A stretch of DNA of 64,000 bases from Armatimonadetes bacterium Uphvl-Ar2. Its GTDB lineage: Bacteria > Armatimonadota > Fimbriimonadia > Fimbriimonadales > Fimbriimonadaceae. The position numbers and the translations under genes were made by a program. Under the pieces are notes generated by a model, which worked only from the letters and a program-made list of their open reading frames with translations, had not been told where the DNA came from and ran no database searches. How positions within the stretch are numbered: position 1 is the stretch's first letter; every line of letters starts with the position of its first letter. Below are positions 1 to 64,000 of the stretch, in pieces. The DNA lies in contig CP021424.1 in the NCBI GenBank assembly GCA_002162095.1, positions 434,001 to 498,000 of the forward strand, in the 5' to 3' direction.

Positions 1-1481
1 CGTTGCAGCACCCCCACATCGTCACGGTGTACGAGGTTGGGCAAGATGCCAGCGGCCGCCACTTCATCGCGATGGAGTACCTGGAGGGGCAAACCCTCCG
101 CAACCTCATTGATTCCAGCGGGGCGATGAAGCCGAAGGACGCCGTCCACCTGGCAGAGCAAGTGCTGGAAGGATTGGCCTTTGCTCACGGGCGCGGGGTC
201 ATCCACCGCGACATCAAGCCGGACAACATCCAAATTCTGCCGGGCAACCGGGTGGTCATCACCGACTTCGGGATTGCGCGCCTGACCTTCGAGCCCAATA
301 TCACCATGGACGGGCAGGTGTTCGGCACGCCCAGCTACATGTCGCCGGAGCAGATCCACGGCGGTGATTTGGACGTCTCCAGCGACCTCTTTAGCCTCGC
401 CATCATCCTCTACGAGATGGTCAGCGGGCGCAAGCCTTTCGCCGGCGACAACGTGGTGGCGATTGCCTATGCCATTGCCAACGCGAACCCGCCCATGCCG
501 GCCGATTGCCCGCCCGCGCTGTGGCGCGTGATCGAGAAGGCGCTGCAAAAGACCAGCGCCCTGCGCTACCGAGGGGCGGAGGAGATGCTGCGCGACCTCA
601 AGGCCGCCGAGGGCTCTCTGAACCAGCCCGTGGTGCCGCCGCCGGTGTCGGCGTCCAGCCACATACTCGCCGGGCCGCACCAGAACCCCGCCACCGCGCA
701 CTTGGTGCCGCCCCCGATCTCCACCGCTGGTCTCACGCCCGCACAGGCGCAGCTGATGAACCAGGTCTACGGCCAGGCCTACGGGCAGAGTGCGGCCAGC
801 CCCGCTCCGCAGTCTGCACCCTATGGGCAAGGCTATGGCCAACCTTACGGCCAGACCCCTACCTACGTGCCGGTGCCAATTTACTATCCTCCGCCGCCGC
901 GTCCCATCACCATTTCGCCCGAAACCCGCTCGTGCATGGGCCGGTTTGTGTGGGCCGTCGCCATCATCGGGCTGCTGTTTGCGATTGTGATTTACGGCAT
1001 CGGGGCGCTGACGGAGACGATGGACCGCAACCCCGGCGCGGCGCAATCCATCCCCACCACGCCCCAGCAAGCGCAAGCCCGATTGGAGCCCAGCCTGGAT
1101 GCCGCCCGCGAGCGTGCGGAACGGATCATTGCTCCCCCGCCCGAAGCCCGTGAAGAAGCCACTTCCGGACCCACGCTACAAGATGCCGTGGGATTGGTCG
1201 CGGCGGCGATGGATGAGCCGAACCCCGCCCGTCGCGCCCAGCTGTGGAGCCAGAGCAGCCAGGCCTTTGTGGCTGTCGGCATGAGCAACCCGGAGGGCAT
1301 GGACATCGTTTTCGCGCAGGCCGCCAGCGTTTACATGGGGGCGGCGGAAATGGGCGCCCAGGCCGGACGGTTTGATCGCGCCATCGAGGCGCTTTATCAG
1401 GCCGAGGGGTTCACCAATGGCAACCAAGACACGGCCTACGAGATTCAGCAGCGCATGAATCTTTATCGCGCCCAAATGTAA
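1..1481 (+). CDS. Serine/threonine protein kinase with membrane anchor, 5'-truncated by window edge
   Basis: This is a Hanks-type Ser/Thr kinase whose N-terminus, including the glycine loop and the VAIK lysine, lies left of the window. The visible reading frame opens with the HPHIV segment of subdomain IV. It contains the catalytic loop HRDIKPDN (about residue 68 of the visible part), the metal-binding DFG (about 88), and GTPSYMSPEQ, where SPE replaces the usual APE. A Pro/Gln/Tyr-rich linker with YGQ repeats (about 210-300) leads to one transmembrane helix (about 314-334) and a roughly 150-residue C-terminal part of unknown fold. The architecture fits a membrane-bound sensor kinase with a cytoplasmic catalytic domain. 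Substrate and signal cannot be read from the sequence. Confidence 0.93.
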   Translation, partial: LQHPHIVTVYEVGQDASGRHFIAMEYLEGQTLRNLIDSSGAMKPKDAVHLAEQVLEGLAFAHGRGVIHRDIKPDNIQILPGNRVVITDFGIARLTFEPNITMDGQVFGTPSYMSPEQIHGGDLDVSSDLFSLAIILYEMVSGRKPFAGDNVVAIAYAIANANPPMPADCPPALWRVIEKALQKTSALRYRGAEEMLRDLKAAEGSLNQPVVPPPVSASSHILAGPHQNPATAHLVPPPISTAGLTPAQAQLMNQVYGQAYGQSAASPAPQSAPYGQGYGQPYGQTPTYVPVPIYYPPPPRPITISPETRSCMGRFVWAVAIIGLLFAIVIYGIGALTETMDRNPGAAQSIPTTPQQAQARLEPSLDAARERAERIIAPPPEAREEATSGPTLQDAVGLVAAAMDEPNPARRAQLWSQSSQAFVAVGMSNPEGMDIVFAQAASVYMGAAEMGAQAGRFDRAIEALYQAEGFTNGNQDTAYEIQQRMNLYRAQM

Positions 1482-1487
1482 GGCCGC

Positions 1488-2246
1488 TCAGTCAATGCTG
1501 AGGAGCGCCCCGCCATCCACCGTCAGGTTAACCCCGGTGATGTAGGACGCGGGCTGGCTGCACAAGAAGAGGCCCGCCGCCGACACTTCTTCCGGGGTTG
1601 CCAGACGGCCAATGGGGATGCTCTGCCCGGCCTTCACCAGTTCTTGCTCTTCATCCGTGCCCGCCCGCTCGGCCCGCACCTGCGCCAGGTGCCGCTGACG
1701 GTCGGTCAGGGTATGTCCGGGCAGCAGGCCGTTCACCGTCACGCCGTGGGGGGCCAGTTCTCGCGCCTGCAGGCGCACCAGCGCCCGCAATCCGGCCCGC
1801 AGGGTGCTGCTGATGGGCAAGAGCGGCTCCGGCTGTTTGGCCACCAGGCTGGTGACGTGGACAATGCGGCCCCAGCCGCGCTCCTGCATCCCCGGGGCCA
1901 CCAGCCGCACCAGGCGCACCACGTTCATCAGGGTGCTCTCCACCCCGCTTTGCCATTGCGCGTCGGTCATCTCCGTCCACGGTCCGGCGGGCGGGCCACC
2001 GGTGTTCGTAATCAGGATGTCCGGCGGGCCAAGGTGCGCGGTCACATCCGCCACCCAGCGCTCCAGGTCGGCGGGTTGGCTTACGTCCACAGGGTCAAAC
2101 CGCATGCCATCGGGAAGGTCCACGGGCGTGCGGGCACAGACGGCGACGCGGCAGCCTTCGGCCTGCAAGCCCTCGGCCAGGGCGCGACCGATCCCCTTCG
2201 TGCCCGCGGCCACCAGGGCCACGCGGCCCGCAATTCCCAAGTCCAT
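1488..2246 (-). CDS. SDR family oxidoreductase lacking the classic YxxxK site
   Basis: A 252-residue short-chain dehydrogenase/reductase. It has a cofactor-binding glycine motif near residues 12-20 (AAGTKGIG), the NTGG segment in the NNAG position, and a conserved C-terminal YITGVNLTVDGG. The Ser of the active site is visible in VHVTS, but where YxxxK is expected the protein reads PISSTLRAGL, so both the catalytic Tyr and Lys are absent. A known FabG-like SDR subgroup with a (L/I)SxxxRxxxx pattern shows the same loss, so this is probably a real subgroup rather than a damaged gene. Its substrate is unknown. It is convergent with the kinase gene, six bases away. Confidence 0.9.
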   Translation of the reverse strand: MDLGIAGRVALVAAGTKGIGRALAEGLQAEGCRVAVCARTPVDLPDGMRFDPVDVSQPADLERWVADVTAHLGPPDILITNTGGPPAGPWTEMTDAQWQSGVESTLMNVVRLVRLVAPGMQERGWGRIVHVTSLVAKQPEPLLPISSTLRAGLRALVRLQARELAPHGVTVNGLLPGHTLTDRQRHLAQVRAERAGTDEEQELVKAGQSIPIGRLATPEEVSAAGLFLCSQPASYITGVNLTVDGGALLSID

Positions 2247-2288
2247 GGGTTCATGCTACCGGGTCGGTAGAATGCGGGTCGGCCCTGC

Positions 2289-2376
2289 GGAGGGGTGGCA
2301 GAGTGGTCGATTGCAACGGTCTTGAAAACCGTCGTCTCGCAAGGGACCGTGGGTTCGAATCCCACCTCCTCCGCCA
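2289..2376 (+). tRNA. tRNA-Ser (anticodon TGA)
   Basis: An 88-base class II tRNA. The acceptor stem GGAGGGG pairs with CTCCTCC, with one G-T wobble. The anticodon stem ACGGT/ACCGT encloses loop CTTGAAA with anticodon TGA. A long variable arm and the T-loop GGTTCGAATCC are present, and discriminator G plus CCA are encoded. A TAGAAT -10-like box lies at 2268-2273. Confidence 0.97.
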
Positions 2377-2387
2377 TTGCGCTGGAT

Positions 2388-3874
2388 TCACGCTTCTTTC
2401 TTAGAGCGGAGCGAAATCAAGTTCGCCACCATCACGGCCAGCGCCACCGCTAGGCACAGCCACGGGAAGATCATCCGCCCCGTCCAGCCATCGCCCCCGG
2501 CGGGCACGCGCACCCGCGCCGTCAGCAGGCCCTGGTCGCGGTGCGGTAGCCACGACACGATGTTCCCGCGCGCATCGGTGATATAGCTCCGCCCCTTGCT
2601 CCCGGCCCGCACCACCGGCAGGCCCGCCTCGATGCTCCGGAACACCGCCCCCGGATACAACTGCTCCCACGCGGGGGTGGCGGCGTACCAATCGTCAATC
2701 GCCTGCACCGTCAGGAGCTGCGCCCCGGCCTGCTGCTGGGCCAGCGCAAGGTCGGGGAAAAGCCCCTCGAAGCACAGCAACGGCCCCGCCTGGAACGGCC
2801 CCACCGGCAGGCTCTGCACGCGATCGCCGGGGTCAGGTCCCCCGCCGGGAGGTTGAAGTTCTTGAGGAACGGGAGCACGTCGCGCCCGGGCACGTATTCG
2901 CCGAACACCACCAGGCGGGTTTTGTTGGCGTGCTTCCACTGCATGCCGTCCCAGGAGTACGCGGTTTGGTAACGCTTGCCACCCTGCACCAGGTTGCCGC
3001 CCAGGATGACAGGCACCGCCGGGGGGTAGCCCAGCACCGCCGTAGGCACCACCGACTCGCTGGGGGAGGCGAAACCTTCGGGGAACACCACCAGTTCGGC
3101 TCCGGCCCGTTCGGCGTCGGCCATCAGTTCCGGCCCGGCCCCATCCAGACGGATGCGCTCCTCGTCCACCGGAGTGAAGGCTTGGTCCACCCCCGGTTGG
3201 GCGGCAGCGACCACGTGCCAGTTGCCTTCGGGGGGCGTGCTGGCCCGCCACCAGGAATAGCCAAACAAAGCGACGATAACCACGGCCGCTCCCGTGCGCC
3301 ACCGGTTCATCGCGCCATCGGCCCGGGGCCAACGCCACTCGGCCAGCCACTGATTGACCAGCACCACCCAGGCGCCCACCAGGAAGATGCCGCCCAGCGC
3401 CGCCGACTGCAACACCGCCGGGAACGGCCAAAGCGGAGTGGCCATGTGCCCCCACGGGAAGGCGAGGCCGGGGATGTAGCTGCGGATGAATTCCATGGCC
3501 ACCCACAGCAGGGGGATGGCCCATGCCCGGCCCTGGCGTTCCGCCGCGCCCATCCAGCTGGCCTGCAGCCAAAAGTAGCCCATGGCAATCGGCACCGTGA
3601 CCACCCACGGCACCAGCCCGCTCACCAGGCTGCCAGTCCATTTATAGACAAACGGCACCACCCACCACATCTGGTAGCCGTAGAAAATCGCCCCGAAAAC
3701 CAGGCCACTGCGGCGCACCGGGCGGGCTTCTTGCCCCCGAATGCTGACCAGCCAAGGCACCAACGCCACGAACACCAGCCACCGCAGATCGAACGGCGGG
3801 AACGCCAGCACGAGCAACACGGCCGAGAGGGCCGCCCCCGCGCTAGGGGAGAACGGGCGCGGCGGCTTCGACAT
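2388..3874 (-). pseudogene. lnt: Apolipoprotein N-acyltransferase, split by a one-base frameshift
   Basis: Lnt adds the third acyl chain to lipoproteins in the inner membrane. The N-terminal half has several hydrophobic helices, followed by a nitrilase-like domain. The catalytic triad can be placed: Glu in VVFPEGF, Lys in KTRLVVFGEY, and Cys in LLCFEGLFP. The first two residues are in one frame and the Cys is in another. The switch occurs at about 2827-2832, after the codons for NLPAGDLTP, where one G is missing from a short G run; restoring it gives a continuous protein of roughly 495 residues ending in a last transmembrane helix. The start is taken as ATG at 3874, 10 bases after a TACAAT box; the gene's first 32 bases overlap the end of the neighbouring phosphatase gene. 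This is either a real inactivation or, more likely, an assembly error, since lnt is usually essential in diderms. Confidence 0.85.
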
Positions 3875-4469
3875 GGGGTTCTTGATTGTAGCGGACCAGC
3901 CGCCACGGGGTGCGCGCGTTCCGCTCGAATTCCGAGAACGCGGCGTTGCCAAACCGGAAGGAGAGCCCCAGGTGGGCGGGCGCCTGCAGCAGGGCCGACA
4001 CCAGCATCGCGCCGGTCATGCCGTGCGTGACGATCAGGACATCTTGGTGATGAGGCAACTCTTTGAGGAATGCCTCCGCCCGTACCCGCACCATCAGCGC
4101 CGATTCACCGCCCGGGGGCGTGGCTTGCAGCGCGTAGGGGTCGTCGGGGTGAGTGAGATCGTGCAACTGCTGGCGCAGGAGATCGAAGTGCAGCCCTTCC
4201 CAGTCGCCAAAGCCCCGTTCCCGCAGGCGGGAGTCTTCTTGGATGGGCAAATCCCGGGCGGCGGCCACAGCGGCGGCGGTTTCGCGGGCGCGGCTCAGGT
4301 CGCTGCTCCAGATGTGGGCGATGGGGGCTTCAGCCAGCAGGCGGGCTAAACCCTCGGCCTGCGCGCGGCCCCGGGCATTGAGGGCGATATCGGATTGGCC
4401 CTGGGCGCGGCCCTCGCGGTTCCAGTCCGTTTCCCCGTGCCGGGCTATCCAGATTCTGCCGCTTGCCAC
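3843..4469 (-). CDS. Histidine phosphatase family protein (phosphoglycerate mutase-like)
   Basis: A 208-residue member of the branch-1 histidine phosphatases. The N-terminal RHGETDWN motif holds the phosphorylated His and an Arg. Conserved S-S-D-L-x-R-A (about residues 56-62), a later Glu in RERGFGDWEG, and the second catalytic His in VTHGM (about 149-153) complete the site. Candidate substrates in this family include alpha-ribazole phosphate and small phosphometabolites; none can be chosen here. The start is GTG at 4469, with a CAAGAT box six bases upstream. Its 3' end overlaps the lnt start, so the two are probably co-transcribed. Confidence 0.92.
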   Translation of the reverse strand: MASGRIWIARHGETDWNREGRAQGQSDIALNARGRAQAEGLARLLAEAPIAHIWSSDLSRARETAAAVAAARDLPIQEDSRLRERGFGDWEGLHFDLLRQQLHDLTHPDDPYALQATPPGGESALMVRVRAEAFLKELPHHQDVLIVTHGMTGAMLVSALLQAPAHLGLSFRFGNAAFSEFERNARTPWRLVRYNQEPHVEAAAPVLP

Positions 4470-4518
4470 CGTTCAATCTTGCCTCGCAGCCGCCCCTCCT
4501 TGGGTACTCTCGCGCATC

Positions 4519-5040
4519 ATGACTCGTCGCCTCGTTGCCGGTTTGATGCTTGTTGCGGGCCTCGTCCCTGCCCTTAACGCCCAGGAATCCCCGCTCACCG
4601 CCCCGCCCAAGGAACTTGACCAAATCAAGTGGATGGTGGGCCAATGGAGCGGCACGATGAGCTCCACCATGGGCGACATCAAGACCGTGATGGACATCCA
4701 ACCGGCGATGGGGGGCCACTACTATCAGTTCAATTCCAAGAACACCCTGGGCGACATGACCATGGACGAAGTGGTCTATCTCACCTATGACCCCAAGATG
4801 AGCAAGTTCCGCATCTGGGCGTTTGCCAGTTGGGGCGGGCCCGCCCGCACCGAGGCCGGTGACTACAAGGATGACAAGCTGGTGACCGTGAGTGACCCCT
4901 GGGAAGTGATGGGGATGACCATGGTGAGCCGCAGCACGCTGGCGAAGGCCGAGGGCGACAAGATGGAGTTCATTTTGGAGTTCAAAGAAGGCGACAACTG
5001 GAAGAAAGACGGCGGCGGTCTCCTGACCCGGACCCGATAG
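4519..5040 (+). CDS. DUF1579 family secreted protein
   Basis: A 173-residue protein with an N-terminal signal peptide (cleavage likely after the LNAQ region, about residue 22). The mature part matches the DUF1579 pattern: KWMVGQWSG near the start, a beta-rich body and repeated short Asp/Lys/Trp motifs. The role of the family is unknown. The start ATG at 4519 is chosen because it begins a good signal peptide and lies eight bases after TACTCT, so the transcript may be leaderless. A longer in-frame extension back to 4153 is antisense to the phosphatase gene and is not credible. Confidence 0.85.
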   Translation: MTRRLVAGLMLVAGLVPALNAQESPLTAPPKELDQIKWMVGQWSGTMSSTMGDIKTVMDIQPAMGGHYYQFNSKNTLGDMTMDEVVYLTYDPKMSKFRIWAFASWGGPARTEAGDYKDDKLVTVSDPWEVMGMTMVSRSTLAKAEGDKMEFILEFKEGDNWKKDGGGLLTRTR

Positions 5041-5086
5041 TCTCCCCGCCCGCGCGACGCCCCCCGAAAGTCGCTAAACTGCAACC

Positions 5087-6199
5087 ATGCGTGTCCCGTT
5101 CTTGGACATTCCTGGCCAGTACAAAGAAGTACGCCACCTGATTGACCCCGCCATTGCCGAAATCATGGAAACGGGGGCCTATGTTCTGGGCAAATGGAAC
5201 ACGCAACTGGAAACCGAACTGGCCCAGCGCCACGGCGTGAAGCACGGCATTGCCCTCAATAGCGGCACCGATGCCCTGCGCATCGGCATGCAGGCGGCAG
5301 GTATCGGCCCGGGCGATGAGGTCATCACCACCGCGTTCACCTTTGTGGCCACGGTCGAAACGATCGTGCAGGTCGGGGCGGTGCCGGTGTTTGTGGACGT
5401 GATCGAAAACACGTTCGACATCGACCCGGACCTGATTGAAGCGGCCATTACACCTCGCACCAAGGCGATTCTTCCCATCCATCTCTTCGGCCAGCTCTGC
5501 GATATGCCGGCCATTATGGACATCGCCCGGCGTCACAACCTGATGGTGCTGGAGGATGCCGCCCAGGCCATTGTCACCAGCCAAGACGGCGTGATGGCCG
5601 GGGGATTTGGCATTTGCGCGGGCGTGAGCTTCTACGTCACCAAGAACCTGGGGGCAGCCGGTGACGGCGGCCTGCTGCTGACCAACGACGACGAAGTGGC
5701 GCGCCGCAGCAAGAGCCTGCGCGTGCACGGCATGGGCCGCGAGCGCTACTACTACGACGAGATTGGCTACACCAGCCGCATGGCCGAACTGCAAGCCGCC
5801 GTGCTATGCGCCAAGCTGACCCGCCTGGACGCCTGGAATGAACGCCGGGCCGAGATTGCCGAGCGCTACCAAGCCGCCCTGGCCGATAGCAGCTACGGCA
5901 TCCCCTACATCCGCCCGAACAACGAGTGCACCTGGCACCAATACACGGTGCGGCACGATGACCGCGACGCGATTATGGCCGGGCTGAAGGAAGACGGGAT
6001 TGACTCTGCCATTTACTACCCGGTGCCGCTGCACCTGCACGAACCCTATGCCCACTTCGGCGGTGGGGCCGGCAGCCTGCCGGTGACGGAGCGCGTGAGC
6101 AAGCAGTGCTTTAGCCTGCCGGTGGGGCATCACCTTTCGGATGAGCAAGCGGATTACGTGATCCAGCGGCTCCTGGCCCGCCAAAGCGTTACGGCCTAA
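5087..6199 (+). CDS. DegT/DnrJ/EryC1/StrS family aminotransferase
   Basis: A 370-residue PLP-dependent sugar aminotransferase. Visible family features are the N-terminal FLDIPGQYK, the NSGTDALRIGM segment, the EDAAQA motif, and FYVTKNLGAAGDGG, whose Lys should bind PLP. These enzymes aminate keto-sugar nucleotides for LPS, glycan or antibiotic sugars; the exact sugar is not evident and no nucleotide-sugar gene neighbours it. ATG 5087 follows TAAACT by six bases with no Shine-Dalgarno. The maf start codon directly follows this gene's stop codon, so they form an operon. Confidence 0.93.
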   Translation: MRVPFLDIPGQYKEVRHLIDPAIAEIMETGAYVLGKWNTQLETELAQRHGVKHGIALNSGTDALRIGMQAAGIGPGDEVITTAFTFVATVETIVQVGAVPVFVDVIENTFDIDPDLIEAAITPRTKAILPIHLFGQLCDMPAIMDIARRHNLMVLEDAAQAIVTSQDGVMAGGFGICAGVSFYVTKNLGAAGDGGLLLTNDDEVARRSKSLRVHGMGRERYYYDEIGYTSRMAELQAAVLCAKLTRLDAWNERRAEIAERYQAALADSSYGIPYIRPNNECTWHQYTVRHDDRDAIMAGLKEDGIDSAIYYPVPLHLHEPYAHFGGGAGSLPVTERVSKQCFSLPVGHHLSDEQADYVIQRLLARQSVTA

Positions 6200-6781
6200 A
6201 TGAAGCTCCCCTACCCGGTCGTCCTGGCGAGTGCTTCCCCGCGCCGTCAGGATCTCCTGGGGCCGATTGTGGGCGAGTTTTCGGTACATCCCGCCGACCT
6301 CGATGAGGAAGCCCTGGGCGACCCCGACCCTTGGGTGACGGCGCAGCGCCTGGCGAGGGAGAAGGCTTCTGCCGTATTTGCCCAGCACCCGGATGCGCTG
6401 GTGATTGGTGCCGACACCGTGGTGGCGCTAGAGGGCGCCGAGGGATGGGTGCAATACGCCAAGCCGGTGGACGAGGCCGACGCATGCCGCATTTTAGGGA
6501 CGCTGAGCGGCCAGACGCACGTGGTGGTGACGGGCGTGGCAATGCGCTGGCCCGGGGGCATGGCCGCCTTTACCGAGACGGCCCGCGTGACTTTCCGGAC
6601 TCTCTCCGAGGCCGAGATCCAAGCCTACGTGGCGGGCGGCGAACCGATGGACAAGGCCGGTGCCTACGGCTACCAAGGCGGGGCCAAGGCGTTCATCGAG
6701 AGACTCGAAGGCGACATTAACACCGTTATCGGCCTCCCTACGGGGCGCCTGAAGCAGGACCTCAAGAACCTGTTTCGCTAG
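6200..6781 (+). CDS. maf: Maf family nucleotide pyrophosphatase
   Basis: A 193-residue Maf/Ham1-like house-cleaning pyrophosphatase that hydrolyses dTTP/UTP or modified nucleotides. It shows the N-terminal substrate loop VLASASPRRQDLL, the ADTVV motif with its metal-binding Asp (about residue 74), and the AGAYGYQG segment near residue 152. The length is normal for the family. ATG abuts the aminotransferase stop with no gap, so translation is likely coupled. The 3' end overlaps the opposite-strand TIGR03790 gene by 20 bases. Confidence 0.93.
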   Translation: MKLPYPVVLASASPRRQDLLGPIVGEFSVHPADLDEEALGDPDPWVTAQRLAREKASAVFAQHPDALVIGADTVVALEGAEGWVQYAKPVDEADACRILGTLSGQTHVVVTGVAMRWPGGMAAFTETARVTFRTLSEAEIQAYVAGGEPMDKAGAYGYQGGAKAFIERLEGDINTVIGLPTGRLKQDLKNLFR

Positions 6782-7901
6782 GCTTCTGCGGGTAGGGCCG
6801 GCAGATCGGGTCGCCAATCACGAGGTCCTTCCACTTAAGAATTGGGCTGGCCGCGTAGAACGATTCCGCGAGCGTGTAGCCGCGGGTGTAGCGGTCAAAG
6901 AGCACCTGCGGGTCGGCCATGGCAAAGGTGTAGGGCTCGCTGACGTACCCCTTCACGCCCGTGACCCCGCCCCGGATGAGGTCGGCAATCAACGACTGCC
7001 CGCCCTGCGCGGGGCCGAAAGTGCGGGCGCTGGTGCTGACAAAAGTTTCCGCAATGGCACCCGGTTTGAACTTGATTTGCCGGTAAACATCGGCGCGAAA
7101 GGCGCCATCGTTGCTCCCCCAACTGACGTAGCCCATCAGCGGCTGACCCGGGGCCGCGAAGGCGGGCTTTTCATCCAGTTCGGCCTGGAAACCCCGCCGA
7201 TTGAGGTTGGCGACGGCCTCTGACATCCGGGTTTGCAGGCGGGCGTAGTCGTCCGTGTTGCGGTTGGCAGCCTGATCGAAAAGGAACGGTCCCTTGCCCG
7301 CTTCGGCCTTGAGTGAGCGATCCACTAAGGCCTTGGCATCGGCCACCGTCGGTCCGGTAAGGCGCGTGACGAGCCACATGGAGAACTTCTCGCTGTTAAA
7401 CGGTTCATCGGCCTGGAAGTAGGGGTGGACCGCCCCGTTCACATTCTCCGCGTTGATCGTGGTGATCGGCTTGATCGGGGATGGCACCCCGGCCAGCATG
7501 GAATCCACCGAGGGCCCCCACTTATCGCCAATCCGGATGGGCACGCCCTGGGTGAGCACCACGAAGTCGGTGCGCCGCCCAAGTTGCTTGATCTTCTCCC
7601 GGACCGGAGTGGCGATCGCACGGTCGAACTCCTCGCGGGAGATCTCCTCCCCCGGCGGGCACGAGATGTTTATGACCGCATCGGCGGGAATGCCCCGCTT
7701 ATCCATGTAGTAGGCCCCCACCGCCTGGCTATCCGGGCTCTTGGTGTTGATCACTACCACCACCCGGCGCGTGTCGGGGTTAGCGGAACGCGTGGCGGTC
7801 GTGGTGGACCGAGCGGGAGTGGGCTCGCTCGGCGCGGGGCTACAACCCCAACCGAGCCCTAACCCCACCAGCAAAAGCGCCTTGGCCATGTCCGGATTCA
7901 A
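6762..7901 (-). CDS. TIGR03790 family protein
   Basis: A 379-residue secreted protein. After an N-terminal hydrophobic segment ending in a Cys (GLGWGC, an imperfect lipobox), it has the family pattern VVVVINTKSPDS...YYMDKRGIP, ISCPPGEEISREEF and VLTQGVPIRI. TIGR03790 proteins are of unknown function and are common in Planctomycetes, Acidobacteria and related lineages. A start at the internal Met (7889) is equally possible. The gene begins three bases after the stop of the upstream AAA ATPase, so both are probably in one transcript with hisC. Confidence 0.82.
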   Translation of the reverse strand: MNPDMAKALLLVGLGLGWGCSPAPSEPTPARSTTTATRSANPDTRRVVVVINTKSPDSQAVGAYYMDKRGIPADAVINISCPPGEEISREEFDRAIATPVREKIKQLGRRTDFVVLTQGVPIRIGDKWGPSVDSMLAGVPSPIKPITTINAENVNGAVHPYFQADEPFNSEKFSMWLVTRLTGPTVADAKALVDRSLKAEAGKGPFLFDQAANRNTDDYARLQTRMSEAVANLNRRGFQAELDEKPAFAAPGQPLMGYVSWGSNDGAFRADVYRQIKFKPGAIAETFVSTSARTFGPAQGGQSLIADLIRGGVTGVKGYVSEPYTFAMADPQVLFDRYTRGYTLAESFYAASPILKWKDLVIGDPICRPYPQKPSETGS

Positions 7902-7904
7902 CAG

Positions 7905-9401
7905 TTAATCCGATTCCACAGTTTCCGCCGCACTGGGCCGGGCGCGCATTTTCGCCCAACTTCGCAGCAGAGCAATATCTTCGGCCATCATGCGGCTCAG
8001 CGGCACTTGGGCTGCCGCTTCGTCCAACAGGTCCTTCATCGTCAGTTCCCGCCCTTCATCAAAGGCGTGGTGCAAGCCCCCGATGACCACTTGCTCGATT
8101 TCCGCGCCGCTGAATCCGCGCGTAGCTTCGGCCAGATTTTTATGCTTAAACTTACTCCCTTTACGTCCTCGCTTCTCTAAGTGAATCTTGAAAATGAGGG
8201 CGCGGTCCTTGGCGGCAGGGAGGTCGATGAAGAACACTTCATCAAATCGTCCCTTTCGGAGAAGCTCAGGCGGCAGCGCCGTCACGTCGTTGGCCGTTGC
8301 CACCAAGAACACAGGCTTCGTTTTATCCTGCATCCACGTCAAAAAGGTGGAGAAAACGCGAGCCGTGGTGCCACTATCGCTCACTCCGCTGGAGCCCGTG
8401 CCCGCAAAGCCCTTTTCCAGCTCGTCAATCCACAAAACGCAGGGGGCCAAGCTCTCCGCAATCCGGATCGCCTTGCGCATATTTTCCTCACTTTGCCCAA
8501 CCAAACCTCCAAAGATTCGGCCAACGTCCATCTTAAGAATGGGCAGGCGGTAGGCGTTGGCGATGGCCTTGGCGACCAAGGATTTCCCGCACCCTTGCAC
8601 CCCCATCAGCAGTACCCCCTTGGGATACGGGATGCCGAAGTCGCGGGCGGCTTGGGTCAGGCTTCCCTTGCGTTTATCCAGCCACTCCTTCAGCAATTCC
8701 AGGCCGCCGACATCCTTCATGCCCTGCTGCACCGGATAGAACTCCAGAATCCCCGACTTGCGGACGATTTGCTTCTTCTCTTCTACGATCAGCGAGGGCG
8801 AAAGCCGCTTCTCAATGACCAAACTGCGGGCCAGGGCACTCTCAATTTCGTCGGCCGTAAGCCCCTGCGCCGCGTTCACAATCAGCTCGCGCTCATCCGG
8901 CTCTAGGTTCAAATCCACCTTGTCGTTGCCGGCCAGGCTGCTGATGATCGAATCTAGCTGCGCGTTGATGACCGTTGTGTCCGGCATCGGGAACTCGATC
9001 ACCGTCACGTCCTTCTCCAGTTCTGGGGGCAGGGTCAGCATCGGGGAGGTGAGGATGAGCGTTTGCGCCCGGGTGCGCAGGCGGCCACTCAGGTCACGCA
9101 GCAACCGCACCACGCGGTTATCCCGCATGTAGGGGTGGAAGTCCTTAACCAAGAACACCGTGTATTCCGGGGCCTCGTGCATTTGGGCCAGCACCTCCAG
9201 TTCGGCGGGCAGATTGCCGGTTTTGCCCGTGCTCAGGCCGGGTTTCAGGCCCTGCGTCACGCTCCAGGTGTGCAAAGAGCGATTGAGCTTGGTGGCCAGT
9301 TCGGCCATGCCGCGTTCCACGCGGCGCTCTTCCCAGGTCGTGACCCAAACGATCGGGTACTTGGAGCGAATGAGGGTCTCGATCTCTTGAAAAGCGTCCA
9401 T
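7905..9401 (-). CDS. AAA family ATPase, Ycf46-like
   Basis: A 498-residue protein with a divergent N-terminal domain, beginning [17 protein letters not shown] and typical of Ycf46-type proteins, followed by one AAA+ module. Walker A is [13 protein letters not shown] (about residues 268-280) and Walker B is [11 protein letters not shown]. The second-region Arg cluster [19 protein letters not shown] is that of FtsH-like AAA proteins. There is no protease or transmembrane segment. Ycf46 proteins are poorly characterised and have been linked to photosynthetic regulation in cyanobacteria; here the role is unknown. Confidence 0.88.
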
Positions 9402-9457
9402 GGGCGTGGCGAAGGCTACCTAACCTCAGCTTACGCCTCCGCCCGCCCCGGGTTGCT

Positions 9458-10570
9458 TTAGGAGGACGAAGTGACCGAACCCAAGGCGATGGGCAGGGCT
9501 TCGAGGAAGCGGCTGACCTCGGCCGGCGTGCCAATGCTCACGCGGATGAACTCCGGCATCCCCACGCCGGTGCCCGGACGCACGATCACACCCTGGCGCA
9601 GTAAGGCTTCGTACACTGCCTTGGCATCCCCCACCTTCACGCAGGCGAAGTTGGCGTAGCTGGGCAGAACTTCCAGCCCCAGCCCGGCCGCCGCCGCGCT
9701 GATACGCGCCAGCCCTTCCTTGTTCACATCCTTGCTGCGTTGCAGGTGGTCGTGATCTTGCAATGCGGCAAGCGCCGCCACTTGGGCGAGCGAGTTCACG
9801 TTAAACGGCTCACGCGCCCGTTCCAGGGCGTCAATCAGCTCCGGCGCGGCCACCAGGTAGCCCAAGCGCAGACCCGCCAGCCCGTAAGCCTTGCTAAAGG
9901 TGCGCATCACCACCACGGGTCGGCCCTCGGCAATCAAGCTCAGGCCATCCGGGTAGCCCGGCACATCGGCGGCGTATTCGCGATAGGCTTCGTCCAGCAC
10001 CAGCGCCGCCCCGGGGGGCATGCGGTCCAACAACCGCGTGACCGTCGCGTGGTCCACCAGGGTGCCGGTGGGGTTGTTGGGGTTAGCCACAAAGACGAGG
10101 CGGGTGTGGGCGTCGCAAGCCTCGGCCATGGCGTCCAGATTCAGTCGCCAATGTTCGTCCACCGCCACCTTAGTCAGTCGGACATCGGAGAGTTGGGCGG
10201 CGGCGTCGTAGCGCACAAAGGAGGGGTCGCCCACCACCACGTTGTCTTGCGGCTGGCCCAAAAACACCAAGCCCAAGAGGTGAATCAGCTCATCGCTCCC
10301 GTTGCCGAAGGCAAGCATATTGGGTTCCACGCCCAGGTGCCGCGCCAGGCCGTGCCGCAGCTCGTGCGCGGAGGCGTCCGGGTAGAGATGCATGTTGCGG
10401 GCCGCATCGGCCACGGCTTGTTGCGCCAAGGGCGAGGGGCCGAGCGGGTTCTCGTTGCTGGCCAGCTTCACCACGTCGGCCAGGCCGAGTTCGCGCTTGA
10501 CCTCATCAATCGGGCGACCCGGCACGTAGGGCCGCATGCGCAACACGTTGGGTCGTAACCGAAAGCTCAT
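9458..10570 (-). CDS. hisC: Histidinol-phosphate aminotransferase
   Basis: A 370-residue class I/II aminotransferase of the HisC type, converting imidazole-acetol phosphate to histidinol phosphate. It has the N-terminal SNENPLGPSP, the PNNPTGT turn, DEAYREYA with the PLP-binding Asp/Tyr, and TFSKAYGLAGLRLGY with the Schiff-base Lys. Arg residues of the phosphate clamp lie near the C-terminus. No other his gene is in the window. It is divergent from the small gene at 10610 across 39 bases. Confidence 0.92.
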   Translation of the reverse strand: MSFRLRPNVLRMRPYVPGRPIDEVKRELGLADVVKLASNENPLGPSPLAQQAVADAARNMHLYPDASAHELRHGLARHLGVEPNMLAFGNGSDELIHLLGLVFLGQPQDNVVVGDPSFVRYDAAAQLSDVRLTKVAVDEHWRLNLDAMAEACDAHTRLVFVANPNNPTGTLVDHATVTRLLDRMPPGAALVLDEAYREYAADVPGYPDGLSLIAEGRPVVVMRTFSKAYGLAGLRLGYLVAAPELIDALERAREPFNVNSLAQVAALAALQDHDHLQRSKDVNKEGLARISAAAAGLGLEVLPSYANFACVKVGDAKAVYEALLRQGVIVRPGTGVGMPEFIRVSIGTPAEVSRFLEALPIALGSVTSSS

Positions 10571-10609
10571 GCATAGAATGGTGGCACACCCAGCAAGTAA
10601 CGTTTAGGA

Positions 10610-10873
10610 ATGGAGCGATCCCGCACTTTCTTCGTTTTGGCCCTGGGCATTGTCATCGGCGGTGGCCTCATGGGCACCCTCGCCCGCGCCGGGGGCGCGG
10701 CGGCTCAGAGCTCGGCCAGCGACCAGCAACTCAAGCGCATTGCGGACAGCCTGGAACGCATGGAGCGCAACGGCGTGACCGTGAAGATGGACAGCAGCAA
10801 CAACAATGTGAAGATGAGCGGCACGATCACCGTCGAGCCGCCCAGCTTTGGCTTCCGGATTCGGAATGACTAA
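10610..10873 (+). CDS. Small membrane-anchored protein of unknown function
   Basis: An 87-residue protein with one N-terminal hydrophobic helix (about residues 7-27, ending near ARAGGAAAQ), then a short helical stretch rich in Arg and Glu and a polar beta-like tail. The family was not recognised. The coding case rests on a clean signal or anchor segment, a TAACGT box with a six-base spacer, an AGGA just before ATG, and end-to-end packing: its TAA directly abuts the stop codon of the convergent phosphorylase gene. Confidence 0.7.
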   Translation: MERSRTFFVLALGIVIGGGLMGTLARAGGAAAQSSASDQQLKRIADSLERMERNGVTVKMDSSNNNVKMSGTITVEPPSFGFRIRND

Positions 10874-12163
10874 TCAGCTCTCATCCAGGAACAAGGGGCG
10901 AGGGGCAACATCCCCTTCTCCCACCTGGATGGCCTGGCGGAGCATGGCCTCGGCGGCATCGGCATCCACCTCGCTCGCCGCGTGGATGGTGACGAGGGGC
11001 TCCCCGGCTTGCACCCGGGTGCCAACCGCCACGTGCACAGTAGCGCCCACGCTCGGGTCGATGGTGTCCTCTTTAGTGCGGCGGCCCGCGCCAAGATTGA
11101 GCACGGCATGCCCCACCCCGTGCGCCGAAACCTCCTCCACCGTGCCCGCTCGCTCGGCCACCATGGTGCGCTGCACTGGGGCCACCGCCCAGTCTTCGCC
11201 CTCAAAAACGGACCCATCGCCGCCTTGCTCGGCAAACCACTGGCGCATCACCTCCGCCGCGCGGCCACTGGCAATGGCCGCTGCCGGGTCGGCGTCAATG
11301 CCGGCCACGGCCAGGCTATCCCGCGCGAACTCCAGCAGCAGATCCCGGAATCGCGCCTCGGTCGGGCTCAATTCGGCACCCTGCACCACGCGGATGGCCT
11401 CCTTCACTTCCAGCGCGTTGCCCACGGCCGCCCCCAGGGGCTGGTCCATGTCCGTCACGCGCGCCACCACGCGCAGGCCCGCCGCTTCCCCGGTCTGCAC
11501 CAGGCTATGGCGAAGGGTTTGGGCGGCCTGGAGGTCGCTCATAAAGGCGCCGCTACCGCACTTCACATCCAGCACCACGCACTCGGCCCCGGCGGCAATC
11601 TTCTTGCTGAGGATGCTGGCGGTGATGAGCGGGACATTGGCCACCGTGCCCGTCACATCGCGCAGGGCATAGAGCGCCTTGTCGGCGGGGGCCAGGCGGG
11701 GGGTTTGCCCGCTCAGGGCCAGGCCGGTGCGCCGGGCGAGGTCCAGCATGGCTTCGGGTTCCAAATCGGTACGGAAACCCGGCACCGCTTCCAGCTTGTC
11801 AATGGTGCCACCGGTCATCCCCAGGCCGCGCCCGGACATCTTCACCACCGTCATGCCGCAGGCCACCAGGATGGGCAGGAGGGCAATCGTGGTCTTATCG
11901 CCCACGCCGCCGGTGCTGTGCTTATCGAACCATGGATGCGGCAGGCCGGATCGGTCGAGCACTTCCCCGCTCTGCGCCATGGCGAGGGTGAGTTCGGCCG
12001 TCTCTTGGGTGTTCAGCGGGTTCAAGAAAGCCGCCATCAGCCACGCCGCGAGTTGGTAATCCGGCACCGAGCCATCCGCTGCGCCTTGGGCCACTGCCGC
12101 GAGGTCGCCAGGCAAAGAGGCCAGCCCATCGCGCCGGCGGGCAATGATTTCGACAAAGTTCAT
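10874..12163 (-). CDS. deoA: Pyrimidine-nucleoside/thymidine phosphorylase
   Basis: A 429-residue nucleoside phosphorylase, cleaving thymidine or uridine with phosphate to base plus (deoxy)ribose-1-phosphate. The signature KHSTGGVGDKTTI (about residues 80-92) binds phosphate. MSGRGLGMTGGTIDKLE follows, and the C-terminal alpha/beta domain is complete. The length fits the pyrimidine-nucleoside phosphorylase (Pdp) group as well as DeoA. Its ATG overlaps the mtnA stop by four bases, indicating a coupled salvage operon. Confidence 0.92.
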   Translation of the reverse strand: MNFVEIIARRRDGLASLPGDLAAVAQGAADGSVPDYQLAAWLMAAFLNPLNTQETAELTLAMAQSGEVLDRSGLPHPWFDKHSTGGVGDKTTIALLPILVACGMTVVKMSGRGLGMTGGTIDKLEAVPGFRTDLEPEAMLDLARRTGLALSGQTPRLAPADKALYALRDVTGTVANVPLITASILSKKIAAGAECVVLDVKCGSGAFMSDLQAAQTLRHSLVQTGEAAGLRVVARVTDMDQPLGAAVGNALEVKEAIRVVQGAELSPTEARFRDLLLEFARDSLAVAGIDADPAAAIASGRAAEVMRQWFAEQGGDGSVFEGEDWAVAPVQRTMVAERAGTVEEVSAHGVGHAVLNLGAGRRTKEDTIDPSVGATVHVAVGTRVQAGEPLVTIHAASEVDADAAEAMLRQAIQVGEGDVAPRPLFLDES

Positions 12164-13137
12164 GCGAGGTCCGCCGCCGTGAAGACGTAGGGCGGGCGGT
12201 GCAGGCCGCGCTCGGTGATGATGCCGGTGATGAACTCGTGCGGGGTCACATCAAAGGCGGGGTTGAAAACCGGGCACCCCTCAGGGGCAATGCGCACGCC
12301 TTCAATCTCGGTGATCTCCTCCGCCGCGCGCTCCTCAATCGGGATATCGCGGCCGTGCAGAGTTTGGGGGTCAATCGTCGAACTCGGCGCGACCACGTAG
12401 AACGGCACGCCAAAGCGCTCCGCCGCCACCGCCAGCATAAAGGTGCCGATCTTGTTGGCGGTGTCGCCATTGGCGGCAATTCGGTCCGCCCCGACGAAAA
12501 TCGCGTCGATCTCGCCCCGGGCCAGGATGCTGGTGGCGGCGCTATCCACGATCATTTGGAACGGGATGCCCTCTTCCATGAGCTCCCACGCCGTGAGGCG
12601 CAAACCCTGCATGCGGGGGCGGGTTTCGCAGGCGTAAACGTGGCGGATGCGCCCGTTTTCGTAGGCGGTGCGGATGACGCCCAAGGCCGTGCCCCACCCG
12701 CTGGTCGCAATGCCCCCGGTGTTGCAGATCGTCAGCACGTTGGCCGATTCGGGGAGGCAATCGAGCCCCCAGCGGCCCATCGCCTGGTTCATAGCGCGGT
12801 CCTCTTCCTCGATCGCGACGGCCTCTTGCAAGAGCGCCGGCGCATCCCACGGAACGCGAGCCATGCGATCCAGCGCCCAAAACAGGTTTACCGCCGTGGG
12901 GCGGCTCGCGCGGAGAAGCGCATCGGCGGCGGCCCGATCGTGGCCTCGCTGCGCGGCCAGCACCAAACCGTAAGCGGCGGCCATGCCAATCGCGGGGGCG
13001 CCCCGCACGGCCATATCCACAATCGCCTCGGCGACTTGCTCTACGGTTTCCAGCTGCAGCCACACCTCTTGGCCGGGCAAATGCCTTTGGTCCAGCAGAA
13101 GCAAGTGATCCGATTTCCACTCAAACGGCCGCAACAT
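12160..13137 (-). CDS. mtnA: S-methyl-5-thioribose-1-phosphate isomerase
   Basis: A 325-residue isomerase of the methionine salvage pathway, converting methylthioribose-1-P to methylthioribulose-1-P. Seen are MAVRGAPAIGMAAAYG near residue 45, the catalytic Cys region ICNTGGIATSGWGTALG, the ETRPRMQGLRLTAWEL block, and GADRIAANGDTANKIGT with the catalytic Asp. The start is set at ATG 13137, where homology to MtnA begins; a much longer in-frame extension runs antisense through scoA and is spurious. The end overlaps the next gene in an ATGA. Confidence 0.93.
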   Translation of the reverse strand: MLRPFEWKSDHLLLLDQRHLPGQEVWLQLETVEQVAEAIVDMAVRGAPAIGMAAAYGLVLAAQRGHDRAAADALLRASRPTAVNLFWALDRMARVPWDAPALLQEAVAIEEEDRAMNQAMGRWGLDCLPESANVLTICNTGGIATSGWGTALGVIRTAYENGRIRHVYACETRPRMQGLRLTAWELMEEGIPFQMIVDSAATSILARGEIDAIFVGADRIAANGDTANKIGTFMLAVAAERFGVPFYVVAPSSTIDPQTLHGRDIPIEERAAEEITEIEGVRIAPEGCPVFNPAFDVTPHEFITGIITERGLHRPPYVFTAADLA

Positions 13138-13194
13138 GTCCTCTGGGATACCGCGCGGGACCTCCCCGGGTGCGGGACGTAGAATAGAGAACCC

Positions 13195-13551
13195 ATGAGC
13201 GTGGTGATTTACGAGCGGAACTTGATGTGGGGCGTGCGCCTGCGCAACGCGTTGGCGACCCTGGGGGTGCCCGTGTCCGTGCGCGACCACCACCAGCCCG
13301 AACCCGCCGTGGTGGCCATTGTCAACCTGGGCGATGCCCCGGAGGCCCTGGCGCCGCTCATCCAAGCTCTGAAGGCGCAGGGAACCTACGTGCTGGGCCA
13401 CGCGGGGCACAAGGAGAAGCCCCTGCACAAGTTGGGTAACGAATGGGGCTGCCACTACGTGGCGACCAACAGCGAGATTGCCAACAAGCTGCCGAAGCTC
13501 TTGGCCCAGGTGCCGGCGCTGGCGATTTCCCTGCCCGCCGCAACGGAGTAA
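13195..13551 (+). CDS. Conserved-looking hypothetical protein, receiver-like fold
   Basis: A 118-residue protein alternating short hydrophobic strands and helices (VVIYERN, VPVSVRD, VVAIVNLG, TYVLGHAG, CHYVAT), reminiscent of a CheY/Rossmann-type fold but without a recognisable phospho-acceptor set. The family was not identified. ATG lies nine bases after TAGAAT. It ends ten bases before scoA, so it is probably co-transcribed with it. Confidence 0.7.
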   Translation: MSVVIYERNLMWGVRLRNALATLGVPVSVRDHHQPEPAVVAIVNLGDAPEALAPLIQALKAQGTYVLGHAGHKEKPLHKLGNEWGCHYVATNSEIANKLPKLLAQVPALAISLPAATE

Positions 13552-13560
13552 GATCAGAGC

Positions 13561-14265
13561 ATGGACAAGGTCGTTGCGAGCGCCGCCGAGGCCCTGCAGG
13601 GCTACCTTTTTGACGGCATGACCATCATGGCCGGGGGCTTCGGGCTCTGCGGCATCCCCGAGCACCTGATTCTTGCGCTGCGCGATTCCGGCGTGAAGGA
13701 CATCACGGTGGTGAGCAACAACTGCGGGGTGGACGACTTTGGCATGGGCCTGCTGCTGCAAACCCGCCAGATCAAAAAGATGATCAGCTCGTACGTGGGC
13801 GAAAACGCGGAGTTTGAGCGGCAGTTTTTGAGCGGCGAACTGGAGCTTGAGTTCAACCCGCAGGGCACGCTGGCCGAGCGGATCCGGGCCGGCGGTGCGG
13901 GCATTCCCGCGTTTTATGTGAAGACCGGGGTGGGCACGCTGGTGGCCGAAGGCAAGGAAACGCGCGAGTTCAACGGTGAAACCTACGTGATGGAAACCGC
14001 CCTGCGCGCGGACCTCTCGATTGTGAAGGCGCAGCGCGGCGACCGCTGGGGGAACCTGCAGTTCCGGCGCACGGCGCGCAACTTCAACCCGATGATGGCG
14101 ACGGCGGGCAAGGTCTGCATCGCCGAGGTGGAAGAGTTGGTGGAGATCGGTCAGCTGGATGCGGACCAGATTCATACGCCCGGGGTGTTTGTGGACCGAA
14201 TTCTGCGCGGCACGGCGTACGAGAAGCGGATCGAACGCCGCACGGTCACGGCCCGCAACGGCTGA
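13561..14265 (+). CDS. scoA: 3-oxoacid CoA-transferase subunit A
   Basis: A 234-residue alpha subunit of a family I CoA-transferase (succinyl-CoA:3-ketoacid type). It shows [17 protein letters not shown] at residues 19-35, [11 protein letters not shown], and [14 protein letters not shown] near residue 165. It transfers CoA between succinyl-CoA and acetoacetate in ketone-body use. It needs the beta subunit, which is encoded 2.4 kb downstream on the same strand rather than next to it. Confidence 0.93.
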
Positions 14266-14355
14266 GCCTTTGGCTCCGTTTCTTCATTGAGGCCGAGCCA
14301 TCGGAAGGGCTGGAGCACAATTGATTCATCGCCATAGGGTCCAGCCTGAACTTGC

Positions 14356-15081
14356 ATGAGTTTTCTTGAACTCGAATCGTCCGGTGGCATCTTCCTGGTC
14401 GGCCTCCTAGCCACGATTCTGGTGATGACGGGCATGGCCATTTTGGGCACGAAGATCGGCGTCTCACAGAGGGTTGGCTACTACTTTCGTGAGATGACGC
14501 ACCTGGGCCACTTAAGTGCGCTTGTGTATTTTGCTGCCGTCCTCTTCTTCCCTTGGCAGTTTCCTTACCAGGCGTTACTGGCTTGCTTCGTCCTCGCGTA
14601 TGGTCTCGTAAGAATCTCCCTCGACGATGCCAAGAACTGGAAACACGATAAGGAACAGTCCCTCATTCCCCACGATCAACTCGAAAAGCTCTCCGAGCGG
14701 GGACGCACCTGGCCCAATCGCATGTTCCTCTTTGGAACTGACCGCGAGAAGATCCAGCGAATCAATGTCCACCACCGCCAGCTTGAGGCTATTTCCAAGA
14801 GAATAGAAGACGAGTTCGTCTTCTATGAGGTTGAGCCAGGCAAGTGTTACTGCGAGTCGAGTGCCGGCCTCGCTGCAATGTCAACCCGGGCGATCGTCTG
14901 GAAGGATCGAGTTCTCTACGATCAACTGCGCCCTTACTTTTTGAAACGCCAACTCATTCCGGATGAAGGACTTGAGTTTTTGGAACAGCGCGGGAGTCCA
15001 GAACTCTTCAAAGAAGTCATGGCCGCGGCCGAGGAAGGCCGCGAACTTGCCCTCCTTTTCAGGTGCCAAGATGGCCGCTAA
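14356..15081 (+). CDS. Membrane protein of unknown function
   Basis: A 241-residue protein with two or three N-terminal hydrophobic helices (about residues 10-32, 55-72 and 75-90) and a charged cytoplasmic-looking C-terminal domain of about 150 residues rich in Glu, Arg and Lys. No family was recognised. The gene sits between scoA and scoB and is somewhat less GC-rich at third codon positions than its neighbours, which would fit a later insertion. Confidence 0.7.
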   Translation: MSFLELESSGGIFLVGLLATILVMTGMAILGTKIGVSQRVGYYFREMTHLGHLSALVYFAAVLFFPWQFPYQALLACFVLAYGLVRISLDDAKNWKHDKEQSLIPHDQLEKLSERGRTWPNRMFLFGTDREKIQRINVHHRQLEAISKRIEDEFVFYEVEPGKCYCESSAGLAAMSTRAIVWKDRVLYDQLRPYFLKRQLIPDEGLEFLEQRGSPELFKEVMAAAEEGRELALLFRCQDGR

Positions 15082-15098
15082 TCGAAGCCCAACAACCC

Positions 15099-15929
15099 TC
15101 AGCGGCGCGAGCCGATGATATAGCGCCCATCCGGCCCTACCGCCACAATCGGCAGGGTCCGCGTGGTCTCAAAGAGCTCATAGGCGGGTTCAATCTCCCG
15201 CCAGAACGCGCGGTGCTCGGGGTGCCGTTCCATCAGGTCATCCCACGCGGCCGTCCCCGGTCGGGCCGGGAAGATATGCACCGGAATCTGCCGCTGCCCC
15301 GCCGTCCGCGCGCCGTCGGCCAGCACATAAATGAACTCAATCACGGGGTCCGTCATGGCCAGGCAGCCAATGCTCACCGCCCGCCCGTGGATAAAGATGT
15401 CGCTGCCCGGTCGGTCGCGATCGCTCCGCACCCGGTCGCTCTCGTTCGGATAGTTCAGCCCCAAAGACAAATGAAAGCTCGACTGCGGATTGAATCGGTC
15501 GATGTGATAAATCCCTTCGGGCACCTGCCGGTCGCCTTCGCGGCGCTTCGGCCCCGGACCGCCGCTGGCCGCCGCCACCGGGTAGGTCTTGATCAAAGCC
15601 AGCCCGCCCGGGCTATCCCCGGCCCAGAGTTCTAGCTCCCGCTCCGCCTTGAACGCGCGGAAGAACACAAACGCTGCCGGGGAGGAAACCCCCTTCGCGG
15701 CCAAGGCCTCCCGCACGTCGTCCCCCATGCGCTCTCGCGCCCGGGCCACGCGGTCCCCGGATTCGTGGTACTCAACGGGCGGGGTGGTGAGGGCATCAGA
15801 CATGACGGCTTCGGAAGGCGCACTCGCAAGAGGTTCGGGAGCCGCGGCGCGGCACCCCGACCCCAGAACCGCCAGCGCGATTAGCGCGCCAGCCCCACTT
15901 CTTTCAAGAATGCGGTGGTGGTTTCCCAA
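15099..15929 (-). CDS. L,D-transpeptidase (YkuD-like) lipoprotein
   Basis: A 276-residue putative lipoprotein, with a hydrophobic N-terminus ending in lipobox LGSGC near residue 26. The catalytic region reads FIHGRAVSIGCLAM, matching the HGxxxSxGC signature whose Cys is the nucleophile. YkuD enzymes cross-link peptidoglycan or attach proteins to it. The start overlaps the end of the upstream hydrolase gene by 49 bases; a later start is possible but would remove the signal sequence. Confidence 0.82.
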   Translation of the reverse strand: MGNHHRILERSGAGALIALAVLGSGCRAAAPEPLASAPSEAVMSDALTTPPVEYHESGDRVARARERMGDDVREALAAKGVSSPAAFVFFRAFKAERELELWAGDSPGGLALIKTYPVAAASGGPGPKRREGDRQVPEGIYHIDRFNPQSSFHLSLGLNYPNESDRVRSDRDRPGSDIFIHGRAVSIGCLAMTDPVIEFIYVLADGARTAGQRQIPVHIFPARPGTAAWDDLMERHPEHRAFWREIEPAYELFETTRTLPIVAVGPDGRYIIGSRR

Positions 15930-16621
15930 CTTCGCTTGTCCGCCTGCTCATTGTAGCTGGGGCCGCCAATGACCGTGAAGGGGTGGACGGCCAGGTTGTA
16001 AATCACCATGCGGTAGTCAGCCTTGGCCGCCGTCATCTCGGCGAGGAATCCCACCAGTTGATCCTTCGGCACCGCCGGGTCGTCAGCCGCGTGGTGCAGC
16101 ATGATCTTGGTGCCGATGGTGCCCGCGGCGGGGATCGGGGCGCTCAGCCCGCCGTGGAACGAGACCACGGCCTTCACGTCCGCGCCCATGCGGGCCATCT
16201 CCAACACGGCCGTGCCACCGAAGCAGTAACCCATCGCCCCGATGCTATTGGCGTCCACATCGCCCCGGGCCTTCACGGCATCCACGGCGGCTTGCAGGCG
16301 CTTGCGAAACAGCGCGTTGTCACTGTAATACTTCCGCGCTTCAGCCCCGTTTTCGGCGGGCGTCGTCGGTCGCGCGCCGGCGTAGATGTCGGCCACCAGG
16401 GCGCCCATGCCCCACTGCTCGGCCACCATGCGGGCGCGGGTGAGTTCGTAACTGTCCGGGCCGTTCCAGTCGTGGACGATGATCATCACGGGCACGATGT
16501 TGCGGGTAGCGGGGCGAACAAAAATGCCTTTGCACTCCGCGCCGTCGGCGTCTTTGTAGGTCAGCGGAGTTTCAATCGGTGGCACCATGGCGAGGGCGGC
16601 GACAAACGGAAGAAGAGTCAC
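15881..16621 (-). CDS. Dienelactone hydrolase family protein
   Basis: An alpha/beta hydrolase of the dienelactone hydrolase type, about 246 residues from GTG 16621. The nucleophile elbow GYCFGG carries Cys, as in DLH. The acid is in HHAADDPAVP, and the catalytic His is expected in NLAVHPFTV. GTG at 16621 gives a short hydrophobic leader (LLPFVAALA), consistent with export; ATG at 16588 would give a cytoplasmic form. It is divergent from scoB, 36 bases away. Confidence 0.85.
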   Translation of the reverse strand: MTLLPFVAALAMVPPIETPLTYKDADGAECKGIFVRPATRNIVPVMIIVHDWNGPDSYELTRARMVAEQWGMGALVADIYAGARPTTPAENGAEARKYYSDNALFRKRLQAAVDAVKARGDVDANSIGAMGYCFGGTAVLEMARMGADVKAVVSFHGGLSAPIPAAGTIGTKIMLHHAADDPAVPKDQLVGFLAEMTAAKADYRMVIYNLAVHPFTVIGGPSYNEQADKRSWETTTAFLKEVGLAR

Positions 16622-16657
16622 AAAGGGTTCTACGCCCGGCTGGGGTAAGTTTTCGTC

Positions 16658-17317
16658 ATGCCCCTCACCCGCGACGAACTGGCCAAGCGCGCCGCCCAAG
16701 AGCTCCGCGATGGATACTATGTGAACCTGGGGATCGGGATCCCGACCCTGGTGGCCAACTTCATCCCCGAGGGGGTGGAAGTGGTGCTGCAGAGCGAAAA
16801 CGGGATGCTGGGCATGGGGCCGTTCCCGTTTGAAGGCGAAGAAGACCCCGACCTAATCAACGCGGGCAAGCAGACGATCACCGAGATTCCGGGCACGGCG
16901 TACTTCTCTAGCGCTGAGAGCTTCGCCATGATTCGCGGCGGCCACATTCAGCTCAGCATCCTGGGCGCGATGGAAGTGAGCGAAAAGGGCGACCTGGCCA
17001 ACTGGATGATCCCCGGCAAGATGGTGAAAGGCATGGGCGGCGCCATGGATCTGGTGGCGGGCGTGCCGCGCGTGGTGGTGGTGATGGAGCACACCAACAA
17101 GGCCGGCGAAAGCAAGATTCTGCCGAAGTGCGACCTGCCCTTAACAGGCCAAGCCTGCGTGGATTTGATCATCACGGATTTGGCGGTGTTTGATGTGGCG
17201 CGGGGCCAGGGTCTGACCCTGATCGAACTCGCCGAGGGCGTAACAGAAGAGGAAGTGCGCAGCAAGACGGCCGCAAACTACACCGTATCGCCGAACCTCA
17301 AGACGATTTTCGCTTAA
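16658..17317 (+). CDS. scoB: 3-oxoacid CoA-transferase subunit B
   Basis: A 219-residue beta subunit. The catalytic Glu lies in [10 protein letters not shown] (about residues 47-56). [13 protein letters not shown] and [10 protein letters not shown] are further family blocks. It pairs with scoA at 13561. The own-promoter evidence is TAAGTT six bases before ATG with no Shine-Dalgarno, which would allow it to be expressed independently of scoA. Confidence 0.93.
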
Positions 17318-17320
17318 GGC

Positions 17321-18319
17321 TCAGGCCTGCGCGCGGCGCATCACCCACAGCAATGCGGGGGCGCCGAGAAGGGCGGTGACGATCCCGACCGGCACCTCGA
17401 GGCCGGGGCGAATGCGTTGCGCCAGCAGGTCGGCCAGCACCAGCAACGCGCCCCCATAAAGCGCGCCCCCCAGGATGCGCGTCCGTGCCCTTCCCCCTAG
17501 GGTCAGCGCCGCCAAATGCGGCCCCACCAAGCCGAGGAAGCCGATAATGCCAGCCGTACCCACCGCCGCCGCCGTTGCCAGCGCCGCCAGCAACAGCACA
17601 ACCTGCCGATAGCGTCCGGCGGCCAAGCCGGTCGTGAGGGCGACATCATCGCCCAGGGCCATCACGTCCATCGGTCGCCCCAGAGCCAGCAGCCCGACCA
17701 GGCACCCCAGAGAGATCACCGCCAGCACCCCCACCCGCGCCCACTCGATGTTGGCGAGGCTTCCCAGTAGCCACATCAGGATTCGTCCGGCGTCCTGCCC
17801 CGCCAGGCTCAAATTCAGCGTGGTGAGGGCGCTCAATAAGGCCCCGATCACTACCCCGGCCACCAGCAGCCGCTCGGTGCGGCCCGCCGCCCGCCGCCCT
17901 ACCAGCAGAAGGGCCAGCACCAGCGCCCCTACCCCTCCCGCCGTGGCCAGGCCCATGAGAACGAGACCCGACCAACCGAGGAGGATGCCGAGGGTGCCGG
18001 CCGCCGCCGCGCCCCCGCTGACGCCCAACACAAAGGGCTCGGCCAGGGGGTTGCGCAAAGTGACCTGCAGAGCCGCGCCCGCCGCCCCCAGTGCCATGCC
18101 CACCAGCAGGCCGGCCAGCCCCCGGGGCATGCGGATTTGCCAAAGAACCGTGGCCACCGTGTCATCGCCGATGCCGTTCGGACCCCGCTGGAGAGCCGCG
18201 AAAAACTCGGACGAAGTCATTGCCAATGACCCGCCCCAGGCCAGATGCAGACCCATGGCCAAGAGGGTGAAAAGCAGGAGTCCGGCCCAAGGGCTCAACC
18301 GTGCCGGACGGGGGTTCAC
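17321..18319 (-). CDS. FecCD/BtuC-type ABC transporter permease
   Basis: About 332 residues with roughly ten hydrophobic helices. The signature of iron-siderophore and cobalamin permeases is present: RMPRGLAGLLVGMALGAAGAALQ followed by NPLAEPFVLGVSGGA. It would form the membrane channel of a BtuCD-F type importer, but neither the ATPase nor the binding protein is adjacent. GTG 18319 is preferred over an upstream TTG (18340), because the former leaves room for the divergent promoter. Confidence 0.88.
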   Translation of the reverse strand: MNPRPARLSPWAGLLLFTLLAMGLHLAWGGSLAMTSSEFFAALQRGPNGIGDDTVATVLWQIRMPRGLAGLLVGMALGAAGAALQVTLRNPLAEPFVLGVSGGAAAAGTLGILLGWSGLVLMGLATAGGVGALVLALLLVGRRAAGRTERLLVAGVVIGALLSALTTLNLSLAGQDAGRILMWLLGSLANIEWARVGVLAVISLGCLVGLLALGRPMDVMALGDDVALTTGLAAGRYRQVVLLLAALATAAAVGTAGIIGFLGLVGPHLAALTLGGRARTRILGGALYGGALLVLADLLAQRIRPGLEVPVGIVTALLGAPALLWVMRRAQA

Positions 18320-18348
18320 GTGAGCAGGATACCGGTACAATCGGATTC

Positions 18349-19524
18349 GTGCCGACTCGTGCCCTGGCTCTCCGCACCGAATGTTTGGGTCCCTCTCCGA
18401 CCCTCTCGATTTCCGCGCGCGCCAAGGCCATGAAAGCCTCCGGAATCGATGTCATCACCCTCAGCGTGGGTGAACCCGACTTCAATACGCCGGATCCGAT
18501 CTGCGAGGCCGCCATTGCCGCCATTCGCAAGGGGCACACCAAGTACACGGCCAGCGCGGGCATCCCCGAGCTCCGCGCCGCCATTGCCGAGCACCTGCGC
18601 AGTTTCAACGGCATCGCCGCCGACCCCAGCGAGGTCATCGTCTCCTGCGGGGCTAAGCAGTCGGTCTATCAAACCCTGCAAGTCCTCATCAATCCGGGCG
18701 ACGAGGTCATCCTCTTTGCGCCCTACTGGATGACGTATCGCGACCAGGTGAACCTGGCCGGGGGCACTGTGGTCGAAGTCGCCACCAGTGCCGCCAACGG
18801 TTTTGCGCCCTCAATTGATGACCTGCGCGCCGCTATTACCGACCGCACCCGCGCGATCATCGTCAATTCGCCCAGCAACCCCACCGGCGGCGTGTATTCG
18901 CGCCAGGTGATGAAGGAGATCGCGGCCGTGGCGCTGCGGCACGGCCTGTGGGTGATCAGCGACGAGATTTACGAGCACCTGATCTACGAGGGCGAGCGCA
19001 CCAGCATGGCTGCGCTGGGCAAGGAGATCGCCGAGCAGACCATCACCATCAGCGGCTTTAGCAAGACGTACAGCATGACGGGGTGGCGCGTGGGCTACGC
19101 CCATGCCCCCAAGCCGGTGGCCACCGCTCTTTCCAACTTGCAAGACCAAGTGACCAGCAACCCCACGTCTTTTGCGCAGTACGGGGCCCTGCAGGCTCTG
19201 CAAACGCCGGCCGAGGAGATTGCCGCTATGCGCGAATCCTTCCGCGTGCGCCGCGACCTGATGGTGAAGGCACTGCGGCAGATCCCGGGCGTCTCGGTGG
19301 ATGTTCCGGCGGGAGCCTTCTACGCGTTCCCCGATTTCAGTGCGTTCCTCTCGGAATCGTGCGACGACGTGCAATTGGTCAACAAATTGCTGGAAGAAGC
19401 CGGTGTGGCCACCGTTCCGGGTTCCGTTTTCTCCGGGCCGGGGCATATCCGCCTCAGCTACGCTGTGTCGCCCGATGAAATTGAACGGGGCGTGGCACGG
19501 ATTGGCGAGGCCCTGACGCGATAA
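18349..19524 (+). CDS. Aspartate/aromatic aminotransferase, class I
   Basis: A 391-residue PLP enzyme of the AspB type. Visible are TLSVGEPDFNTP, the NSPSNPTGGVYS turn, SDEIYEHLIY with the PLP Asp/Tyr, and SGFSKTYSMTGWRVGY with the Schiff-base Lys. It probably moves the amino group between aspartate and 2-oxoglutarate. GTG 18349 is chosen because TACAAT lies seven bases upstream; an earlier GTG at 18301 would overlap the divergent permease gene. It precedes rnc by five bases, so they are co-transcribed. Confidence 0.92.
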   Translation: MPTRALALRTECLGPSPTLSISARAKAMKASGIDVITLSVGEPDFNTPDPICEAAIAAIRKGHTKYTASAGIPELRAAIAEHLRSFNGIAADPSEVIVSCGAKQSVYQTLQVLINPGDEVILFAPYWMTYRDQVNLAGGTVVEVATSAANGFAPSIDDLRAAITDRTRAIIVNSPSNPTGGVYSRQVMKEIAAVALRHGLWVISDEIYEHLIYEGERTSMAALGKEIAEQTITISGFSKTYSMTGWRVGYAHAPKPVATALSNLQDQVTSNPTSFAQYGALQALQTPAEEIAAMRESFRVRRDLMVKALRQIPGVSVDVPAGAFYAFPDFSAFLSESCDDVQLVNKLLEEAGVATVPGSVFSGPGHIRLSYAVSPDEIERGVARIGEALTR

Positions 19525-19529
19525 GTAAC

Positions 19530-20246
19530 ATGATTCCGAAGCCCATCCCCCTCAAGGACGAAAACCTCTTCCGCTTGGCGATGCGCCACACCAGCGCCAC
19601 CAAGGACCCGGTGGGCGACAGTTACGAGCGGCTGGAATACCTGGGCGATGCGGTTTTGAGCCTGGTGGTGGCGGAGTATCTCTACGAACATCACCCAGAT
19701 TGGGATCAGGGCTTTATGAGCAAAGCACGGAGCAGTGCCGTGCAAGAGGTCACGCTGTGCGAGATCGCCAAGAAACTCAAGCTCGACGAGTTCCTGGAAT
19801 TGAGTGTGGGTGAAGAAATGACAGGGGGACGACAACGCCCCTCCGTGCTTTGCGATATCTTTGAAGCTGTTATCGGAGCGATCTATCTGGAATCGGGGAT
19901 GGAGAAGGCCCGATGGTTTGTGCTGGAACAACTGCACGGCTTCCTTCTTCAAATTGGGCAAGGAGATGTAAACCCCCACGACTTCAAGTCGAAGCTCCAA
20001 GAGAGTGCCCAGGCGATCTGGCGCATCAGCCCGAACTATCGGGTAGCGCGAGAATCCGGGGCGCACCACGAGCGGAGATTTGTTGTTCAGGTACTCTTTG
20101 ACGACGAAATCATTGGCGAAGGCACCGGACGAACCAAGAAGGAGGCTGAGCAAGCCGCCGCTCGGGAAGCCTTGGAAGCCATCGAACGAACTCAACGAGC
20201 CCGCGAAGTAGCCAAGCAAATTCACCAGGTTGCCCGGGAATTCTGA
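19530..20246 (+). CDS. rnc: Ribonuclease III
   Basis: A 238-residue double-strand-specific RNase that processes rRNA and structured RNAs. The catalytic domain has ERLEYLGDAVLSLVV (metal-binding Glu and Asp, about residues 32-46) and the second acidic pair in CDIFEAVIGAIYLESG (about 109-124). A C-terminal dsRNA-binding domain runs from about 153 to 225, ending in the KKEAEQAAAREAL helix. Length and domain order are normal. Confidence 0.95.
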   Translation: MIPKPIPLKDENLFRLAMRHTSATKDPVGDSYERLEYLGDAVLSLVVAEYLYEHHPDWDQGFMSKARSSAVQEVTLCEIAKKLKLDEFLELSVGEEMTGGRQRPSVLCDIFEAVIGAIYLESGMEKARWFVLEQLHGFLLQIGQGDVNPHDFKSKLQESAQAIWRISPNYRVARESGAHHERRFVVQVLFDDEIIGEGTGRTKKEAEQAAAREALEAIERTQRAREVAKQIHQVAREF

Positions 20247-20295
20247 CTTTAAATGGGCCGCATGTTGTCTAGTTGTTTGAGGTTTCTAGCATTTC

Positions 20296-20311
20296 TGGCA
20301 CGGATATTGTT
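20296..20311 (+). promoter_or_regulatory. Possible sigma-54 (-24/-12) promoter of the PEP-CTERM gene
   Basis: The stretch TGGCACG-GATA-TTGTT resembles the RpoN consensus TGGCACG-N4-TTGCW with one mismatch at the -12 element. It lies 70 bases before the PEP-CTERM start codon, and a good Shine-Dalgarno (TTAGGAGA) follows. PEP-CTERM genes in other bacteria are often under the sigma-54-dependent PrsK/PrsR system, which makes the match plausible. Confidence 0.45.
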
Positions 20312-20381
20312 CACAATCAGTTGTGTCAGCGTGTGCGGGTTTTGCGGCTTGCCTCGCTCAGGTTAGGAGAATCATTAAAAA

Positions 20382-21128
20382 ATGACGTTGACGAACAAAA
20401 CCGTTCTGGTGGGCATTGTGGGTTTGGCTTTGGCCAGCACGGCGATGGCTCGCACCGAACCGAATTCGTTCTTGAACCGCCCCGCCAACAGCCACCCGGC
20501 GTTGATGAAGCAGTTGGCCGAGGACGAGCAAGTCATGGACCGCTTTATGCGGCACTTCGGCATGACACGTCAAGAGGTGTTGGCCATGGCCAGCAACCTG
20601 CAGATGGCCCGCCTGCCGCAGGATGGCGTCTACCTGGTTTACAACGTGAGCCCGCAAGAAGAAATCCGAGCCCGCGTGATGTTCTACAAGAAGGGCACGC
20701 TGGTGTGGGTGGACTCGATGGGTCGCCCCCTCCTGAAGGTGAGCTGCGCCAACCCGATGGTGCGTGGCACCGATGACGGCTCCAATCCGCTCACGGCCAC
20801 CATTGCGCCGACCCCGACGGAAGTCGTGCGACCGCTCTCCGGTGAACTCGGCGAAACGATCTACATGACGAACGATGCCGACGTGGTGCTGCCAGGCGTA
20901 CCGGAAGCCTCGCCGATGGAGTTCATGTCGATGGCCCCCGAAGCTCCGGGTCTCGTGCGATCTTCGAGCAGTTTTGGCTTCCTTTCCTTGATTCCGTTGG
21001 CCGGTGGCTTCATCTCGAGCCGCAACAATCGCGGTGGCGAGAACCCGGTGCCGGAACCGACCACGATGATCGTGATGGGTGGGGCGCTGGCCGCCGCTGC
21101 CATGCGACGCCGCCGCACCGCCAAGTAA
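20382..21128 (+). CDS. PEP-CTERM sorting domain protein
   Basis: A 248-residue exported protein. It has a signal peptide (about residues 1-23, ending at STAMA), a globular middle of no recognised family, and a C-terminal sorting signal PVPEPTTM, then a hydrophobic helix and an Arg cluster (RRRRTAK). Such proteins are processed by exosortase and are thought to go to the cell surface or exopolysaccharide. The gene has its own promoter region (135-base upstream gap), AGGAGA Shine-Dalgarno, and a strong terminator downstream, so it is monocistronic. Confidence 0.88.
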   Translation: MTLTNKTVLVGIVGLALASTAMARTEPNSFLNRPANSHPALMKQLAEDEQVMDRFMRHFGMTRQEVLAMASNLQMARLPQDGVYLVYNVSPQEEIRARVMFYKKGTLVWVDSMGRPLLKVSCANPMVRGTDDGSNPLTATIAPTPTEVVRPLSGELGETIYMTNDADVVLPGVPEASPMEFMSMAPEAPGLVRSSSSFGFLSLIPLAGGFISSRNNRGGENPVPEPTTMIVMGGALAAAAMRRRRTAK

Positions 21129-21151
21129 AACAAGCGACTATCCTAACCTGG

Positions 21152-21190
21152 CCCCGCGCTTTCCTCTACGGAGAGCGCGGGGTTTTTCTT
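21152..21190 (+). terminator. Intrinsic terminator after the PEP-CTERM gene
   Basis: The GC-rich stem CCCCGCGCT (21152-21160) pairs perfectly with AGCGCGGGG (21174-21182) around a 13-base loop and is followed directly by TTTTTCTTT. It lies 24 bases after the stop codon and reads on the plus strand. Confidence 0.93.
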
Positions 21191-21198
21191 TATCGGCC

Positions 21199-22284
21199 CT
21201 AGGAGATGGTGATGAGTATGGGCGAGGGCTCGGCGTTCAGGCACTCGTGCCCCTCGGTGGTGGCGCTCACGATGTTCTCGATGCGCACGCCGAGTTCGAG
21301 CGGCAGATAGATCCCTGGCTCCACGCTGAAGCAGTCTCCCGGCATCAGCACATCCCCGCTCCCGGGGCCAATTTCGGGGGCTTCGTGCACTCGACGGCCG
21401 ATGCCGTGCCCGGTGCGGTGGTTAAAAAATTTCCCGAACCCCGCATCCTCAATCACCTGGCGCGTGGCGTGGTCCACGTGGCCACCGGTCACCCCGGCGC
21501 GGATGGCATTTCGCCCCGCCATGTGGGCGCGATACACCACGTCGTAAACTTCGCGGGCGCGGTCGCTCACCTCTTGCACGCCAATGGTGCGGGTGATGTC
21601 AGCCTGATAGCCCTCAACTTCGCAGCCAAAGTCGATGACCACCACGTCACCTTTGGTGAGCGGACGGTCGTCGTTCTGGTGGTGCGGTTCGGCCCCAGCG
21701 GGACCGGCGGCCACCTGGCAAAAGGTGGGCTTCCCTCCCCGGGCGGCCACCATGCCTTGTAGGGTCGCTTGGACTTCTAGTTCGGTTTGCCCCGCCCGGA
21801 TAACGGTCAGGAGTTCAGCAAAGGCGTCGTCCACAATCTTGCCCGCCGCCCGCAGCTTGGCAAGTTCATCGGGAGCCTTAGCCCGCATCACGTAGTCCAC
21901 CACATCGCTGGCCAAACTGAAGTGGCAACCCGGGCACTCGTGCTGCAGCGCGAGCAGGTGCTTGGCCCAGTACTCATCATCCACGGCCACGCGCAGGGCG
22001 CTTCGCTTGGCCAGCAGCCCGTGGAGAAGAGCGTACGGGTTCTCGCCATCGCGCCAGGGGTGGATGTCCTCGATACCGTGGCGGCGGGCCTGGTTCTCGG
22101 TCAGGGCCGGACACACCAGGACGGGAGTGCCCTCGCGGAACACGGTGAGGCTGAGGAAACGCTCGTAGGTGCCCTCTGCAAATCCGGTGAGGTAGTCCAC
22201 CTTCACGGGCGAAGTGAGGGCGACGGCATCCACCCCCACTTCCGCCATTCGAGCCTGCACGCGGGCCAATCGATCCTGATTCAT
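21199..22284 (-). CDS. Xaa-Pro peptidase, M24 family
   Basis: A 361-residue creatinase-fold metallopeptidase, with an N-terminal accessory domain (about 1-125) and a pita-bread catalytic domain. The five metal ligands can be assigned: two Asp in DFGCEVEGYQADITRT, His in GTGHGIGRRVHE, Glu in SVEPGIYLP and Glu in VRIENIV. It should remove N-terminal residues before proline (PepP/PepQ-like). A CATAAT box and GAGGGCGG precede ATG. It lies 40 bases downstream of the ferritin-like pseudogene. Confidence 0.92.
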   Translation of the reverse strand: MNQDRLARVQARMAEVGVDAVALTSPVKVDYLTGFAEGTYERFLSLTVFREGTPVLVCPALTENQARRHGIEDIHPWRDGENPYALLHGLLAKRSALRVAVDDEYWAKHLLALQHECPGCHFSLASDVVDYVMRAKAPDELAKLRAAGKIVDDAFAELLTVIRAGQTELEVQATLQGMVAARGGKPTFCQVAAGPAGAEPHHQNDDRPLTKGDVVVIDFGCEVEGYQADITRTIGVQEVSDRAREVYDVVYRAHMAGRNAIRAGVTGGHVDHATRQVIEDAGFGKFFNHRTGHGIGRRVHEAPEIGPGSGDVLMPGDCFSVEPGIYLPLELGVRIENIVSATTEGHECLNAEPSPILITIS

Positions 22285-22324
22285 GCCGCCCTCATTATGG
22301 GCGAGGGCGGCCGGCGCGTGTCGA

Positions 22325-22806
22325 CTAGAACCCGGGGTTCACCGGTAGCCCGGCCTTGCGGGCAAAGGCCGGCAGGTGCCGATCCTTGGAATCCGCTCGC
22401 AGCTTGCTGAACAAGCGGTTCGTGGCCTCAGGATAACCTTGCGTCAAGAAACCATCGTACAACTTGATGTTATCCACTTCGGCTTGGTAGGCGTCCTTGT
22501 ACATCTCATTGAGGGTCGCGGGCATTTCCAATCGGCGATACCAGTCGGTCTTGGCTTCCTTTTCTTGGAGAGCGAAAGGGTTGGCGGTGGGCTTGTGACC
22601 GATCTGCTCCATGCGCTGGATGACCATCTGTGCGTGTTGGCGTTCCGCCCGGACGATGTTGCGGAAGGGCATGGTGTTGGCCCCCAACGGTCCAGAACGG
22701 CTTCGTAGGTGCTGGTGGCCCGGTACTCGTCCAGCAAGGCGAGGTCGAGGGCTTGAGTTTCGGTCAAGGGAGGTGCGAGGGCGAGGAGAGCAAGAGTCAG
22801 TGTCAT
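22325..22806 (-). pseudogene. Ferritin-like DUF2202 protein with one-base frameshift
   Basis: Two overlapping frames together give one protein of about 160 residues. The first frame encodes a hydrophobic leader (LTLALLALAPP) and the first ferritin-like helix ALDLALLDEYRATSTYEAVL ending in DRWG. The second continues with PFRNIVRAERQHAQMV, a metal-ligand pattern ExxH, and later helices. The break is at about 22686-22692, next to a run of five G. Restoring one base joins the frames. Whether the damage is real or from assembly cannot be told here. Confidence 0.8.
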
Positions 22807-22897
22807 GACTCTAGAGGGGTGGCGGGGGCGGAATCGGTTCAAGGGGTCCCAGCCCGCCCGGGGCTGGCGGTGCGCGGGGTATAGTTTGAGATCGAGT

Positions 22898-22971
22898 TGC
22901 CGGATCGTCTAATGGCAGGACAGCGGTTTTTGGTGCCGCACGTCTAGGTTCGAATCCTAGTCCGGCAGCCA
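22898..22971 (+). tRNA. tRNA-Gln (anticodon TTG)
   Basis: A 74-base tRNA. Acceptor TGCCGGA pairs with TCCGGCA, and anticodon stem GCGGT pairs with GCCGC (last pair T-G) around loop TTTTGGT with anticodon TTG. T-arm CTAGGTTCGAATCCTAG, discriminator G and CCA are encoded. T1-A72 is typical of tRNA-Gln. A TATAGT -10-like box lies 12 bases upstream. Confidence 0.97.
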
Positions 22972-23022
22972 TTCTCTCCCCCTCCCCGATTTGGGCTATG
23001 CTACGCCTGAGGCCAGCACGCC

Positions 23023-23727
23023 ATGGGTTTTCTCAAGCGCCTATTCCCGGGTAAGAACCGCACCCACTACCTCTCCAATGAGGAGATTGACGCCATTACC
23101 GGTCACTTCGCCAAGCATGTGGGGCCGGTGCGAGACATGGTGCTTCACGAGATCGTCTCGGACGCCCTGCACATTGACCTCCACGTGATCCCCGACGTGC
23201 CGGGCCACGACTGCGCGGTGGTTTTCACCACCGGAATGAGCGCCCTGCCCATGCCCCGGATTGAGCCCGAATGGCAGTTTGCCGAGCTCTTTGTGGTGCT
23301 GCCGAAAGAGTGGGTAGTGGGCAACAATCTGCAAACCGACGAAGGCTACTGGCCACTGGGCTTCATGAAGACCATGGCCCGCATGCCGATCTACAACAAG
23401 ATTCCGGTTTATCCCGGCATCAGCATCCCCAACGGCGACCCGGCGGAGGAGTTCCCGGGTACGCAATTCACCGGTATGTTGCTGGATCGCGGCGACCTCT
23501 TCGGCCCGGATTTCGGCCGCGCGGAACTGGGGGGTAAGACGATCAACTTCTACGGCATGATGCCGATGCTGCGCAAGGAAATGGATTGGAAAGCCAATCA
23601 GGAGTCCCCCGCGATTTACTTCGCCGCTCTCATGCAACTGGGCGTCACGGAGCGAGAGCGGCTTTTGATTGACGTGAACCGCGCCTGCTTCTTCGATCGA
23701 ATCCGCGACAACCAACCGAATGCCTGA
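23023..23727 (+). CDS. Suppressor-of-fused (SUFU) domain protein
   Basis: A 234-residue protein matching the bacterial SUFU domain: the block AELFVVLPKEWV near residue 85, WPLGFMKTMARMP, and LLDRGDLFGPDFGRAEL near residue 155. In bacteria these proteins are often immunity or polymorphic-toxin-associated factors or stand-alone domains of unknown role. No toxin gene is adjacent. Its end overlaps the start of the DUF4256 gene by eight bases, so the pair is co-transcribed. Confidence 0.82.
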   Translation: MGFLKRLFPGKNRTHYLSNEEIDAITGHFAKHVGPVRDMVLHEIVSDALHIDLHVIPDVPGHDCAVVFTTGMSALPMPRIEPEWQFAELFVVLPKEWVVGNNLQTDEGYWPLGFMKTMARMPIYNKIPVYPGISIPNGDPAEEFPGTQFTGMLLDRGDLFGPDFGRAELGGKTINFYGMMPMLRKEMDWKANQESPAIYFAALMQLGVTERERLLIDVNRACFFDRIRDNQPNA

Positions 23728-24246
23728 AGATATCCTGCTCACGCTCCAAAGTCGATTCCGCGCTCAAGAAGCTTGGCACCCGGACATCGCCTGGGAGGAA
23801 GTGGAGGCAAGGCTCCGGGCAACGCGCAACACCTCCGGGCACTCGAAGCCATGGAAGCGAGTGGGGGTGAGCCCTGTGTGCTGGGAACTGAGGCCGGCCG
23901 CATCCTCATCGCGGACGGATCCACCGAAAGCCCGGCCGGCCGCCGGAGCCTTTGCTATGACCACGCCGCGTGGGAAGCCCGCAAGGCCAACCGCCCGGCT
24001 GGAAACGCGCTCAGCATGGCCGAAAACATGGGCGTGCGGCTGATGACCGAAGCGGAATACTTCCGACTGCAGGCCCTGCGCCCGGTGGACCTTAAAACCT
24101 CCAGCTGGTTGGCGACGGAACCCGAAGTCCGACAGAAGGGTGGTGCGATTTTTGGCGACCACCGCTTTGGCCGGACCTTCATCTACCACAACGGTGCGGA
24201 CTCGTATTACGCCGCCCGCGGATTCCGGTCGGTCCTCGAAATCTAG
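23720..24246 (+). pseudogene. DUF4256 family protein, one-base frameshift
   Basis: The first frame encodes LQSRFRAQEAWHPDIAWEEV and EARLRA. The second gives LRALEAMEASGGEPCVLG, ESPAGRRSLCYD, LMTEAEYFRLQAL, LKTSSWLATEPEVR, and YHNGADSYYAARGFR. All are ordered blocks of DUF4256. The switch is at about 23815-23822 (sequence CTCCGGGCAACG), where one base after the GGG run is missing. The repaired protein would be about 175 residues. Function of the family is unknown. Confidence 0.85.
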
Positions 24247-24247
24247 A

Positions 24248-24655
24248 TCAATCCTCGTTGGACTTGATGATCGGGCGCCGCTTGCGCTTGCGCTGGGCGT
24301 GCTCCGACCGCGTGCGCAACACCAGGTGCTCCGGGTTGATGCACAACGGATTGGCGCACTCGCGCGTCACGCACATGCCCTCGGGTATCGCCCCGACATA
24401 GGCCATGTATGACGCCCGCGCCACCGAAATCCGCTTGAGATCGTTCGATTCGATCGGATCGAAAGTCTTGATCAGGCCCTCGCGATGCGGACGCCCCTGA
24501 CGCCCGGGAGCGGAGAGACGGCCGGTCCACACCCAGCAGTCTGTCTCTTCATCCCATTTCACTTTTGCTTCAATACGCTCGCGCAGACGTTGCAATCTCG
24601 TCTCAACACTCGAGCGCTTCGGACCCCGTTTACCACGGGGGTCGATAGTTCCCAC
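24248..24655 (-). CDS. HNH endonuclease-like protein
   Basis: A 135-residue protein starting with GTG at 24655. A basic N-terminus is followed by CWVWTGRLS and a C-terminal zinc/HNH-like block CVTRECANPLCINPEHL. That matches the phage-type HNH pattern (V.H.C.NP.C.NPxHL), except that Arg stands where the first His is expected. The AYMAYVG segment between them is also typical. It could be a homing-type or phage-derived nuclease, possibly with altered activity. Confidence 0.78.
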   Translation of the reverse strand: MGTIDPRGKRGPKRSSVETRLQRLRERIEAKVKWDEETDCWVWTGRLSAPGRQGRPHREGLIKTFDPIESNDLKRISVARASYMAYVGAIPEGMCVTRECANPLCINPEHLVLRTRSEHAQRKRKRRPIIKSNED

Positions 24656-24774
24656 TCGATTATCTTAGAAGAAACTCATGACAAATTGCTCCCTTCCGGG
24701 CACGAAAATGCCTTCTTTCGTTGCACTTTTAGGGTCAATCTCGCGCGGATTACCGGGGCGGTTACCCGCGAGGA

Positions 24775-25377
24775 TTATTCTGAACCCAGATTCCGCGCGA
24801 TCCACCCCTGCGTGACCATGAGATCACCGGGGGTGAGACCATGCCCCGCATCAAACCGCGCGAACTCCACCTCGGCCCCATCGCGCCGGAGAGAGGCTTC
24901 GAGTTCAATGGCCCCTTCGATCGGCAGAATCGGATCGAACTCACCGGACGTGAGAAGCACCGGCCGTGCAATGGGCTGGGGCACCTTCGCCAACGGGTCG
25001 ATGAGCATGGCCCGCCACAGCACTGCTCCGGCGAAGAGATCCGGTCGCAACCGCAGGAGCTGGGTAGCAATGTTCGCCCCGTTGCTATAGCCCAACATGG
25101 CCCAGGGGCCGGGCAGTTCATGCTGGATTTCTTCGATCCACTCGATAAGCTCGGCAGCGCGAAAGTGGTAGTCCGCGAGGTTGAATCCGCCTTGCGGATA
25201 CCGCTCGAACCACCGGGCCATGCCGTTCTCCAGCACCCGCCCCCGGGGGCTGATGATGGGGGCCGTGGGCACAAGTTCGCGGGCCACCGGCACCAGGTCG
25301 TGCTCGTCCGCACCCGTCCCGTGCAGCAGGAGCCAGGGGGTGCCGGTGCCAGGCAGCATCACGTGCGGCCAGCTCAC
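24775..25377 (-). CDS. MhqD-like alpha/beta hydrolase (phospholipase/carboxylesterase family)
   Basis: A 200-residue serine hydrolase. The nucleophile elbow GYSNGA (about residue 100), the acidic residue in SGEFDPILP and His in DAGHGLTPGD form the triad. GTG 25377 overlaps the upstream dioxygenase stop as GTGA, which decides the start and implies coupling. In Bacillus subtilis, mhqD hydrolase and mhqE/mhqO dioxygenase genes pair in quinone and catechol detoxification; this arrangement matches. Confidence 0.87.
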   Translation of the reverse strand: MSWPHVMLPGTGTPWLLLHGTGADEHDLVPVARELVPTAPIISPRGRVLENGMARWFERYPQGGFNLADYHFRAAELIEWIEEIQHELPGPWAMLGYSNGANIATQLLRLRPDLFAGAVLWRAMLIDPLAKVPQPIARPVLLTSGEFDPILPIEGAIELEASLRRDGAEVEFARFDAGHGLTPGDLMVTQGWIARNLGSE

Positions 25378-26318
25378 GGCAGGGTCACCCCGTGCGGCGT
25401 TCGGATCTTGGGCAGGCGCAGCTCGATCTGCGGGCGGCGCTCTTCCAGCCACGGCGGCAGCACCAGCTTGTGGGCCAGGGCATCCGGGGCTTCGTCCACC
25501 GTCCAGCCCGGGCCGTCGGTGGCGATTTCATAAAGCACGCTCCCCGGCGACCGGAAGTACACACTCTTGAAGTAGAAGCGATCGATCGGCTCGGTGGGCT
25601 GCAGACCGAAAGCGAGGGCTTCGTTGCGGGCCAGGAGTTCTTGCTCGGCGTCCGCGACGCGGAAAGCGATGTGGTGCACCGCCCCGGGGCCGGTCTTGGT
25701 GGCTTCCAGGTTCGGCGTAGTGAGGTCAATCAGCTGGTGCGGGCGACCCTCTTGCACGGCCAGCCGCACGCGCCCGTCCTCTTCGCCCACGCGGCGGCAA
25801 CCCCACCGTTCGGTGAGGAACGCTTCGGGCTGGGGCAGGTTCTTCAGCCACTCTGTGGCACTGTGGAAGCCCAGCAATGCGTACTCGGCGGGCACATCGG
25901 AGACGTGCGGCACAAATCGCGGGTCCGGCGCGCTTTCGATCAGCTCAATGTTGAGTCCGTCGGGGTCGGTGAGGTGGAGGACACTTTCGCCAAAACGAAC
26001 CGAACGCATGGTCGGCACTTCGGCTTTGATCAGCCGCTCTTCCCAATAGGCTAGCGACCCGGGGCGCACGGTGAATGCCATGGCGCCGACCGCGAAGATG
26101 CCATTGCGGCCGTGGAACGCCTGCGGCCACGGGAAGAACGTGAGGATGCTGCCCGGCGTGCCCGCGCCGTCGCCGTAATAGAGGTGGTAAGTGCCGGGGT
26201 CGTCTTGGTTGACGGTGACCTTAACCAGCCGGAGCCCCAGGAGGCCCGCGTAGAAGTCTACGTTGCACTGCGGGTCGCCGCTCATGGCGGTGATGTGGTG
26301 GATACCAAGAATGCTCAT
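25374..26318 (-). CDS. MhqO/PcpA-like ring-cleaving dioxygenase (VOC family)
   Basis: A 314-residue two-module glyoxalase/extradiol dioxygenase. N-terminal GIHHITAMSGD and the second-module GFHSATEW, HHIAFRV and LYEIATDGPG supply the His/His/Glu metal site. The family cleaves hydroquinone-type substrates in defence against quinones. An SD-like GGAGAG lies 11 bases before ATG, and a perfect palindrome sits 27 bases upstream. Confidence 0.9.
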   Translation of the reverse strand: MSILGIHHITAMSGDPQCNVDFYAGLLGLRLVKVTVNQDDPGTYHLYYGDGAGTPGSILTFFPWPQAFHGRNGIFAVGAMAFTVRPGSLAYWEERLIKAEVPTMRSVRFGESVLHLTDPDGLNIELIESAPDPRFVPHVSDVPAEYALLGFHSATEWLKNLPQPEAFLTERWGCRRVGEEDGRVRLAVQEGRPHQLIDLTTPNLEATKTGPGAVHHIAFRVADAEQELLARNEALAFGLQPTEPIDRFYFKSVYFRSPGSVLYEIATDGPGWTVDEAPDALAHKLVLPPWLEERRPQIELRLPKIRTPHGVTLP

Positions 26319-26344
26319 GCTTTGTTTAACTCTCCATGCTTGCA

Positions 26345-26366
26345 GATAGTTGCATCCGCAACTATC
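26345..26366. promoter_or_regulatory. Perfect palindrome, probable operator of the dioxygenase/hydrolase operon
   Basis: GATAGTTGC, four bases (ATCC), then GCAACTATC: a nine-base perfect inverted repeat centred between the divergent mhqO-like and ilvC-like genes. Size and symmetry suit a MarR-family dimer, and quinone-responsive mhq operons are MarR-controlled in Bacillus. No regulator gene is next to it. Confidence 0.65.
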
Positions 26367-26411
26367 ATCGTGACTATGGGCCTGTGCGACTCACAATGAC
26401 ACAATATCTGC

Positions 26412-27383
26412 ATGTCTTACGCGCCGGGTTCGGAAACCATTGGCATCATTGGCTATGGCAACCAAGGACGTCCCCATGCCCTAAACCTGCGCGACAGCGG
26501 CCGGGACGTGGTGGTGGGCCTGCGCGAAGGTAGCCCGAGTGCGGAACGCGTGCGAGAAGACGGGCTGCGCGCGGTGAGCCTGGAAGAAGCGGCGCGATGC
26601 GATGTGGTGGCGCTGCTGCTACCCGATGAGCGCATAGGCGAGGTGTGGCGTGACTATGTGGCCCCGGTGGCGCGAGACGGGCAGATGCTGATGTTTGCCC
26701 ACGGCTTTGCCATCCACTTTGGGTTGATTCAGCCCCTGGCGGGGATGGATGTGGCGCTGGTTTCACCAAAAGGTGCAGGCAAATGGGTGCGGGCGATGTA
26801 CGAAGCGGGGAGCGGACTGCCCGCGCTCGTGGCCGTGCACCAGGACGCCACGGGGCAGGCTCTGGAACGTGCGATGAGCTACGCCGAAGGCATTGGGGCG
26901 ACCCGGGTCGGGACGCGCACAACCACCTTCCGGGCCGAGACCATCACCGATCTATTTGGCGAACAAGCCGTGCTGTGCGGCGGGATCCCGGCTCTGATCC
27001 AAGCCGGATACGAGACGTTGGTGGATGCCGGCTACGAACCCGAAGACGCTTACTTAGAGTGCGTCTACGAAGCCAAGCTCATTGTGGATTTGATGCTGGC
27101 GCAAGGGCTAGCCGGGATGCGGCAGGCCATCTCCCCCACCGCCGCCTACGGCGGTCAGCGGGCATTTCACCGTTTGGTGAATGAGGAGACTCGGGCCGAA
27201 ATGAAGCGACTTCTCAACGAGATCGAAGACGGCTCCTTCGCCCAGGAATGGGTGGCAGCCGCCCCGGCGGGCGTGCCCGTGCCCCCGGGGGCAGAACCCC
27301 TGGATGCCGCCCGCGCGAGCCTGATGCAAGAGTGGCCGGAATGGCGCCCGATGGGCGCCCCTACCAGCGCACCCCGGCCGTAA
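26412..27383 (+). CDS. ilvC: Ketol-acid reductoisomerase-like protein
   Basis: A 323-residue class I (short) KARI homologue. The NADP loop GYGNQGRPHALNLRDSG is near the N-terminus. AHGFAIHFG has the catalytic His. The acidic metal ligands are in TDLFGEQ and AYLECVYEAK, and the C-terminal Ser is in ISPTAAYGG. The usual PKGPGH loop reads PKGAGK, so it is divergent. No ilvB, ilvN, ilvD or leu gene is near it, which is unusual for ilvC. It may be a paralogue with altered substrate. Confidence 0.85.
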   Translation: MSYAPGSETIGIIGYGNQGRPHALNLRDSGRDVVVGLREGSPSAERVREDGLRAVSLEEAARCDVVALLLPDERIGEVWRDYVAPVARDGQMLMFAHGFAIHFGLIQPLAGMDVALVSPKGAGKWVRAMYEAGSGLPALVAVHQDATGQALERAMSYAEGIGATRVGTRTTTFRAETITDLFGEQAVLCGGIPALIQAGYETLVDAGYEPEDAYLECVYEAKLIVDLMLAQGLAGMRQAISPTAAYGGQRAFHRLVNEETRAEMKRLLNEIEDGSFAQEWVAAAPAGVPVPPGAEPLDAARASLMQEWPEWRPMGAPTSAPRP

Positions 27384-28758
27384 GCAGCGGTCGCTGATCC
27401 GTCCGGAACGGAGAGGCCGGCAGCCCTGCGCCATTGAAGAGCGTGGCCTCAGGAATGGCCGTCCAGCCGTAGCGCACTTCGGTCGGGCGTTGTACCCCGG
27501 ATGCCGCGAGCACCACCGATTCCCCTTCAATGCGCGCGGTGGCGTCCTTGAACTCGCCGCCGGCTTCGGCAATTTGGAAGCCCGTCAATCCCTTCGGCCC
27601 GGCCTTCAGCCCTTGGGCATGGGCAAAGTGCACTCGCACCGCGCCTGCCATCGTTTCCACCTTTTGGTAAAGCGGACCAGAGTACGCCACGCCCATGCCG
27701 TAGTCCTTGGCCAGCGCCCACGCCGCCAGGCGCCGCCCCACGTTGAACTTGTCACGTGGGTGAATGTCCGCGAGGTTATCCACCAGGTCGGTAGTCACCA
27801 CCATGCCTGTCTTCGGCACCGAGAGCGCCAAGCGTTGCGCCTCGCGAAGCTCGGCCGACTTCGCACTGCCATCGTAGTTGTGGGGCGCAATCTGGACGAA
27901 GTAGAACGACATGTCGTCGTTCTTCCACCACCGTCGCCAGTCCTCAATCATGAGCGGGAACGACATCTGGTACTGCTCCGCTCGCCCCACATTGCTCTCG
28001 CCCTGATACCACAAGAAGCCCCGCGCACTGAACGGCAACACCGGCTGGATCATCGCGTTATAGAGCGTGGAACCCCGCCAGTTGCCGTTGCCATCCAGCG
28101 GCATTTGACCATTCGGTGAAAGCTTGCTCATTACCGCCGAGGGGCTCGTCCAGCGCTCCACTTCGGTGCCGCCGTAGCTGGTGGTGATGAGCCCCACCGG
28201 GACGCCAAGTTCCTCTTGCAAACGCCGCCCGAACCAATAGGCTACGGCCGACCACTCGGCCATGCCAGCGCCCCCCGCGGCCTCCCACGGCCGATCTACA
28301 TCCGCCACCGGCACATTGCTGTGCCGTAGCGGCACAAAGTAGCGGCGCAACATGGGATTGTTGCCCTGCACCTCGGCCATGTTTCCACCCGGCCGACCGC
28401 CATCACACTGGGCCAGAGTCCACTGCATGTTGCTTTGGCCACTGCAGATCCAGACCTCGCCGAGATACACCTCGCGTTGTAGGGTCTTCCCCGCTTGGGT
28501 CACCGTCAGCTTGAAAGGTCCGCCCGCCTTGCCGGTCGGCACCTTGGTCATCCAATAGCCGCTTGCGCCCGCCCGCGCCGTGGCCCGGGCACCCTCGGCC
28601 CAGCTTCCCTGTACTTCCACCGTCGTCCCCGGCGGCGCCCAGCCCCACACGGCCGAACGCGTTTGCTGCTGCAGCACTGCACCATCGGAGAAGAGAGAAG
28701 AGAGTTTCAGCTCGGTGGCTTGCACCGCAGCGAGGGAGGCAAGGAGAAGCGCCGTCAC
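27361..28758 (-). CDS. Sialate O-acetylesterase-like SGNH hydrolase
   Basis: A 465-residue exported esterase, starting at GTG 28758 with a short signal peptide (cleavage near VQA-TEL). The SGNH site is visible: nucleophile in CSGQSNMQWTL (about residues 108-118), Gly/Asn in WYQGESNVGR (about 254), and a C-terminal Asp/His region DIHPRDKF. Family members de-acetylate sialic acids or plant xylan sugars. Its 3' end overlaps ilvC by 23 bases. Confidence 0.9.
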   Translation of the reverse strand: MTALLLASLAAVQATELKLSSLFSDGAVLQQQTRSAVWGWAPPGTTVEVQGSWAEGARATARAGASGYWMTKVPTGKAGGPFKLTVTQAGKTLQREVYLGEVWICSGQSNMQWTLAQCDGGRPGGNMAEVQGNNPMLRRYFVPLRHSNVPVADVDRPWEAAGGAGMAEWSAVAYWFGRRLQEELGVPVGLITTSYGGTEVERWTSPSAVMSKLSPNGQMPLDGNGNWRGSTLYNAMIQPVLPFSARGFLWYQGESNVGRAEQYQMSFPLMIEDWRRWWKNDDMSFYFVQIAPHNYDGSAKSAELREAQRLALSVPKTGMVVTTDLVDNLADIHPRDKFNVGRRLAAWALAKDYGMGVAYSGPLYQKVETMAGAVRVHFAHAQGLKAGPKGLTGFQIAEAGGEFKDATARIEGESVVLAASGVQRPTEVRYGWTAIPEATLFNGAGLPASPFRTDQRPLLTAGVRW

Positions 28759-28798
28759 GCTAGCCCTTCTACCTCAGCCCTGCGCCAAAACGCGAAAC

Positions 28799-29782
28799 TT
28801 AATCGCGATCGAGGCTATCCAGGTGGGTGGTTTCGATCCGCCGAATCTGGCGGACGGCGGAGCGCATGACAATGCTTTCCGTCTTGGCAAATCCTCGGCC
28901 GTAACGCACGCCCTTGAGCAGGTCACCGGTGGTGATGCCCGTGGCGGCAAATACCACGCTGCCCCGTGCCATGTCTTCCGTCACCAGCACCCGGTCGGGG
29001 TCGCCGTTCATCATGGTGCTGGCCCGCTCGCGGTCTTCCTCACTGCGGAACTTGAGCCGAGCCTGCATGTCGCCGCCGACGCACAACACGGCAGCGGCCG
29101 TGATGACGCCTTCCGGAGCACCACCGATGCCCATCAGGCCGTCAATGCCGCTGTCTTGGTCCAGCGCGGCAATGGCCACCGAAAGGTCACCATCCGGCAC
29201 CAATTGCACGCGGCAACCGGTTTCGCGGAGTTCGCTGATGAGCGCCTCGTGCCGGGGACGATCGAGGCAGCCGATGATGAGTTCTTCGACATCCTTGCCC
29301 AGCGCCTTGGCCATCAAGCGCACGTTGACGCGCGGGGGCAGGGTGATATCGACAATGCCTTTGCATTCGGCGCCGACCACGAGCTTTTCCATGTAGGTGT
29401 CGGGGGCGTGCATCAGCCAGCCTTCGCCTTCGGCGGCGGCGGCCAGAACGCTGATGGAGTTCGGCGTGCCGTTGGCGCACAGGTTGGTGCCTTCCAGCGG
29501 GTCCACGGCGATCTGAATCTTGGGGCCGCCCCGGCCGAGCTTTTCGCCGATGTAGAGCATGGGGGCTTCGTCACGCTCGCCTTCGCCGATGACGATGGTG
29601 GCGTCAATCGGCATGCTGTCCATGGCCCGGCGCATGGCGTCGCAGCTGGCCTGGTCGGCTTCGTCTCTCATGCCCTTGCCCACCCACTTGGCGGCGGCGA
29701 GAGCGGCGGCTTCGGTCAGGCGGAGAAAGTCGCTACTGCTGTAGCCGTCCGTGGGCACCGAAGCATCGTTGGTTCGAGGCAT
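28799..29782 (-). CDS. glpX: Fructose-1,6-bisphosphatase class II
   Basis: A 327-residue GlpX-type phosphatase acting in gluconeogenesis. Diagnostic blocks are VIGEGERDEAPMLYIGE (about residues 55-71), DPLEGTNLCA with the metal Asp and catalytic Glu, and MGIGGAPEGVITAAA. ATG 29782 is preferred over an earlier start at 29809, because TATCCT lies seven bases upstream and homology starts here. Cyanobacterial versions also hydrolyse sedoheptulose bisphosphate. Confidence 0.93.
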   Translation of the reverse strand: MPRTNDASVPTDGYSSSDFLRLTEAAALAAAKWVGKGMRDEADQASCDAMRRAMDSMPIDATIVIGEGERDEAPMLYIGEKLGRGGPKIQIAVDPLEGTNLCANGTPNSISVLAAAAEGEGWLMHAPDTYMEKLVVGAECKGIVDITLPPRVNVRLMAKALGKDVEELIIGCLDRPRHEALISELRETGCRVQLVPDGDLSVAIAALDQDSGIDGLMGIGGAPEGVITAAAVLCVGGDMQARLKFRSEEDRERASTMMNGDPDRVLVTEDMARGSVVFAATGITTGDLLKGVRYGRGFAKTESIVMRSAVRQIRRIETTHLDSLDRD

Positions 29783-29893
29783 GGTGGAGAGGATACCGGC
29801 ACGTCCCATGCCAACTTGCCCGGATTTTGTTTCCTTGACCTAAGTCCCGTGACTCATGGCGCCAATACTGAGGGGTATTATCGTGTCTCGCGT

Positions 29894-29969
29894 TGCCGCA
29901 TAGCTCAGCAGGTAGAGCAGCTGACTGTTAATCAGCGGGTCGTAGGTTCGAGTCCTACTGCGGCAGCCA
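29894..29969 (+). tRNA. tRNA-Asn (anticodon GTT), integration target
   Basis: A 76-base tRNA. Acceptor TGCCGCA pairs with TGCGGCA, anticodon stem CTGAC... encloses loop TGTTAAT with anticodon GTT, and T-arm TAGGTTCGAGTCCTA, discriminator G and CCA are present. A TATTAT -10-like box lies at 29876-29881. Its 3' 46 bases are duplicated at 52963, marking it as the attachment site of the island to its right. The gene itself stays intact. Confidence 0.97.
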
Positions 29970-29987
29970 CTTTTTAGGTTCAAATCC
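29924..29987 (+). repeat. attL: 64-bp direct repeat in tRNA-Asn
   Basis: The copy begins in the anticodon stem-loop at ACTGTTAATC and runs through CCA into the next 18 bases (ending AGGTTCAAATCC). The same 64 bases recur without mismatch at 52963-53026 and differ immediately outside. Confidence 0.97.
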
Positions 29988-30057
29988 ACCGAACTCCATA
30001 CACTGTTGCCATCTACTGGGAGTAGAAGTGGGAGTAATCGGAACTCCGGGTTGCGGT

Positions 30058-30975
30058 TCACGAATCTGCCTGAACTCCCAGAATCTTCGCCCTACGCTTA
30101 GCATCGTTGTGGAACTCGGTTCGGCAAAGATTGCCGCAGAAGCGGGTATTGGACTTACGAGTGGGTTCAAGAACTCCCTCGCAGTTCTGGCACCTTCTGT
30201 CCAGAAGTTCATTCCCTTGCCACCGAAACACGAGGCGCGTGTAAAGCGCGCCCAGCAACGTCCCCGGGCGAATCACCGGAAGAAAGCCAGAGCGCGGCTC
30301 AATGTGGACGTAGGTCTCGTTGTTCAGCCGATGATTTACGATTTGGGTTACGGCTTCCTTGTAGTCGGAAGGCTCCTTGATGACGTGGGCGATATCATCC
30401 TCCAGGACAGGCACAATCCCGGCGTAAAGCATCGGCATCGCCCTCAGGTCCGATATCGGCTTGATGAGCGGCAAGAGTGGGCGGGCCTTTTCAATGCAAG
30501 GCTTCAGCCTGTCGCCAAGCCGCTCATACCTTGTGCCCTCAGCAGCCGCACTTGCAATTGTGTCCCCAACGAGCATCACCACCCGAAGAAGTGCCGACTC
30601 CACCCGCCAAAGGTGGAGCGGCTCGAAGGGTGGGTCGAAACCGTTCCATGCGCTGAGGAGCCCCCACTTTCTGGCGAAAACCAGAATCGCTTCATCACCT
30701 TCTCCGTGCAGTCGGCTGAACTTGTCGACCGGTAGTCGCCTGGTGTTGACCAATTCGATCTGCTCTTCTTCGGGTGTGAGGTAGAGGCACCGGATTGTCG
30801 GTTCCTTGTGTTCCCGAAGCACTGCGGTTAACCCGAGCGTTCGCTTGGTCAGGTGCTGGAAGTCGCTGAACGGCTGATCCTGGATGCAGATTGAAGAGGC
30901 CGAGAAATGCCGGGTCAGCATTCCGATGCGGTTCTCGTAGTTGGTTCCGACCGGATCCGAGCTTACACGGTTCAT
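30058..30975 (-). CDS. Zinc-finger protein of unknown function (CGNR-like C-terminus)
   Basis: A 305-residue protein. About 230 residues of mostly helical, unrecognised sequence are followed by a C-terminal zinc-knuckle region: CQNCEG, then 14 residues on RFCGNLCRTEFHNDAKRRAK, giving C-x2-C...C-x3-C plus His. This resembles the tail of CGNR/ABATE-type proteins and some phage-encoded regulators. It is the first gene inside attL and is divergent from the excisionase gene, so it could be a regulator of the island. That role is inference only. Confidence 0.7.
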   Translation of the reverse strand: MNRVSSDPVGTNYENRIGMLTRHFSASSICIQDQPFSDFQHLTKRTLGLTAVLREHKEPTIRCLYLTPEEEQIELVNTRRLPVDKFSRLHGEGDEAILVFARKWGLLSAWNGFDPPFEPLHLWRVESALLRVVMLVGDTIASAAAEGTRYERLGDRLKPCIEKARPLLPLIKPISDLRAMPMLYAGIVPVLEDDIAHVIKEPSDYKEAVTQIVNHRLNNETYVHIEPRSGFLPVIRPGTLLGALYTRLVFRWQGNELLDRRCQNCEGVLEPTRKSNTRFCGNLCRTEFHNDAKRRAKILGVQADS

Positions 30976-31028
30976 AAACGGTACGACGAGTTTATCATCA
31001 TCTTAGCGGTGGAAACTAGCCCCTAACC

Positions 31029-31232
31029 ATGCTTAATGGTAATAACCTCAACCTCGAAAACATGCCCGCATTCCTCACCGTCCGCGAAGTTTGCCAAGTC
31101 CTTCGCGTGCAGAGGAGCAAGTGCTACGAGATCATGCGGTCCGGGCAATTGGAATACATCCAAGTCGGTCCACGGAGTAGGCGGATCTCAGCACTGGCAC
31201 TCCTTCGGTTCATCGAGGAGGCCCAGTCGTGA
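31029..31232 (+). CDS. Excisionase-family HTH protein
   Basis: A 67-residue MerR-like/HTH_17 domain: FLTVREVCQVLRVQRSKCYEIMRSG and YIQVGPRSRRI, ending with a helix. Such proteins act as excisionases or AlpA-like activators of integrases. Its stop overlaps the next gene's ATG (ATGA-type), so the two are coupled. Confidence 0.85.
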   Translation: MLNGNNLNLENMPAFLTVREVCQVLRVQRSKCYEIMRSGQLEYIQVGPRSRRISALALLRFIEEAQS

Positions 31233-32842
31233 TGGGTCAGGGAACGATGAGCCCCGTTCTCACGCCAGAACATCGGCGGGAGCTTGAAGAGGGGTCAGGC
31301 ATCGCATCCGAAGTAATCACGTCGCGTGGGTATCGCTCGGTCCGCACCCTTCAAGAGTTCCGAGAACTCGGATTGGAGGGCTTGCCGTCCCGCGTCCCAG
31401 GGCTCCTCATCCCCATTGTTGGGGTGGGGAGAGAGGCTGCGCAATATCAATTCAAGCCAGACCATCCTCGGACGAACGACGGAGGCAAAGTCATCAAGTA
31501 CGAGTCCCCGTCGAAGCGCCGCGTTGGACTCGATCTGCATGCGTTCCGGTTAAATCCGGAGTGGGCCGAGGCAATTGACGTGCCCCTTTGGATTACGGAA
31601 GGGGTGAAGAAGGTTGACTGCGGGCTGTCCCGTGGCCTTTGTGTGGTCGGAGTTCAGGGTGTTTGGAACTGGCAAAAGGGGCGTGTCGCTAGCCCGGAAT
31701 GGGGCACGTTCCGATTGGAAGGCCGGGAGGTTCGAATCGTGTTCGACTCTGATGCCGCAACGAACCGGCAGGTACGGCAAGCAGAGGAGTCAATGGCCGA
31801 ATTCCTGCGCGAGCAGGGCGCACGGGTGAAGATCATCCGACTCCCATGTGGCACCAATGGGAAGGTCGGGCTCGACGACTACTTCGTACAGGGTGGTTCC
31901 GTCCAAGGGCTTGAGGACTTCGCTGTTGGCGTGGAGGATGCCTCGCGGGTTTCATTGGTTCGCCTTTGCGAACTCCAAATCCGAACAGACTTCGATTGGC
32001 TTGTAGACGGGCTCATCCCAGCCGGAGATTTGACGGTCATCTCGGCAAAGCCAAAGGTCGGCAAGTCAACGCTAGCCCGGGCAATGTGCGGGGCCGTTTC
32101 ACTTGGCTCGGAGTTTCTTGGCCGAAGCTGCAAGCAAGGGGCCGTAGCGTACTTGGCCTATGAGGACCAAGTGGCCGCCATTCGGTCCCACTTTGAGTCG
32201 TTGCACGCACCCGACGTCCTAGCGCTCCCCGACCCCGGACAAAAGTGCGAGGCTACGTGGTTGTCGAGCCAGATCGAGCGCCACCAATTACGACTCGTCG
32301 TCATTGACACCCTGTTTCGCGGCATCGCAATCCGAGACGGGAACGACTATGCTGGAGTCGTCAGGGCCTTGGACCCCATCCAGAACCTTGCCCGAGAAAC
32401 GGGATGCGGCATTGTTGTGACGCACCACGACCGGAAAGGCGATGGCAGTGACGCAGGCGACAGCACCTTGGGCTCTCAGGGCATCTTCGGGACGGCATCC
32501 ACCCTCATCTCGCTTCAGCGCGACTCCGCAAGCAACCGTCGCACGATCCGCTCCGTGCAACGATACGGAACTGATATTGAGCCAACAGAGCTTATCTTCG
32601 ACGGCAGCTACCCGCGGCTTGGTCGCTCTCGCGCCGAATCCCAGGTTCAGGATGACATGAGCGCACTCATTGCCTTCGTGCAGGAGAATCCAGACTCGGG
32701 TCGCGAGGACCTGTTAGCGGCCAACGTGGTGGCCAAGTCACGATTAACCAAGGTCATTGACGCCGCCATTGGCGAGGGGCTCATTATCAAGACCATGAGT
32801 AGCGCTAGGGGCAATCCGTACACCCTGCGCGTGCCTGCTTGA
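31229..32842 (+). CDS. RepA-like helicase with DUF3854/TOPRIM-like primase domain
   Basis: A 537-residue replication protein. The N-terminal part (about 40-220) has the DUF3854/TOPRIM-like pattern: PLWITEGVKKVDCG, a GVQGVWNW turn, and IVFDSDAATN. The C-terminal part is a RecA-like AAA_25 module with Walker A ISAKPKVGKSTLARA (about residue 270), Walker B RLVVIDTLFR, and VVTHHDRKGDG. A winged-helix tail is likely. The combination is typical of plasmid/ICE RepA proteins and suggests the excised island can replicate. Confidence 0.85.
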   Translation: MMGQGTMSPVLTPEHRRELEEGSGIASEVITSRGYRSVRTLQEFRELGLEGLPSRVPGLLIPIVGVGREAAQYQFKPDHPRTNDGGKVIKYESPSKRRVGLDLHAFRLNPEWAEAIDVPLWITEGVKKVDCGLSRGLCVVGVQGVWNWQKGRVASPEWGTFRLEGREVRIVFDSDAATNRQVRQAEESMAEFLREQGARVKIIRLPCGTNGKVGLDDYFVQGGSVQGLEDFAVGVEDASRVSLVRLCELQIRTDFDWLVDGLIPAGDLTVISAKPKVGKSTLARAMCGAVSLGSEFLGRSCKQGAVAYLAYEDQVAAIRSHFESLHAPDVLALPDPGQKCEATWLSSQIERHQLRLVVIDTLFRGIAIRDGNDYAGVVRALDPIQNLARETGCGIVVTHHDRKGDGSDAGDSTLGSQGIFGTASTLISLQRDSASNRRTIRSVQRYGTDIEPTELIFDGSYPRLGRSRAESQVQDDMSALIAFVQENPDSGREDLLAANVVAKSRLTKVIDAAIGEGLIIKTMSSARGNPYTLRVPA

Positions 32843-32853
32843 ACCCGCAGTGT

Positions 32854-32899
32854 CTTCCTCTTCCTCCCTTTCCTATATAGGTGCGGGAGGAAGACGAAG
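32854..32899. terminator. Large inverted repeat between convergent genes, probable two-way terminator
   Basis: CTTCCTCTTCCTCCC (32854-32868) pairs with GGGAGGAAGACGAAG (32885-32899) at 14 of 15 positions around a 16-base loop. It sits 12 bases after the repA-like gene and 59 before the end of the convergent gene. There is no clean T run, so it may instead be a protein- or RNA-binding element. Confidence 0.55.
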
Positions 32900-32958
32900 T
32901 GAGTAATGAGGATGACCGAAGGCGCAATGTCTACCCAGAAGTGCACCCGCCAGATTTC

Positions 32959-33477
32959 TTAGCGCCTCAGGGCCTCCAATTGGGCATCAACGAGATCCCA
33001 GCGATTCTCAAAAGGCAACAAGACTTCGAGCTTTATGGCCGTATGAAGTGAATCGGGCTTCCGTGGCCGCACTCCCCCAGTCCGATCAATCCAACTCCTG
33101 AAGTAGGTGACGATAGCCGTGAAGAACTCGCGCTCAGTGAGGACGAAGAAGCGGTCAGCCCCCCCGTTCTTTCCCAACGATACGTAGACCCGAATCAAGT
33201 CCGGATACTTGGGAGTCAGGGTTTCGCCCAATATCAGCCGCTTTCCGTCCTTCTTGACAACCACATACTTCGTGAGGGCACCCGTGATCCATTGAGAGCC
33301 GCTTGAGGTCTTGACCTGGATGGGGAGGCAGTTAAGCTTGTCATCCACAACCAGAACGTCAAATCCAGGAACGTTCCCCGCGAACGGTGTGGCAATGAGG
33401 CCGCGCTTGCCAAGGACGGCACACACGGCGTACTCGCCGACCTGCCCAACCACCATGTTTGCACGCCCAGATCGCAT
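32959..33477 (-). CDS. PD-(D/E)XK nuclease-like protein
   Basis: A 172-residue protein with the order GQVGEYAVCAVLGKRG, PGFDVLVVDD and LPIQVKTSSG. This gives the E...D...QxK core of small PD-(D/E)XK enzymes such as Holliday-junction resolvases and DUF4365-like nucleases. The C-terminal half is unassigned. It is convergent with the replication gene. It could serve recombination, or be a restriction-type effector. Confidence 0.7.
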   Translation of the reverse strand: MRSGRANMVVGQVGEYAVCAVLGKRGLIATPFAGNVPGFDVLVVDDKLNCLPIQVKTSSGSQWITGALTKYVVVKKDGKRLILGETLTPKYPDLIRVYVSLGKNGGADRFFVLTEREFFTAIVTYFRSWIDRTGGVRPRKPDSLHTAIKLEVLLPFENRWDLVDAQLEALRR

Positions 33478-33653
33478 GCCGAGATTCTACCGATGCAATA
33501 CCGAGGCTTGGCTTCAGCCATTACGGCCACCCGGCAAGAAGAAGTTCGCCGGCCACAGGTAAGACGGCCATTATGCCAGGGAGTTGATGTGATAGTTCAC
33601 CGTCACCGAACGGTTCGGAGAATTGAGGCGTCTAGTAAAACATGCTTATTAGC

Positions 33654-33682
33654 GGGACAAAATGAACCAAGAATGGCATAAT
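33654..33682 (+). promoter_or_regulatory. Promoter of the AbiE pair (leaderless)
   Basis: GGGACA (33654-33659), a 17-base spacer, and CATAAT (33677-33682). The ATG at 33689 follows by six bases, so the transcript would start at or next to the start codon. Confidence 0.45.
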
Positions 33683-33688
33683 AGAGCT

Positions 33689-34426
33689 ATGAGCAAGCTG
33701 AAGACCAAGGAGCATTCGAAGCGCAGCGCGACCGAAATCGCATTGCGCAGAGTCAAGTCGTCTGGGAAGTCCTTGCTCCGAGCGGAGGATCTGAAAGGGG
33801 CGACACCGGCCGCGGCATCCAAAGCTCTCGCCAGGCTTGCCAAACAAGGAGTTCTGACCCGAGTGGGAAAGGGCCTGTATTTTGCGCCCAAGGACACCCT
33901 AATCGGAAGGAGCAAGCCCTCGGAGACCTCCATCGCTTTGAAGAGACTGGAGGGCAAGACCAGGCCGACTGGAGCTTCAGCCGCAAACATCTTGGGCCTC
34001 AGCACCCAAATGCCCGCAAGACCTCAACTGATTGCATACACAAGCAACCCGCCAAAGAACGCGGGGACGGCCCGAATCAAATTGCGACGCACTGCGAGTC
34101 CGCATCCTTTGCCCGCTCTTGAAGGAGCTTTGCTTGAGTTCATCCGGGCACGTGGGGCGACTGCGGAAACGAGTCCGAGCGAGAGCATTCGGCGACTGCG
34201 TGAGTTGCTCACCAGCCAACTGACGGCGAGTCGACTGCGAGGTCTTCGAGAGGCGGCTCTTGCCGAGCCACCGCGAGTCAGGGCCGTTCTGGGAGCCTTG
34301 CTTGCGTATGCGGATTTGCCGGAAAGTCTTTGGGAGCCCCTCAAGACTTCGCTCAATCCGCTCACTCGGTTCGAATTTGGGCTCTTCGCTGAACTCCCGA
34401 ACGCAAGGGAGTGGCAGGCGAAGTGA
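33689..34426 (+). CDS. AbiEi-like antitoxin (DUF6088), type IV toxin-antitoxin
   Basis: About 245 residues. The N-terminal winged helix (ATEIALRRVKSSGKSLLRAEDL, KALARLAKQGVLTRVGKGLY) is the DNA-binding domain of AbiEi/DUF6088 antitoxins. A C-terminal antitoxin domain follows. ATG 33689 is preferred over 33662, because the -10 box lies between them. In AbiE systems the antitoxin represses its own operon and counters the nucleotidyltransferase toxin, giving phage-abortive infection. The stop overlaps the toxin start. Confidence 0.85.
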   Translation: MSKLKTKEHSKRSATEIALRRVKSSGKSLLRAEDLKGATPAAASKALARLAKQGVLTRVGKGLYFAPKDTLIGRSKPSETSIALKRLEGKTRPTGASAANILGLSTQMPARPQLIAYTSNPPKNAGTARIKLRRTASPHPLPALEGALLEFIRARGATAETSPSESIRRLRELLTSQLTASRLRGLREAALAEPPRVRAVLGALLAYADLPESLWEPLKTSLNPLTRFEFGLFAELPNAREWQAK

Positions 34427-35382
34427 GTTACCTCTTCGAGCGTTCGGACTTCGCTGAGCTCATCACCGCCACCGGTGACGAAAACGGAATCGGCAACCCT
34501 GGGATTGTCGAGAAGGACTACTTCGTCACCGAGGCGCTCCGGCTCATCGCCCGAGACTTTGGCGACGTTGTCATCTTCAAGGGAGGAACGAGCCTTTCGA
34601 AAGGGTGGAAGATCATCAACCGATTCTCGGAGGACATCGACCTCTACGTGGAGCCCGCTGAATCCGACGAGGCAACCCTCGCGAGATTCGAGCAGGTCGC
34701 GGCTATGGTCGCATCGTTTCCTGGATTCGTAGAGAGACTCGGTCGAAAGGAAACGAAAGGAACCTCCTCTTGGACGGAAGAGTTTGTCTACGAGAGCAGG
34801 TTTGACTCCCTGGGAGGCATCCGTCCGGTTGTGTTGCTTGAAGCAGGAATCCAGAGTGCCGACCAGCCGACCGAGTCGCGGCAGCTGAGTTCTCTCATCG
34901 GGGAGATGCTCGATGCACGGAACGTTGATTCCAGCACCGATGACCGGCTGCTCTTCGAAATGCGGCTCCTACACTTTCGACGCACCTTCGTTGAGAAGCT
35001 CTTCACCCTTCACTCACGGGTTGAGCGAGTGATTGCGCAGGGCAAAGAACTTGGACGGGATGCGCGGCACTACTACGACTTGGCGATGCTGCTTGACCAG
35101 CCTCAGACGAAGGCGATGCTTGCGTCCGAAGAATTCAAAGTGATTTGCAGTCAGTATCGAGATCTCACCGCAAAGTTCTATCCGGGCCAGGTGAAGCTCC
35201 TCCCTGATGGCATGGACCTCTCTGGGAGTCCAGCTCTCTTCCCAAGCGCGGAATTGAAGAGAATGCTTTCAGGGGAATATGTTCGGGAAGCCGACACCCT
35301 CTGCTACGGTCCCTATCCAGACTTCGAAGAGATCCTCAAAGGGCTCGAGGGCATTCGAACTTCGCTGCGCATCCACGTCTAG
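34423..35382 (+). CDS. AbiEii-like nucleotidyltransferase toxin
   Basis: About 319 residues. The nucleotidyltransferase site is complete: FKGGTSLSKGW (GSx-like loop) and FSEDIDLYV with the metal-binding Asp pair (about residues 50-73 from GTG). GTG 34423 overlaps the antitoxin stop as GTGA; an in-frame GTG at 34411 is the alternative. AbiEii-type toxins transfer nucleotides (GTP in the original system; tRNA acceptor stems in related MenT toxins), halting growth. Confidence 0.88.
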   Translation: MSYLFERSDFAELITATGDENGIGNPGIVEKDYFVTEALRLIARDFGDVVIFKGGTSLSKGWKIINRFSEDIDLYVEPAESDEATLARFEQVAAMVASFPGFVERLGRKETKGTSSWTEEFVYESRFDSLGGIRPVVLLEAGIQSADQPTESRQLSSLIGEMLDARNVDSSTDDRLLFEMRLLHFRRTFVEKLFTLHSRVERVIAQGKELGRDARHYYDLAMLLDQPQTKAMLASEEFKVICSQYRDLTAKFYPGQVKLLPDGMDLSGSPALFPSAELKRMLSGEYVREADTLCYGPYPDFEEILKGLEGIRTSLRIHV

Positions 35383-35636
35383 CCAACGCAGTCAGTCAGG
35401 CCAAGGGCGCTCCTCTCCCGGGAGGATGCCGATGATGCGCACCAAGTGTTCCCGTGGTCAAGGATGGTAGCGAGCGCCTTCGGCGTCCTTGACCTCGAAA
35501 ACACCCTCGCTGAGGGCAATCTCTTTGCCTCCCGGGAAGGGATCAATTGCGATGCAGTGAGAGCGAGACCTGTAAACAGAACACGTGAGGTGAATCAGCC
35601 TAGAGTGCCCAAGTGCCGCGCCAAGTGCATCGTCGT

Positions 35637-35652
35637 ATCGTGGTATCATGAT
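35637..35652. promoter_or_regulatory. Candidate ArsR operator overlapping the arsR promoter
   Basis: ATCGTG-GTAT-CATGAT is an imperfect dyad (five of six arm positions). The TATCAT box at 35644-35649 lies eight bases before the arsR GTG, so a repressor bound here would block the -10 element. Confidence 0.45.
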
Positions 35653-35657
35653 TTGAC

Positions 35658-36047
35658 GTGAATGACATCGTGCTTCTTGGAAAGGCGCTCTCAGACCCGA
35701 CGCGAGTGCGCATCCTGCATGCGTTACTCCACTCGGATCTGTGCGTCTGCGAGATGGTCGATGCATTGGAACTGGGGCAGAGCACACTCAGTGCTCATCT
35801 CCAGACCATTCGGCAGGCGGGAATCGTCGAGACGTCCCGTCGGCACAAGATGGTGAGCTACTCCTTGGCGGAAGAGGCAAGGCAACTCATTGCCCCGATC
35901 TTTCGGTTAAGTGAACCGGCGCTCTCCGCCGACCATCGCCTCACAAGAGACTGTTCGCGAATCCAAGAAAGGCTCGGATTGAGAAGCCATGGGCAGTGCA
36001 TTTATGGCCCTGGCCAACTCGACAGAGGCGAGGATACGAAGAAATGA
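35658..36047 (+). CDS. ArsR/SmtB family metal-responsive repressor
   Basis: A 129-residue winged-helix repressor starting at GTG. LSDPTRVRILHALL, the metal-site helix DLCVCEMVDAL (ELCVCDL-like, two Cys in alpha3) and QSTLSAHLQTIRQAGIV form the typical ArsR domain. The C-terminal tail has extra Cys residues (DCSRIQ, GQCIYGP). It heads a metal-efflux operon and should repress it until a thiophilic metal or metalloid binds. Its stop overlaps the next ATG. Confidence 0.9.
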   Translation: MNDIVLLGKALSDPTRVRILHALLHSDLCVCEMVDALELGQSTLSAHLQTIRQAGIVETSRRHKMVSYSLAEEARQLIAPIFRLSEPALSADHRLTRDCSRIQERLGLRSHGQCIYGPGQLDRGEDTKK

Positions 36048-36124
36048 ACGAAGAAACATGCCATTGCTGTTCACAGGGATAATGTCCTTGCCCTGAAGAC
36101 TGTCCCGACTGCGACTGTTGCTGA
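36044..36124 (+). pseudogene. Metallothionein-like Cys-rich micro-ORF interrupted by TAA
   Basis: ATG 36044 overlaps the arsR stop in an ATGA. The frame reads MNEETCHCCSQG, then TAA, then CPCPEDCPDCDCC and TGA. Nine Cys in 26 sense codons, six of them after the stop, is far from random. This looks like a small metal-binding protein cut by an in-frame ochre codon, or possibly a 12-residue peptide plus readthrough form. A substitution error in the assembly is the simplest alternative. Confidence 0.5.
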
Positions 36125-36154
36125 TGGTCATCCGTCCCTAAATCTACGCCCCTC

Positions 36155-36610
36155 GTGAACATTTTCAGAAGATCTGTCCAGTCCCTCCTGCTGCACATTG
36201 TTGCGGCGGTGATGGTTCTTGGACAACCTCACGCGTGCAACCCGACCTACGTACGCGACTCTGGGGTCTTGTGCACCGAGTGTCTTGTCATCGATGAACA
36301 TCACTCGGAAGCCGAAGAGTTTGCCGGGCCTCATGGAGATTGTCACGATTGCTGCGAGATCCGAGAGTGCGAGACTCCGCCGACGCTCGAAACACCGGCA
36401 TCAAGCCATCAGCCCACTTTTGAGCTCGCGATTCTGCCAAACCCATTCGTTCTACCGCCACCTATGGGAAGCCGCTTCCCACGGCAAGCTTTTCCGTTCT
36501 CGTGTGGGGCTCCCGCGACCGGACCACCCCTTGTTCATTTATCCCGCGGGCCCCCTGCTCTCCTTTTCGTTCAGCCGTCTGCTGGACGCAAGGTCGAGTC
36601 TTTGGCGTAG
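36155..36610 (+). CDS. Exported Cys-rich protein of the metal operon, unknown family
   Basis: About 151 residues from GTG 36155. An N-terminal hydrophobic segment (LLLHIVAAVMVLGQPHA) acts as signal peptide. The next part has clustered Cys and His: CTECLVIDEHH, GDCHDCCEIREC. The remainder is Pro-rich and of low complexity. Position between arsR and czcC and the Cys pairs suggest periplasmic metal binding. No family was recognised. Confidence 0.65.
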   Translation: MNIFRRSVQSLLLHIVAAVMVLGQPHACNPTYVRDSGVLCTECLVIDEHHSEAEEFAGPHGDCHDCCEIRECETPPTLETPASSHQPTFELAILPNPFVLPPPMGSRFPRQAFPFSCGAPATGPPLVHLSRGPPALLFVQPSAGRKVESLA

Positions 36611-36642
36611 CCGCTCGTTCTCTGCTCCAGCCCTGAAACGCA

Positions 36643-37851
36643 TTGGAGCATCCATTGAAGAGAACACTCATCATTCCTGTATTGCTGGCATCGGCATTTT
36701 GCCAAGCACAAACTCAAATCTCAGCCATTGACGCCCTCAAACTGGCGTCTCAAAACCGTCCCAGTCTTGCGGCATCTCGACTCGGAGTTGAACAAGCTCG
36801 CCTTTCTGCGCGGGCATTGAGCGCACTTCCGCCGCTCAACCTCGCCGCAGGGGCAAGTTCGCGAAGCGAAGTAGGAGCGACAGACCAAGACCTAGCTCTC
36901 ACTCAAGAAATCGACATCTTTGGCAGAAGACGCGCTTCTGGTCGGGTTGGCGAAGCTGACGTACAGCTTGCACTCGCCAGATACCGGAAAGAAGCTGGAT
37001 TGCTGCAATCAGAAGTGCTCACCGCGTTTGCCATCGCCGTTTCTGCCAGCCACCAGAGCGAGGTCGCAGCCGAACTTTTGGTCGTCGCCGAGGGACTCCT
37101 CAACGCCACCAAGCGGCGATTTGATGAAGGGAAGGTCGCAGAGCTTCAGGTGACAAGAGCGACCATCGAGTTTGAGCGAGCGAGGCAGACAAAGGAACTC
37201 AAAGACGCCGACTACCAAGCCGCGATGACAAGGCTGGCAAGCCTACTCGCTGTTCCTCAAGGCGAACTTAGCGTCGTCCCGGACGCCGCCATAGAGCCCG
37301 TTGCGATCCCGAGCATCATGGATCGTCCTGACATTCTAGAAATCAGAGCCGAGGTGGCCAAGGCGTCGGCGGAAGCAGGGTTCGCCAAGGCAACCTCTCG
37401 ACCTGAGTTTAGCCTTCAAGTCGTTCGGTCACCGTGGTCAAACGACCGAGGCTACTTCGTGGGGAGGGCGCAATTCTCATGGAATCTTTGGGACCACGGC
37501 CGAGCACGAAATGAGGTTAGGGCCGCAAACCTCAGGGCTGAAGCAGCAGCCAAGGCACTGTCGGATGCCACCGCTCGGGCCGAGCAAGAACTTGCCGCTG
37601 TCCAGATCGAGTTAGAGTCTCGACAATCGCGAATCAAGAGCTACGAAACGATTCTTGTGTCCGCAAAGGACCTTGTGGTGAAGTCCCAGAAGGGATTTGC
37701 GGAAGGATTCGGAACGCAGGTGGACGTTCTTGAAGCGACCCGGGCGCTTCGAGAGGTAGAGCAGGAACTCGTGGAAGCCAGGCAGCAGCTTGCTTTCGCG
37801 GTGATCAAGCAGTACGAGGCCTCTGGCTACCTTGTCGAGGTGCTCAAGTGA
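36643..37851 (+). CDS. czcC: TolC-family outer-membrane efflux protein (CzcC-like)
   Basis: About 402 residues from TTG 36643; a second TTG at 36655 is possible. It has a signal peptide (IIPVLLASAFCQAQ) and two repeated outer-membrane-factor halves rich in long Ala/Glu coiled-coil helices (ALKLASQNRPSL; LDHAR-type repeats; FAEGFGTQVDVLEATR). It forms the outer-membrane channel of the tripartite CzcCBA pump. It is coupled to czcB by a GTGA overlap. Confidence 0.9.
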   Translation: MEHPLKRTLIIPVLLASAFCQAQTQISAIDALKLASQNRPSLAASRLGVEQARLSARALSALPPLNLAAGASSRSEVGATDQDLALTQEIDIFGRRRASGRVGEADVQLALARYRKEAGLLQSEVLTAFAIAVSASHQSEVAAELLVVAEGLLNATKRRFDEGKVAELQVTRATIEFERARQTKELKDADYQAAMTRLASLLAVPQGELSVVPDAAIEPVAIPSIMDRPDILEIRAEVAKASAEAGFAKATSRPEFSLQVVRSPWSNDRGYFVGRAQFSWNLWDHGRARNEVRAANLRAEAAAKALSDATARAEQELAAVQIELESRQSRIKSYETILVSAKDLVVKSQKGFAEGFGTQVDVLEATRALREVEQELVEARQQLAFAVIKQYEASGYLVEVLK

Positions 37852-39422
37852 AGAAGTTCGTACTCTATCTACTCGCGCTTTTGCTGTTGTCGGGTTGTGG
37901 GAGTAAGAGTGAACCTCCCAAGGTTGACGAACACGGTCATGAGGCGGTAGCGGCAAAGACCGACGAGCACGGACACGAAGAGGAGGGGCACTCCGAAAAT
38001 GAAGTCTCACTGAGCGACGAAGCGAAAGCAATCGCAGGAATCGAAACCACGGCCGTTCGGATGGAACCGTTCCAGCCGATCCTTCAAGTGCCCGGAACCG
38101 TCTCCAGTACTGATAAGGGAAAGGCGGTCGTCACCCCACCAGTTGCGGGACGAGTCGTCTCGATTTCGGCGCGCCTAGGCGACACCGTGCGTCAAGGCCA
38201 GTCACTTGCGACCATCGAGTCTCCCGAACTCTCCCAGGCTTGGTCAGCGATAGCCGATGCGACTCGGATTAGAGATGCCGCAAAGTCAGACGTCGAGCAA
38301 GCTCGATCTGAAGTTCAGTTGTCGCAGGCAAAACTAAGCGCGGCAAAAACGAACCTATCTCGTCAGCGGCAGTTGGCTCAGGCCGGTGCGTTCAGCCAAG
38401 CTCCAGTCCAGCAGGCGCAGAGCGAGTTGAACGATGCACAAAGCGAACTCCTCAGTATTCAGAAGGAGCAGGCCAGTCACGCGGAGCAAGTGCGAAGGCT
38501 AGAGAATCTCTACCGCGACGGCATCGTTTCGAAATCTGAGTTGGAAGCAGCCCGGCTTGAACTTCAGCAGGACCAAATCAAACTGGACCGAGCCAAGGTC
38601 AGGATCGAAGCGGCAAAGGCAACCTATGAACGCGAGAAAAACATCGCCGCTCGGGGCCTTCTCAACGCGAAGGAACTTCAATCCGCCGAAGCCGAGGTGA
38701 AATCCAGTGAGCTAGAACTCGAACGAGCAAGGCTCAGAGTTCGGGCAGCGGAGTCTTCGCTTGCGAATGCCAACCGGGCGATCAGCAACGCTCAGGCGGT
38801 CTACCGCTCCAATTCTGGAAGCGGTGGAGCGTCGGTGGGCCGAGTATCGTTGGTAGCGCCCATCTCCGGCGTCATCACGCATCTTGATGTCACGAGGGGG
38901 CAAGCGGTTGATCGAACCCAAGTGCTTTTAGAAGTCGAGAACCTCCGCTCGGTTTGGGTAACGGCGAATGTTCCTGAGTCAGAAATTGAGAAAGTTCGCA
39001 AAGGAGCGATGGCAAGACTCTCCGTGGCCTCGCTCCCCAACCGCGAGTTTAAGGCGATCATTCAAGTGGTCGGTACTAGAGTTGACCCGAAAACGCGTTC
39101 AATCCCTGTTCAGTGCCTTGTGACCGAATCAAATGGGCTTCTGAAGCCTGATATGTTTGCCAAGGTCTTCATTGGCGTAGGCCAACCAACCACAAAGCTC
39201 GTGATCCCGAAGTCGGCTCTGGTCATGGAAGGGGGCAAGTCCTTTGTCTTTGCGAAGCATGGCGAAGCCTTCGAAAAGCATGAGGTGGTGCTAGGAGAGC
39301 AAGACGGAAATCGCGTTGTGGTTCTCTCCGGAATTGAGGAAGGCGAGACAATCGCCTCGAAGGGCGCGTTTATCCTGGCCAGCGAGCAGAAGAAATCTGA
39401 ACTCAAGGGGCACGAACACTAA
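37848..39422 (+). CDS. czcB: RND periplasmic adaptor, His-rich (CzcB-like)
   Basis: A 524-residue lipoprotein (lipobox LLSGC, residue 17). Immediately after it comes a His/Glu-rich stretch with repeated DEHGHE motifs, likely binding metal. A lipoyl half ([14 protein letters not shown]), a long alpha hairpin (about 130-310, extra long and coiled-coil), and the second lipoyl half [16 protein letters not shown] follow, then beta-barrel domains. The adaptor is longer than usual because of the extended hairpin. Confidence 0.92.
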
Positions 39423-42400
39423 TGCTTGAACGTGCACTTGAATTCAGTCTGAGGCAACGATTCGTCGTCGTGCTCGGAGCGATCTTGCTCGTCATTCTCG
39501 GCATTCTGGCTTGGCCGCAAGTCAACCTCGATGCTGTCCCCGATATAACGACCAACCAGATTTCGATCAACACCGAAACGGGGGGAATGAGCCCCGAGGA
39601 AGTCGAAAAGCTGGTTACCTTTCCAATTGAAACCGCGATGGGAGGGATTCCGGGAGTCGAGCAGGTACGAAGCCTGAGCCAATTCGGTCTCTCCCAAGTC
39701 AACGTGGTATTTCGCGATGATAAGGACATCTACTTTGCCCGTCAGCTTGTCTCCGAACGCCTCAATGGAGTGAAGGATGAACTGCCTGACGGTGTGGGTT
39801 CGCCAACAATGGGACCGGTTTCGACTGGGCTTGGCGATATCTACATGTATGCGATTGAGAGTCCTGATCGGACACCTGCACAGCTACGCGAGCTTCAAGA
39901 CTGGGTCATCGCTCCTCAGCTACGAACCGTTCCTGGAGTAGCCGAAGTGAACGCTACTGATGGCAGTGTGAAGCAATACCAAGTGGTCGTCTCACCCCAA
40001 GCGATGCTTGCAAGGAGCGTCTCGGTTGATGACGTGGTTGCCGCGCTTCAGAACAATAATGAGAACGCCGGTGGGGGTCTCCTCGAACGCAACGGTGAGC
40101 GAGTCCTCATCCGAAGCGTTGGCCTAGCCCAAACCACGTCCGACATCGAGCAGATTGTGGTCAAGTCAGAGGATGGGGTTCCCGTTCTGATCCGCGATGT
40201 GGCAAGCGTGGAACTGGGAGTTCCAGTGCTGACCGGGATCTCGACGAAAGACGGCAAGGAGAGCCTTATGGTCATCGTGATGATGCTCAAGGGTGCGAAT
40301 GGTCAAACCGTTGCCAACGCCGTCAACGAGCGGATCGACGAGATCAAGGGTCAACTCCCGAAAGACATTACGCTAACAACCACTTACGACCGGGCTGAAT
40401 TCGTCGGCGAAGTCTTGCACACCGTTGAAAAGAGCCTGCTGGAAGGGGCGGCTCTCGTCATCATCGTTCTCGTTGTTCTGCTTGGAAACTTCCGAGGAGC
40501 AATCATTGCCGCCATTGCCATCCCGCTCGCCATGCTGTTCGCCGTCCTGGGAATGAAGCAGTTTGGGATCAGTGGCAACCTCATGAGCCTTGGCGCGATT
40601 GACTTTGGAATCATTGTCGATGGCGCGGTGATCATGGTTGAAAACTGCGTTCGGAGGCTCTCGGAAGCTCGGGCGATGCTTGGGCGAACGCTCACGAGAG
40701 AAGAGCATGCGGGAGTCATCAAGCAGGCGACTTCTGAAGTTCGAAAGGTGACGCAGTTTGGCGAGATGATCATTATCGCCACCTTCATCCCAATTCTCGC
40801 GCTTGAAGGCGTGGAGGGCAAGATGTTCAGGCCTATGGCGCTTGTGTTCATTCTGGCGCTGGTCGGCGCGCTCATCCTGTCGCTCACGTTGATTCCCACG
40901 CTGTGCTCACTCTTCTTGAGCCGAGATACTCAGGAGAAGCATAGTCGGCTTCTGGGGTTCTTCGAGAGGCTCTACGCTCCAACCCTCGCCTTTGCCCTCA
41001 AGCGTAGAGTTTGGGTAATTGGAGCAGCTTCGGTTCTCTTGGTTGCCTGTGGCTTTCTCTTTACGCGGATCGGGTCGGAGTTTGTCCCGAAGCTCGATGA
41101 AGGGTCGCTTGTCATTCAGCCGATTCGCGTTCGCACGGTTGACATGGAGCAAACCATCAAACTCGTTACGGCCTATGAGAAGAAGGTTCTGGAAGTCCCG
41201 GAGGTGTTGACGGTCGTGACCCGAACTGGAACCCCAGAGATCGCAACCGACCCGATGCCGCTGAGCTTGAGCGATAGCTTCCTCACGCTGAAGCCGAAAG
41301 CGCAGTGGCGACCAGGCATGACCAAGGAAAAACTCATCGCTGAGCTTCAATCTAAGATTCAGCAAGTCCCCGGGCAGGGCTACAACTTCAGCCAGCCGAT
41401 TGAACTCCGGTTTGCAGAGATCGTATCCGGTGTAAAGGCGGACGTCGGGATCAAGGTGTTCGGCGAGAACCTTGGTGAGCTCAAGGCAAAAGCGGACGAG
41501 ATCGCAGCCCTGATGCAAGATATTCCGGGAGCGACTGACATTGAAGTCGAGCAAGTCGATGACGTACCGGTGTTCCAGATAGACATTGACCGGGAGGCCA
41601 TTGCCCGGCTGGGAATCAGCATCGCGGATATCCAGCACATCGTCTCGGTCGCTCTTGGAGGCGAAGAAGTCGGTCAAATTGTGGAAGGAGATCGTCGGTT
41701 TGGTCTTGCGGTGCGACTGCCCGAAGATATCCGCAACGATCCAGAAGCGATCAAGTCACTGCGAGTTGAGACCCCCACGGGCGGCTCTGTGCCTCTATCG
41801 AGTTTGGCAACGATAGGCGATCGGGTGGCTCCCGCCCAAATTTCGCGGGAAATGGGCAAGCGGCGAGTCGTCGTTACGCTCAACGTTCGGGGTCGCGACC
41901 TTGGCTCGTTCATCGCAGAGGCACAACGCAAGGTGAAGTCCGACCTGAAACTCGATGAAGGGTACTACGTGACCTGGGGTGGGCAGTTTGAGAACCTTCA
42001 GCGGGCCTCCCAACGGCTGACGATTGTTGTGCCGGTTGCGCTGGGGCTCATCTTCGTGCTCTTGTTTTCGACCTTTGGGTCAATGAAGCAGGCTGCGTTG
42101 ATTTTCACTGGCGTGCCGCTCGCGATAACCGGAGGAATCATAGCATTGGCTCTTCGCGGAATGCCTTTTAGCATCACGGCGGGAGTCGGTTTCATTGCGC
42201 TATCTGGGGTTGCGGTTCTCAATGGAGTGGTGATGGTTTCGGCGATCAACCGATTGAGGAGCGAGTCGGGAATGTCGGTCTTGGAAGCCGTCAAGGAGGG
42301 TGCTTCCCAACGACTCCGCCCTGTCCTCATGACTGCCCTCGTCGCAGCACTTGGGTTTATTCCCATGGCGCTGAACACGGGCATCGGGGCAGAGGTTCAG

Positions 42401-42520
42401 CGACCGCTTGCAACCGTTGTGATCGGTGGGATTCTCTCGGCGACTCTGTTGACGCTTGTAGTGTTGCCAGCTCTCTACACCTGGTTTGAAAAGGAAGGAC
42501 CCCCGCCCACAATACACTGA
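39422..42520 (+). CDS. czcA: Heavy-metal efflux RND transporter (CzcA/CusA family)
   Basis: A 1032-residue inner-membrane proton antiporter with about twelve helices. The heavy-metal subfamily signature [15 protein letters not shown] in TM4 (about residues 394-408) carries the proton-relay Asp and Glu. This is the divalent-cation (Zn/Co/Cd) type rather than the Cu/Ag CusA type, which has different residues here. It starts at ATG sharing one base with the czcB stop and ends the operon. Confidence 0.95.
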
Positions 42521-42559
42521 CCGAACCGGTCTCGCCTATTGACATCCATAATCAGGTCC

Positions 42560-42592
42560 GCCACCGGGGCTAGTCGTCCTTGACCCGGTGGC
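42560..42592. repeat. Inverted repeat after czcA
   Basis: GCCACCGGG (42560-42568) and CCCGGTGGC (42584-42592) are perfect nine-base arms around 15 bases. It lies between the convergent czc and restriction operons. No T run follows on either strand, so a terminator role is only possible, not shown. Confidence 0.4.
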
Positions 42593-42724
42593 AGATCAAC
42601 ATCCCTTAAAGCTAAGCGCAATCCCAGGGGCAACAGCCGTTCGAGCGAGTACAGGAGCTAACCTGTTCGATTGAGTCGAGATAGAGTATCATAAAGGACG
42701 TTATGAGGCATCAAAGCTTCAGCA

Positions 42725-43132
42725 TCAGTTTATGAAGTTCGATGCGTGGAGGATGTACGTGTCTTTGGTGTTCTGCGCGAGGGATGTCGCCTCGATCTCC
42801 TCGATGTACTCCCGTAGCTTCTCGTCCAGGTCGTCAATCGGGCGAGCTTCTTTCGCGCTCTTGCGCTGTCCAAGTCGCCCCTCGTTAATGGTCAAGCTAT
42901 GGTTATCGGTATAGGCGCAAAGGCAGATTCCCTGCTGCTTGGCCTCCTTTGAGTTTCGGTTGTAGCCGTTCAGCTTCAAAAGCAACTGCTGGATACCAAT
43001 TTGCAACTTGAGCCCCTCTTCAAACGAAAAGAAGAGGTTGATTGCGCGCGGAGTGTTGGCAGGCAATGCCGGACCGATGTGGTGAATCTTAATGGTGCCA
43101 AAGGTGGTCTTGGTCGGAATCTGGCGAGGCAT
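42725..43132 (-). CDS. Small protein of the restriction-like operon, SAM-like C-terminus
   Basis: A 135-residue protein from ATG 43132. The middle has a charged helical region, and the C-terminus IEATSLAQNTKDTYILHASNFI resembles the first helices of the core-binding (SAM-like) domain of tyrosine recombinases, but the domain stops there. It is the last gene of the operon, 46 bases after the metallopeptidase gene. Function is not recognised; DNA binding is a guess from the C-terminus. Confidence 0.6.
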   Translation of the reverse strand: MPRQIPTKTTFGTIKIHHIGPALPANTPRAINLFFSFEEGLKLQIGIQQLLLKLNGYNRNSKEAKQQGICLCAYTDNHSLTINEGRLGQRKSAKEARPIDDLDEKLREYIEEIEATSLAQNTKDTYILHASNFIN

Positions 43133-43178
43133 GGCCGAGGAGTCTACCGGGGACCAGTTCAGCCCATCAAACGCAAAA

Positions 43179-43703
43179 CTACGCTTGGACCCTTCTCGGA
43201 ATCTCGCGCCAGCCCCTCCGCACGTAAGTCCTCTCGTTGTCACTGTCGATGCTCAAGTACCAGCCAAGCTCATCCCAAATCCAAGTCCAGGCCTCCAACT
43301 TCTCTGGACATCGTTCTCGCTCCAGCTCCCTGAATGCCGGAGGGTGAGAGACACTCTTCCCCTCGATGATTTCTGGCCGCGCAACTAGGTGGAGCAGTTC
43401 GTGCGTGGCAATCAGTTTCATCACCGCCAGTGGCGTTTGGGGGTCGTTGAGGAGGGAGTGGATCAGCACGGTTCCGCTGCCTTCGTCATCGTAGAGGATG
43501 CAAGCCAGAGGCGAAATGTCTCCAATGAAGCAAGGAACCGGGGCCGTAACCTCGGGCACCCGCTCTATCCTCATTTGCTCAAGCACTTCGGACGGATCAA
43601 ACGTGGTGAGGGGGAGTTCAGGCCGGTCGCGCACCTGGCGCAGGGCTCGTTCGGCGCGCGCTCCCTTCCAGATCACACGTCCCCGCGCTGGCGCTTGGAC
43701 CAC
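43179..43703 (-). CDS. HExxH zinc metallopeptidase-like protein
   Basis: A 174-residue protein. The zinc motif is ATHELLHLVARP (about residues 99-110) with a third likely ligand His 15 residues on in SVSHPPAFRELE, and a Trp-rich C-terminus (AWTWIWDELGWYL). The pattern resembles SprT/WLM-type minimal peptidases. Its start lies 31 bases inside the methyltransferase gene, so it is translated in the same operon. A protease in a restriction operon could act as activator or suicide effector, but that is inference. Confidence 0.72.
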   Translation of the reverse strand: MVQAPARGRVIWKGARAERALRQVRDRPELPLTTFDPSEVLEQMRIERVPEVTAPVPCFIGDISPLACILYDDEGSGTVLIHSLLNDPQTPLAVMKLIATHELLHLVARPEIIEGKSVSHPPAFRELERERCPEKLEAWTWIWDELGWYLSIDSDNERTYVRRGWREIPRRVQA

Positions 43704-46700
43704 CAGGTGGCCGCATCGTCGGGCGTCAACTCCGGTTTGCTCTTGGAGTTGCGGCGGACGTAGATCTTCTCTTTAAAGCGGTAGCGCTCCGTGTTGTCCG
43801 GCTTCACCTGGATGCGGATGATGGTCTTGCCATCCATGTCCACAGCCTTGATGTCCACCAGGCCTATGGGGTTGGGCATAAGCGTCTTACCGAGTGGTTG
43901 TTCAATGGCCGAAATCAAGCCATCTTTGCCGCCGTATCGCGCCAAGTCTTCGGCCAAACCACGTACCTGGAGCCTATCCCCGGGTAACTCCTCGACTCCG
44001 ACTAACAGATTGCCGCCCTTGGCGTTCAATAGGGCGCAGATCGCGGTGTGCACCTCGTCCTTCAGGTAGTCACCCTGCTCGTTCTTCCTCACGTCCCACG
44101 CGAAGGTGGATTTGCACTCAAGCTCGTTCGTCTCGTGGCCGATGGCAAGCAGTTGGCGGACATCTTCAATGGCGGTGCCGGCTTCGGCCTCCTGGAGGGC
44201 GACCCACTCATCGTAGGTGTCGGGGTAGGGCACCTCTTCGCCCATGTCGTTGGTCCGGGTGCCACGCTCACCCCGGTGGAAGTAGAGGAACTCAACGCGG
44301 CGTTCGATCTCGGCTTCAGTTGCAGAAACATCCGCTTCAAAGTCCGACTTCTTATCGGCCATGATTCGCGTTACAAGTGCTTCAATCCTCTCTTCATCCT
44401 CGGAAGACCAATTGGGGATTGGGAGCTGCAGAACAGTAGGAGTTTGCATTGCAACTGCACCCCCGACCATCATTGGGCTGATCGATCGCCAGAAGGTCCA
44501 TGCGACTTTTGAGTTGAGGATGGCCAAGAGCGCCAGACTCGCGTCAGTAATCATGAAGGCCTTGTTATTGAGATAGATCCCTGGCGCAGCAAATGCAAAT
44601 CCATCAGTACCAGCTATCTCTTGAAAAACGGCCTTAGGTTTTTCAAATTCCTGCCAATAGGCAATCTCATCTTGAATCTCGTACCACTTATAGCTGCCAG
44701 ACTTCCGCCCTTGCCACTCTCCAGTGGAGCTCTGCCAACCTCGAGGCTTCGGTTCTAGTCGTACCCTGTATCTCTCTAGATGCCGCTTCACAGCGGGATA
44801 GGCTTCGATGTCTATTCCGCGACGAGTGAAAACTAGCCATCGGTCTCTTGGACTTACAACCCATCGCCTGACATCTCGGCCTATTGCCAGTGGCTTGATG
44901 ATCTCGGCACTCTTCGGGTCCTCGGCGATCAATTCGGCCCTCTTGGCCCCATTGATAACGAAGACGCCTTCTTTGCGCACAACGGGCACTCCGGCCGGCA
45001 CTCGCTTGCCATACATCTTGCCATCGCTCCCAATCTTCACTTCGTTGAGGCCGGTCTTGATACCGTAGTAGATTTTTCCTTGGATGTATTCGCCGAGCGG
45101 AGTCCCTCTAGCACGCATCTGAGCCACCCGTTGGGCAGATTCTCCGACTTCCAGGCTCCATTCCCCGCTTGTTTGCAGGGAACCACTCAGCAACTCGCCC
45201 CCTGACTGCCTGATAATAGCGTGCATGTCGGGATACGGCGCTCCAAGCGTGGTCACCGAAGTCATCATGGTGTTTGCTTCCGCGGTATCCTGCAGTACTC
45301 TCTTCGTTGCGAGTGTGATGAGAGGGTAAGCAATGGTGCCCTGAAATACGGGCAAATCTCCGAAGTCAATAAGGTGGTGAAGCCTAGTGGACTTGACCAA
45401 ATGGCCTCGGATCTTCTTGCCATAAGCTGACTTCAGCCACTTATTGCTGGTGATGAAGGCAAACTGGCCTCCGGGCCGCAATAGCTCTATCGCCCGATCC
45501 ATGAAAAATACCAGCAGGTCAGCCGAGCCCACGAAGGAATTCGGGAATCTAGCCCGAAGCTTGGGCTTGTAAGTCGGGCCACATGTCTGGACGATTTCAC
45601 CAGAGTTGATGTAAGGCGGATTCGCCACGATGATATCAAAGCCACCGCCCCGATCACTACGCTCAGTGAGTTCAGGGGTCGCCGCTGCAGTGCCCAGGTT
45701 GAAGCTGCCACCTATGGTGGCTTCCGGTTCGTCTTCGACCCACACTTCGGCAAACTCGACCATCCAGTCGAAGACTCCCTCGGGTACTTCGTGATTGTAG
45801 AGGGACTGAAGCTGTCGCCGGTGCTCTCTCAACTCATCCCGCAAGGTCTGCTTCTCTTCCTTGGTATGCGCTTCCATGTAAGCGGCTTTGGTCTTCGCTA
45901 GTTTCCGGGCCTCCATATCCGCCAGGCTGCCGTGTTTGACAGGGGCGAGGAGGCTGTCGCCAACTCCAATCTTGACATCCAAGTTTGGCAGCGACACATC
46001 CACGTCGGGCTCATCGAGCGGATTACGCTTGTCCTCGATGATTAAAGCGAGCCATAGCCGGAGCCACGCGATATTGACCGCAAACTTCTGAATATCAACG
46101 CCGTAGAGACAATCTTCAATGATCCGCAGGCGACGCTCGTGTGCGTCACGCGCTGTGGCCTGCTCGGCTCGCGTATCGAGTAGAGTCAGGAGGGCTTCCA
46201 ACTCGTTAAGCATCCCCACAAGGTAGGCACCGCTTCCACAGGCAGGGTCACAAACCCTCACGGCTTCGAGCCGCTTGATGAGGGCCTTCGCCTCATCAAT
46301 CGAGATGCCCACCGTAGATTGCTGGTCAACAAGCTCGGCGTATCCCCCCAGATATCCCTTGATCGCCTCCCGGCACATGAAGGACACTATGGGGCGAGGA
46401 GTGTAGTATGAACCGGTGCCGTGTCGGTCATTGACAAGCTCTTCAAAGACCTTGCCAAGAAGCTCGGGGTCAAGCGCGACCATGACGTCATCAGGAGTTG
46501 ACTCGGTAATCGTGAAGTTGTAGCGCCGAAGCAAACCATCCGGACCCAGGATCTTCTCCAGCAGCCGATCTGGAAGGAAAATGTCTTGCCGGTCCAGCAC
46601 ATCATCGCGCTCGAACAAACCGCCATTGAGGAAAGGCACGCGGCCAATGCGCTCAGTCATCTCGGGCGATGTCCCGCCACCTTGACCGTTTACGGCGTTA

Positions 46701-47518
46701 AGACCACTAAAGAAGAGAATCCGGAGCCGGTCAAAGAATCCGCGTTCAGGGTCTGGCCCCGTGGTAACGGGTTGGAAATTGTCGTAGAGATCGAAGAGGT
46801 ATCGGCTTCTCGCACTCGCGCCAGGTGCCTCCATCCAGTTCTTCTTCTGGAGGAAGCAAATGAAAATGAGGCGATTGAGGAACGTTTGGGTGAAGCGGCG
46901 AGCCGTTTCCTTGTCGTTGAACAGAGTGATAGCTTCGTCTTCGACTTCAAAGAAGACTTCCCGGTAATCTCGAAAGAACTGCTTGGTGAGTTCCTCTACA
47001 TCCCATGCCTTATGCCAACTGAGGAGTTGACTCCAACAAACGCCCGGCAGATTGTGTTGGAGCAGCGTCCGACCGATTTCGCCTTGCGACCATCCAAAGG
47101 ACCGGATCCGGGCCTGCCGTCCCTCTTGTTGCTGAAAGAGGACAAAGCGGACCTCTTGATAGCCAGGGTTGGCAACGATGAAGAGGGTGTCTCCGTAGCC
47201 CGTGTGGTCGGGGAACTTGGCGGTCTCTCGCGCATAGGCACGCAGGGAACGCAAGATCTCCCGCAGATCCCGCCGTTTGAAGTCTTGATCAAACTCGGCC
47301 AGGAGAATGAGCCACTCTCCCTCCGTCCCCGACGGGATGAGGCGGGACACCCGGGCCTTGGCTTCACCCTTTACGCCCTGGGCAATCTCGGGAGTTTCCT
47401 CGAAAGCAAACTCCCCGGAGACCGGCCAGCCGAGACCGCCGTTGACTTCGGAGGTTTGGAGAAGGGCGAGGAGGGAGGCTTCGTCTTGGACCCCCTCAAC
47501 CAACCGGCGACTGATCAT
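43673..47518 (-). CDS. N6-adenine DNA methyltransferase (Eco57I/type IIG-like) fused to a Schlafen AlbA-like domain
   Basis: About 1281 residues from ATG 47518, which overlaps the helicase stop as ATGA. An N-terminal region of about 350 residues is unassigned. The gamma-class methyltransferase core has motif I CDPACGSGAY (about residue 425) and motif IV NPPY (about residue 634). A target-recognition region follows (about 700-1080). The last 150 residues form an AlbA_2/Schlafen-like domain: ELECKSTFAW, ICALLNAKGGNLLVGV, and IYVRRNSKS near the end. It should methylate adenine for self-marking and supply site recognition to the helicase-nuclease encoded upstream. Confidence 0.87.
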   Translation of the reverse strand: MISRRLVEGVQDEASLLALLQTSEVNGGLGWPVSGEFAFEETPEIAQGVKGEAKARVSRLIPSGTEGEWLILLAEFDQDFKRRDLREILRSLRAYARETAKFPDHTGYGDTLFIVANPGYQEVRFVLFQQQEGRQARIRSFGWSQGEIGRTLLQHNLPGVCWSQLLSWHKAWDVEELTKQFFRDYREVFFEVEDEAITLFNDKETARRFTQTFLNRLIFICFLQKKNWMEAPGASARSRYLFDLYDNFQPVTTGPDPERGFFDRLRILFFSGLNAVNGQGGGTSPEMTERIGRVPFLNGGLFERDDVLDRQDIFLPDRLLEKILGPDGLLRRYNFTITESTPDDVMVALDPELLGKVFEELVNDRHGTGSYYTPRPIVSFMCREAIKGYLGGYAELVDQQSTVGISIDEAKALIKRLEAVRVCDPACGSGAYLVGMLNELEALLTLLDTRAEQATARDAHERRLRIIEDCLYGVDIQKFAVNIAWLRLWLALIIEDKRNPLDEPDVDVSLPNLDVKIGVGDSLLAPVKHGSLADMEARKLAKTKAAYMEAHTKEEKQTLRDELREHRRQLQSLYNHEVPEGVFDWMVEFAEVWVEDEPEATIGGSFNLGTAAATPELTERSDRGGGFDIIVANPPYINSGEIVQTCGPTYKPKLRARFPNSFVGSADLLVFFMDRAIELLRPGGQFAFITSNKWLKSAYGKKIRGHLVKSTRLHHLIDFGDLPVFQGTIAYPLITLATKRVLQDTAEANTMMTSVTTLGAPYPDMHAIIRQSGGELLSGSLQTSGEWSLEVGESAQRVAQMRARGTPLGEYIQGKIYYGIKTGLNEVKIGSDGKMYGKRVPAGVPVVRKEGVFVINGAKRAELIAEDPKSAEIIKPLAIGRDVRRWVVSPRDRWLVFTRRGIDIEAYPAVKRHLERYRVRLEPKPRGWQSSTGEWQGRKSGSYKWYEIQDEIAYWQEFEKPKAVFQEIAGTDGFAFAAPGIYLNNKAFMITDASLALLAILNSKVAWTFWRSISPMMVGGAVAMQTPTVLQLPIPNWSSEDEERIEALVTRIMADKKSDFEADVSATEAEIERRVEFLYFHRGERGTRTNDMGEEVPYPDTYDEWVALQEAEAGTAIEDVRQLLAIGHETNELECKSTFAWDVRKNEQGDYLKDEVHTAICALLNAKGGNLLVGVEELPGDRLQVRGLAEDLARYGGKDGLISAIEQPLGKTLMPNPIGLVDIKAVDMDGKTIIRIQVKPDNTERYRFKEKIYVRRNSKSKPELTPDDAATWWSKRQRGDV

Positions 47519-50500
47519 GAACTCCGGCACTCCATCCAGCAGACGAGTTCCGCACTCACGGCCTGCGTCCGGTCATGAATGCTTTGGAAGGCGGTGCGCC
47601 GAAGCGTTTGCAAGGCCCGCACCAGTTCGGCCTGGTCGGAGGGCATACCGCTCGGTTCTCCTCGCTCCGTGGCCGAGAGCATCTCCAGGATATTGGCCGA
47701 ATCCATGCGGGGGAGTTTGACCGAATCTTTGGCCAAGAACAAGAGGCGCGGGGCACCAATTTGCGGTCCGAATCGCTTGAGATCCTTCTCGCTGACGGTG
47801 TCACTGGGCTTCCAATTGTCACCGGCTCCGGAGGGCTTGGCCCACTTGATGGTGAAGAGGGCGAAGTAGCCGTCTTCGGGGGCGTTCTCCCACACCCCGA
47901 ATCCCCCGGGCGGGATGGAGTCGGCCAGCTTCTGCTCCTCGGTGTTGAGCGTGACCTGGCGAACGTACTCGATGAGTTGAGACTCGCGGGTTGACTCTCC
48001 CCCTTCGTAGAGCGCGTTGAACTCCCGTAACGTTCCCTCCTCGTCAGTTGCCCGGAAGTAGGAGACGTCAATCCCAAGGAGGTGACTGATCTTGCGCTTG
48101 CGCTGCTCTACGGTGTCCACCAGGCCAAGGATTTCGTTGATCGCTGGGGGTGGAAACACGTTGAGGATATCGAACTCGTGATCCGGGTCCTCATCACGCA
48201 GCCGCCGGTCCACGCGACCAATGCGCTGGATGAGACGGGTGGGGTTCCAGTGAAGGTCGTAGTTGATGATGCAACCGGCTTCTTGTAGGTTGACGCCCTC
48301 CGCCAGCACGTCCGTCGAGACAAGGATGTTGATTTGGTCTTCCGGAGAATCTAGGAGAGACGATTGCCCCCCAGGAAGGTCGTTGTACTTGGGAGAGAAC
48401 TCGTGGAGAATACGGGCTCGGCGCTCGCCTCCGATATCGGAGTTCACTAGGGCTACGCGCTCATCAAGCCTCTTGGCCAGCTCATCTTGCACATAGTCTG
48501 CCGTCTTTCGGCTTTGGGTGAAGATCAAGACCTTGCGACCCTTTGCCCTCTCGCGTTGCACCTGGGCAGTGATCTCATTGAGTTTTGCGTCGGGCTCTCT
48601 TTGGGCACTCAGGCACTTGCCGTGGATCGTCTCCAAGTGATTGAGGTCCTGGAGGATGTCCTTCTTCCAGCGTTCAATGTCGTGGGTTTCGGGACTGAAG
48701 CCTAGAGCTTGAAGACGTTTGATCGCCCTCCGTTCCTCGCGGCAAATGAAGTCGTCACTCTCTCCCCCGCTGGCCTCATCGGCGGCCCCATCCTCCGGCT
48801 CCGCTCCCAGATTCTCGTCGTCGGGTCGGTTAGCGGGGAGCTTGATCCACGGTTCGTGCCTTGCCAGCGCCGCAATGACGGCAGGATCATCACCGCAATA
48901 ATGGCGAAGGCGCAGCGCTAGGCCCTGCCCTAGAGACTCGATGATGGATTGAAAGGCCGGGGTTGAGCTCTCTAGCTGTTTGATGACGTTGACGAAGACC
49001 ATCTTGGCGAGGAACGCTTCCAGTTGCGCTTGCCGATTAGCGATGGTGGTAGACCTTCGGAAGAGGTTGGGAAGGTAACCGCTGAACTTCAGCCCATGCT
49101 GGGGCACGGAACCGAAACTGCGCTTCACTTCGGTTTCCTTCTCAGCGGCCTTGGCGACCTCTTGCGAGTACCGTTCCAGGTACGTACTTAGTTCTTCAAA
49201 GCGCAGCTTGGTTTCGCGGATGAGCTCTTCATGACCTTGCCCGAGGGTGTATCGGATCTCCTGTGGCGGTCTCCTCTTGGGGAATCGGAGCCGCTTGCCA
49301 GCAGCCTCCGCCAACTCGCGGCAGGTATGGCGGGAACGTTGGATGGCGACACTCTCTAACGCCGTGGAGAGAAGTTCATCAGCCTCGAACGAAGCCGAGA
49401 AGAGGGTCTCTTGATCGATGGCGACACCTTCGTTCCTGGCGGTACGGTCTCGATTCCGGGCTTGCCGATTAATCTGTAGCCTCGGGATACCGGAGATGGT
49501 TCCATCGTCATGCGTGAGTATCTGAAGTTGGTTGGAAAGGTCTTCGTACTTCGTGTTGATGGGAGTGGCCGTGAGGAGGACGATCTTCTTTCGACCCCGA
49601 TTGTTGGGGGCAACTACGCGATACAGGTTGTCGTAGCGCTGGGTCGCCGAGTTGCGGAAGTTGTGGCTTTCGTCAATAATCACGACGTCCGCTTGCTCGG
49701 CGTACTCTGCGAGACGGGCATCATGATCCGGCTCCTGGTCTGGGTTGAACCCAAACCATGTCATCGGTTGCGAGTGGACGTTGGCAAAGCCTCGGCTGTA
49801 CTTCCCCAGGTATCTCGCCAAGTAACCCTCCCACGAACTCTTCAAGATTGCCTTAGGGGCAACCAGCAAGACACGCGAGCCCTGGCTTAACCAATGCTCC
49901 ATGAGTGCGAGAGCGACGAAAGACTTGCCGAGGCCTACGCCATCGCAGATCATCACTCCTGGCTCACGTTCAAGAATTCTCAGCGCTTGGCGGTAGGCAT
50001 GCTCTTGGTGGGGATCCAGCATGTCGAGCATGGCAAGCGGCTTGAGTGGCGCGCGCCCCTGAACGTGATCGCCCCACGCTAGTAGCGCCTTCAAATAGAT
50101 CGCGTGCGGGGAGTATAGGTTCAGGTGGCGTTCAATCTCTATCTTTAGCTCTTCCGTAAAGTCGTCCTGCTCGGCTTCTGCCCACTTGGATTCGTACCAC
50201 TCCACGAGTTTGAGCGTTTGCTCTTCCTGAGTTTTGAGATTCAGCTCCACGTTCTGCGTAAGCCCGCTTCGGGTGAAGTTGCCGCTCCCAACGATGCCGG
50301 ATACCGGTGGCTCCCCCTGCCGATGGGAGATGTAGAGCTTCGCGTGGAAGTTCTGCTTTCGGTAGATGCGTGCTTCGAGCCTGCCTTCTTCGATGAGTTG
50401 CTTGGCATAGACGAGCCCGGACAGAAGCGGGTCGGTCTTTCGATCATCAAGTAGCCGCTCCTCGGAGTCACTCCTCATGGCAGTGAGGATTGCGTTTCGG

Positions 50501-50757
50501 TCCCTGGCATTAGCTTCGCCACCGTAGATGAGCCGGACCTTATCAGCCTTGAGCAGGTTCTGTGAGATCAAATTGAGGGCATCGAGGCTGAAGTATGCAG
50601 TGGCAATCCAAAGCTCTCGACCGTCCGTCGTGATGCGCTCGATGGCCTGGTGGAGCGTGTTCTCCCCTTGGTTGTCGACGATGCTCGTGACTGAAGCAAG
50701 CACGGACGGGTTGGACATCGTTGTCATTATGGCCAATGCCAGGGGTGCCCAAATCAT
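47515..50757 (-). CDS. PLD-nuclease/SNF2 helicase fusion, restriction subunit
   Basis: About 1080 residues; internal Met codons at 50727 and 50718 are alternative starts. The N-terminal domain (about 20-200) is a phospholipase-D-type nuclease with one HKD half-site: HAKLYI (about residue 134) and GSGNFTRSG. The SNF2 helicase follows: motif I GVGLGKS (about 274), motif II DESH (about 362), LLTATPIN, and motif VI QRIGRVDRR (about 847). A single HKD site would need dimerisation. Together with the downstream methylase it forms an ATP-dependent restriction-modification-like pair. DISARM DrmD is the nearest named relative I can think of, but it lacks the PLD part. Confidence 0.88.
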   Translation of the reverse strand: MIWAPLALAIMTTMSNPSVLASVTSIVDNQGENTLHQAIERITTDGRELWIATAYFSLDALNLISQNLLKADKVRLIYGGEANARDRNAILTAMRSDSEERLLDDRKTDPLLSGLVYAKQLIEEGRLEARIYRKQNFHAKLYISHRQGEPPVSGIVGSGNFTRSGLTQNVELNLKTQEEQTLKLVEWYESKWAEAEQDDFTEELKIEIERHLNLYSPHAIYLKALLAWGDHVQGRAPLKPLAMLDMLDPHQEHAYRQALRILEREPGVMICDGVGLGKSFVALALMEHWLSQGSRVLLVAPKAILKSSWEGYLARYLGKYSRGFANVHSQPMTWFGFNPDQEPDHDARLAEYAEQADVVIIDESHNFRNSATQRYDNLYRVVAPNNRGRKKIVLLTATPINTKYEDLSNQLQILTHDDGTISGIPRLQINRQARNRDRTARNEGVAIDQETLFSASFEADELLSTALESVAIQRSRHTCRELAEAAGKRLRFPKRRPPQEIRYTLGQGHEELIRETKLRFEELSTYLERYSQEVAKAAEKETEVKRSFGSVPQHGLKFSGYLPNLFRRSTTIANRQAQLEAFLAKMVFVNVIKQLESSTPAFQSIIESLGQGLALRLRHYCGDDPAVIAALARHEPWIKLPANRPDDENLGAEPEDGAADEASGGESDDFICREERRAIKRLQALGFSPETHDIERWKKDILQDLNHLETIHGKCLSAQREPDAKLNEITAQVQRERAKGRKVLIFTQSRKTADYVQDELAKRLDERVALVNSDIGGERRARILHEFSPKYNDLPGGQSSLLDSPEDQINILVSTDVLAEGVNLQEAGCIINYDLHWNPTRLIQRIGRVDRRLRDEDPDHEFDILNVFPPPAINEILGLVDTVEQRKRKISHLLGIDVSYFRATDEEGTLREFNALYEGGESTRESQLIEYVRQVTLNTEEQKLADSIPPGGFGVWENAPEDGYFALFTIKWAKPSGAGDNWKPSDTVSEKDLKRFGPQIGAPRLLFLAKDSVKLPRMDSANILEMLSATERGEPSGMPSDQAELVRALQTLRRTAFQSIHDRTQAVSAELVCWMECRSS

Positions 50758-51070
50758 GAGCAGTCAAAGTCTTCCTTAGGGCACTGTTGCTCCGGTCCAG
50801 GAGAGGGAGAGTGATCTCTTATTGGAAGACTCTAAAACCAAAACCCAGGCGAACCGTGAAGAATGCCTGCCCTGTAAGCATGCGAGGCACTTTGGCATTG
50901 CCTAAATGCCGTAAGTGACTTCAACCTCCTCCCTACTTCATCGCTTAGCAAGCTAAGCCGCTCTTCATACGCCAACCGAGCCGCACACAATCAAGCAAGT
51001 TTTAGCTATTGAAGCATCACACATTAGAACACCACTTCTGGTACAATGAATGAGAATTTAGGATAAACGA
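50758..51070. other. Intergenic region between divergent operons
   Basis: No gene is seen. It holds a short perfect hairpin GCTTAGC-AA-GCTAAGC (50943-50958), a TACAAT box near 51041 and an AGGA Shine-Dalgarno (51061) for the zinc-ribbon gene, and presumably the promoter of the leftward restriction-like operon. Confidence 0.5.
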
Positions 51071-51661
51071 ATGGGCGGATTTGGCAGCGGAAGATCGGGG
51101 TCAAGAACAGCTGTAGAGCACTGTCTCCGCCTGTCGGCGCGGAGCTTGTTCTTGTGGCGGCAAGAGGGAGGTGCTTTGACCCAGACAATTCCTTTCGTAT
51201 GCTCCAACGGGCAAAGGGGGCAGTCGTACATTCATATCGCCCGGTTTGCGTTTCCATCCACGAAGGTGCTGATCGAGACAGCCTATGAGGGCAAATCGGA
51301 AAGCCAATCAATCTGGGCCATTGCTGAACCAATGCCGCGCGGGGGTTACCGTTACCTCTTCGTTTGCCCGAACTGTGGCCAGAGGCGCTTGCAGATCGTC
51401 TTGCCCCCATACGCTTGCAAGTGGTCCTGCCGAACCTGTTACAACCTTACGTACTCCTCGTGCAACGAGAGCGGCAAATACAACGGCTTAGCTGGGCTTT
51501 TCCTTGGTCTTGGGCTTTCGGACCTGGCATACTCGGGCGCGCAGGTCTTGCTTAACTCCGAGCGGGATCAACGAAGCGCAGAATTGCGGAGACGTCGCCG
51601 GAACAAGCGGCGGGAGTACGAGGCTGCCCGCCGCAACCGGGGTAAGGCCCTGAACCTCTAG
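51071..51661 (+). CDS. Zinc-ribbon protein of mobile elements (MGGFGSGR family)
   Basis: A 196-residue protein. It starts MGGFGSGR, a hallmark of a widespread element-borne family, and has a four-Cys zinc ribbon FVCPNCGQRR...CRTCYNLTY (about residues 98-130). The C-terminus is strongly basic (ELRRRRRNKRREYEAARR), suited to nucleic-acid binding. Function is unknown. It overlaps the integrase gene tail-to-tail by four bases. Confidence 0.8.
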   Translation: MGGFGSGRSGSRTAVEHCLRLSARSLFLWRQEGGALTQTIPFVCSNGQRGQSYIHIARFAFPSTKVLIETAYEGKSESQSIWAIAEPMPRGGYRYLFVCPNCGQRRLQIVLPPYACKWSCRTCYNLTYSSCNESGKYNGLAGLFLGLGLSDLAYSGAQVLLNSERDQRSAELRRRRRNKRREYEAARRNRGKALNL

Positions 51662-52821
51662 CCGCCCACTTGGCCACTTGGAGTGGCTTGAAAGGCTTCT
51701 TCAAGGTCGTTGGTGAGCCCACGCTTGGATTCCAGTAGAGCGTGTCCGTAAAGGTCGGCGGTAAGAGACACCTGCGAATGGCCAAGTAATTCCTTGACAG
51801 CATGGAGGTTGCCATTGGCCATCAGACCGATAGTAGCCGCCGTGTGGCGCAGTTCATGAGGTGAAACGACCTTGATACCGGCTTGTCGGCAAAGGCGGGC
51901 AAGATGGTTCAGAAAGTACTTCTGGTCCATTCGCCGCCCAAACTGGTTGAGGAAGGCGAGCCCGTCCGGGTCGTCAAACCGCATGGCCTCATGTCGTTGC
52001 CGCAATTGAAGCAATTCGCCATAGAGCGTCCCATTGATGGGGATGACTCGATCTTGATTCGTCTTGGTAGTAGGCCGGTACTCCAACTTGCCCTTGACCC
52101 GCTGGAGTTGCCCGCAAATCCTAACCTCGCGCCGGTCGAAGTCAATGTCTTGCCACCGAACCCCCGTGCCTTCTCCGATTCTCACCCCCGTGTAGAGCAA
52201 GAACAGCGCTAGGGTGCCAATGGCCCGGTCCTGTTTTGCCTCTTCAATGAGCCTTTGCGCTTGCTCCCGGTCGAGAAAGTCGCGCACGCTACCTGGCAGC
52301 TTTGGCACTTCGACGAGGTTGGCAGGGTTGGTGGGAATGATCTCGTCGCGAACGGCGTCGTTCAGCGCCTTGTGCAGAATGTTTCGGATTGTTCGCAGGG
52401 TGTTTCGTGCCAGTGGTTCTTTACCGGCCCCTGGATTTGCCTTGGCATCGATAAGGCTTTGGATTGCAGCCCGTTTCAGCTCGGTCAGTTTGAGGTGCCC
52501 CAGTGAGGGGTTAAGGTGCATTCGAACGATCCACTCGTATTGGCGGTACGTGTTCGGTGCGATTCGGGTCTCCCTGGTGGCCAACCACTGGTCTAGGTAA
52601 GCGCCCAGCCGGAGGGTGCTGGGGCTTGCAAGCCGGTCTTGCCCCTGGAGGCTCTGCAAGGTCTTGAGCGCCTCCACGGCTTCCTTGTGGCTCTTGCAGC
52701 GGACCCGCTTGTACTTGGGTCTCCCATTGCTGTCGTAGCCAATGACGATCTGAGCGCGGTACCCCGTGCCTTCCTTGAAGATACTGCCCGTGCCCTTGTC
52801 CCGATGTTTGCCCTTCGCCAT
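51658..52821 (-). CDS. int: Tyrosine recombinase/integrase of the island
   Basis: About 387 residues from ATG 52821. An N-terminal AP2-like arm domain (GTGSIFKEGTGYRAQIVIG) is followed by a core-binding domain (APNTYRQYEWIVRMHLNPSLG) and a catalytic domain with Arg in YTGVRIGEGTGVRW (about 212), HELRHTAATIG (His and Arg, about 320), GHSQVS and the Tyr nucleophile in ADLYGH (about 358). It lies just inside attR and should integrate at the tRNA-Asn 3' end. An earlier Met at 52899 would add 26 residues with no family match. Confidence 0.94.
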   Translation of the reverse strand: MAKGKHRDKGTGSIFKEGTGYRAQIVIGYDSNGRPKYKRVRCKSHKEAVEALKTLQSLQGQDRLASPSTLRLGAYLDQWLATRETRIAPNTYRQYEWIVRMHLNPSLGHLKLTELKRAAIQSLIDAKANPGAGKEPLARNTLRTIRNILHKALNDAVRDEIIPTNPANLVEVPKLPGSVRDFLDREQAQRLIEEAKQDRAIGTLALFLLYTGVRIGEGTGVRWQDIDFDRREVRICGQLQRVKGKLEYRPTTKTNQDRVIPINGTLYGELLQLRQRHEAMRFDDPDGLAFLNQFGRRMDQKYFLNHLARLCRQAGIKVVSPHELRHTAATIGLMANGNLHAVKELLGHSQVSLTADLYGHALLESKRGLTNDLEEAFQATPSGQVGG

Positions 52822-52941
52822 GAGTGGGAGTACATATACCCCACTGGGAGTAAATGCGGGAGTGATCTTGCGAGGACGTGTCTGGACATACGGATACATC
52901 TTGAGTACAAAATGACGGCACTCAAGACCATCTGCGCACGC

Positions 52942-54192
52942 TCATGGACATGAAATCGGAGAACTGTTAATCAGCGGGTCGTAGGTTCGAGTCCTACTGC
53001 GGCAGCCACTTTTTAGGTTCAAATCCGAGCCAAACGCCAAACTCCCTTTTCTCGAAAGTAGCAGAGAAAGTAGCAGAGCCGGTGATCGACGATAAACATC
53101 CACGAGCAATCGCGGTCCTGTCGGTAACCCCTGCTCTTGTTCTCGAGACGGTCTGCTAACGAGCGACTTCTTCATTTTAAGTGCGTCCGACGCCTGAATG
53201 AGAGCGTCACGAACATCAGCAAGCGCCGGTGAACATCGGTGGACGGACATGAGGACCCCTGAATCGCGCTTTTTCAGCATTCTCTTCATCCACAGAAGGT
53301 CATCCATGGTATGGAGTGCGCGCGGACCAAAAGCGTCGAGGCCAACTTCAAGGAATGACGTCAAGCAATCTGCCAAGCACTCCTGCAGGTCAGTCGCTGG
53401 GCGCAGGATCGACTCAGGAGCTAAACGGCACCAACGCAAACGTTTGCTCCAAAACTCAGTGGCTTCCGCCTGCAATCGTCCAACGATGTCATCGACCTGG
53501 AGCAGTGTCGCATCCCTCTGGTACCGATAGCGCAGCGCCGAGCGACGGTACCGGGCTTCAATTCGGAGATGTTGTTTCTGATTTTCTGGGTTCTCTTTGA
53601 GGTAAGCGATACCGGAGACGGAGGATGGACGCTTCCCTCTGAAGTCGTGGGTGTAGACGCCCTTTGCATGCCGCCTGGGCTGCCTTAGCGACTCAAGCGT
53701 GATGCCCTGCTCGATCAAGTTGAGGTCGTCCGAGGTCGCTGGCAATCTGGTCTGTGCAGCCAAGTCGATCCTTGAGATCAGAGCAGTCCTCAGCCAGTCG
53801 CGCTTCAAGTCGGGAATCTGGCGCCGAACTTCTGAGTTGATGACTTCAAGGACCTCCTTCAACTGACTTGGTGCGCATGGTTCAAAGTTGTCGCCACGAA
53901 ATAGCTTCGGCGCATTGACGCGTATCACCAACCAGGGTAGGCCGGAGCTTGTCTTGTAGATACGTAGTTGAATTCCTGGGGCAGGTTTCAGCACAGGCAG
54001 TGTTGTACGCGGCCCGAGGCAGTAGAACACGTGGAGGGTATCGAGCCCCCACTCCAAGCACGATGCCTCGCCTCCTCCATCAAGACTCGGTCGCGAATGG
54101 GAGGACGCCGAGCATTGACGAGAGGCCAGAGCCTGAGAACGAGGCATCAAGAGTCTCTCCCGTCTTGCTTTGCTGTCTTCAATCATTTGCAC
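52942..54192 (-). CDS. Gene II/X-like (filamentous phage type) replication protein
   Basis: About 416 residues; the true start may be 54147. After a low-complexity N-terminus the pattern LDTLHVFYCLG, RVNAPKLFRGDNFEP, LISRIDLAAQTRL, GKRPSSVSGIAYLKE and LRIEARYRRSALRYRY fits phage/plasmid replication proteins of the gene II/X (RstA-like) family, which nick the origin for rolling-circle replication. The last 25-30 codons run through attR (SRTRTYDPLINS is a reverse-read tRNA), so the natural C-terminus has been replaced by the island junction. Confidence 0.55.
   Translation of the reverse strand: MQMIEDSKARRERLLMPRSQALASRQCSASSHSRPSLDGGGEASCLEWGLDTLHVFYCLGPRTTLPVLKPAPGIQLRIYKTSSGLPWLVIRVNAPKLFRGDNFEPCAPSQLKEVLEVINSEVRRQIPDLKRDWLRTALISRIDLAAQTRLPATSDDLNLIEQGITLESLRQPRRHAKGVYTHDFRGKRPSSVSGIAYLKENPENQKQHLRIEARYRRSALRYRYQRDATLLQVDDIVGRLQAEATEFWSKRLRWCRLAPESILRPATDLQECLADCLTSFLEVGLDAFGPRALHTMDDLLWMKRMLKKRDSGVLMSVHRCSPALADVRDALIQASDALKMKKSLVSRPSREQEQGLPTGPRLLVDVYRRSPALLLSLLLSRKGSLAFGSDLNLKSGCRSRTRTYDPLINSSPISCP
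52963..53026 (+). repeat. attR: second copy of the 64-bp tRNA-Asn repeat
   Basis: Identical to 29924-29987. It contains the tRNA 3' half from the anticodon loop to CCA but no 5' half, so it is not a functional tRNA. Confidence 0.97.
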
Positions 54193-54369
54193 GAGGGAAT
54201 CTGGTGCAGACTGCGAACACTGATGGAATCCAATTGGCCGTAGCCATACGTGCCGGGCATGCGCCGGTTGACTTCGGATTGAGAGGTGTGCATCGCAGCC
54301 TGCAGTCGGTCTGACTGGGTTCAGCCAGGGTCAGGTCAGATCTTGCCACTGTTGCCGACATCAGCTGGC

Positions 54370-54561
54370 CTACATTTTCCCTTCACCTCGGATAGACCTC
54401 TCGATCTTGGCATCCAGATCTTCACGGCGAAACCGATTGCGCCGATCAAATTTGACGACGGGAATGTCGCCGCAGGCCACATACTTGTTCAAGGCCGTGC
54501 GGCTGATGTTGAGATACTGTCTCGCTTCCTCGGTTGACAGAAGTTTCTGTTGACTTTGCAT
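54370..54561 (-). CDS. Small HTH (excisionase/AlpA-like) protein
   Basis: 63 residues from ATG 54561. LLSTEEARQYLNISRTALNKYVACGDIP and VVKFDRRNRFRREDL form an HTH_17 DNA-binding domain. It lies upstream of the Rep gene on the same strand and probably regulates it or acts as an excisionase. Confidence 0.78.
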   Translation of the reverse strand: MQSQQKLLSTEEARQYLNISRTALNKYVACGDIPVVKFDRRNRFRREDLDAKIERSIRGEGKM

Positions 54562-55312
54562 GATTTTCGACGAGCACAAGAGGTGCTCAATATATCTATA
54601 CGTGTTGAGCGCATGAGTCCAAGTTTGTGAATGCGATAGCTCGATTACGAGCTTGAAGAGCGCGGTAGTCCCGGGCCTTTGATATGTGCCAGCTGAGATG
54701 AGCAGCGATGGCCCCAAGTGTTCACGAGCAATAAATCGGCAACAGGGCTACAACCGGCCGGCACCCTCATCCGATGATGCCTTCCAATGGAGCCGTGGCC
54801 TCGAATGCTCCTCGCCGCATCCTTCCCGGAGGAATAGCGCACAAACTTCGAAGGTGCGAAATGTACTCAGCGCGCCATTTGGACAATGGCGGACAACAGC
54901 ATCGCCTTCTCGGCTATGCCAAAGTGCGGGCCGCATTGCATGCTTCACGCATCCCAAGGATCCGATAGGTCGGCTGCCATTGGCGTACTGGGAAGGCGGT
55001 GGGAATTCCTAGGCTAGACTCCACTTAGGCTTGCGCCCTGGACGGAGCCATTAGATGGTTTCGCGGTTCACTGGCCAGTCTTGCTCTCCGGTTCCCCTTG
55101 AATTCTGGACGAGGCGTGCCAAGTGCCTCTGGCAATCCTCAGACAACCTACCAAGAGCGCGGCAGTAGCGCAACGCTACTGCCGCCTCTCCAACACAACC
55201 AACGCTGGTCCGGCTTGTCGTTGCCTTTTTTCTCCCGGCAGCGACCATTGCCCTGACCTAGACCAAGCCCACACTCGAAATGTGCCTGATGGCTCTTTGG
55301 ATGGTTAGCCTG
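54562..55312. other. Non-coding stretch between two HTH genes
   Basis: I see no credible gene in these 751 bases; the open frames lack family features, starts or coherent composition. The notable structure is the 12-bp hairpin at 55159. With a rolling-circle Rep gene and two HTH genes around it, this could be a replication origin or the remains of lost phage genes. Confidence 0.5.
55159..55185. repeat. Perfect 12-bp hairpin with 3-base loop
   Basis: GCGGCAGTAGCG, loop CAA, CGCTACTGCCGC. The stem is perfect and GC-rich, with no T run on either strand (CTCTCC follows). Rolling-circle origins often have such a nicking hairpin, and a gene II/X-like Rep lies about 1 kb away. A factor-dependent terminator is the alternative. 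Confidence 0.7.
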
Positions 55313-55549
55313 TCATGAGCATGGGGTGCCTCCATTTGATTTGGGCGGGAGCATGCACTTGGCGATGAATGTCTCGACATCCTCCACAGGGTAGAGGTTC
55401 TTGCGGCCGAGTTTCCTGGGCGAAAGTAATCCCTGCTTGGCATATTCATAGAGGCTAGACCGACTGATGCGCAGTCGATCTAGCACTTCCTTGGTCGTCA
55501 GAAATCGCGGCTGGGCCGCATTTTCGGGTGTGGAGTTGTTTACACTCAC
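55313..55549 (-). CDS. Small HTH protein, excisionase-like
   Basis: A 78-residue HTH_17 protein: FLTTKEVLDRLRISRSSLYEYAKQG and RKLGRKNLYPVEDVETFI. It is related in type to the other two small HTH proteins (31029 and 54370) but not a copy of either. The regulated gene is unknown. Confidence 0.8.
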   Translation of the reverse strand: MSVNNSTPENAAQPRFLTTKEVLDRLRISRSSLYEYAKQGLLSPRKLGRKNLYPVEDVETFIAKCMLPPKSNGGTPCS

Positions 55550-55673
55550 ACAAACATATACGACACGAGCTCAAGAGTGCCCGTTTGAACACTAACAGCC
55601 AGTCCTGCACAAAGGCACGAGCAGCGTATAGACCTTAAATTCACTGCGCCAAGCAGACGAATACGAACTCAGC

Positions 55674-56627
55674 TCATGGCAGCGACCGAACAATCGGGCG
55701 CAAGACTCGATCCATGACCACCAGCCGTTGTTCGAGCCACCCAAGGTACTCGTTCCAACGATGCTCGTCCTCAATCGGCGCGTCGGGATACCAGGAGGCT
55801 ATCCGACAAGCTAATGCGTCAGGAAGTTCTTGCCAATCGAGCTCGAAACCAAGTTGCTGTTCAATGTGTTGTCGCTGACCAACGAGGTGCGCAAACCTCG
55901 CCTTCGCCTCCACTCCCACGATGAAAAGCTCAACACTTAGCCGATCGTCTCGCGTGTTGGCCGTGGTGTTCAGCCCGAAGCCGGATCGCCCAATGGAATT
56001 GTTCAGCCAGTGCCGCGGACGAGGTGCTTGCGGTCTGATATGAGGCGCATTCTTGGCCAGGCGCTCGGTCAATGCCGTCCAGAAGCGGAGTTGAAGCTGT
56101 TTCGTTGGAGATGCCGAAGCCGCGGCCCTTGCTTGCTCCCGTCCAGCTTTTGCCCAGTTGTCCGGCTTCACCACAACCTCAAACTTAGGCGCAAGAGGCG
56201 AATCGCCAATGCGCCATAACTCAACTTGCACTCCAAAGAAGCTCAGGTCGTCGGTCGTATTCTCGTTCAGGAACCTCAAGGCCGCGAGGTGCTCCGGCCG
56301 GAAGGACTCGGCGACCCAGATCACCTTGCGCGCGCCAACTCCCGCGGCGTAAGCGATGATTTGCCCAAGGTGCTTGTGGTCCGTCTCGGCGAGCTGATTC
56401 TCAATGATCACCTGCTCATCGCCATTGGTACAGAGGATGTCGAGCTTAAAGTCACCCACCAAGTGTTCCGTCGCGACGGCTTCAAGCTCGCTTAAGCCCA
56501 AGGCTTCTGCGAGGGAGTCCAGATTGTCCGCCTCCGCCAGCCAGGGGGTGAAGTCTCCGGCTTCGTGCTTCCATGCCTCTCGCAGCGGCACGCGTACAAG
56601 CTTGCTTAGGTCAATCCTTGTTCTCAT
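55674..56627 (-). CDS. DUF4268 family, PD-(D/E)XK nuclease-like protein
   Basis: A 317-residue protein. The N-terminal half has a nuclease-like core: VGDFKLDILC, EQVIIENQLAETDHKHLGQIIAYAAG (D...ExQ pattern) and KVIWVAESFRPEH. The C-terminal half (from about 155) matches DUF4268. It lies 32 bases after drmC on the same strand, so it may be the last gene of the DISARM operon, where it would be a non-canonical member. Confidence 0.82.
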   Translation of the reverse strand: MRTRIDLSKLVRVPLREAWKHEAGDFTPWLAEADNLDSLAEALGLSELEAVATEHLVGDFKLDILCTNGDEQVIIENQLAETDHKHLGQIIAYAAGVGARKVIWVAESFRPEHLAALRFLNENTTDDLSFFGVQVELWRIGDSPLAPKFEVVVKPDNWAKAGREQARAAASASPTKQLQLRFWTALTERLAKNAPHIRPQAPRPRHWLNNSIGRSGFGLNTTANTRDDRLSVELFIVGVEAKARFAHLVGQRQHIEQQLGFELDWQELPDALACRIASWYPDAPIEDEHRWNEYLGWLEQRLVVMDRVLRPIVRSLP

Positions 56628-56659
56628 CGCAGGTCATCCATCTTGGCCAACACAGGCAA

Positions 56660-57364
56660 CTAAACACAATGGGATGACTGTATCCAGAGTTGCTCAAACA
56701 TTGCCACTAGCGACTTGACTGCCGCCGGGTTGGACACTAAGCAACCCACCTCCACGTTACGCGTGATTGCTCGACCGGTCATGTTAGCGCTTGTGATAAG
56801 CGCAGTGTCATCGGAAATGAGAAACTTCGCGTGAAGAGATTTTTCGATGTTGGATTCGCCGCCCCAGTAACGAATATTCTCCTGGCCGATGATCGAGCTA
56901 AGACTCTCGACTGTGCTCGACGACGATTTCGCTCGTCCAGCAACATTGTCCAGGAGGACTCGGATCGACACTCCCCGAGCTTGCGCTGCAGAGAACAGGG
57001 GAAGAAGCTCATCGAGATACACAAGTACATATGAGCATATTGAGAGGCTGCTTTCCGAGCGACCAATTAGTTCGGCAAGTACGCCCGCGGTCTGCCGCCC
57101 ATCACTTGTGAATGGAGCTGAGATCACTAGCTTGAAGTCACCGCTCTCCTGATTGGATAGCATCCCCACGGCCACCCCGCGCGCAAAGTCAAATCCACCC
57201 TTGCGGCACTCGTTCACCAAGCTTCGAAGAGTCGTGCGATCCGCTAAGTTGAGGGCTGATTCCGAAAGCGCTTGCAAAGATTCGTTGCCGTCCACCGCTG
57301 CGCTAACAGCCTTCAAGACAGACGGCGACGCGCCAGATAAGAGATGAACGATCCTTTCGCTCAA
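56660..57364 (-). CDS. drmC: DISARM protein DrmC (phospholipase D-like)
   Basis: A 234-residue PLD-fold protein starting at TTG, overlapping the drmB stop by four bases. The HKD-type site is KSLHAKFLISDD (about residues 174-185), followed by ITSANMTGRA. DrmC is the PLD member of DISARM; in reported systems it is not always required for defence. Confidence 0.9.
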   Translation of the reverse strand: MSERIVHLLSGASPSVLKAVSAAVDGNESLQALSESALNLADRTTLRSLVNECRKGGFDFARGVAVGMLSNQESGDFKLVISAPFTSDGRQTAGVLAELIGRSESSLSICSYVLVYLDELLPLFSAAQARGVSIRVLLDNVAGRAKSSSSTVESLSSIIGQENIRYWGGESNIEKSLHAKFLISDDTALITSANMTGRAITRNVEVGCLVSNPAAVKSLVAMFEQLWIQSSHCV

Positions 57365-59241
57365 CGCAGATCACCGAAAAAAGCGAGACCAGATGCTCCC
57401 AGAGTGTCCACAAGAAACGCGCGATCCAAGAACTGATTGGCACGCTCACAAGATGTTTCAGCAAGGAATCCACAAGAGTGACATGCGGCGCCATGAAGCT
57501 TTGACTCGTTCTCGATCTCTCGATGGGAGCAGATCGGGTCGGATGAGCATATGCGTGCTCTTTCCAACCCTGACCTGAGAATCGGTTCAAACGCTTTTGG
57601 TCTTCCAAGCGCCACCAATCCACCAAGAGTGCCCTCGGAATCAGGACTCGCTGTGTAGATCAGGATTCCTGCCATCGATTCTGCTCCGTCACCAGAGTCT
57701 CGACAGTAGATTCGCTCTTTGAGGCTTGTGCTTGAATAACCACATATGATAGCGAGCTCACGCAAGAGAACGTGTGATAGTGTATGCAGAGCAATATAAC
57801 GTGCTGGCGGGAAGTCAGTTCTTATCCATGGTCTCTCACTTCTGAACGCGTCGAAGGCGACGCGGAGCGCCGTCATTCTTTGTCTGACCTCAGGCGACCC
57901 CTCCCACTTTCGGAGCCGCGATTCGGACAATCGAAAGAAAACGCCCTCACCCTTGTTCTCCGCACCTGGCACCCATGTGGTCGTACCAGGCATTAGCGGC
58001 GCGAGCCGATCTGGATCGACAGAATCGAAATCGGATAGATCGCCAGCCGACTCCACGCGAGTGAATCCTACGAGGGCACTGAACTCGGTAAGCCGAGTCA
58101 CTAGCGCAATGGAGTCAAAGTAGGGCTGAAGAGCTGGGCCAAGCTCACCGACTCTCTCTGCGGCAAGCCGCGTGCTCTCGACCGCAGGATCAAGGGATGC
58201 TAGAAGTCGATACTCCTCTTCTCGCAGCTCAGCCAGCCGCTTCACGGGTTCTCCCACTCTGGCCCGTTCCAACGCTGCGAATAGTTCCTCAGCAGTCGTC
58301 TCTTCCAGCTCCTTGATGCCACCGAACTCGATCAGACTCTCGGCTTTATCAACGGTGGTGACCTTCTCCATCCGATCCCAATGCTGCTTGACCAGTGCAT
58401 CCAGATCGGTGATGGTGTGCTGCTCAGGAAGTGCCAGTACAGATACCGTCAACGGAAAGTATAGATTTGATGCACCGAGAAGGATTGCCTCGGGGGTCTC
58501 GGTGCACTTCTCCTTCGTTCCCAGGTGCAAGTGTTTTCCAGAACAGCCAGGAATGCAAAGGTCTGCGTCTCTTTTGCCGAATGCATCGGCAAGCGGTCGG
58601 AAAGCCTCACATTCCAGGCAACGAACCTGAACTTCCGAGGCTTCGCCCGTCACACCTTCGTCTGTGAGTACCAAGCCTGGTCTATAATCTCGACCCTGCT
58701 TTGGGTTCTTCGGCTGCCGTGGGCACGGATTGCCACGATGACAAAACTCAAACCAGGGAAACTCGTCTATGTGACCCCGTTTGCAAGTCACGAGAAAGCG
58801 GACGGGAACGGCCGCAGGCAGATTCCGCTCGGCCATTGATCTCTGATTTGGGCATCCTTTGTGAATGTACTTAATCTTATCGATTTGGAAAGGCGGAAAC
58901 TCCAGAGCGAACATCCCACTGTTCGCAGTCCCGATTGCGTTGCATAGCGGACAACGGAGCCATCGCGGAAACACCGAAACAGGCACTCCGCTTGGGTCGA
59001 CTTTCTTGAATTCGGGTTCCTCGGAGTTCTTCTCGGGAGCCGAGCGAATCTTGGCAACCTCAGGAAGTTTGGCTCGCACTGCACTCAAGAGCCTTGGCTC
59101 GACGATCTCTGCACAGGCCCCAGGGGACCACTGGTGCAACCCTCGAACCAGAACAGAGATGTGAGGGAGGTCGATCATTGAACCAACCCCGAACATGGTC
59201 ACTAGCTGACCTTGTCTGATTTCCCCTACAACTTCCTTCAT
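57361..59241 (-). CDS. drmB: DISARM protein DrmB (DUF1998)
   Basis: A 626-residue protein. It begins EVVGEIRQGQLVTMFGVGSMIDLP, characteristic of DrmB, and contains several zinc-binding Cys groups (RCPLCNAIG, TCKRGHIDEFPWF, RCLECEAF, CIPGCSGKHLHLG). The C-terminal DUF1998 region (from about 480) has TLSHVLLRELAIICGYSS, ILIYTASPDSEGTLGGLV and CHSCGFLAETSCERANQFLDR. DrmB partners DrmA in a DNA-binding complex that blocks incoming phage DNA. It shares one base with the drmA stop. Confidence 0.94.
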   Translation of the reverse strand: MKEVVGEIRQGQLVTMFGVGSMIDLPHISVLVRGLHQWSPGACAEIVEPRLLSAVRAKLPEVAKIRSAPEKNSEEPEFKKVDPSGVPVSVFPRWLRCPLCNAIGTANSGMFALEFPPFQIDKIKYIHKGCPNQRSMAERNLPAAVPVRFLVTCKRGHIDEFPWFEFCHRGNPCPRQPKNPKQGRDYRPGLVLTDEGVTGEASEVQVRCLECEAFRPLADAFGKRDADLCIPGCSGKHLHLGTKEKCTETPEAILLGASNLYFPLTVSVLALPEQHTITDLDALVKQHWDRMEKVTTVDKAESLIEFGGIKELEETTAEELFAALERARVGEPVKRLAELREEEYRLLASLDPAVESTRLAAERVGELGPALQPYFDSIALVTRLTEFSALVGFTRVESAGDLSDFDSVDPDRLAPLMPGTTTWVPGAENKGEGVFFRLSESRLRKWEGSPEVRQRMTALRVAFDAFRSERPWIRTDFPPARYIALHTLSHVLLRELAIICGYSSTSLKERIYCRDSGDGAESMAGILIYTASPDSEGTLGGLVALGRPKAFEPILRSGLERARICSSDPICSHREIENESKLHGAACHSCGFLAETSCERANQFLDRAFLVDTLGASGLAFFGDLR

Positions 59242-62200
59242 TAGAGTTCCTCCCCGTCCTCATCTGCGAATCCGTCAACCAGCACAAGGTGAGAAGTCTG
59301 CTCCACTCCCCTCAGTGAGTTGAGGCATGTGAAGGTCTTCCACGCGCCATCCTCAGGCCGACTAAGAAGCGGAACACGTGTCCCATCATTATCTCGGTAG
59401 CGTATGCCGTTGCCAAGCTGGAGACGCTTTACACACCTGTTAATCCAAGTGTCCTGACGAGTCTCAGCCAGTGAAACCAGCCTCTCAACTTCTTCAGCTT
59501 CGTCGCAACATAGTACGCCACGAGCACGGAGCGCTTCACGCGCTTTGACCAGGGAAATCGTGTTGTTCGGCGCAGTTTCGGCGGAGTTCTCAGCGTTGAG
59601 CTTGAGGTCAGACAATCTGGACATGCCAACGAATACCGCCGAGAGACCGCGATCCACTGCACCAGCCGCGAACGGAGTTACGCTCGGGTTCTCGACATGA
59701 GTGTGATATGCGGCGTGGTAGCCCCGAAAAGCTTCATAGTGAGACACATCGCGCGCTCGGGAGAAGTTGTAAACCGTCAGCACGATTCCTGGCAGCTCGC
59801 GGCCCACACGGCTTGTCGCCTGGATGTACTCTGAGGTGGCCTTGGGCTGTCCAGTTACCACCATGAGGCCGAGGCGAGGAACGTCAACGCCCACTGAAAT
59901 CATGTTGGTGGCGATCAGGGCATCAATCGGCCAGTAAGGTAGCTCCTTCCGCTTATCCAGTTCGAGAGGAACCTTCGTCTCAAGCCTTGAGAGGATCTGG
60001 GGAATGTCCGAGGCGCGCCGACGCGAGGTCATTTCCTCAACAGAAATCCCCGTTCGAATTGCCAATCCCCGAACGTCCATTTGGCGGCAACGCGCTTTGA
60101 CCGAATCTTCGAGTAGTCTACGCATCCCACCTAGTTCACGGAGTGACGCGAAGTAGCCAACCAGCGTCTGCAACTGGTCCGAGTGCTCTGGATAGTTCAT
60201 CTGGAGAGTCCGACCGCTTGACAAAGCCGCCGCATACACCCGAATCAGAGTGCTCTTCAGGCGTCGGCCAAAAGCGCAAACACCGACATAGCGAAGGCCT
60301 GGCGTCTTCTCGCTGACCTCGTGTTCTTTCGCAAAGAACATGTCGGTTGAGTTGATTCCCCGAGCTGGGAATGTTCGAAGTCGACGCGCAAATAGGCGTT
60401 GCACCTGGAGGTGCGCTCTCTTGATCGTCGCCGTTGAGAGAACCACCTTGGGGCGAACGAGCTTGCCATTCACAGTCCATGAACACAGCTCGTCGATTGC
60501 GGTCTCGTAGAGACCCATCAACGATCCGAGAGGACCCGTGATGAGGTGAAGCTCGTCCTGAATAATCAGGTCGGGCGGTCGCAAGAATGGGGAGTCCTTC
60601 ACCGCAACCGCAGGCAGACCGTTGATCGCTCGGTGATTGTCTGAATCATGGTCACTGGCAGGACACAAGAATCCATGACGCGGGCAGTAGCGGTCCACCT
60701 TCCCAAATAATGATCCAACCTGCCCGTTCCAGGGCATCTGGGCGAACTTGTCGACCGTAGCGATCACGAGTGACGGAAGCACCCTGTAGAGCTGCTCATC
60801 GACGACGACGATGGGAACGCCCTCACCCTTTGACTTCGCGCGGCCGAATTCACATCGCCCCTTTCCATCGCCGCAATAGAAGATCACTCGCCCTCGGTCT
60901 CGATCCACCTCGACATCGCGTCCGAGTTCAATCTTCGAGCCGCACCACGGACAGGCCGTGATCTGCTTGAGAGTGCCCTTGCCGCCCGCACCTTTATTGC
61001 CTCGTTCCGCTTCGAGGAGGTCAGTAGCCTGCTTGATGCTGTTGGGAGTGGAGGCACTACCCACCCAAAGACCGATCCTAAACGGGGTCTGCCCCCACTT
61101 GGAAGGATTCGACCGCCGCTCGGCTTCACATGCGCAGATCAAGGTGGTAGCCCTCTGGAATTGCTGAAGCGTGAGAAGTCTAAGTGTGTAGCGCATCAAA
61201 ACGGCCACACCGTTCTCGCCATCGTAGCCCTCCACCGATCCCTGAAGGCGTCGCATCGCCAATGTGTAAGCTGTGAGACCAAGATAGGCTTCTGTCTTTC
61301 CGCCACCTGTGGGGAACCAGAGCAGCTCCGCGGTGGGGCCGACCAATGGATCGCCAGAATCCACTCGTTCTGGATGATCGAGTTGTGTCAACGACGGGAG
61401 CGAGCTGAGGATGAACGCGAGCTGGAACATGCGCCAGCTCGGCGGCTCCTCTAGCGAGAACTCCTCGAACTTCAGGGTCGATTTCTCGTCTTGGCGCTTC
61501 AGGGAGGCGTAGAGTCCTCGCAAGCGCTGCAGGTGCATCACACGATTCGCGAATCCGAACGCCTCGTAGGCGACCTGGTCGGTGCAAACAAGTTCGATGC
61601 CCTCCTCCAGGGTCGCAAGCGCCGATCGGCAGCCTTCGACGGCTCGCACCGCCGCCTCTTTGTCACGTCTCGTCTCGATCAACTCAGCAGGATCATCGAT
61701 CTTGGCGACCTCCGCCTCAATCCAATCTGCGTACAGCTTGATTAGCGGGCTGAGCATAGAGCGTAGCTCTTCTTTGGAGGCATGACCAAGCACCTCCATG
61801 CGAGCCTCTGCGCCAGGAATCGGCACGGTCGTGCTCTTGCGGACTTCATACGAGGGCATTGCGTCGGTCCAAATCGCATTCGCTCGCCTCGCATCCAGAG
61901 AATCGACGCACCAGTTGCAAGCCGTACCGTGTCCGATAGCAAACTCGACCTCCTTTCGGAAGAGCAGCTTGAGGTGATCTTCCTGCTGGCGGGTCATCGG
62001 GTCGGCATCGTCGGCCGAGTGGTGCAGGCGCTGATTGACAAAACATGCTCGGCCTGATGTCTCCGCCACCGACATCTCGACTTGGAACAGCCAAGCCTCA
62101 TCGCCCGCGTCCTTGCCATCCTGGGCGTTCTCCAGGAACAGACTTACCGCTCGCTTCCCATCTTGCAGTGCATAGGCGCGGGCACGAAAGATCACGGCGG

Positions 62201-62738
62201 GAAACTCTTCATGGACCTTGTCATCGAAGCCCTTGTCCACCGAGAAAGTCACCTCAGCCGTATAAGCCGTCCGCTTCCAGACCATGGCGGGATCGCCCTT
62301 CTTCTCGGTCAGAAAACCTTTCTCGCTGTGCTGCTTTCGGTACACAGCCCAAGAAAATCGTGCGATGAGTTCATCCGTGTCGCCATCCACGCAGCAGGTA
62401 AAGCCAATGGATGTCGACAACATTGAATCGGCGGGTAGTGGGGTCTCGTCCTGGTCGCCTTCCTCGGTGGCCTCGGCACTCTCGTTGCCGTCGGGCTGCT
62501 GCATTTGGTCCTCGATGGGAGGACGAGTGTTCTTGGGAGCCAAGACTCCCAGAACGTAGCGGTTGCTCGGCCTAGCTTCGACTCGCGTCCAAAGCTCTTC
62601 GTCCTCGCCGTCCTTCGGGCCGACCAAGTCCTCCCGCATGAGGCGGTGGAACTCCTCCCGCACCCACCAGGGGGACACGACCTCTTCACGACGCTCATAG
62701 CGAGGCAAGGGTTGTTCGTCGGCGCGCGGAATTCTCAT
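59241..62738 (-). CDS. drmA: DISARM helicase DrmA
   Basis: A 1165-residue SF2 helicase. Walker A is WFPTGGGKTEAYLGL (about residue 475). A Cys4 element ACPWCGSK...FYCGDGKGRCEF lies at about 595-630. Walker B is LIIQDELHLITGPLGSLMG (about 725), followed by LSTATIKRA. Motif VI reads QATSRVGRELPGIVL (about 978). The DELH box followed by ITGPLGS is typical of DrmA. The partly disordered acidic region at about 75-105 is variable in the family. DrmA binds and translocates on single-stranded DNA ends as a phage-DNA sensor with DrmB. Confidence 0.94.
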   Translation of the reverse strand: MRIPRADEQPLPRYERREEVVSPWWVREEFHRLMREDLVGPKDGEDEELWTRVEARPSNRYVLGVLAPKNTRPPIEDQMQQPDGNESAEATEEGDQDETPLPADSMLSTSIGFTCCVDGDTDELIARFSWAVYRKQHSEKGFLTEKKGDPAMVWKRTAYTAEVTFSVDKGFDDKVHEEFPAVIFRARAYALQDGKRAVSLFLENAQDGKDAGDEAWLFQVEMSVAETSGRACFVNQRLHHSADDADPMTRQQEDHLKLLFRKEVEFAIGHGTACNWCVDSLDARRANAIWTDAMPSYEVRKSTTVPIPGAEARMEVLGHASKEELRSMLSPLIKLYADWIEAEVAKIDDPAELIETRRDKEAAVRAVEGCRSALATLEEGIELVCTDQVAYEAFGFANRVMHLQRLRGLYASLKRQDEKSTLKFEEFSLEEPPSWRMFQLAFILSSLPSLTQLDHPERVDSGDPLVGPTAELLWFPTGGGKTEAYLGLTAYTLAMRRLQGSVEGYDGENGVAVLMRYTLRLLTLQQFQRATTLICACEAERRSNPSKWGQTPFRIGLWVGSASTPNSIKQATDLLEAERGNKGAGGKGTLKQITACPWCGSKIELGRDVEVDRDRGRVIFYCGDGKGRCEFGRAKSKGEGVPIVVVDEQLYRVLPSLVIATVDKFAQMPWNGQVGSLFGKVDRYCPRHGFLCPASDHDSDNHRAINGLPAVAVKDSPFLRPPDLIIQDELHLITGPLGSLMGLYETAIDELCSWTVNGKLVRPKVVLSTATIKRAHLQVQRLFARRLRTFPARGINSTDMFFAKEHEVSEKTPGLRYVGVCAFGRRLKSTLIRVYAAALSSGRTLQMNYPEHSDQLQTLVGYFASLRELGGMRRLLEDSVKARCRQMDVRGLAIRTGISVEEMTSRRRASDIPQILSRLETKVPLELDKRKELPYWPIDALIATNMISVGVDVPRLGLMVVTGQPKATSEYIQATSRVGRELPGIVLTVYNFSRARDVSHYEAFRGYHAAYHTHVENPSVTPFAAGAVDRGLSAVFVGMSRLSDLKLNAENSAETAPNNTISLVKAREALRARGVLCCDEAEEVERLVSLAETRQDTWINRCVKRLQLGNGIRYRDNDGTRVPLLSRPEDGAWKTFTCLNSLRGVEQTSHLVLVDGFADEDGEEL

Positions 62739-62786
62739 GAACTAAGCCTACAGTTTACGTCGAAAATAACGTAGAATATGAAGAGG

Positions 62787-62954
62787 ATGGCTTCGCTCGC
62801 AAAGTCCAATAAGTATGTTCGACGTCGAGACGAGCGTCTGGCCGCGATTGTAAAGTCAGCCCGCCAGTCGAGTCTGCTTGAGGGAGCAGTTGACATCGAA
62901 GGCATTCGATTCAAGTACACCAAGTCTGGTCGGATCATTCGGCTCGTAAAATAG
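62787..62954 (+). CDS. Putative Fic antitoxin (anti-Fic motif), convergent with fic
   Basis: A 55-residue basic protein from ATG 62787; an earlier in-frame ATG is at 62778. The sequence has KYVRRRDERLAAIVKSAR, then SSLLEG (residues 28-33). SxxxEG matches the inhibitory (S/T)xxxE(G/N) helix motif of Fic antitoxins such as VbhA, which also has an RRRDxR segment before it. TAGAAT lies nine bases before ATG, as seen at other leaderless genes here. It is antisense to the DISARM operon, between fic and drmA, and overlaps the fic 3' end by 20 bases. Fic itself shows no internal copy of the motif. Coding status is inferred, not proven. Confidence 0.6.
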   Translation: MASLAKSNKYVRRRDERLAAIVKSARQSSLLEGAVDIEGIRFKYTKSGRIIRLVK

Positions 62955-63612
62955 CCTCGATGAGGAGATGCGCGAGCGGGCCGTAATCCAACCGCTGCAG
63001 CGCGACATGCATAGCTCGGTAGTACTCTGCTCGATTGGCAAGTCCATTGACCCCCTCAAAATCATAGTCGAGGATGGGACGGTCTGCTTGGAGAGCCATG
63101 ATATCCGTCACCCATCGGGCGACACGGCCGTTCCCCTCACGAAAGGGATGAATCATGATGAACTCAGCCTGCACCTCGGCGAGTTGGAGGGCCAACGCAC
63201 CCAAATCCTTCTCGCGACAGGGCGTATATCGACAAAGCTGATTTGCCTCAAATGCCGCCAGGTTTGACTCCAAAAACGCTGCGTGAGAGAATCGAAATTC
63301 TGGGACCTCACCGTGCGGAGGGGCTGTGATGTCCACGTTTCTCAACGCACCCGCGAAGGCATAGATGCGACCGAGCCAGCTTCGGTGCATCTCTCGGATG
63401 AGCTCCACGGAGAGAACAGTATCATCTCCCACGCTCTTAATGAACTTATCCTGCGCCTTTACTAGGGCCTCGTATTCAATCTGGCCCATTTGAACAGGAT
63501 CTACAACTCCGACCAGGTTTCTCAGCACCGCACCGTTTGAACCTGGCTCGTAATCATCCAGACCCGTGGTGCCGTACTTAGACACTCCCGTCACCATCCA
63601 CGAGATCGCCAT
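62935..63612 (-). CDS. Fic family AMPylase inside the DISARM operon
   Basis: About 225 residues from ATG 63612; ATG 63597 is also possible. The Fic core is intact: HPFREGNGRVARW (about residue 156), with the flap region PPHGEVPEFRFSH before it and the N-terminal block YEPGSNGAVLRNLVGV. All residues of HPFxxGNGRxxR are present, so AMP transfer from ATP is expected. The start lies within the end of the upstream methylase gene (overlap of 20-35 bases), so it is translated with the DISARM genes. Upstream frame extension to 63906 is a shadow of the methylase. Confidence 0.9.
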   Translation of the reverse strand: MAISWMVTGVSKYGTTGLDDYEPGSNGAVLRNLVGVVDPVQMGQIEYEALVKAQDKFIKSVGDDTVLSVELIREMHRSWLGRIYAFAGALRNVDITAPPHGEVPEFRFSHAAFLESNLAAFEANQLCRYTPCREKDLGALALQLAEVQAEFIMIHPFREGNGRVARWVTDIMALQADRPILDYDFEGVNGLANRAEYYRAMHVALQRLDYGPLAHLLIEAILRAE

Positions 63613-64000
63613 CACCAAACAGGCCGCCGATAGTTGCCTCGGGCTTGCGTTTGGCTTTGCCTTTCTTGGGCTTGGCGGCGTTGGGGTTGGCGGCGAGTTC
63701 TGCCTGTTCCTCGGCGTAGCGGTGGTGGTTTTCGGCGAGGAGGCGGCGGAGCATCTCTTTGCGGGCGGCGGGGGAGACGGTGAAGCGGGGGCCGCGGCCG
63801 AGGTCGTAGAAGTCGTGCTCCAGATCGAGGTCTTCCCAGCCGTAGGCGGCGCTGACGGCGGCATCGTTGGCGATGACGGCCTGGCGCAGGGCTTCGATGT
63901 CCGCATCCCGCACGGTGGGGTTGTGCATCAGCTTGCTCACCGCGGTGAGTCCGATCTGGCGGGCATCCATCGCCGCGCGGCGGGCGTCATCGAGCGCCTT
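63578..64000 (-). CDS. drmMI: C-terminal end of an Eco57I-type DNA methylase, probable DISARM drmMI (partial)
   Basis: The frame is open to the right edge, so the gene continues beyond the window. The visible 140 residues match the tail of large Eco57I-like N6-adenine methylases: ALDDARRAAMDARQIGLTAV, then AYGWEDLDLEHDFYDLGRGPRFTVSPAARKEML, NHHRYAEEQ, and a Lys-rich linker. Position upstream of fic, drmA, drmB and drmC on the same strand is that of drmMI in class 1 DISARM. The catalytic domain and any drmD lie outside the window and were not seen. Confidence 0.75.
   Translation of the reverse strand, partial: KALDDARRAAMDARQIGLTAVSKLMHNPTVRDADIEALRQAVIANDAAVSAAYGWEDLDLEHDFYDLGRGPRFTVSPAARKEMLRRLLAENHHRYAEEQAELAANPNAAKPKKGKAKRKPEATIGGLFGDGDLVDGDGSV

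Follow-up and report, generated by a model that had tools for sequence, protein, structure and literature searches.

The Cys-rich frame and its gene neighbourhood

The stretch of DNA analysed (64,000 nucleotides, G000:C1:434001-498000; hereafter the window) belongs to a member of the Fimbriimonadaceae (Armatimonadota), whose genome of 2.63 Mb is assembled as a single contig and is 99.66% complete. The features of the locus are as follows.

35632..35657, plus strand: probable ArsR operator GTCGTATCGTGGTATCATGATTTGAC, an imperfect inverted repeat that abuts the arsR start codon
35658..36047, plus strand: arsR, ArsR/SmtB metalloregulator of 129 aa (PF01022, 1e-16; NF033788, 78 bits at a cut-off of 55)
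36030..36033, plus strand: GAGG inside arsR, read from the sequence, a possible ribosome-binding site for the micro-ORF
36044..36121, plus strand: metallothionein-like micro-ORF of 26 codons, broken at codon 13; intact orthologs and selection across the family
36080..36082, plus strand: in-frame TAA, codon 13 of the micro-ORF; the sister, G001, has CAA (Gln) here
36122..36124, plus strand: terminal TGA of the micro-ORF, from the frame translation
36155..36610, plus strand: ORF of 151 aa with a possible signal peptide and a middle part rich in Cys and His; matches no family, and its frame is preserved in the sister
36643..37851, plus strand: outer-membrane efflux protein (OEP) of the CzcC/TolC type (PF02321, 2.3e-34)
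37848..39422, plus strand: CzcB/CusB-type adaptor, a probable lipoprotein with a His-rich N-terminus (PF16576, 1.4e-37; TIGR01730, 159 bits)
39422..42520, plus strand: heavy-metal RND pump of the CzcA/CusA family (TIGR00914, 1290.8 bits; 15-residue motif)

The window ArsR matched the winged-helix profile and carries the CVC metal site within the motif DLCVCEMVDAL. The operator-like repeat is kept in the closest relatives, e.g. as GTCATATCGTGGTATCATGATATGAC in L054; it was matched by 0 of 200 shuffles in L051 and L054, and by 24 of 200 for the window's own copy. The 151-aa ORF, which separates the peptide from the efflux genes, contains the Cys/His-rich segments CTECLVIDEHHSEAEE...HGDCHDCCEIRECE. 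The 15-residue motif of the pump resembles that of the divalent-cation (Zn/Cd/Co) class, which serves as a lead only.

Translation of 36044-36121 gives MNEETCHCCSQG, a stop, and CPCPEDCPDCDCC. The start codon of the frame shares an ATGA with the arsR stop (36044-36047). The presence of a Cys-rich frame at the arsR overlap, as had been proposed from the letters of the DNA alone, was confirmed. The original prediction described seven residues with three Cys before the TAA; the number of Cys is right, while the segment is 12 residues long. The 13 residues with six Cys after the TAA were found as described. It had further been held that such a density lies beyond chance. The frame contains 9 Cys per 26 codons; in 60 random 64-kb Markov-1 windows matched in dinucleotide composition the highest count is 8 at most, usually 6-7, which agrees with that claim. 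Against it, a second stretch of 9 Cys in 26 codons, SHCCCCCPSSRSRRCAPCVPGCPQCA, lies on the minus strand of the window itself (about 10728-10823 in plus coordinates; reverse-complement offsets 53178-53196 in the density listing). Because of this second stretch, Cys density alone does not prove a gene; the micro-ORF is accepted as one because it is conserved in relatives.

The in-frame TAA and the sister genome

In the same-genus genome G001 (UBA2785 record, L003/L032), the 26-codon frame is uninterrupted and reads MNEETCQCCSQGQCPCPEDCPDCDCC. Over 8,896 gap-free aligned bases the window and G001 differ by 241 substitutions and no indels, and among the genes from arsR to czcA a stop differs only at 36080, with TAA in the window and CAA in G001. 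The differences amount to 3 of 78 bases in the micro-ORF, 1 of 390 in arsR and 0 of 33 in the spacer. When 23 larger ORFs of the window were compared with the sister, little frame damage was seen.

The similarity to the sister varies along the window. Positions 33662-36047 (33.7-36.0 kb) are nearly identical (0.1-0.8% different); the divergence of genes at 18-26 kb is about 8-25%. The near-identical block holds an AbiEi/AbiEii-type pair beside arsR, with an AAA/DUF3854 gene nearby. It is possible that the block is a recently exchanged island or reflects a recent shared transfer.

A simple explanation of the TAA would be an error of base calling or assembly, with CAA and a working 26-residue peptide in the organism itself. 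The difference is indeed a single base, and the frame is intact in the sister and in all the other family members found. However, the genome is one nearly complete contig, and neither the absence of indels over 8.9 kb, the absence of any further stop difference from arsR to czcA nor the little frame damage in the larger ORFs points to a faulty sequence; a real nonsense change is also equally simple. An error is considered the less likely of the two, though a serious candidate, and a real mutation is moderately favoured over it.

The prediction had also suggested stop readthrough that gives two forms. Programmed or metal-stimulated readthrough would produce peptides of 12 and 26 residues, and the frame beyond the TAA is still fully coding. 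But the stop was found in no relative, and its context is UAA followed by U, which is a strong termination context. The codon list holds no in-frame ATG, GTG, TTG or CTG after the TAA from which translation could restart, and the AUG that overlaps the stop (36081) encodes MSLP only. Selenocysteine is decoded from UGA, not UAA, and the window genome lacks tRNA-Sec: the best score in an Rfam search was 45.9 bits at a cut-off of 47, and the top three places were identified by ARAGORN as tRNA-Ser and tRNA-Leu. A selenocysteine reading of the stop was accordingly rejected, and programmed or metal-stimulated readthrough is very improbable here.

A family of Cys-rich peptides behind arsR

The frame belongs to a family of peptides whose genes usually overlap or directly follow arsR and are under purifying selection, and of the copies found only the window's carries a nonsense codon. 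ORFs with at least 25% Cys and a start from -80 to +120 nt relative to the arsR stop were present at 14 of 55 distinct ArsR loci, a count that leaves out the window's own interrupted frame, and at no other place in 403 kb of strand sequence. They were found at 10 of 18 loci whose ArsR matched at E < 1e-26 and at 4 of 37 weaker ones. The commonest form is a two-repeat peptide of 46-47 aa with 16 Cys. In four loci with 70-74% ArsR identity (L004, L005, L051, L052) this peptide, MSETTCPCCANGPCACPPCQDGECKCPCCANGNCPCPENCPNCDCC with close variants, starts from the same overlap, and GAGG again stands upstream of its start. It consists of two CPCCxNGxCxCP-type repeats, the second of which corresponds to the window form. 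More distant ArsR loci carry other Cys-rich peptides, e.g. MKNCTCDCPCCKSGECPGCPCGCGC, MNCNCNCDCCASGQCPGSTCTCGCPCGK, MPTNCLCCEGGCTCPCNCPNCNCC and MSDDKCCGCHCCSNGCCGGSGCSCCG.

Very different poly-Cys peptides, e.g. MSKCKCCDCCDCCDCCDCCKCGCGCCSK, stand at the arsR stop in L018, L017, L012 and L013. Cys peptides linked to arsR may have arisen repeatedly and independently, or they may evolve very fast, and the distant peptides (e.g. those of L017 and L018) may be unrelated to the core family.

Pairwise codon counts over the 46-aa core gave a synonymous excess in 21 of 21 pairs, which indicates strong purifying selection; in one example pair, the observed counts were 23 synonymous and 5 nonsynonymous codons, where 4.9 and 18.7 were expected. 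When 291 genomes of the phylum were searched with a profile, 14 members were recovered in 12 genomes, all from the taxonomic family of the window, and among these 14 a stop codon occurs only in the window's copy. In the core alignment, however, only 10 of 26 columns are invariant, nearly all of them Cys. Distant ArsR loci led to 11 further genomes, mostly from other groups; the profile found no member there, a weakly informative result. No copy was found in the plasmid sequences searched. Homologous operons without a Cys-rich frame, or the same TAA followed by random sequence, had been named beforehand as results that would speak against the prediction; both were checked, and neither held.

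A chance Cys-rich shadow frame without function, for which the minus-strand stretch described above could be quoted, is contradicted by this conservation, by the selection and by the positional enrichment. It is refuted at the level of the family because intact orthologs are conserved, and its probability for the window frame is negligible.

Members also occur away from arsR: L071 and L075 lie upstream of the double-TGA (UxxU) gene described below, and L079/L080 stand alone. In L076/L087 (G003:C32) a tRNA-Sec gene is followed, after about 0.1-0.2 kb, by a Cys peptide of the 46-aa type. A paralog of 26 codons, MSEKECPCCPGGECNCPEGCENCDCC, is intact in the window genome itself, where it immediately follows the stop of a second ArsR gene, distinct from the first; G001 carries the identical paralog peptide.

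L068:1498-1944 (minus strand in L068), also L081: second ArsR-peptide locus of the genus; ArsR with an unusual KEACCSVACAP segment

Just upstream of the second arsR, both genomes have a perfect palindrome (12 nt, spacer of 4 nt), TGATATTTCGAT-gaat-ATCGAAATATCA. The paralog could cover the function of the broken copy.

The members bear also on whether the frame might act as a Cys-codon leader peptide (attenuator), at which ribosome stalling would control the downstream metal genes, no chelator being made. Actinobacterial polycysteine leader peptides, which serve cysteine attenuation, are tiny Cys-dense ORFs that head operons; the present frame is likewise short and Cys-dense, and is followed by efflux genes in the window and, in several relatives, by the UxxU gene. 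In contrast to those leaders, it stands behind a regulator gene, is sometimes built of repeats, shows conservation between its Cys and is also found on its own. The copies at L068/L081 and L076 have no evident transporter gene behind them, inter-Cys residues and the repeat structure are conserved, selection acts on amino acids, and the two-repeat forms extend to 46-47 aa with 16 Cys. An attenuator is therefore improbable, although less so than readthrough.

Metallothionein-like character and the linked double-TGA gene

In the functional sense, a metallothionein is a small protein without signal peptide in which Cys, clustered as CxC/CC, makes up about 30% or more of the residues. The peptides are small, have no hydrophobic leader or signal peptide, contain from 9 Cys in 26 residues to 16 in 46, and show the motifs CxCC, CxC and CDCC; the core peptides, of 24-47 aa, have internal repeats and, when intact, no His. 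Judged by its sequences, the family fits the functional metallothionein class, and no match to it was found among the curated sequence families covered by the searches. Four intact members gave no match in Pfam or NCBIfam at E up to 1, short Cys-rich queries being hard for profiles, and no relevant relative was found in the PDB. Two weak PDB matches to scorpion toxins (E 0.18 or worse) were judged to be chance. A literature search for metallothionein in Armatimonadota or Fimbriimonas returned nothing relevant.

It was reported previously that ArsR/SmtB repressors control cyanobacterial metallothioneins, BmtA-BxmR forming an operon and smtA-smtB a divergon (PMC8790569). The pairing of a small Cys-rich protein with an ArsR/SmtB repressor resembles that of SmtA, BmtA and NmtA with SmtB, BxmR and AzuR, the control being putative here. 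The bacterial metallothioneins studied so far have a GATA-type zinc-finger fold, with His often a ligand beside Cys, and MymT is short and Cys-rich with a motif unlike the others (PMC10612145). Unlike SmtA, BmtA and NmtA, the new core peptides lack His, measure 24-47 aa, contain repeats, lie at the arsR stop and have no Pfam or NCBIfam match. MymT is alike in being short and Cys-rich, but no profile or PDB match links the two. It is reportedly under a copper regulator and not an adjacent ArsR.

Taken together, these results make it probable that the window feature is one copy, with a single nonsense change, CAA to TAA, at codon 13, of a lineage-specific, metallothionein-like microprotein family that is putatively under ArsR control. 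The proposal of a metallothionein-like chelator that was just inactivated fits with the CAA of G001 and with the intact relatives at the same ATGA overlap, metal binding itself being putative. ArsR would repress its own operon through the operator beside its start codon, and metal would release it. Ribosomes ending arsR may then restart at the ATGA overlap and produce the Cys peptide. In the cytosol this peptide would bind metal ions of the soft or borderline kind, and their export would fall to the Czc pump. The local peptide would be lost in the window genome, provided that the TAA is real.

Behind arsR, or behind arsR and the peptide, many relatives carry a gene reading ...VPT(stop)TG(stop)PGEG..., with two TGA at fixed positions.

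L034:1701-2348 and L037:3451-4092, plus strand: candidate selenoprotein (VPTUTGUPGEG) of about 215 aa, secreted, with two conserved in-frame TGA

The gene was also seen in L033, L035, L004, L005, L007, L009, L053, L055, L057, L071, L075 and L088-L117, and most full-length close matches across the phylum have exactly two TGA. Within the taxonomic family of the window it is present in 30 of the 48 genomes that have a strong tRNA-Sec hit (E < 1e-10) and in 3 of the 37 that have none (Fisher p 1.6e-7; genome lists compiled by hand); these three are 70-88% complete. A tRNA-Sec over the cut-off was found in G002 and many relatives. A SECIS-like hairpin, which starts about 14 nt past the second TGA, is preserved across 30 sequences, among which some pairs have changed on both sides. 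The structure model shows an N-terminal helix and 12 strands in a barrel-like arrangement (mean pLDDT 71, with low values in the UxxU tail). No match was found in NCBIfam and none of significance in Pfam, and the words 'porin', 'ArsR' and 'Armatimonad' are absent from a 2026 selenoproteome review (PMC13188914). The gene is a candidate for an apparently undescribed, barrel-like selenoprotein family. The window genome has only a distant, stop-free barrel homolog (G000:C1:1962418-1962960).

We lean, by a little, towards a wider reading, in which an undescribed metallothionein-like family, co-translated with its ArsR sensor in the Fimbriimonadaceae, forms a metal-handling module that includes the double-selenocysteine (UxxU) outer-membrane-type protein in selenocysteine-using relatives; the window lineage would lack the selenoprotein and would just have lost this chelator copy.

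Few bacterial metallothioneins are known, and their number is probably an underestimate, as genes this short escape annotation; a family joined to its sensor gene by a stop-start overlap offers a simple way to find more of them. The intact and broken copies of the sister pair provide a natural comparison. The linked double-TGA gene suggests a connection, in this phylum, between the use of selenium and the handling of soft metals.
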